Origin: a virus
IMG/VR virus record: IMGVR_UViG_3300029448_000425
Span: 1-24,382 of that record
Length of the DNA stretch: 24,382 bases
Direction: 5' to 3' (one strand)
Under the pieces are notes generated by a model. It was not told where the DNA came from, did not search any database, and worked only from the letters and a program-made list of their open reading frames with translations. The translations under genes were made by a program, and so were the position numbers. Shown one piece after another: positions 1 through 24,382 of this stretch (the stretch's first letter is position 1; every line of letters begins with the position of its first letter).

Positions 1-14
1 ACACCCCCCCCTAA
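1..14 (+). repeat. C-tract motif ACACCCCCCCCTAA, copy 1
   Basis: This 14-base string is identical to one at 9011-9024, which lies in an intergenic region directly after a terminator-like hairpin. Here it falls inside the open frame of the first, truncated protein. It could therefore be a chance proline run rather than a site. Confidence 0.35.
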
Positions 15-363
15 CCCCCCTACGGATGCAAGCACCCCCAAGGGTGGGGATGCACATCCAGAGAAGGTGGTAGAGGGTTTAACCTTTCTTCTTAAGCAAT
101 ATGGTTTCGATGCCGCTGTGTCGGTGCGGCAATCGCCAAGATCTGATTATGCTCTTTGCTCTTTCGGTATGCCTGACGCGGCGTGTCTCAGCACAGATGC
201 ATTCACTGCTCTTCTCAGCACCATCCACAGCATCGATGAACTCAACGGATTGGCCAATCGCAGACGGCATCTGCGCAACCCGGATCTACAGCGCTGGTCT
301 GAGCAACAGCGGCAAGCAATCATCCACAGAAAATATCAATTGGAACAGGAGCAAAAAAAATGA
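1..363 (+). CDS. C-terminal part of an unidentified phage protein (cut by window start)
   Basis: I do not recognise this protein. The reading frame is open from the first base, so the visible part is probably the C-terminal 120 residues of a longer protein. It begins with a low-complexity Pro/Thr/Asp-rich linker (roughly the first 20 residues). A compact region with alternating hydrophobic residues follows, then a charged C-terminus ending in Glu/Gln/Lys. A GTG at 67 could in principle start a 98-residue protein, but no well-spaced ribosome binding site precedes it, so truncation is the better reading. The stop codon overlaps the ATG of the next gene, so the two are translationally coupled. 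By position it belongs to the small genes preceding the packaging genes. Its function is unknown. Confidence 0.6.
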   Translation, partial: TPPPNPPTDASTPKGGDAHPEKVVEGLTFLLKQYGFDAAVSVRQSPRSDYALCSFGMPDAACLSTDAFTALLSTIHSIDELNGLANRRRHLRNPDLQRWSEQQRQAIIHRKYQLEQEQKK

Positions 364-794
364 CAACCAATACAGATCTAATTTTACAACGTACAACACA
401 GCCAATCGCTCAGTACACAGAAAAAGAGAAAAATATGCTCAAGGCTGTTACTGGCAAGGCAATGCTGGAGTTTGAACGTGAGCAAGCAAAGCAAGTCAGA
501 CGCCAAGTGCTGCCAGCAGATCGGACATACGTCAGGCGGCAGGTCAACGATGACGCAATCATCCTGCTAAACGAAATGCGCAAGGCTGGCCCATGCACGG
601 CGAAGTATTTGGCAGAGCGCTTATCAATCAGCACGCACAAGTCAGCCAACCTGATCAAGTCACTGACTGTTGCCGGGTTAGTCGAGAAGGTGTGCATCAC
701 CCGGCGCAGCGTCGTGCAGGAGGATAACCTGCCGTATCTGACAGGGCATCGTGAACGAAATGATTGCTGGGTCTACAAGGCGTGGGAACAATGA
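360..794 (+). CDS. Winged-helix DNA-binding protein, probable transcriptional regulator
   Basis: This is a 144-residue basic protein. Residues about 60-115 read like a MarR/ArsR-type winged helix-turn-helix: an Ile/Leu-rich first helix, then GPCTAKYLAERLSIS (helix 2 and turn), HKSANLIKSLTVAGLVEKV (recognition helix and start of the wing) and a basic CITRRS wing. Residues 1-55 are Lys/Arg/Gln-rich and probably helical. The ATG at 360 is preceded by GGAG nine bases upstream and overlaps the previous stop codon. A phage protein of this kind probably binds phage or host DNA, but nothing in the sequence identifies the target. The fold assignment rests on pattern only. A replication-associated or recombination-associated HTH protein is an alternative. 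Confidence 0.6.
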   Translation: MTTNTDLILQRTTQPIAQYTEKEKNMLKAVTGKAMLEFEREQAKQVRRQVLPADRTYVRRQVNDDAIILLNEMRKAGPCTAKYLAERLSISTHKSANLIKSLTVAGLVEKVCITRRSVVQEDNLPYLTGHRERNDCWVYKAWEQ

Positions 795-1171
795 AGGCGC
801 TGGAGGCGCAGGACATTCTGGAGGAAGCGATTGCTTTAATCAATGGCAACCGCGCCGAAGATTATGGTGACGCTCAAATCAACTTTCAACACATGGCAGA
901 TCTCGTGAACCTAATCATCAAAAAAGCTGACGGAAACTTGAGCGCATCCGACATGGCGCTGGTGATGATCCAAGTGAAGATTGCAAGGCTTCAAGAAACC
1001 CCGGATCATGAGGATAGCTGGACGGATATTGCGGGTTATGCAGCACTGGGCGCTCAGGTTGCCATCACAGGGCCTGAGAGGCCCCCTACAGCGCCATCTA
1101 AGGCTAACGGTAAGGGTGTCATAAGGCCAGACGATATACGGCCCCATGCAGCCGATTATTCACAAGGTTAA
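791..1171 (+). CDS. DUF6378-like small protein
   Basis: This is a roughly 126-residue protein. The pattern is a leading helix (AQDILEEAIALI), then NRAEDYGDAQINFQHMADLVNLI, then SASDMALVMIQVKIARL, then TPDHEDSWTDIAGYAAL. This matches the conserved layout of the phage and bacterial DUF6378 family, which has a YGD motif, a KIAR(L) motif and a DS-x-x-D-x-A-x-Y motif. That helical arrangement resembles MazG-type nucleotide pyrophosphohydrolases, but I cannot see a full catalytic EExxE set, so no enzymatic role is claimed. The C-terminal 30 residues are Pro-rich and probably disordered. I chose ATG 791, which overlaps the preceding stop in an ATGA arrangement. A longer frame beginning at 764 adds nine residues but overlaps its neighbour more. 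Confidence 0.6.
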   Translation: MKALEAQDILEEAIALINGNRAEDYGDAQINFQHMADLVNLIIKKADGNLSASDMALVMIQVKIARLQETPDHEDSWTDIAGYAALGAQVAITGPERPPTAPSKANGKGVIRPDDIRPHAADYSQG

Positions 1172-1174
1172 ATC

Positions 1175-1693
1175 ATGGTCAGAAAGAAGAAAAAGTCCAA
1201 GCCGCTGAACGCGCCGAAAAGCCGTGCTGATCACGGCACACCAGAGGCGCTGAAACAGGCTGATGGTGTGCAGTATGAAACCGTGGATGGTGGCAGGTTA
1301 GGCAGTGTCAAACGGGCGTACATTTCGCGGCAAACGCCGATGGATCGATACCGTGCAAGGGGGCTGGTCAGCCAGCGGCAATATGATGCTGCCCATGCGT
1401 TCTATGTGCTTTACGATAAGACGCGGCAGGCTGGCAGGGTGACGTCAAATTACGACAGGATCATCGTGGATGGCGGTGGCGGCGGCAGCGGTATCAATGA
1501 GTATGCGTTCAGCGATTACATCAATCTGCAGCAAGCGCTGGGCGTGGATCATGTCAGCGTTGTCCGGGCTGTTGTCGTGGAATGCGAGAGTGCCAACAGT
1601 TGGGCCAAGCGGTACAGATTGCCGCCAAGGATGGGCATCGAAAGGCTGCGTGATGGGCTGGATAAACTGGCGCAGATCATGGGGATTTCGTGA
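1175..1693 (+). CDS. Conserved phage protein, possibly DUF6456-like
   Basis: This 172-residue protein has a very basic N-terminus (MVRKKKKSK). Helical segments follow around DRYRARGLVSQRQYDAAHAF and YDKTRQAGRVTSNYDR, then a five-glycine run, and a C-terminal helical part (WAKRYRLPPRMGIERLRDGL). The order of a helix with Y-x-A-x, a basic helix, a Gly-rich or variable linker, and a late helix resembling a recognition helix recalls the alphaproteobacterial DUF6456 family. That match is from memory and tentative. The basic head and the C-terminal helix would suit nucleic-acid binding. The gene starts three bases after the previous stop and is the last gene before the terminator at 1882-1909. A late-gene regulator is possible but unproven. 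Confidence 0.5.
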   Translation: MVRKKKKSKPLNAPKSRADHGTPEALKQADGVQYETVDGGRLGSVKRAYISRQTPMDRYRARGLVSQRQYDAAHAFYVLYDKTRQAGRVTSNYDRIIVDGGGGGSGINEYAFSDYINLQQALGVDHVSVVRAVVVECESANSWAKRYRLPPRMGIERLRDGLDKLAQIMGIS

Positions 1694-1850
1694 GGGCGGC
1701 GGTGTATGTTGGATGAATCAACAGCGGAACGCAGGTAGACGTTTGTGTTAAGCCGCCCTCGACGTGGTCATAGCATAAGTGCAACATAAACTAAATATCA
1801 CATATACAAATAAAATCTATTTACCAACTAACACCTGATGTGCAATGGGG

Positions 1851-1859
1851 TGCTACAAT
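1851..1859 (+). promoter_or_regulatory. Possible extended -10 promoter element
   Basis: TGCTACAAT fits an extended -10 (TGnTAnAAT-like). No good -35 hexamer lies 16-18 bases upstream; the best candidates are weak. If used, transcription would start near 1866, immediately before the terminator. Confidence 0.25.
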
Positions 1860-1881
1860 AGCTTCCCCTGTGTTGTTCACT

Positions 1882-1909
1882 GGCGTCCCTTTTGGGGCGT
1901 CTTTTTTTT
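1882..1909 (+). terminator. Strong Rho-independent terminator
   Basis: An 8-bp stem (GGCGTCCC with GGGGCGTC, two G.U pairs) closes a TTTT loop and is followed by eight consecutive T residues. This is a textbook intrinsic terminator. It ends only four bases before the ribosome binding site of the small terminase gene, so read-through or a separate start is needed for downstream expression. Confidence 0.88.
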
Positions 1910-1921
1910 GTTGGAGGGTGC

Positions 1922-2350
1922 ATGATTAAAAAATCAAAGACCGTCAACAAACGTGTCATGCAGAAGATTGTAGACAAGCTGGCTGAAGGCATAACGCTGA
2001 CTGAGATTTGCCAAGCTGATGACATGCCAAGCTATCGATCAGTTACACGCGCTGTGCAATTGGACGAGGATCTGTGGGAACTGTATCGCAAGGGCCGAGT
2101 GCAACAGGCTGAGTTCTACACCGACAGGATCAACCAGTTGGCTATGGCTCCGCTGCCTGACGTTGTGGACAACAGGCAGCTTGGTGCTGAGGTTCAACGG
2201 CGCAAGCTAGAGATTGAAACACTGCGCTGGACAACAGCAAGGAACCAGCCTCACGGCGTAAGAGACAAGAAGGAAGATGCACCAGAACAGCAGGCCATTA
2301 CGATAAGCTGGGCTGGTGGTGACATTGATGTTAAGACAGATGGTGCGTAA
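1922..2350 (+). CDS. terS: Terminase small subunit
   Basis: This 142-residue protein probably recognises phage DNA for packaging and hands it to the large subunit. The N-terminal 60 residues form a helix-turn-helix-like region (IVDKLAEGITLTEICQ, then MPSYRSVTRAVQ), the usual DNA-binding part of small terminases. A central helical segment (YRKGRVQQAEFYTDRINQLA and VQRRKLEIETLRW) resembles the oligomerisation core of Sf6/Bordetella-phage-like small terminases. The acidic tail is short. ATG 1922 is chosen because GGAGG lies four bases upstream at 1913-1917; the frame also extends back to about 1892 but would run through the terminator. Placement before the large terminase supports the call, although a 288-base gap separates the two genes. 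Confidence 0.8.
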   Translation: MIKKSKTVNKRVMQKIVDKLAEGITLTEICQADDMPSYRSVTRAVQLDEDLWELYRKGRVQQAEFYTDRINQLAMAPLPDVVDNRQLGAEVQRRKLEIETLRWTTARNQPHGVRDKKEDAPEQQAITISWAGGDIDVKTDGA

Positions 2351-2638
2351 TAGTCCTGTATATTGCACGCGGAGCGTGACCGATCTACGCGCGCGAAGCT
2401 TGGCATCAATCAGCGCCCCATAATTGTCATAATGATAACTCGCAGCGCTCAAAACAGCTAAGTTGTTGTAAACAAACAATAACACACTTAACATAATATC
2501 GATTATGCGTCTTACAACACCTTGCGGTTGTTTTTGGAAATCCCAAACCCCACCCCCGCAAGAAATTTCCGCCCCTGTCTATAGCGTAAGACCCGTCCCA
2601 AAATCTCACACATCCACTGCCAGCGGAGGCCAACCTCT
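2351..2638 (+). other. Non-coding gap between small and large terminase genes
   Basis: This 288-base stretch has no credible gene. It contains several inverted repeats: CACGC/GCGTG around a GGA loop (2365-2377 region), CATAAT/ATTATG around ATCG (2492-2507), and a bulged AACACC/GGTTGTT stem followed by TTTTT (about 2514-2537) that may be a weak terminator. Composition swings from GC-rich to AT-rich and back. A packaging recognition site or a regulatory leader for the large terminase are the leading guesses; neither is shown by sequence alone. Confidence 0.5.
2625..2629 (+). promoter_or_regulatory. Ribosome binding site fixing a GTG start for terL
   Basis: GGAGG lies nine bases before GTG 2639. 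The frame is closed upstream by a TAG at 2582-2584 and contains no ATG before the conserved N-terminus, so this site decides the start. Confidence 0.75.
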
Positions 2639-3913
2639 GTGGACATCGTAATCCCATATGCGCCGCGTCCCTTGCAGGCCAGCTTGCATGATGAGATGCA
2701 GGCCAAGCGGTGGGGCGTTGTGGTTTGCCACCGTCGGTTCGGCAAAACCGTGTGGGCCATCAATCACATTCTGCGTGACTGCATAATGTCCACCAAGTCC
2801 AACCCCCGCTATGCATATATGGCCCCGACCTACCGTCAGGCTAAGAATGTAGCTTGGGATTACCTCAAGCAATTCGCTGGCAAGATCCCCGGCGTTCGCT
2901 TCCACGAGACTGAACTTCGCTGCGATCTACCCACTGGCGGCAGGATCAGCCTGTTGGGCGCTGAGAACCCTGACAGTTTGCGCGGGATATATCTTGACGG
3001 CTGCGTGATGGACGAGGTTGCGCAAATGCCTGAGAATGTTTTCCCGGAGGTCATCAGGCCAGCCCTGAGCGACAGGAAGGGCTGGGCCACCTTTGTTGGC
3101 ACCCCTGCTGGACACAATGCGTTCTTTGATTTGTACGAGCAAGCCACTGCTGACGATGATTGGCTGTGCGTAGTTAACAAGGCGTCAGAGACAGGCTTGC
3201 TGGATCAAGACGAGTTAGACGCTGCACAGCGCATGATGTCTGCTGATCAGTACGCGCAGGAATTTGAGTGCAGTTGGAACGCCAATGTCCCCGGCAGCAT
3301 ATACGGCAAAGAGTTGGAGACAGCGCAAGACGAGGGCAGGGTGTGCAACGTCCCGTATGACCCGGCACACAAGGTTGACACGTTTTGGGATCTTGGCGTG
3401 GGTGACAGCACGTCGATTTGGTTTACCCAAACCGTTGGCAGGGCAATCCATGTGATTGATTTCTACGAAGCCAGAAACGAGGGCTTGCCGCACTACTGCA
3501 AGATGCTGACTGATCGGCGGTATGTTTATGGCGATCACCATGCCCCGCACGACATTGAAGTGCGTGAACTTGGCAGCGGTAAATCACGGCGCGAAATCGC
3601 GTGGGATCTTGGCTTGAATTTTCGCGTCGTGCCTAAGCTGCCTTTGGAAGACGGCATTCACGCAGCACAGATGCTGATACCCCGGTGCTACTTTGACCGT
3701 GAGAAAACCAAAGACGGTTTAGAGGCGTTGAGACAATATCATAGGGCGTACAATGAGCGCACCAGATCGTTCAGAGCATCCCCTGTGCATGATTGGTCAT
3801 CTCATGCGTCAGACAGTTTTAGATACCTTGCCGTTGGAATGCGGCAACCCCGTGATCACCAGCGTGTTCCGCAGCAAATGGCTGTGATGGAGTACAACCC
3901 GTTCGCGGCATAA
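2639..3913 (+). CDS. terL: Terminase large subunit (packaging ATPase and nuclease)
   Basis: This 424-residue protein is the motor that pumps DNA into the prohead and cuts it. Near the N-terminus is the P-R-P-L-Q adenine-binding-type motif (residues 9-13). The variant Walker A is CHRRFGKT (30-37), the Walker B is CVMDE (122-126) and the ATPase coupling motif is GTP (154-156). The nuclease domain begins near FWDLGVGDS (249-257), with Asp251 and Asp256 as likely metal ligands. A His/Asp-rich DHHAPHD segment and a C-terminal SHASDSFRY, typical of the last acidic ligand, follow. Length is slightly short of the usual 450-600 residues but all motifs are present. The start is GTG. The protein ends 12 bases before the next gene, which has its own strong ribosome binding site. 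Confidence 0.93.
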   Translation: MDIVIPYAPRPLQASLHDEMQAKRWGVVVCHRRFGKTVWAINHILRDCIMSTKSNPRYAYMAPTYRQAKNVAWDYLKQFAGKIPGVRFHETELRCDLPTGGRISLLGAENPDSLRGIYLDGCVMDEVAQMPENVFPEVIRPALSDRKGWATFVGTPAGHNAFFDLYEQATADDDWLCVVNKASETGLLDQDELDAAQRMMSADQYAQEFECSWNANVPGSIYGKELETAQDEGRVCNVPYDPAHKVDTFWDLGVGDSTSIWFTQTVGRAIHVIDFYEARNEGLPHYCKMLTDRRYVYGDHHAPHDIEVRELGSGKSRREIAWDLGLNFRVVPKLPLEDGIHAAQMLIPRCYFDREKTKDGLEALRQYHRAYNERTRSFRASPVHDWSSHASDSFRYLAVGMRQPRDHQRVPQQMAVMEYNPFAA

Positions 3914-3925
3914 GGAGATATAGAC

Positions 3926-4399
3926 ATGGCGAATGGCAAGCGAGAAGAAAGATCCATACTGGGCAAAATCGCTGATAGTGTTGGTGATTTTTTGGGCGGC
4001 GTTGCGAATGATATTGCGATTGGCACTGGCTTAAAGGACGATCCCGGCCCAACACCGCGTGATGATATGGCGGGAAGGCAGTCATCTTATCAGCGCCGCA
4101 CAGCCGCCGCCGTTGAAGCCAACAAGGCAAACGAGGCGTACTACGCCGATAACAACAGCAGTCTTGCGCAATCCAACAGAAACATTGCTGCTGCGAGAAG
4201 GGCTGCCACGAACATAGCCCCGGTAGCCGCTGCCCCATCTGTGCCAGATCCGAATGCTATTGGCGAAACTGAGCAAGCCCTGCTTGACGCGCAGAAAAAG
4301 GGCCGTTCATCCACGATTGCCACCAGCGCCAAAGGTTTGCTGTCTGACGAGGATAGCACCCGCAAAAAGCGCAGCCTTATGTCTGGATTATTATCATGA
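3926..4399 (+). CDS. Small phage protein between terminase and portal
   Basis: This 157-residue protein is not assigned a function. The N-terminus (SILGKIADSVGDFLGGVANDIAIGTGL) could form an amphipathic helix. The middle is Ala/Asn/Arg-rich and probably helical. The C-terminus has a Thr/Ser-rich KGRSSTIATSAKGLLSDED segment followed by KKR. A G-R-x-x-T-I-x-T-S-x-x-G-L tail is common in short podovirus proteins encoded near the portal gene (recollection, not a search). An AAGGAGAT ribosome binding site sits at the expected distance. Its stop overlaps the next ATG. A minor virion or head-assembly role is possible. Confidence 0.6.
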   Translation: MANGKREERSILGKIADSVGDFLGGVANDIAIGTGLKDDPGPTPRDDMAGRQSSYQRRTAAAVEANKANEAYYADNNSSLAQSNRNIAAARRAATNIAPVAAAPSVPDPNAIGETEQALLDAQKKGRSSTIATSAKGLLSDEDSTRKKRSLMSGLLS

Positions 4400-4578
4400 T
4401 GTACAAAAAGAAAAACATCGCTGGCGAAATGGGCGCACGGGCGTCTCAGCCTGCCAAGCGCCGCCAGACTGTTGACCCACTTGAGCGCGCCAATCAGAAG
4501 ATGGAAGGCCGTATGCAGGGCGGTAATCCTAAGAAGGCCAAGCGCAAGTCAATGATGTCAAGCTACGGGCTGTCCTGA
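4396..4578 (+). CDS. Very basic 60-residue protein
   Basis: This small protein is extremely rich in Lys and Arg (MMYKKKN at the start, NPKKAKRKS near the end) and has several Met residues. It is sandwiched by stop-start overlaps with both neighbours, which supports real translation. Two ATG codons occur at 4396 and 4399; the first overlaps the previous stop. The composition suggests nucleic-acid or membrane association, but no family is recognised. Confidence 0.55.
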   Translation: MMYKKKNIAGEMGARASQPAKRRQTVDPLERANQKMEGRMQGGNPKKAKRKSMMSSYGLS

Positions 4579-6188
4579 TGCAGATTTCCCCGATGATTGC
4601 GCAGCTTGATCGGCGCTTTAAGCAACTCCAAAGCCAGCGATCTAATTGGGAAAGCCACTGGCAAGAACTGGCAGATTATATGCTGCCCAGAAAAGCCGAG
4701 ATAACCCGGAAGCGCACGCAAGGCGATAAGCGCACCGAGCGCATTTTTGACGGCACGGCCATCCACGCTGTAGAACTGCTGGCGTCTAGCTTGCATGGTA
4801 TGCTCACCAGCCCATCCACCCCGTGGTTTAGCATGAGATACCGTAATCCGGCGCTGCAGAGTGATGACGAGGCTAATGAATGGCTAGAGTTGGCCATCGA
4901 TCAGATGTATCAGGCGTTCAATCGCAGCAACTTTCAGCAAGAAATCCACGAGTTGTATTACGATTTGGTGACGTTTGGCACCGCTGCCATATACGTCACT
5001 GGCGATAAGGAGGGCTTGCAGTTTTCCAGCCGCCACATTGCCGAAATTTACATCAGCCAGAACGCCAAAGATCAGGTAGACACAGTCTATCGGCGTTTTA
5101 AGCTAACAGCCCGTGCAATGGAGCAGCAATTCGGTGCAGATGCTTTACCTGCGCAGTGCATTAAGGATTTGAAAGAGGAACCCTTTAAGGAACACGAGAT
5201 CATCCACGTTGTGTTCCCGCGCGCAGATGCCAAGGGCAAGCTGGCTAAATCCAAACCGTTTGCCAGCATTTATTATCACGCTGACAGCCGCAAGCTATTG
5301 TCTGAAGGCGGTTACAACGAATTTTGTTTTATGGTGCCGCGTTTCAATAAGGATAGCTCAAGCAGCTACGGCAGATCCGTATCGATGAATGCTTTGCCAG
5401 ACACCAAGATGCTTAACAAGATGTCTGAGGTCACCATCAGGGCCGCACAAAAGCAGATCGATCCGCCACTTATGGTGCCAGATGACGGGTTTATGCTGCC
5501 GGTAAGAACAACACCGGGATCACTGAATTTCTACCGTGCTGGCACCCGCGACAGGTTAGAGCCACTACAGATCGGCGCGAATAATCCTTTGGGCCTTAAC
5601 ATGGAAGAGCAGCGGCGCGAAGCCATCAGGCAGGCGTTCTTTGTTGATCAGTTGCTGACGGCCCAGCAAGGCCCACAGATGACCGCCACGCAAGTGCTTC
5701 AGATGAACGAAGAGCGCATGAGAGTGCTTGGCCCGGTTTTATCGCGTTTGCAATCTGAACTGCTACAGCCTTTGATCAGCAGGTCGTTCGGATTGCTTCT
5801 CCGGGCGGGGCTTCTCCCACCCGCCCCGGAGGCCCTGCAAGGGCAAGACATCGATATTGAGTATGTCAGCCCATTGGCGAAAGCGCAGAAGCTGACAGAT
5901 CTGCAATCAATGCTGCGAGGCTTTGAGGTCATGATGCAGGTTGCTGAGATAGCACCTGTCATGGACTATTTGGATACAGATAAATTAGTTAAGTACCTTG
6001 TCGAAGTCACTGGCATCCCGGCGCGCGTAGTACGCAGTGATCAGGAAGTTGAGGAAATGCGCGAGCAACAACAGGCGCAACAGGCCCAGCAAATGCAACT
6101 TGATCAGCAGACGCAAACTGCTGAAGCGATGGGCGCGGCTGCACCAATGGTGAAAGCTGTCGGCGGTCTGGACATGCTGCAGCAATGA
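4578..6188 (+). CDS. Portal (head-to-tail connector) protein
   Basis: This 536-residue protein belongs to the T7 gp8-like connector family (bacteriophage head-to-tail connecting protein). It forms the dodecameric ring at the unique vertex through which DNA is packaged and ejected. Family features seen are an N-terminal helical segment ending in W-x-x-L-A-D-Y-M-L-P (about residues 25-36), the RIFDGTAIHAVELLASSLHGMLTSPSTPWF block (about 54-83), FGTAAIYV (about 133-140) and SYGRSVSMNALPDTKMLN (about 262-279). A Gln-rich helical tail (EMREQQQAQQAQQMQ, near residue 490 onward) resembles connector C-termini. Length is the usual 500-560. It overlaps the genes on both sides by one and four bases. Confidence 0.93.
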   Translation: MQISPMIAQLDRRFKQLQSQRSNWESHWQELADYMLPRKAEITRKRTQGDKRTERIFDGTAIHAVELLASSLHGMLTSPSTPWFSMRYRNPALQSDDEANEWLELAIDQMYQAFNRSNFQQEIHELYYDLVTFGTAAIYVTGDKEGLQFSSRHIAEIYISQNAKDQVDTVYRRFKLTARAMEQQFGADALPAQCIKDLKEEPFKEHEIIHVVFPRADAKGKLAKSKPFASIYYHADSRKLLSEGGYNEFCFMVPRFNKDSSSSYGRSVSMNALPDTKMLNKMSEVTIRAAQKQIDPPLMVPDDGFMLPVRTTPGSLNFYRAGTRDRLEPLQIGANNPLGLNMEEQRREAIRQAFFVDQLLTAQQGPQMTATQVLQMNEERMRVLGPVLSRLQSELLQPLISRSFGLLLRAGLLPPAPEALQGQDIDIEYVSPLAKAQKLTDLQSMLRGFEVMMQVAEIAPVMDYLDTDKLVKYLVEVTGIPARVVRSDQEVEEMREQQQAQQAQQMQLDQQTQTAEAMGAAAPMVKAVGGLDMLQQ

Positions 6189-6400
6189 AGCAAATCGAAG
6201 ATCTGAAGTTAGCCTATCGTCGCACGTTTAATAACGAGGATGGCGAGACTGTGCTGGCTGATCTTAAAACAAGGTTTGCCTTTGAGCAGACCACATTCGT
6301 TTCTGGCGACCCACATCAATCGGCGTTTTCTGAGGGACAGCGCAGCGCTGTGCTGCTGATCGTCAGAATGCTGTCTGAGGACGCCAAACCTAAGAGGTAA
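6185..6400 (+). CDS. Bbp19-like small protein
   Basis: This 71-residue protein matches the layout of the Bordetella phage Bbp19-like family: YRRTFNNEDGETVLADLKTRF, then TTFVSGDPHQSAFSEGQRSAV, then a short helical end. In BPP-1-like and many marine podoviruses this gene follows the portal gene, as here. Its role is not established; a head-assembly or packaging accessory is likely from position. ATG 6185 overlaps the portal stop. Confidence 0.75.
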   Translation: MKQIEDLKLAYRRTFNNEDGETVLADLKTRFAFEQTTFVSGDPHQSAFSEGQRSAVLLIVRMLSEDAKPKR

Positions 6401-6407
6401 ATCCAAA

Positions 6408-7208
6408 ATGAGCGAAGAGGCAACCCCGTCAGCGGGATCTCCAGACGTGGCTGATGCAGCCCCGGCAGTTAGCTTTCTTGACAGCCTGCCAGAAGATCTG
6501 CGCGGCGAACCGTCATTGCGCAACTTCACCGATGTTGGCGCGTTGGCAAAAAGTTACACACATGCCCAGCGCATGATTGGCGGCGATAAGATAGGCAAGC
6601 CAAGTCAAAGCTGGACAGATGATCAATGGACTGAGCATCACATCCACAGTGGCAGGCCGGAGACAAGCGAAGGCTATGAGTTCAAGCTGGACGGCAAACT
6701 TGGTGACAGCACTTTGGAAGGATTTCGGGACAGCGCATTCAAGGCTGGCCTGTCAGGCAAGCAAGCGCAAACCGTGGCTGAGTTTATGGACAGCAGCTTG
6801 GGTCAGATGGAAGCTGATCGCTATGATCAGGCTGACACTTTGCGCCACGAAGGTGAGCAGGAGTTAAGACAGCAATTTGGCAAGGCATACGATCAACGCA
6901 TGGAACTGGCGCTAGGTGCCGCAAGGCAAATGCTGGGCGACAAGGTAACGCTGCTTGACGAGGTTGAACTGTCTGACGGCAGATTGCTGGGCGATCACCC
7001 GGAGATCATCAGGATGTTTTCTGCGTTTGCTGAACAGATTGGCGAAGATAACTTGATCGGAGAAACAACTGAGATGGTGATGACGCCAGACGAGGCGCAA
7101 AGACAGTTAAGTGAAGTCACGCGGCGGGACGGCCCATACTGGGATCGTGATCACCCGGAGCGTGAAGCATACGTGCAAGAGGCGTTACGCCTGCGCGAAT
7201 ACCTTTAG
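6408..7208 (+). CDS. Capsid assembly scaffolding protein
   Basis: This 266-residue acidic, helical protein lies immediately before the capsid gene, where T7-like phages have the gene 9 scaffold. It begins with a disordered Ser/Ala/Pro-rich head (residues 1-22), then SFLDSLPEDLRGEPSLRNFTDV and LAKSYTHAQRMIG, a block common to phage scaffolds of this type (LPEDLR...PSL.....LAK.Y......IG). The middle and C-terminal part is charged and probably coiled (MEADRYDQADTLRHEGEQEL). AGAGG lies ten bases upstream of ATG 6408. It ends at a TAG, and the same frame stays open for 56 more codons, as described separately. Scaffolds guide prohead assembly and leave before packaging. Confidence 0.85.
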   Translation: MSEEATPSAGSPDVADAAPAVSFLDSLPEDLRGEPSLRNFTDVGALAKSYTHAQRMIGGDKIGKPSQSWTDDQWTEHHIHSGRPETSEGYEFKLDGKLGDSTLEGFRDSAFKAGLSGKQAQTVAEFMDSSLGQMEADRYDQADTLRHEGEQELRQQFGKAYDQRMELALGAARQMLGDKVTLLDEVELSDGRLLGDHPEIIRMFSAFAEQIGEDNLIGETTEMVMTPDEAQRQLSEVTRRDGPYWDRDHPEREAYVQEALRLREYL

Positions 7209-7390
7209 AGTTTAGCGGATAAGCTACGGCCCCGCGCATCACGCTGGTGTGACCAGCAGGCTGACAACCTTTACCGTCATCATACAAATCTAAACTTACC
7301 TGACTTGTATGCTGGCGGCGTCAAGCACGGCCCCGGCTGGGACAACCGAGCGATCTTTAATTTCAATAGCTTAAAATAGGAGTGAGACAA
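7209..7390 (+). other. Leader region of the capsid gene, with an in-frame continuation of the scaffold frame
   Basis: This 182-base interval precedes the capsid start. In the scaffold frame, after TAG 7206-7208, there is no stop until TAG 7377-7379, and the predicted peptide ends in protein-like KHGPGWDNRAIFNF. No ATG or GTG occurs in that frame. The same DNA holds a perfect 6-bp hairpin (GCTGGT/ACCAGC, 7243-7257) and two copies of ACGGCCCCG (7226-7234, 7327-7335), each followed by GACAACC (7263-7269, 7341-7347). It may be a structured leader, a read-through extension or a remnant. AGGAG at 7378-7382 is the capsid ribosome binding site. Confidence 0.5.
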
Positions 7391-8500
7391 ATGTCTTCAC
7401 AAATATCCACGGCTTTCGTCAACCAGTATTCTAGCAATATTCAAATGCTTTCCCAACAGATGGGATCGCTATTGCGTGGTGCAGTGGATGTCGAAAGCGT
7501 TACCGGGGAAAAAAGTTTCTTTGATCAGGTCGGCTCTGCCGCTGCTGTTCTTAGAACAACCCGTCATGCGGATACCCCGTTAACTTTAGCGGCCTAGCAG
7601 AGCAATCTGCTTTGAAAACTCTGTGAACTCAGGGGACGTCTCATTGAGATAATCCTGAGCCAAGCCCTGTAAAGGGAAGGTGCAACGACTATCCCCGGTA
7701 GGGGAGTAGACCCAAGCGGGTCGAAGCGCAGAGCATCCCATTGGGATGGTGATATAGTCTCATCTGCATGGCGACATGCAGCGGCCCAGCAGGGCGGGGC
7801 AAGATTAGCGATCTTGTTTGAAGGTAATGTAATCGATACACCCCACAGCCGCCGCATGGTCACAATGAGTGACTATGAATACGCTGACTTGATCGATGAT
7901 CAGGACAAGGTGCGTTTGTTGGTTGATCCAACATCAACCTATGCGCGCGCAGCAGCCGCTGCAATGGGCAGGGCAATGGATGACGTAATCATCGCAGCCG
8001 CGATTGGGACAGCCAAGACAGGCAAAGATGGCTCCACATCTACTGCCCTGCCAAGCACCCAAAAAGTTGCGCATGGTTCGGCATCTCTGACGATTGCCAA
8101 ATTGCTTTCAGCCAAGGAAATCTTGGACGAGGGCAGCGTAGATCCATCGATACAGCGCTACATTGTGTGCGCGCCAAAGCAGATCACATCTCTGCTGGGA
8201 ACTACGCAGGTAACGTCATCTGACTTCAACACCGTCAAGGCGTTGGCTCAGGGCCAGATGGATACGTTCAGCGGCTTTAAGTTCATCGTGTCAAATCGTC
8301 TGACCACTGACACTGACGGCAATCGCGCCGTGATCGCTTTCGCTGGCGATGGCCTAAAGTTGGCGATGGGCAAAGAGCCTACTGCCCGGATCGATGAGCG
8401 TTCCGACAAATCGTACGCCACTCAGGTGTACTACTGCCAGACGATTGGCGCGACACGGATGGAAGAAGCCAAAGTCGTCGAAATCGCGTGTACGGAATAG
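7391..8500 (+). CDS. Major capsid protein, split by a group I intron (exons 7391-7580 and 7830-8500)
   Basis: The spliced product is 286 residues, the main shell protein. Exon 1 gives 63 codons plus one base, starting MSSQISTAFVNQY. Exon 2 resumes with the two remaining bases, so the junction reads ...RHADTP-L-IDTPHSRRMVTM. The downstream SDYEYADLIDDQDKVRLLVDPTS and AAAMGRAMDDVIIAAAIGTAKTGK blocks are characteristic of the HK97-fold capsid family found in many podoviruses with this gene order (recollection). Without splicing, translation stops at TAG 7595-7597 after 68 residues and exon 2 would have no good start. ATG 7391 has AGGAG eight bases upstream; a GTG nine bases earlier is in frame but overlaps that site. 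The scaffold lies upstream and a probable decoration protein downstream. Confidence 0.9.
7581..7829 (+). ncRNA. Group I self-splicing intron, ORF-less, in the capsid gene
   Basis: This 249-base intron can be folded by eye. P1 pairs exon CCGU (7577-7580) with GCGG (7589-7592), giving the required U.G at the 5' splice site. P2 is AGCAG 7596-7600 with CUGCU 7607-7611. P3 is CUCUGUG 7619-7625 with CGCAGAG 7727-7733. The P4-P6 core reads CCUGAGCCAAGCCC...GGGAAGGUGCA, a classic group I signature shared with cyanobacterial tRNA-Leu introns. P7 is GACUAU 7687-7692 with AUAGUC 7754-7759. Two extra hairpins lie between the P7 5' strand and the P3 3' strand (CCCC/GGGG and GACCC/GGGUC). P8 is CAUCCC/GGGAUG (7734-7748). 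P9 is CUGCAUG/CAUGCAG with a GCGA tetraloop (7764-7781), followed by hairpins 7784-7795 and 7800-7816. The intron ends in G 7829, and P10 pairs UAA 7830-7832 with UUA 7586-7588. No homing endonuclease gene is present. The subgroup is not assigned. Confidence 0.93.
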
Positions 8501-8510
8501 GGGATAGAAA

Positions 8511-8972
8511 ATGGCTACTGTTTATTCTGTTCAAAGAACTAACTCCCGCGCAACCCCAATCACGAAAAACCCTGCCAATGTCATGGGTGGACGTGTGCGG
8601 ATTGCTCACGGCGTTTATGAGGCGTCATCTCTTGCATCAGGCGATGTCATCGAGATGTTCACATTGCCAGACGGCGCGCGCTTGATCGAAGGATCACTTG
8701 CGCATGACGCGCTTGGGGGCTCCACCACATTGTCTGTCGGCTATGCAGCCCACACCAATGCGGCGGGTACTGCTGTGTCAGCGGCTGCGGCAGCTTACAA
8801 GGCTGCGGCGGCATCAACTGGCGCGCAAAAGGTGGACATCCTTGCCACCTTGGCGCTGGGATCTGGCACCGTCACTGACACCAATGAAGATGGCGTGATT
8901 GTGACCGTCACGATGGGTGGTGCTGCTGGCACCGGGTCCATAGAGGCGACCATCAAATACGCTGTTGACTAG
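8511..8972 (+). CDS. Probable capsid decoration or head-associated protein
   Basis: This 153-residue Ala/Gly/Thr-rich, mostly beta-type protein is encoded ten bases after the capsid gene. The first half (VYSVQRTNSRATPITKN...GGRVRIAHGVYEASSLASGDVIEMFTLPDGARLIEGSL) resembles small beta-barrel head proteins that decorate or stabilise capsids. The middle has an Ala-rich stretch (AVSAAAAAYKAAAAS), and the end returns to beta strands (VIVTVTMGG, GSIEATIKYAVD). The function is inferred from position and composition. GGGGAT upstream is a reasonable ribosome binding site. It is followed directly by a terminator-like hairpin, so with capsid and scaffold it forms the end of the head block. Confidence 0.6.
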   Translation: MATVYSVQRTNSRATPITKNPANVMGGRVRIAHGVYEASSLASGDVIEMFTLPDGARLIEGSLAHDALGGSTTLSVGYAAHTNAAGTAVSAAAAAYKAAAASTGAQKVDILATLALGSGTVTDTNEDGVIVTVTMGGAAGTGSIEATIKYAVD

Positions 8973-8979
8973 ATAACCC

Positions 8980-9010
8980 GGCGGGGGCGGCTTGCTGCCC
9001 CTGCCTCTCT
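8980..9010 (+). terminator. Terminator-like hairpin after the head genes
   Basis: GGCGGGGGCG (8980-8989) pairs over ten base pairs, two of them G.U, with TGCCCCTGCC (8996-9005) around a GCTTGC loop. The tail is TCTCT rather than a pure T run, so efficiency may be partial. T7 has a partial terminator at the same position, after its capsid gene, which reduces transcription of tail genes. Confidence 0.65.
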
Positions 9011-9024
9011 ACACCCCCCCCTAA
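9011..9024 (+). repeat. C-tract motif ACACCCCCCCCTAA, copy 2
   Basis: Identical to bases 1-14. It sits in the 67-base intergenic gap between the hairpin terminator and the tail-tube gene, 16 bases before the ATG. Placement after a terminator and before a gene would suit a promoter or regulatory site, but only two copies are visible here. Confidence 0.45.
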
Positions 9025-9039
9025 AATTTTGGTGATTGC

Positions 9040-9645
9040 ATGACTTCTACAGTCGATATTGCAAACAATGCGTTGAACGTGTTGGGTGCTTCCAATATCT
9101 CTGCGTTTGACGAGAACAGCAAAGCTGCGCGCATTGTCAATCAGCGATATGATAGCATCCGCGACAGCGTGTTTCGCGCGCATCCTTGGAACTGCCTCAT
9201 CAGGCGTCAGGATCTTGCGCAATCATCCACAGCACCCGGCTTTGGTTACGCTCACCAGTATCCCCTGCCGACAGATCCGTATTGCTTGCGAGTGCTAGAG
9301 TTTAGCAACGGCAGCATGTCCTATCCCCAAGACAACATGATGAACAACAGCGGTGGCCCTGCGTTTGTCATCGAAGGCCGCAATATCGTTACTGACGAAG
9401 GCACCGCAAAAATCAAATACGTGGCGCGCATCACAGACCCCAACGAATACGACAGCGGCTTGATTGAGGCATTATCAATGCGTCTCGCTGCTGAAATGGC
9501 TTACGCAATCACCGGGTCAACATCGATGGTGCAGATCACTACATCAGCATATGATCAGTCGCTGAAAGAAGCGCGCTTTGTTGACAGCACAGAAGGCGCA
9601 ACCCGGCGCATAGAGGCCAGTGACTTCATTGAGGCGCGTTATTAG
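9040..9645 (+). CDS. Tail tubular protein A / gateway-like protein (T7 gp11-like)
   Basis: This 201-residue protein has the pattern of the podoviral adaptor that sits below the portal: TVDIANNALNVLGASNISAFDENSKAARIVNQRYDSIRDSVFRAHPWNCLIRRQ, then PLPTDPYCLRVLEFSN, ITDPNEYDSGLIEALSMRLAAEMAYAITGS and QSLKEARFVDSTEG. The starting ALNxLG...I.....S..A......Y...RD..L..HPW..A.RR block is the family signature. Length is typical (190-210). ATG 9040 has GGTGA upstream. Its TAG directly abuts the ATG of the next gene, and the pair corresponds to T7 genes 11 and 12. Confidence 0.88.
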   Translation: MTSTVDIANNALNVLGASNISAFDENSKAARIVNQRYDSIRDSVFRAHPWNCLIRRQDLAQSSTAPGFGYAHQYPLPTDPYCLRVLEFSNGSMSYPQDNMMNNSGGPAFVIEGRNIVTDEGTAKIKYVARITDPNEYDSGLIEALSMRLAAEMAYAITGSTSMVQITTSAYDQSLKEARFVDSTEGATRRIEASDFIEARY

Positions 9646-12012
9646 ATGGCGCGGTCAGCCCCATCATTTAGTAGCTTTGCAGCGGGTGAAATCAGCCCAC
9701 TGTTGGAAGGCCGCACCGATTTAGATAAATACAAGCAAGGGCTGGCACAGTTAAAAAACATGATTGTTATGCCGCAAGGCGGTGTAAAAAGGCGACCCGG
9801 AACGGAATTTATTTGTCAGGCAAACAAAACCACCAGTTATAGCGCCCCGCCTAGAATTATTGCATTTCAATTTAAACAATCAGATACATACGTTCTAGAA
9901 TTTAACCATGAGAATATGCGTGTAATTCGTGATGGCGCGCAGGTGCTTAACGCAACGTCCAAGAATATTACTGCAATTACTAAAGCATCACCCGGCGTTG
10001 TCACCAGCGCTGGCCACGGATTTAGCAATGGCGATGAAATTTACATTGCTTCAGTCGGGGGAATGACCGAGTTAAACAATAAAAACTATAAAGTATTAAA
10101 TGTAACGACAGATACGTTTACCCTTGAAAACTTAAATGTTTATAACAGAGCAATTGATACAACAAATTTTACGACATACACCAACGGCGGCACAGCAACC
10201 GCAATATATCAAATTGCAAGCCCATATCATAACAACGATTTAGCAGATCTGCGTTTTGTACAATCTGCCGATACAATGTATTTTGTGCATCCTGACTACG
10301 CAATCCGCACATTAACCAGATCCGATCATAACAATTGGACTTTCGCCACGCCTTCGATCTCCGGCTCTCCAAGCCCCGCGCTGAATACAGCAGGAAATTA
10401 TCCCAGCGTTGTCACTTTTTTCGAACAGCGTCTAGTTTTCGCCAATACAACAAATAATCCGCAAACATTATGGTTTAGCAAAAATGCCGATTACACCAAT
10501 TTCACAGCAGGCACCGGGGATAATGACGCCCTAATTTACACGATTGCGTCTAATACTGTGGATGCAATCCGCTATCTAAGTTCTACGCGCATTCTGGCAG
10601 TTGGTACGACAGGTGGTGAGTTTGTTTTAACTTCAACAAATGACGGCCCGGTAACACCCACCACTACGTTAATTAGAAAATATTCGAATTATGGCACAGC
10701 AAATGTCGAGCCTGTGCAGGTTGCTGACGTGACGCTGTTTGCCCAAAGAGGTGGGCGCAAAGTCAGAGAGTTTAAGTTTGCTGGAGATGTAAACAGCAGC
10801 GGATACCAAGCACCCGACATGACGATCCTCGCTGAACATCTGACAGACGGCGGCATTACTCAGTTTGCCTATCAACAGGAGCCAGAATCGATCATCTGGG
10901 CGCTGCGGTCTGACGGTGTATTGTTAGGGCTTACATATCGTCGTGAAGAGGATGTGGTGGGGTGGCATCAACACGTCATTGGCGGAAGAGTTGGATACAC
11001 CCGCGTATCTAATTCTGATTGGAGTGCTACGCCTGTAGGCGCGAAAGTGACTGTGCATAAAAAAAACGGGTCGAGTGTTGCTTTTATTGCTGAAGCAGCA
11101 AGCAGCGATCCCCCTGTTGAGCAAAATGGATGGCGAATAGATACCTCTAGCAGTTCGAACACACGCATCAATTTGCAGAATGCTATAAATACAGATGTTG
11201 ATTTGGTTGCAACTCTTCCCGCCACTGCCTCTACATCAATTGCTGTTGAAGAGGCTTTCGATCCAAACCCAACGCTTGACACATTCACAACCTTGTCAGC
11301 GTCTGGCGATAGTTCAATGACCATTCTTAACGAACAAATTGCGCAGGTGAAAGGTATTTGCGTATTGCCAACTGACGGTGGAGAGGATGAGTTGTATTTA
11401 AGCGTTTTCCGTTGGATTAAAAACGCTGACAACTATGAAACAAAGCATTATATTGAGCGTCTTAAACCGTTTGATTTTGGTTCGAATACAACGTCAGCGT
11501 TTTTTGTTGACTCAGGACTGTCATATTCTGGCGATGCAACAACATCTTTGACCGGGCTAAATCACCTTTGCGAAGATACTGTTACAATTTTAGCCAATGG
11601 CGCGACACATGCGCAAGAAAATGTGTCTAATGGATCTATTACATTAGATTTTTCTGCCACTACTGCGGCAGTGGGCTTGAGATATAACAGTGAAATGCAA
11701 ACCATGCGGATCGAAAGCGGATCTGAGGACGGCACAAGCCAAGGCAAGCACAAGCGCATCCACGCTGTCACGCTGCGGCTTAACGAAACTGTTGGTATTG
11801 AAGTCGGCAACGCGGCTGACGAGTTGGATCGCATCCCGTTTAGGGACAGCAGCATGAACATGGATGAGGGCATCCCATTATTTACTGGCGATAAAGACGT
11901 AGAATTTCGCGGCGGTTATGACAACAACGACAGGATCTATGTAAGGCAATCGCAAGCACTGCCGCTGACGGTCTTAGCGCTGTATCCACGTATGAACACA
12001 TTCGACACATGA
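9646..12012 (+). CDS. Tail tube / stabilisation protein (T7 gp12-like, tail tubular protein B)
   Basis: This 788-residue protein forms the distal tail tube. It starts with SFSSFAAGEISPLLEGRTDLDKYKQGLAQLKNMIVMPQGGVKRRPGT, the hallmark of this podoviral family (F.xGE.SP.L.GR.D..KY..G...L.N......GG...RPGT.F). Residues about 115-185 (PGVVTSAGHGFSNGDEIYI...GMTELNNKNYKV...TFTLEN...GGTA) form a domain of the type annotated as ubiquitin-activating-enzyme E1 FCCH-like in phage proteins. Beta-rich blocks follow (WFSKNADYTNF, RKVREFKF...DMTILAEHLTDGGITQFAYQQEPESIIWALRSDGVLLGLTY). The C-terminus ends in a typical VRQSQALPLTVLALYPRM block. Parts of the gene are more AT-rich than its neighbours. It overlaps the next gene by four bases. 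Confidence 0.9.
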   Translation: MARSAPSFSSFAAGEISPLLEGRTDLDKYKQGLAQLKNMIVMPQGGVKRRPGTEFICQANKTTSYSAPPRIIAFQFKQSDTYVLEFNHENMRVIRDGAQVLNATSKNITAITKASPGVVTSAGHGFSNGDEIYIASVGGMTELNNKNYKVLNVTTDTFTLENLNVYNRAIDTTNFTTYTNGGTATAIYQIASPYHNNDLADLRFVQSADTMYFVHPDYAIRTLTRSDHNNWTFATPSISGSPSPALNTAGNYPSVVTFFEQRLVFANTTNNPQTLWFSKNADYTNFTAGTGDNDALIYTIASNTVDAIRYLSSTRILAVGTTGGEFVLTSTNDGPVTPTTTLIRKYSNYGTANVEPVQVADVTLFAQRGGRKVREFKFAGDVNSSGYQAPDMTILAEHLTDGGITQFAYQQEPESIIWALRSDGVLLGLTYRREEDVVGWHQHVIGGRVGYTRVSNSDWSATPVGAKVTVHKKNGSSVAFIAEAASSDPPVEQNGWRIDTSSSSNTRINLQNAINTDVDLVATLPATASTSIAVEEAFDPNPTLDTFTTLSASGDSSMTILNEQIAQVKGICVLPTDGGEDELYLSVFRWIKNADNYETKHYIERLKPFDFGSNTTSAFFVDSGLSYSGDATTSLTGLNHLCEDTVTILANGATHAQENVSNGSITLDFSATTAAVGLRYNSEMQTMRIESGSEDGTSQGKHKRIHAVTLRLNETVGIEVGNAADELDRIPFRDSSMNMDEGIPLFTGDKDVEFRGGYDNNDRIYVRQSQALPLTVLALYPRMNTFDT

Positions 12013-12467
12013 TCCTGTATCACGTTGAACGGATGAGAGACATCCACGAGGAACTCAAACCGCTAATTGAAAACCATTGGAAAGAGGTCGCGCTAAACCA
12101 AGGCACTATAAACTTAAACGTCAATTGGGACGCATTCTTTCAAATGGATGATGACGGAAGATTGCATTGCTCAACAGCGCGCGAAGGTGACAAGCTGGTG
12201 GGCTATTTCGTTAACATTATCGTGCCACACCTTCATTATGCGGATCATCTGTTTAGCCATAACGATGCCATTTATGTAGACCCGGAATATCGCAAAGGCT
12301 TCACCGCATGGCGGCTGATTAAATTTGCTGAAGAGCAGCTTACAATTGCTGGCGTATCGGTCATGATGATCAACACAAAAATGCACAAGCCATTTGATCG
12401 CCTGCTCCAGCGGCTGAACTTTGTCGGCACTGAAACAATCTACAGCAAGCGGCTGGGAGTAGAATAA
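12009..12467 (+). CDS. GNAT-fold acetyltransferase-like virion protein (T7 gp13 position)
   Basis: This 152-residue protein has a GNAT-like layout: an N-terminal helix pair, a beta-sheet segment (LHCSTAREGDKLVGYFVNIIV, about residues 52-72), AIYVDPEYRKGFTAWRLIKFAEE (about 88-109), and a final beta-helix part with LLQRLNFVGTETIYSKRL. YRKGFTAWRL (94-103) occupies the place of the acetyl-CoA-binding R-x-x-G-x-G/A loop but lacks the second Gly. Between gp12-like and gp14-like genes this is the slot of T7 gp13, whose family also has a GNAT-like fold. A structural or assembly role may be at least as likely as an enzymatic one. It overlaps both neighbours. Confidence 0.78.
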   Translation: MILYHVERMRDIHEELKPLIENHWKEVALNQGTINLNVNWDAFFQMDDDGRLHCSTAREGDKLVGYFVNIIVPHLHYADHLFSHNDAIYVDPEYRKGFTAWRLIKFAEEQLTIAGVSVMMINTKMHKPFDRLLQRLNFVGTETIYSKRLGVE

Positions 12468-12994
12468 TGGGCGCAACCGCAGCAATCATTGGGGCCGGGG
12501 CAAACATTGTTGGCGGCATCAGCGCGCGCAATTCAGCCAACGCGGCAGGCGCAGCAGCGCAAAGGGCAGCTAACTTTAACGCCAGCATCATTGAGCGTGA
12601 CATTGGATTGCTGGCCAGACAGCGCGGCATCATCAATCAAAACTTTGAGATTGATCAGGAACGCGCAGGCGAGGCATTCGAGCGCGAGGTGCAGGGCGCG
12701 GCAAGGGCTGGGTTTGGCTATGCTGGCGTCGATATGTCCAGCGGTACACCGATGGCCGTACTGCAAGCCAACGCGCGTGAGTTTGATTACGCAATGAGTG
12801 TTGCTGAGTTTAACAACGAGATGACAAACCTACAGATTAGCGATCAGCAGGAAGATGCCAGATTGCAGGCACAGCTTGCCAGAATGGGCGGCGATGCGTC
12901 CCGGTCAGCATACAGAAGTCAAGGCAACGCCAGCCTGATTTCAGGCTTTGGCAACGCTGCATTAGACTTATCAAGTTCGGGGTATTTTGACTGA
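12467..12994 (+). CDS. Internal virion protein (T7 gp14-like)
   Basis: This 175-residue protein begins with a Gly/Ala-rich hydrophobic segment (ATAAIIGAGANIVGGISARNSANAAGAAAQ, residues 3-32), followed by long charged helices (QRGIINQNFEIDQERAGEAFEREVQGA), then GFGYAGVDMSSGTPMAVLQANA, which resembles the G-x-S/V-x-x-SGS-x-x-x-VL pattern of podoviral gp14-like proteins. In T7 the homologue forms the outer-membrane part of the ejection conduit during DNA entry. The ATG overlaps the preceding stop by one base, and it is followed by gp15-like and gp16-like genes, as in T7. Confidence 0.8.
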   Translation: MGATAAIIGAGANIVGGISARNSANAAGAAAQRAANFNASIIERDIGLLARQRGIINQNFEIDQERAGEAFEREVQGAARAGFGYAGVDMSSGTPMAVLQANAREFDYAMSVAEFNNEMTNLQISDQQEDARLQAQLARMGGDASRSAYRSQGNASLISGFGNAALDLSSSGYFD

Positions 12995-14787
12995 TGAGGA
13001 TACCAATCTACAGATCTGACGCCCAGCGCACCAATGAAGCACCGGGGCGGTCATTCTCAGCCCGTATGGATGCCAGACCGTTTGTTGAGGCTGCATTGCA
13101 AAAAGGTGCATCCACCCGCGCACTGGCTGACGCTGTTGGCGCATATGCAGAGCAACGCGGCAAGATGATTGCAGAGGCAGAGTATAACGAAACCGCACTG
13201 GCTTTGGACGAGGAAATCCGCACAGCTACATATGACCTGTCCCGGTCAAACGATATTGGTAATATCTTTGATGGAAATAAGCTGTGGGAAAAACGAATGA
13301 AAAGCATTCAGTCCAACGTGCTGGGCCGAGTGAAAAACAGCAACGTCAGACGCAAGCTAGACTTCAGCTTTAACCAATCGGAAATCCAAAGCAGATTTAG
13401 ATTGCAAGGCGTAGTGGATGACAAGATCATCAAGCGCGATCAAGCGGCGATTGCTGCAAGGCAGACAAACGCTGTCGCTGCATTGTCTCAGATCGGCGCA
13501 ACCACTGCTGACTACAACGCATGGTTTAACGCCCAAAACCCCACCATGACTGAAGGCGGCGTAATAACTGGCAAGTTTAATCCTGCTGCCGTTAGCAAGG
13601 CCAACCTTGCCCAGCGTGTGGATGTGGCGGCAGGCTATGTAACCAATCGATATGGCGCTGAACCCACATCAGCAATGAAGCTAATCAGTTTTGTTAATAC
13701 GCTAGATGAAGTCGAAATGAGCAATGTTGATGAAATGCTAGGAGTGGCAACTTTAACCACAGGTATTGATCCTTATGCCGCCACCGTACTGTCGCAAATC
13801 CCAAGAGATGAAGCGCTTAAAATTGTTACAGCTAATTTATCAACGGCAATAAAGATCTATGACGCACAAGAAAAGCTGGCAGGCGATCTTGAACAGCAAA
13901 GCAACAAGTTAAATAATGATGCTTACAATCTGGGATTTACTGGCAAGGCATCGTTGACTTATGCGGAACTATCTCGCGTTATTCCTGTTGGGTACCTAGA
14001 TGCAAAGATCGCAGAAAACCCCATGCAAGCTGGCTTTGCCATTGTAGAAGGTGAGCCAAGAGGGGCTGCAACTATCGGTGCCAGCGCTGCAAAGCGATTG
14101 ATTTACAACTTCCTAGACGAGCAAAACTATCTCAGCCCGGAAATGCGTGACAAGCTAAACAGCCAAATCAGCACCAGTGGAGCTTCATTTCCTGATACGT
14201 CAAATCCAAACGAAAAAACTCGGCTTAACTCACTGGCTAATTTCGGCAAGCTAACAATTGATGAATTGGAAGAAGCAAAGCAAACACGCAGCTTGTCTGC
14301 TCAAGATTACATCACGCTGGAAAACAAGATCTTTACCAAGAATAACGAGAACTTAAACGAGTTCCTAAGATTTGCAAAAGCAGAATACAGTTACACCGAG
14401 GAAGTAGCTGAAGCAGATGACGAAATCAGTGTGGCAATCACAGCCGCCTATGACGCTGTTGCCAAAGGTCTAATTGAATTTACGATGGATAACCCTGACG
14501 CCACATCCACGCAAATTAAAACTGAAGGCATGGCGTTAATTGCAGAACAGGCAGAGGCGCACGAGGCGGTAAAGCGCGAGGGTTATTTAAAATACCTTAG
14601 CCAAACAGAAACCGTGTTGCCCGGAATTAGGTTTACTGTGGGAGCGACTAATCCTATCGGGGATATTAACGCCTTCTTAAATTCTGATGTGCCTATAACA
14701 CCAAATCAACGACAAATTCTATTAAACCGCATTAAAGTTTTGAAAAGCACACGCTTTAGAGCGCAATATCCCGGTACTTCCCAATGA
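12994..14787 (+). CDS. Internal virion protein (T7 gp15-like position)
   Basis: This 597-residue, mostly helical soluble protein starts MRIPIYRSDAQRTNEAPGRSFSARM. It continues with long charged helices (LADAVGAYAEQRGKMIAEAEYNETALALDEEI...FDGNKLWEKRMKSIQSNVLGRVKNSNVRRKLDF). No membrane segment or enzyme motif is visible. Size, helical character and position between gp14-like and a very large core protein make it the likely counterpart of T7 gp15 (747 residues), part of the periplasmic ejection tunnel. Direct sequence similarity to T7 gp15 is not evident to me, so the call is positional. It overlaps both neighbours by 1-4 bases. Confidence 0.65.
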   Translation: MRIPIYRSDAQRTNEAPGRSFSARMDARPFVEAALQKGASTRALADAVGAYAEQRGKMIAEAEYNETALALDEEIRTATYDLSRSNDIGNIFDGNKLWEKRMKSIQSNVLGRVKNSNVRRKLDFSFNQSEIQSRFRLQGVVDDKIIKRDQAAIAARQTNAVAALSQIGATTADYNAWFNAQNPTMTEGGVITGKFNPAAVSKANLAQRVDVAAGYVTNRYGAEPTSAMKLISFVNTLDEVEMSNVDEMLGVATLTTGIDPYAATVLSQIPRDEALKIVTANLSTAIKIYDAQEKLAGDLEQQSNKLNNDAYNLGFTGKASLTYAELSRVIPVGYLDAKIAENPMQAGFAIVEGEPRGAATIGASAAKRLIYNFLDEQNYLSPEMRDKLNSQISTSGASFPDTSNPNEKTRLNSLANFGKLTIDELEEAKQTRSLSAQDYITLENKIFTKNNENLNEFLRFAKAEYSYTEEVAEADDEISVAITAAYDAVAKGLIEFTMDNPDATSTQIKTEGMALIAEQAEAHEAVKREGYLKYLSQTETVLPGIRFTVGATNPIGDINAFLNSDVPITPNQRQILLNRIKVLKSTRFRAQYPGTSQ

Positions 14788-17700
14788 CAAATTTCCTTAA
14801 CACAGACAGAGAAATTGAGCGCTATGACGAGGCTGAACTGTTTGCAGAGACAGCCAAGCCTGAGATGTTTCCAGACATTCGCTCTAGCTTTAACACCGAC
14901 ACAGGCCGCACAGATCTGATGGCACCGCTGCCAAGTGGCGGCTTTGTTACGTTGGGAAGCGAAGCGCCAGAGATTATGGTGGAAGCGCCAGCCATGCCGG
15001 GGATGGGCGCTGATGCAGCACTGCCTGTTGAGGATGACGAGTTCCAACTGCAATCAATCAGGAATTTCGCAGCCAGCGGCGCAAACATATCGTCACGCGA
15101 TGATTATCTGGCGGCTGGCTATAGTGATCAACTGATCGATGCGTCTGGCGTTATGGGCGAAACCCAGCAAAAGTCAGTCAGCATTGAGCCGTTATCAACC
15201 ACCGAGATCGAAGGCATCTTGTCTGAAGGCGGGTCAGTTTTTCAAGACTATGATCCCACCATGCGCGAGAACGGCGCAGCAGCGCTTACCGAGACATTGA
15301 TTGAATTGCGGGTGGATGAGCGCCGCAAAGAGTTATTAGAGCAATATGCCAAGCCTGACGCAAGCGAGGCTGAGACAGAGGCGCTAAACGTTGAGATCAG
15401 CCGCATCATAGCATCAGAACAGCCAGAAATGCGTTCACTGTCAGAGAGCTTGGCAGATGCTGTGTTTGGCAACAAAAACGTGCTTGGCACCGGGGTGGGC
15501 GATTTTGTCACTGCAGGCGTTATGGATATGCAAGAGGGCTGGCGCATGTATACCGATGCGCTGCGCAACGACAGCCCTGCCAACCGCGCGCTGGGCGTGT
15601 TGCTTATGGCGGCTGGTGTAGCAGAGGCCACAGGCGTTGGCATGGTCTTAGGCAAGACAATCAAGAAAAGCATCCCCATGATGCAGCGCGCATTGGTCAG
15701 CATGGGCCAAAACGCAGAACTGCGCATGGCAGAGCGTGGCACAGGCACTACCCTTAATATGGGTGGAGATCCTATGGCGCTCACAGATCCGCTGGTGGCG
15801 GCTGCTGGTCGGGCTGTAACGCCAGCAAAACCGCAAGCGCCATCATTGCCTTACAATATAAATTTGAGCGAGGTTACAGACCCAGCGCTTGTGCCATCAG
15901 CCAGAGCCGCCAGCCAATCACTTTCGCAGGCAGAACAAGATGTTGTCACGGCAGTGTTCCCTGACAATCCTGACGGCGCAATTTTAGAGATGGGCAAGAT
16001 TGCCAAAACTAAAGCGGCGTTTCCCGTTAAAGATGGCTGGTCTGGCAATGTGGAACTATTGTCGGTGGGCTTTAAGAAAAACGGCAACACAGATGTTAAA
16101 TTCAAAAAGGTTCCATACGGGTTTCACACCCCGCCAAAAGACGTTGATCCGGTAAAATGGAAACAAAGTATTCAGCGCAAAACTATCAGAGAAATTCGTG
16201 CGCTTACAACCCGCGCGGCAGGTGGCGACGAACAAGCGCTGAAAATACTTAGAGAGGCATCTTGGTATCGGGATATGCGCGCCAGAATGCGGCTTGAGTT
16301 TGGTGGTCTGGGCGATGTTTACGCAGATTTACTTGGCACTACTAGCGCCCAAACCGGGGTTGAGCAAAACTGGGATAACGCCATTGAAATCATGCGGCGC
16401 TTTTCACGCGGAGAATTTGATGAAGAGATTGCCATGTATGAGGCTAAACTGGCCGCAGGCGAGACTAACCCGGTTGAGTTAGGTCAAGCACACAATGACC
16501 CAAACAACCCGTTTAAATTAATTACCAAGGCGTCTGGTTCGCTATTTAACGCAAACAGCCCATCATCCACTAAGGCGCTGCTGGACATGTTCCGGGTTGC
16601 CAAGGGCGCGCCCAAAACACCTAACTTTACAGGCAACCTGATTGGCTACACTAGCGCTGCAACCGTTGACGTATGGGCTGCGCGCTTCCTCAATCGCATG
16701 ACAGGTAGGCCGCGTTTAGCGCCACCTACTGAGCAAGGCGTTTCTGGCGATCACCTCGCAGGCAGCACCTTGGAAAACCCAAAGGTTGGCGCAGAGTTTG
16801 GATTTGGCCAAGAGGTCATCCAAGCTGTAGCTGACAACGTCAACAAAAGCGGCATTCTGCGCGCTATTGACCCAAGTGTTGGCAATGTTGGGGCTGACGA
16901 TCTGCAAGCCATCATGTGGTTTATGGAGAAGGAGATTTGGACACGCAACGGGTGGACATCTAAGGCAGGCGAAGGTGGATCATTTGATCTTGAAGCTAGT
17001 TATGCCGGGGCCGCAGATCCTGACGCCGTAAAGGCCGCGCGCAAAATTGCGTCAAGCACATTTAAACCACCAACACCACTGAAGCAAAAGACGGGCGAAA
17101 CTGATGTTGAATATCAAGCGCGCTTGGATGCACAGCTAAAAGGCGCGCAAGAGCGGTTTGACGCAAAGACATCTCAGGCTGCAACAGATCTGGAAACAGC
17201 AACAGATCCTGCCGACATTAAAAAGCTGACAAAGGTTGCCAACGCTAAGTTTAAACCCCCTGCGCCTGCCAAGCGCAAACCGCAAGAGACTGACGCAGAG
17301 TACAAAGTCAGATCAGATCTGCGCTTTGATGAAGCAAAACAAAAGCATGATGATGCTGTCGCGAAAGCCAGCAAGGAACTTGAAGGATATAAGCAACCGC
17401 TGGCGCGTTGGGTGCTGGGCATTAGTATAGAACGACCAAACAAGGTGCCAACCAATCAACAGCAGGCCGAAGCTGCCGCACGTTTGGGAGAGCCTGCCAG
17501 CGCTGATGATGCTGTGGTCATGTACCAAATCAATAATTCACTTGGTCGATTTATGGGAACTAACGAGCGCAATTTCAACGCAGAGTTTGTTGTGCGAGAG
17601 AATTTCGATCCAACAGCGGTTCTGGCCAGAATGATGGAAGTAGCGGAAGAAACAGATCAGGACGCCGCGTTTATGTCTAAGGTGCTTGCAGAAAGATCTG

Positions 17701-18116
17701 CAACCAGTCGACCCGGTGGTGAGATTTATTTCAAGAAACGCAAAGACGCAGAATTTGCTGATTTGTTTTCCGATAAGTTGACAGAACTAGGCGTTGATGG
17801 ATTTACATATATCACCGACAGTCGTGTGATGGATCAACCGGGGCGTCAAGCACAGCAAAACGAAGACGCTATTGCTGGCCTGACAGGCATTCGTTTTCAG
17901 TATATCCCAGAGTTTGAAATGGGCGCAGATGCTTGGAATGCGTTAAGTGACGCCCAGCGCACCGCGAAAATAGATGAAATGGAAGAACTGTACATAAATG
18001 TTTTACTTGAAATCCAAGCTGAAAACACTGATATTAGCAGTGCAACTTTGATGCATTATGAAACCACAGTTGGAGAAAGGGGTGGCTATGACCAATTTAG
18101 AGCGCCTGCTAACTAG
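14784..18116 (+). CDS. Large internal virion / ejection protein with a conserved marine-phage domain
   Basis: This 1110-residue protein has an acidic N-terminal tail (residues 1-100) and helical regions. A hydrophobic stretch near 268-292 (ALGVLLMAAGVAEATGVGMVL) could insert in a membrane. A well-conserved-looking block from about 490 to 750 carries WYRDMRARMRLEFGGLGDVYADLL, NFTGNLIGYTSAATVDVWAARFLNRM, FGFGQEVI and DDLQAIMWFMEKEIWTRNGW. I recall this block from many marine podovirus proteins (possibly the DUF7178 family). It is interrupted by a duplicated Lys/Glu-rich segment (754-867), after which GRFMGTNERNFNAEFVVRENFD and GLTGIRFQYIPEFE continue. Position after the gp15-like gene suggests a DNA-ejection protein analogous to T7 gp16, but no lytic transglycosylase motif was seen. 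A small gene overlaps its 3' end. Confidence 0.65.
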   Translation: MTNFLNTDREIERYDEAELFAETAKPEMFPDIRSSFNTDTGRTDLMAPLPSGGFVTLGSEAPEIMVEAPAMPGMGADAALPVEDDEFQLQSIRNFAASGANISSRDDYLAAGYSDQLIDASGVMGETQQKSVSIEPLSTTEIEGILSEGGSVFQDYDPTMRENGAAALTETLIELRVDERRKELLEQYAKPDASEAETEALNVEISRIIASEQPEMRSLSESLADAVFGNKNVLGTGVGDFVTAGVMDMQEGWRMYTDALRNDSPANRALGVLLMAAGVAEATGVGMVLGKTIKKSIPMMQRALVSMGQNAELRMAERGTGTTLNMGGDPMALTDPLVAAAGRAVTPAKPQAPSLPYNINLSEVTDPALVPSARAASQSLSQAEQDVVTAVFPDNPDGAILEMGKIAKTKAAFPVKDGWSGNVELLSVGFKKNGNTDVKFKKVPYGFHTPPKDVDPVKWKQSIQRKTIREIRALTTRAAGGDEQALKILREASWYRDMRARMRLEFGGLGDVYADLLGTTSAQTGVEQNWDNAIEIMRRFSRGEFDEEIAMYEAKLAAGETNPVELGQAHNDPNNPFKLITKASGSLFNANSPSSTKALLDMFRVAKGAPKTPNFTGNLIGYTSAATVDVWAARFLNRMTGRPRLAPPTEQGVSGDHLAGSTLENPKVGAEFGFGQEVIQAVADNVNKSGILRAIDPSVGNVGADDLQAIMWFMEKEIWTRNGWTSKAGEGGSFDLEASYAGAADPDAVKAARKIASSTFKPPTPLKQKTGETDVEYQARLDAQLKGAQERFDAKTSQAATDLETATDPADIKKLTKVANAKFKPPAPAKRKPQETDAEYKVRSDLRFDEAKQKHDDAVAKASKELEGYKQPLARWVLGISIERPNKVPTNQQQAEAAARLGEPASADDAVVMYQINNSLGRFMGTNERNFNAEFVVRENFDPTAVLARMMEVAEETDQDAAFMSKVLAERSATSRPGGEIYFKKRKDAEFADLFSDKLTELGVDGFTYITDSRVMDQPGRQAQQNEDAIAGLTGIRFQYIPEFEMGADAWNALSDAQRTAKIDEMEELYINVLLEIQAENTDISSATLMHYETTVGERGGYDQFRAPAN
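17043..17384 (+). repeat. Tandem 63-codon duplication inside the large core protein gene
   Basis: Residues 754-804 and 817-867 of the 14784-18116 product align without gaps: 21 of 51 positions are identical, including FKPP, a P-x-K-x-K stretch, ETD-x-EY and a final LE. The period is 63 codons (189 bases). A 12-residue linker separates the copies. Both are predicted helical and rich in Lys, Glu, Asp and Ala. Confidence 0.8.
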
Positions 18117-18258
18117 GATGGAAGCACAACACGGCGAAGGAAGCCCAAAGTTACAATTTCTACGCGATCAGATCCGCGCTGCTAAAAGAGGCGGCAGCAC
18201 TGAGCAAATGTATGTCACTGGCATGATTAAGCGCGAAGCGCAGCCAGCAGAAGACTAA
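18088..18258 (+). CDS. Small 56-residue phage protein
   Basis: The product MTNLERLLTRMEAQHGEGSPKLQF... is a short helical, charged protein overlapping the end of the large core gene in another frame. An upstream in-frame ATG at 18058 exists, but the ATG at 18088 has a purine-rich AAAGGGG site upstream. Similar short proteins with an L-x-x-M-E-A-Q-x-G...SP...LR-x-Q-I pattern occur next to large virion genes in marine podoviruses (recollection). Function is unknown. It is the last gene before the terminator at 18286. Confidence 0.65.
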   Translation: MTNLERLLTRMEAQHGEGSPKLQFLRDQIRAAKRGGSTEQMYVTGMIKREAQPAED

Positions 18259-18285
18259 CCCCCACCACATCACCAGACTACCACA

Positions 18286-18310
18286 AGGGCGCTTTCCAGC
18301 GCTCTTTTTT
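18286..18310 (+). terminator. Rho-independent terminator
   Basis: AGGGCGCT (18286-18293) pairs with AGCGCTCT (18298-18305) around TTCC, with one G.U pair, followed by a T run to 18310. It separates the core-protein unit from the second large virion gene, whose ATG is 15 bases downstream with GAGG just upstream. Confidence 0.88.
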
Positions 18311-18324
18311 ATTGTGAGGCCCGT

Positions 18325-21300
18325 ATGGCAATAGACCCCCAACAGATCGCCACAGAGCAAACCCAGCGCGCTGCGTTGGCGCAAGGTGGCGCGCCCAAAG
18401 AAATGGCGGGTAGCCCGGAGAATGCCGTGCGTCTGGCTGGCTTGGGCAATTTTATACCGGGGCCGGGTGTTCTATCCTCAATAAATAGGCTGGGTAACAG
18501 CGTCTCAGCGCCTGTTGACGTGCCTGTACAGGTAACCCCCCGCGCAAATCCTGCGGCAACAAACGCAACTAGCAGCGATGCCCCGGTAAATACTCAACTG
18601 CCGTCCCGCGTTCCAACGCCTGCCGAAATAGGTGTGGTGCCTGACTCAGCTAGTTATTCAGAAACCGCCACGAAAAAGCTGTTAGCCCCGCAGGTACTTA
18701 GCCCGGAAGGCTTAGAGAAATTCAAAGCAATGGGATACAAAGCTGACGGCACACTGCCAGAGGCTGACCCGCTCAAGACCGCACAAGAGGCGCTAGACGA
18801 GCAAACCGCAGAGGCGGCTGTAGATGTCAATGAACTAGCACGGCGCGCCCTGACGGCCAACAAGCAAGGCTTTAAGCCAACCACTGCTGTTGCGTCTGAG
18901 GAAGCCGCTGACGAAATCCTTGCCGCATTGGCGCGGGATGAGGCGAACATCAAGTCGCTGGCAGATGGCGGTGACTTTAACTTTGACTACATTGACACCG
19001 AGGATGACGTTAAGGCGCTAATCACGGGCGTCAGTGAGCAACTGGCTGACGAGCAAACACTGCGCACCCGTGGCAAGATCCCCAACGACATGACGATGAA
19101 TGAAGCGGCTGGTATTCTTGCAGACGAGATTGGGTTTAGCCGTGATTTGCTAAGTCGCAAGATTGGTGAGGGCGGTTTGACCGCAGCGCAGTTTGTGGCA
19201 GGGCGCACTATCCTAGTGAAATCTGGCCAGACGCTGACAGATCTGGCGGCAAAGATAAAAGGCGGCACAGCAGACGATGGGGATAGGCTGCGGTTTAGAC
19301 GGCAGCTTGCAATCCACACAGGCATTCAGCTTCAGCTAAAAGGCGCGCAAACAGAGGCTGCACGGGCGCTGCAGTCATTTAAAATCAGAGTTGACGGCGA
19401 GTTAGATTTGGCGCGGTTCAATGAGGAAGCAGCCACAATGCTGGCCAACGATGGCGGCGCAGGCATTACTGATGAACTGGCGAAAAAGCTGCTGGGCGCT
19501 GTAGAAAAGAACGGCTCACTAAAAGCAATCAACACGTTTGCAGATTTGGGATGGAGCGCCAGAACCAGCCAAATGGTAAGCGAGGCGTACCTTGCCGGGT
19601 TGCTATCCAGCCCAGCCACGCAGATGAAAAACATCGTCGGCACCGCAGGCTTTATGTTGTACCAACTTCCAGCAGAAATAATTGCAGGCATGACAGGCTC
19701 TGTGTTTCGCAAAGGCCAGCAAATACTTGGCGATTCATATCCAATTGATCCTGATCAGGTTTATGTTGAGGATGCGTTGCTGCGCTTTAAAGGCTGGATG
19801 GACAGCTACAAAGACGCCCTGCGCGCGGCATCAATTGCCTACAAAACTGAGGTGCCTGCGGGTGGTGTCAGCAAGCTAGACGTGGACAATTACACGGCGG
19901 TGCAGGGCGATCCAAGATCACAGTCTGTGTTCAGCCGCAGCATAACAGACCTTGGCAAGCGCATGAGAATACCTTTCCGCTTGTTGCTGGCTGGCGATGA
20001 GTTCTTTAAAACAATCAGCCAACGCGGCGAATTATACACAGCCGCCAACCGGGCATATCAAGATGTGATCCGCAATGGTGGATCTGTTGTTGAAGCTGAA
20101 GACGCGGGAGGCATGGTGTTGCTTGATCCTAGAGCAATATCTGAGAAGCTAGATACCAAGGCAAAATACGACACGTTGCAATCGGATCTTGGCGATTTTG
20201 GCAAGTTCACAGGCATTATGCAGCGGGCGCAAATAGCAGGCATACCAGTAGGTCGATTTATTCTACCGTTTGCCACAGCGCCAACAAATGACGCATTGCG
20301 CACGTTAGAGTTTATACCATTAAACCCTTATGTTTTGGGCCGCATTGCGTTTAGCAAAGGCACCCCAGCAGAACGTCAGATGGCGTTTGGCAAGATGGCT
20401 GTCGGCGGCGCTGTCATGAGTGTTTTCGCTCTTGACGCTATGGAAGGCCGTATAACTGGCAGCTATCCCAGCGATAAAAAGCTGCGCGATGCATTGCCCC
20501 CCGGCTGGCAACCTTACAGCTACGTTACCAAAGGCGAGGGTTTCCCAGAAGGCTTGCCGCTCTATGATCAGTACGGCGTTCCAAATGGGCCGCTGAACTA
20601 TACGTCATACAATGGCTTTGGCCCTGCCAGCACATTAGTTGGCTTGACCGCCAACGTGCTGCAAAACGCCGTCAGAACGCGCGACCCGGAACTGCAGGGC
20701 GCATATATATCGGCTGCTGTGTTGGGCGCTATTGATTACTTTTCTGAGTTGCCAATGCTGCAAGGCGTGGCTGACATTCAAGAAATGATTGATCAGGCCA
20801 AGCGCGGCGATACCGCTGGGGCAGTTGCACAGTTCGGGCGCGGTCCTGCTGAAGCTGCCACACCGATTGGCATCCCTAGCCCTATAAGCGCAGTTCAGCG
20901 CGCTGTTGCAAGAATAAACGACCCAACTGTGGTCAAGCCCAAGGATGACATTGAATACTACACAATGGAAGACATGGCGCTGGTGGTTGATAACCCGGAC
21001 GGCACCAAAAGCTGGAAATATGATCTGTACGGTGAGCCAGATTGGGCGCGTGTTGGTACACCTAAAAACGACGAGTGGGCATGGATGCATTCTGTGCTGG
21101 GCAAACTGGATGCGCTGCAAAGCAAAGATAGCGTGTTTGGCGGCGAGCGCGATAAAAACACCATAGACTATGACACGCTAGGCAATGCAAAAGGCGCTGA
21201 TGCGTTTAGCTTGGCAAACAATCCAAAGATGGCGATCTTTAACAACGTGTCTGGCATTAAGATCACACCCGGCAAATCGCCCACCATCTTAGAAGCTGAG

Positions 21301-21657
21301 TTGATCAGGTTGTCCACTATATCCAGAACATGGCCGCTGACAAACAAAGAGCAAATGGAAGGCATACAATTGTCCTACGGCGATCAGATGCAACTGGTTA
21401 ATCAAGCAAAGAACATTACTCAGGTTCGGAAGTATGGTGATCAGACATTCCGCAAGGCGCTCAGTAAACTGGTGCAGGACGATCCATATTTGGAAAGCAC
21501 CACTAAGGAAAAGCTGACGTTAATACGCAAGCTAAACAATGATTATTTTGAGCAAGCGTTTAACGAAATTATAAACAGACCAGAAAACCTAAAAGTGAAA
21601 AACGCCGTGCTTGGCAGGAAAGAAGCGCAAAAGATACTTGAGAGAGGCAACCAATGA
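18325..21657 (+). CDS. Second large internal virion / structural protein
   Basis: This 1110-residue protein has a Pro/Ala/Thr-rich, probably disordered N-terminus (1-110), then acidic helical segments (to about 400). A hydrophobic block near 432-460 (QMKNIVGTAGFMLYQLPAEIIAGMTGSVF) is followed by helices with GDEFFKTISQRGELYTAANRAYQDVI and AGIPVGRFILPFATAPTNDALRTLEFIPLNPYVLG. A second Ala/Gly/Met-rich hydrophobic segment lies near 690-705. The C-terminus is Lys/Glu-rich. Proteins with SYLAGLLSSPATQ-like and RFILPFATAPTN-like blocks are common as very large virion proteins in marine podoviruses (recollection). With the preceding core proteins it likely takes part in DNA ejection. A specific enzymatic role is not visible. 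It overlaps the fibre gene by four bases. Confidence 0.65.
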   Translation: MAIDPQQIATEQTQRAALAQGGAPKEMAGSPENAVRLAGLGNFIPGPGVLSSINRLGNSVSAPVDVPVQVTPRANPAATNATSSDAPVNTQLPSRVPTPAEIGVVPDSASYSETATKKLLAPQVLSPEGLEKFKAMGYKADGTLPEADPLKTAQEALDEQTAEAAVDVNELARRALTANKQGFKPTTAVASEEAADEILAALARDEANIKSLADGGDFNFDYIDTEDDVKALITGVSEQLADEQTLRTRGKIPNDMTMNEAAGILADEIGFSRDLLSRKIGEGGLTAAQFVAGRTILVKSGQTLTDLAAKIKGGTADDGDRLRFRRQLAIHTGIQLQLKGAQTEAARALQSFKIRVDGELDLARFNEEAATMLANDGGAGITDELAKKLLGAVEKNGSLKAINTFADLGWSARTSQMVSEAYLAGLLSSPATQMKNIVGTAGFMLYQLPAEIIAGMTGSVFRKGQQILGDSYPIDPDQVYVEDALLRFKGWMDSYKDALRAASIAYKTEVPAGGVSKLDVDNYTAVQGDPRSQSVFSRSITDLGKRMRIPFRLLLAGDEFFKTISQRGELYTAANRAYQDVIRNGGSVVEAEDAGGMVLLDPRAISEKLDTKAKYDTLQSDLGDFGKFTGIMQRAQIAGIPVGRFILPFATAPTNDALRTLEFIPLNPYVLGRIAFSKGTPAERQMAFGKMAVGGAVMSVFALDAMEGRITGSYPSDKKLRDALPPGWQPYSYVTKGEGFPEGLPLYDQYGVPNGPLNYTSYNGFGPASTLVGLTANVLQNAVRTRDPELQGAYISAAVLGAIDYFSELPMLQGVADIQEMIDQAKRGDTAGAVAQFGRGPAEAATPIGIPSPISAVQRAVARINDPTVVKPKDDIEYYTMEDMALVVDNPDGTKSWKYDLYGEPDWARVGTPKNDEWAWMHSVLGKLDALQSKDSVFGGERDKNTIDYDTLGNAKGADAFSLANNPKMAIFNNVSGIKITPGKSPTILEAELIRLSTISRTWPLTNKEQMEGIQLSYGDQMQLVNQAKNITQVRKYGDQTFRKALSKLVQDDPYLESTTKEKLTLIRKLNNDYFEQAFNEIINRPENLKVKNAVLGRKEAQKILERGNQ

Positions 21658-23342
21658 CCGTTACGTCAACCAACCAAAAAGTTCAGTTTAACGGGGACGG
21701 CTCTACCACAGTCTTTGCCTACAACTTTAAAATATTTGCAAGCAGCGATCTGTCTGTCATCTTGCGATCAGCGGCAGGCACCGAGACTGTCCAGCAGCTA
21801 ACCACCAACTACACAGTGTCAGGGGTAGGTGAAGCATCTGGCGGGAATGTCACGATGGGGACAGCCCCGGCCAGCGGGACAACCCTGACAATCCTGCGTG
21901 TGCAGCCAAACCTGCAAGGTCTGGATCTGGTGCCAAACGATCCTTTCCCGGCTGGCAGCATGGAGGATGCGCTGGATAAGCTGACGTTTATGGTGCAAAC
22001 CCACGACGAGGAAATCGGCAGATCCATCAAGGCGTCTAGAACCAACGTGATTAGTTCAACCGAATTTTCAACAAGCGCAACAGATCGGGCAAATAAAGTG
22101 CTTGCATTTGATGGGTCTGGAAATCTTGACATAAGTCAGGAGATCGGCATTTACCGTGGCAACTGGGCAGCAAGCACAACCTATGCTGTGCGGGATTTGG
22201 TCAAGGATACGTCAACAAATAATATATTCATTTGTTTGACTGCGCATACGTCTAGCGGCTCTCAACCTCTTACAACCAACACTGACAGCGCAAAGTGGGC
22301 TGTGCTGGTTGATGTCGGTAATCCTGCTGGAAATGTTGCGATTGGCGGAAATTTAAATGTTACTGGGTCTACTGATGTTGCTGCATTAGAGTTCAATAGT
22401 TTATCAGGAACAGGCTCAGTCTCTGTGACTGACATTGCTGATGAAGATAATATGTCATCTAATTCAGCAACTAAACTAGCAACTCAGCAAAGTATTAAAG
22501 CTTATGTAGATGCTCAAGTTGATACAGTAGATACTTTATCTGAAGTTTTGGCGCTTGGAAATACAACAGGTGGCACCGATGTATCTGTATCAACTGATGA
22601 TAAAGTTCAATTTAGAGACACAGCAATTTATATTAATAGCAGTGCAGATGGCCAGCTTGATATTGTTGCAGATACTGAAATTCAAATTGCAGCAACTACG
22701 ATTGATATAAATGGAGCGGTGGCGCTCAACGGAGCCATTACAGGTGCAACTAATATATCTCTGTCAGGTACGGTAGATGGTCGTGATGTTGCAACTGATG
22801 GCAGTAAGCTGGACGGAATTGAGGCCAGTGCTGATGTTACAGACGCTACAAATGTGACAAGTGCAGGCGCACTTATGGACAGCGAGGTGACAAACCTTTC
22901 TGAAGTAAAAGCCTTTGCTGCGTCTGATTATGCTACTGCCGCTCAAGGCACGCTGGCAACAAACGCCCTGCCTAAAGCGGGTGGAACAATGACGGGGGCC
23001 TTGAAAACCTTAACGTTGCAAGAAACGTACGTTGCTAATTCCACAGGTGCAACAACGACACTTGACCTCAGTACAGGCACATCCTTTTCTGTCACATTGT
23101 CTGAGAATACTCAGTTTGCATTTACTTTACCAACTTTGCCCAGCGACACAGCATTTAGCTTCACGTTGTTTATAACACAGCCTTCATCAGCCGTAACTAT
23201 TGCTTGGCCTGCCTCAGTAGATTGGGCAGGAGGTTCAGCGCCAGCCGCGCCGGGAAATTCTGAGGTCAACGCCTACGGATTTTACACAAGGGATGGCGGC
23301 ACTACTTATTATGGATTTCTAGGAGGTGTTGCTCTTGGGTAA
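21654..23342 (+). CDS. Tail fibre protein with T7 gp17-like N-terminus
   Basis: This 562-residue protein recognises the host surface. Residues 1-125 match the T7 tail-fibre N-terminal domain that attaches the fibre to the tail (FNGDGSTTVFAYNFKIFASSDLSVIL, YTVSGVG, GTTLTILRVQPNLQGLDLVPNDPFPAGSMEDALDKL). Residues about 160-215 (YRGNWAASTTYAVRDLVKDTSTNNIFICLTAH) resemble a carbohydrate-binding CBM5/12-like module. From about 230 the shaft has modular repeats seen in marine-phage fibres (NSATKLATQQSIKAYVDAQV, GTVDGRDVATDGSKLDGIE, ALPKAGGTMTGAL). The last 90 residues (TTLDLSTGTSFSVTLSENTQFAFTLP) form a beta-rich end. Base composition turns AT-rich in the second half, and GATC disappears after 22145. 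Confidence 0.88.
   Translation: MTVTSTNQKVQFNGDGSTTVFAYNFKIFASSDLSVILRSAAGTETVQQLTTNYTVSGVGEASGGNVTMGTAPASGTTLTILRVQPNLQGLDLVPNDPFPAGSMEDALDKLTFMVQTHDEEIGRSIKASRTNVISSTEFSTSATDRANKVLAFDGSGNLDISQEIGIYRGNWAASTTYAVRDLVKDTSTNNIFICLTAHTSSGSQPLTTNTDSAKWAVLVDVGNPAGNVAIGGNLNVTGSTDVAALEFNSLSGTGSVSVTDIADEDNMSSNSATKLATQQSIKAYVDAQVDTVDTLSEVLALGNTTGGTDVSVSTDDKVQFRDTAIYINSSADGQLDIVADTEIQIAATTIDINGAVALNGAITGATNISLSGTVDGRDVATDGSKLDGIEASADVTDATNVTSAGALMDSEVTNLSEVKAFAASDYATAAQGTLATNALPKAGGTMTGALKTLTLQETYVANSTGATTTLDLSTGTSFSVTLSENTQFAFTLPTLPSDTAFSFTLFITQPSSAVTIAWPASVDWAGGSAPAAPGNSEVNAYGFYTRDGGTTYYGFLGGVALG
23321..23326 (+). promoter_or_regulatory. Ribosome binding site deciding a TTG start
   Basis: AGGAGG lies eight bases before TTG 23335. 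Earlier in-frame starts (GTG 23326, TTG 23329) overlap the site itself, so TTG 23335 is the best start for the downstream gene. Confidence 0.65.
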
Positions 23343-24075
23343 TTCCTTCTTTAACACCGCTATGCTTGGTGCGTCAGGGGAAATCCCGACAATAACTCAA
23401 GTCAGAACAGAAGACCGAAGTGACACCCTTACTAGTAGCAGCTTTACTTTTCAAGGGGTTTTTGGTTTTGGCTCGGGTGCAACAATACCCAAAGGAACAT
23501 TCATTGTTGTAGTGTTAGTTGCACAGCCAACGGACAATTCCACTATAGGAACTTGGACAGGTTTAGTTGACGCAGCGGGTAATAGTTATACTGAAGCTGT
23601 TGAAGGAACTCAAGAAAACAACAAATCTTTTAGTGCAATATACTATTCAAAAATAACAAACGATTTACCTCATGGTACGCTGTTTACGGCAACTTCTTCT
23701 TTAACTAATGGCACTACTAGTTATAGAGACGGCAAAATATTTAGAACTTTTATTCTTACTGGCGTAAATGACCTTGATAATGTTCAAGCAAAAGCCTTAA
23801 CAAGCAGAGATAATCACTTCGCTTCTGCAGTTACTTCGCGTGGGAAAGGCATTGCAATTTTTTCATTGTCTACTAACACCAATAGAGAGTTTTTTTCATT
23901 AACTAATGATTTTATAAATCAGAGTGGCAGTACTAATCCTTGCTCTGTTTGCGTGACAAAAGTATTAAACGAAGATGCGGGAACAAATATAGCTTGTACT
24001 GTTCAACTTACAAATATTGGTGGTACTAGCGTGCGCAGTTGTAGCACTGCTAGTCTTTTTGCAACATTCAAATAA
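23335..24075 (+). CDS. Putative tail-tip / receptor-associated protein
   Basis: This is a roughly 246-residue beta-rich protein, high in Thr, Ser, Asn, Phe and Val, with no recognised family. The pattern is VRTEDRSDTLTSSSFTFQGVFGFGSGATIPKGTFIVVVLVAQPTDN, then YTEAVEGTQENNKSFSAIYYSKITNDL, then IFRTFILTGVNDL and GKGIAIFSLSTN. This resembles jelly-roll-type phage tip or cell-surface-binding proteins. It follows the fibre gene directly, overlapping its stop, and precedes a fibre-assembly-like gene, so a role in the fibre tip or receptor binding is inferred. The start is TTG with a strong ribosome binding site. The gene is clearly AT-richer than the head and core genes and contains neither GATC nor GANTC, suggesting a recently exchanged module. 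Confidence 0.6.
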   Translation: MGNSFFNTAMLGASGEIPTITQVRTEDRSDTLTSSSFTFQGVFGFGSGATIPKGTFIVVVLVAQPTDNSTIGTWTGLVDAAGNSYTEAVEGTQENNKSFSAIYYSKITNDLPHGTLFTATSSLTNGTTSYRDGKIFRTFILTGVNDLDNVQAKALTSRDNHFASAVTSRGKGIAIFSLSTNTNREFFSLTNDFINQSGSTNPCSVCVTKVLNEDAGTNIACTVQLTNIGGTSVRSCSTASLFATFK

Positions 24076-24084
24076 GGAAAAAAA

Positions 24085-24382
24085 ATGTACGTTAAACTTA
24101 CAAGCGGCAACGAAGTAGAACAATATCCTTACACGCTTGGTGACCTTCGCCGCGACAATAAAAACGTCAGCTTTCCACGACAGGTGGATGCAGATACATT
24201 AGCAATGTATCGTGTGTATCCTGTGGTTGTATCTGATCGCCCAACGTATGATGCAATCACACAAAAGATTGCTCAGGGTACACCAACGTTGATTGACGGT
24301 GTCTGGACAGTAGCGTGGATAGTTTCAAATTTACCAGCGGATGACGCTGCACGGAATGTACGCAATCATCGCAACAATTTGC
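24085..24382 (+). CDS. Tail fibre assembly-like protein (cut by window end)
   Basis: The first 99 residues of a protein running off the window are visible. It starts MYVKLTSGNEVEQYPYTLGDLRRDNKNVSFPRQVD, then LAMYRVYPVVVSDRPTYDAITQKI, then GVWTVAWIVSNLPADDAARNVRNHR. The YPYT-x-x-x-LR-x-DN-x-x-VSFP opening followed by an A/D-rich helix entering the next part is a pattern I recall from short proteins encoded beside fibre genes of marine phages, some annotated as fibre assembly chaperones. AAGGA lies six bases before ATG 24085. GATC reappears at 24235 inside this gene. Confidence 0.65.
   Translation, partial: MYVKLTSGNEVEQYPYTLGDLRRDNKNVSFPRQVDADTLAMYRVYPVVVSDRPTYDAITQKIAQGTPTLIDGVWTVAWIVSNLPADDAARNVRNHRNNL

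Follow-up and report, generated by a model that had tools for sequence, protein, structure and literature searches.

A probably mobile ORF-less group IA-type intron in the major capsid gene of a marine phage, and its relatives in other phage capsid genes

The major capsid gene of a marine phage, contained in a stretch of 24,382 nucleotides (the window), is interrupted by an insert that is very probably a self-splicing mobile intron of group IA type (IA2-like). It has no ORF, it appears to spread between capsid alleles by recombination, and its lineage has reached new sites, as a tree of related introns indicates. Most descriptions of phage group I introns concern DNA polymerase, reductase and terminase genes, and their movement is generally attributed to a homing endonuclease.

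Results

The phage and its interrupted capsid gene

The terminase, portal, capsid and tail genes of the window match PHROG families in profile searches, and the nearest named relatives of the capsid are pelagiphages of the HTVC010P type (64-72% identity). The window phage is a marine phage with an HTVC010P-type major capsid protein. Its genome-sequenced relatives are mostly alphaproteobacterial contigs, and the capsid gene is uninterrupted in all 8 of them. A syntenic relative of 33.5 kb (the contig of L115; L231/L232) encodes an integrase, a PAPS reductase, a RecE-like exonuclease, a Gp2.5-like annealing protein and a Holliday-junction resolvase, and its capsid gene holds two introns; because of the integrase, this phage group is probably temperate. 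Two neighbouring ORFs of the window (14784-18116 and 18325-21657), of exactly 1110 aa each, are probably virion proteins, the first of them having no PHROG match.

The features of the interrupted gene are collected in Table 1. Exon 1 corresponds to positions 3-66 of PHROG 3437 'major head protein' (E 1e-13) and exon 2 to positions 70-293 (E 2e-70). Joining position 7580 to 7830 yields ...RHADTPLIDTPHSRRMVTM... without gaps, so that removal of the insert restores the host gene exactly, as the preliminary description had predicted. The ten introns of this kind that were checked in detail (245-257 nt, in all three phases) leave a continuous capsid frame after removal. For the intron of L086, located near the stop codon, the continuous spliced product was judged by eye. 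Automatic P1 finding selected wrong hairpins in some introns, including that of the window, and only junctions checked by frame were treated as exact.

Table 1. Features of the capsid gene and its intron, in window coordinates
Feature	Position	Strand	Description and basis
Exon 1, major capsid gene	7391..7580	+	63 codons plus one base, ends ...ACCCCGU; PHROG 3437
P1	7577..7592	+	exon CCGU 7577-7580 with internal guide GCGG 7589-7592; sequence
Predicted intron	7581..7829	+	group IA-type, ORF-less, 249 nt, terminal G 7829; Rfam, splice check, empty sites
P10 guide UUA	7586..7588	+	pairs with UAA 7830-7832, first three bases of exon 2; sequence
In-frame stop TAG	7595..7597	+	15 nt into the intron, before P3; sequence
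Catalytic core helices	7619..7733	+	P3 7619-7625/7727-7733, P4 7628-7633/7654-7659
Catalytic core helices, continued	within 7619..7733	+	P5 7638-7642/7646-7650, P6 7665-7667/7674-7676
P7	7687..7759	+	7687-7692/7754-7759 (GACUAU/AUAGUC)
P7.1, P7.2, P8	between P7 strands	+	P7.1 7693-7704, P7.2 7709-7722, P8 7734-7748
P9, P9.1, P9.2	7764..7816	+	P9 7764-7781 (GCGA loop), P9.1 7784-7795, P9.2 7800-7816
Exon 2, major capsid gene	7830..8500	+	two bases plus 222 codons plus stop; PHROG 3437

Structure of the intron

The preliminary description had read the insert by eye as an ORF-less group I intron and had proposed a covariance search. In that search the Rfam family RF00028 (Intron_gpI) matches positions 7571-7781 of the plus strand over all 253 model positions. 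It scores 85.6 bits (E 8e-21), where the gathering score is 50, and is the sole RNA-family match in the window. All the elements named in that description (the U.G pair of P1, P3, P7, P8, P9 with its GCGA loop, the terminal G and the 3-bp P10) were identified, together with P2, P4, P5, P6, P7.1, P7.2, P9.1 and P9.2. The U.G pair at the 5' splice site is 7580.7589 (CCGU/GCGG). The predicted fold thus has what defines a group I intron, that is a P3-P9 core with a guanosine-binding P7, the U.G pair, the terminal G and P10. The P7.1 and P7.2 hairpins, lying between the 5' strand of P7 and the 3' strand of P3, indicate subgroup IA; the placement in IA2 we take from knowledge of the subgroups rather than from a subgroup model. 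On this predicted structure the insert is confirmed as a complete group IA-type (IA2-like) intron.

Pairing is maintained over 97 related capsid introns: P3 is paired in 99.1% (72.4% when shuffled), P4 in 97.5% (81.0%), P5 in 72.9% (62.6%), P6 in 99.0% (85.6%), P7.2 in 98.1% (64.0%) and P8 in 84.1% (59.2%), with P7 at 99.8% and P7.1 at 94.4%. A chance match is excluded by the Rfam E-value, by this covariation and by the empty sites described below. In all 36 capsid introns tested the first in-frame stop precedes P3, as it does in 52 of 72 cases when the other two frames are read (p 1e-4); the difference is suggestive of selection keeping ribosomes off the intron core. The lone frame of the intron, which has no internal endonuclease gene, is an ORF of 89 aa on the reverse strand (7594-7863). 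This ORF was considered as a hidden endonuclease, since the capsid intron of mycobacteriophage LittleE has one on the opposite strand, and was discarded as it has no Pfam match.

Empty and filled sites

Nearly all of the best 80 IMG/VR relatives of exon 2 have the exact junction and no insert, in the comparison proposed in the preliminary description; among them are L005 and L006, intron-less alleles with a 98% identical protein. Exceptions among these 80 are L003, L004 and L007, with an intron at the same site, and L067, with an intron elsewhere. A DNA motif scan added L108, L112, L114, L115 and L117 as same-site carriers, as well as the more diverged L085. The same-site intron is found in eight other contigs besides the window.

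With the near-identical L003 left out, 0-5 differences in 250 nt separate the same-site introns, against a divergence of up to 17% in exon 2, which argues for lateral spread with short flanking tracts. The introns of L108 and L117 are identical, yet 49 differences are found in 430 exon positions (p 9e-11). The flank from -50 to +37 (87 nt) shows 0-6 differences in intron-bearing pairs versus a mean of 11.1 in 112 similarly diverged intron-less pairs. The context of the splice site, marked here by a slash, is CCCCGC/TGATC in the nearest intron-less alleles and CCCCGT/TAATC in the intron-bearing ones; the U at the splice site and the second flanking change, bases that splicing requires, were either brought along with the intron or selected or changed after insertion. 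Near-identical introns in diverged alleles together with empty sites support the mobility claimed earlier. Much greater similarity in the intron than in its exons, flanks converted along with it and the empty sites mark the insert as a mobile element, and allele-to-allele gene conversion with short co-converted flanks is well supported by these comparisons. The recombination genes of the 33.5-kb relative (RecE-like, Gp2.5-like and resolvase) favour the same explanation, and a nuclease or recombinase would presumably drive the conversion.

It is highly improbable that the intron is decaying or inactive and that the capsid protein comes from another copy or route. The window is a metagenomic fragment, a point in favour of this reading, but no second capsid gene is seen in it, the core helices are all intact and covary across the lineage, near-identical copies are spreading, and the frame is restored exactly in the ten introns checked.

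In the mechanism preferred here, the capsid pre-mRNA would fold so that P1 sets the CCGU^ site beside the guanosine-binding P7, and two transesterifications would excise the 249 nt, leaving the capsid frame continuous, splicing being expected to occur in the cell. On unspliced RNA the ribosomes would halt at the TAG, ahead of the core. Spread among capsid alleles would proceed by DNA recombination carrying short exon flanks, as in gene conversion within co-infected cells, and on a longer time scale the lineage would reach new sites, other capsid families included.

A lineage concentrated in capsid genes

Contigs with the P3-P5 motif were 39, and in all of them the intron adjoins frames resembling capsid genes, representatives being verified as capsid by PHROG profiles. 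With a looser P7 motif, 75 of the 129 non-redundant introns among the matches listed are in capsid genes, a proportion that is no estimate for phage introns generally since the search motifs derive from a capsid intron. One or two of these 75 are possibly mislabelled (L168 is in the next gene and L187 is doubtful). Also among the matches listed, an endonuclease was detected with none of the 75 capsid introns versus 14 of the 54 introns in other or unidentified genes (p 1.7e-6). The capsid hosts span PHROG families 3437, 1328, 1357, 9953, 371/4523, 283 and 334; outside capsid genes, introns of the P7-motif sample occur in genes for reductase, DNA polymerase, RNA polymerase, terminase, helicase and lysin, among others. 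A blastp component of 58 members was possibly joined by translated intron sequence, and host genes were therefore checked via PHROG profiles. Related introns were also identified at 1768-2048 of L168, within a small gene just after the capsid gene, and in L129, L155 and L202, in an unassigned gene family with no PHROG or Pfam match.

Several capsid genes contain more than one intron. By Rfam searches, a single capsid gene region holds four group I introns in each of L083, L109 and L136, while L105, L128, L144 and L160 have three; in L112, a capsid gene of the same family as that of the window carries two. When 151 introns are placed on a tree, the capsid label takes 12 changes versus 44 in shuffles, a fuller search giving 15. 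The window intron belongs to a group of 16 members (bootstrap 74, SH-aLRT 96), whose introns occupy several sites in genes of capsid families 3437, 1328 and 9953. Introns in the tree mostly cluster by site, the site labels being assigned by regular expression and some of them wrong (e.g. L219, L183). The copy in L083, from an SU10-like capsid gene of family 1328, shares 88% identity with the window intron despite capsid proteins that barely align; that of the same-site L085 shares 83%. Between sites, exon and guide sequences co-vary in related introns. The tree indicates that the lineage has jumped to new sites, some of them in capsid genes from other protein families, and close copies of the intron are, judging from their sequences, spread among capsid genes of unrelated marine phages.

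Possible routes of movement

The preliminary description had also suggested dependence on an endonuclease encoded elsewhere, for which no support was obtained. HNH, HNH_3 and GIY-YIG domains had no match in 36 intron-bearing contigs, nor T5orf172 and LAGLIDADG_1 in 25-26 of them, the 33.5-kb relative being included in both sets, and Endonuclease VII had none in the intron-bearing contigs in a search run without positive control. The HNH search gave matches in control contigs with non-capsid introns. None of these six families was detected in the window, a fragment about 10 kb short of a typical genome; most intron-bearing contigs are likewise fragments.

These results bear on collaborative homing, in which a free-standing endonuclease, encoded elsewhere in the phage or by the cell, would cleave capsid alleles that lack the intron, and the ORF-less element would be copied into them during repair. 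This reading is tentative and falls short of probable: it accounts for recent spread with short co-converted flanks and has precedents in the free-standing endonucleases and ORF-less introns of cyanophage psbA and T7-like phages and in the T5orf172 nuclease adjoining the terminase intron of ICP1 (PMC3984707, PMC10448857), but the nuclease families above are missing from the intron-bearing contigs searched.

Reverse splicing is a different route, whereby the excised intron would insert into abundant capsid mRNA at a short guide match, the product then being turned into DNA and recombined. Late in infection there is usually a great deal of capsid mRNA, and this route would account for both the concentration in capsid genes and the new sites. 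It needs just 4-6 complementary bases (PMC3984707), which fits close kin at unrelated sites with little more than CCGU in common (PHROG 3437, 1328, 9953); an intron persists, however, only where its guide matches the exon, as needed to splice, and the CCGU match alone is therefore no proof. No reverse transcriptase was found in 25 contigs, the introns mostly cluster by site, and neither entry into alleles with C at -1 nor co-converted flanks are explained by this route. As an account of the movement it is somewhat unlikely, although it is one possible route to new sites. Still less likely is a stronger version, namely a lineage of about 250 nt, ORF-less and specialised on tailed-phage capsid genes, that reaches new sites across families with no homing endonuclease, probably by reverse splicing into capsid mRNA and DNA copying. 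Gene conversion between alleles remains the preferred reading for the recent spread.

Discussion

Capsid introns as such are already known, which tempers the earlier statement that an intron in this gene is unusual (PMC3706429, PMC7886860). Like that of the window, the major capsid gene of mycobacteriophage LittleE (Cluster J) is interrupted by a probable group I intron, with intron-less relatives, a U ending exon 1 and a G ending the intron, and its splicing was demonstrated by RT-PCR and N-terminal sequencing (PMC3706429). It differs in its size of ~820 bp, its opposite-strand endonuclease frame, its single site and its phage group (PMC3706429). The same paper also cites lactococcal phage Tuc2009 for a capsid intron. 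The crAss-like phages of the Delta and Zeta groups resemble the window lineage in having several group I introns per major capsid gene, one such gene being split into five fragments; those introns were found via their encoded nuclease domains, whereas the window lineage comprises ORF-less introns of ~250 nt from smaller marine phages (PMC7886860).

The T4 td-type IA2 introns and their relatives, from phage genes for DNA polymerase, ribonucleotide reductase and terminase, have the same core with P7.1 and P7.2 but other host genes, and often carry homing endonuclease genes (PMC2988022, PMC3984707). The DNA of the window intron resembles introns in polymerase genes of Aeromonas, Escherichia and Pseudoalteromonas phages and in terminase genes of Vibrio phages. 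A review of 2014 gives polymerases, reductases and terminases as the hosts of phage introns, the word capsid being absent. No paper on an ORF-less capsid intron lineage or on Phage C72C1 was found in the literature searched, which left out most subscription journals and preprints, and a small, ORF-less, capsid-concentrated and site-hopping lineage appears undescribed in that literature. The window intron is set apart by its host gene, the absence of an ORF, multiplicity and site-hopping.

This lineage is a natural system to ask how introns lacking an endonuclease move, and whether reverse splicing is ever the source of new sites in phages. It is also of consequence for annotation: in sequence records such interrupted capsid genes appear as broken or duplicated, and surveys that use the capsid gene as a marker will overlook them. 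Phage C72C1 (OQ984150) is an example. Its capsid intron, of 251 nt and ORF-less, is 83% identical to that of the window by pairwise alignment and restores the frame exactly on removal, although it lies at another site in a capsid of PHROG 1328. The deposit lists two 'major head protein' genes, separated by three small genes on the reverse strand, and no intron feature, and the intron at 7976-8226 (L001) explains the first split junction exactly.
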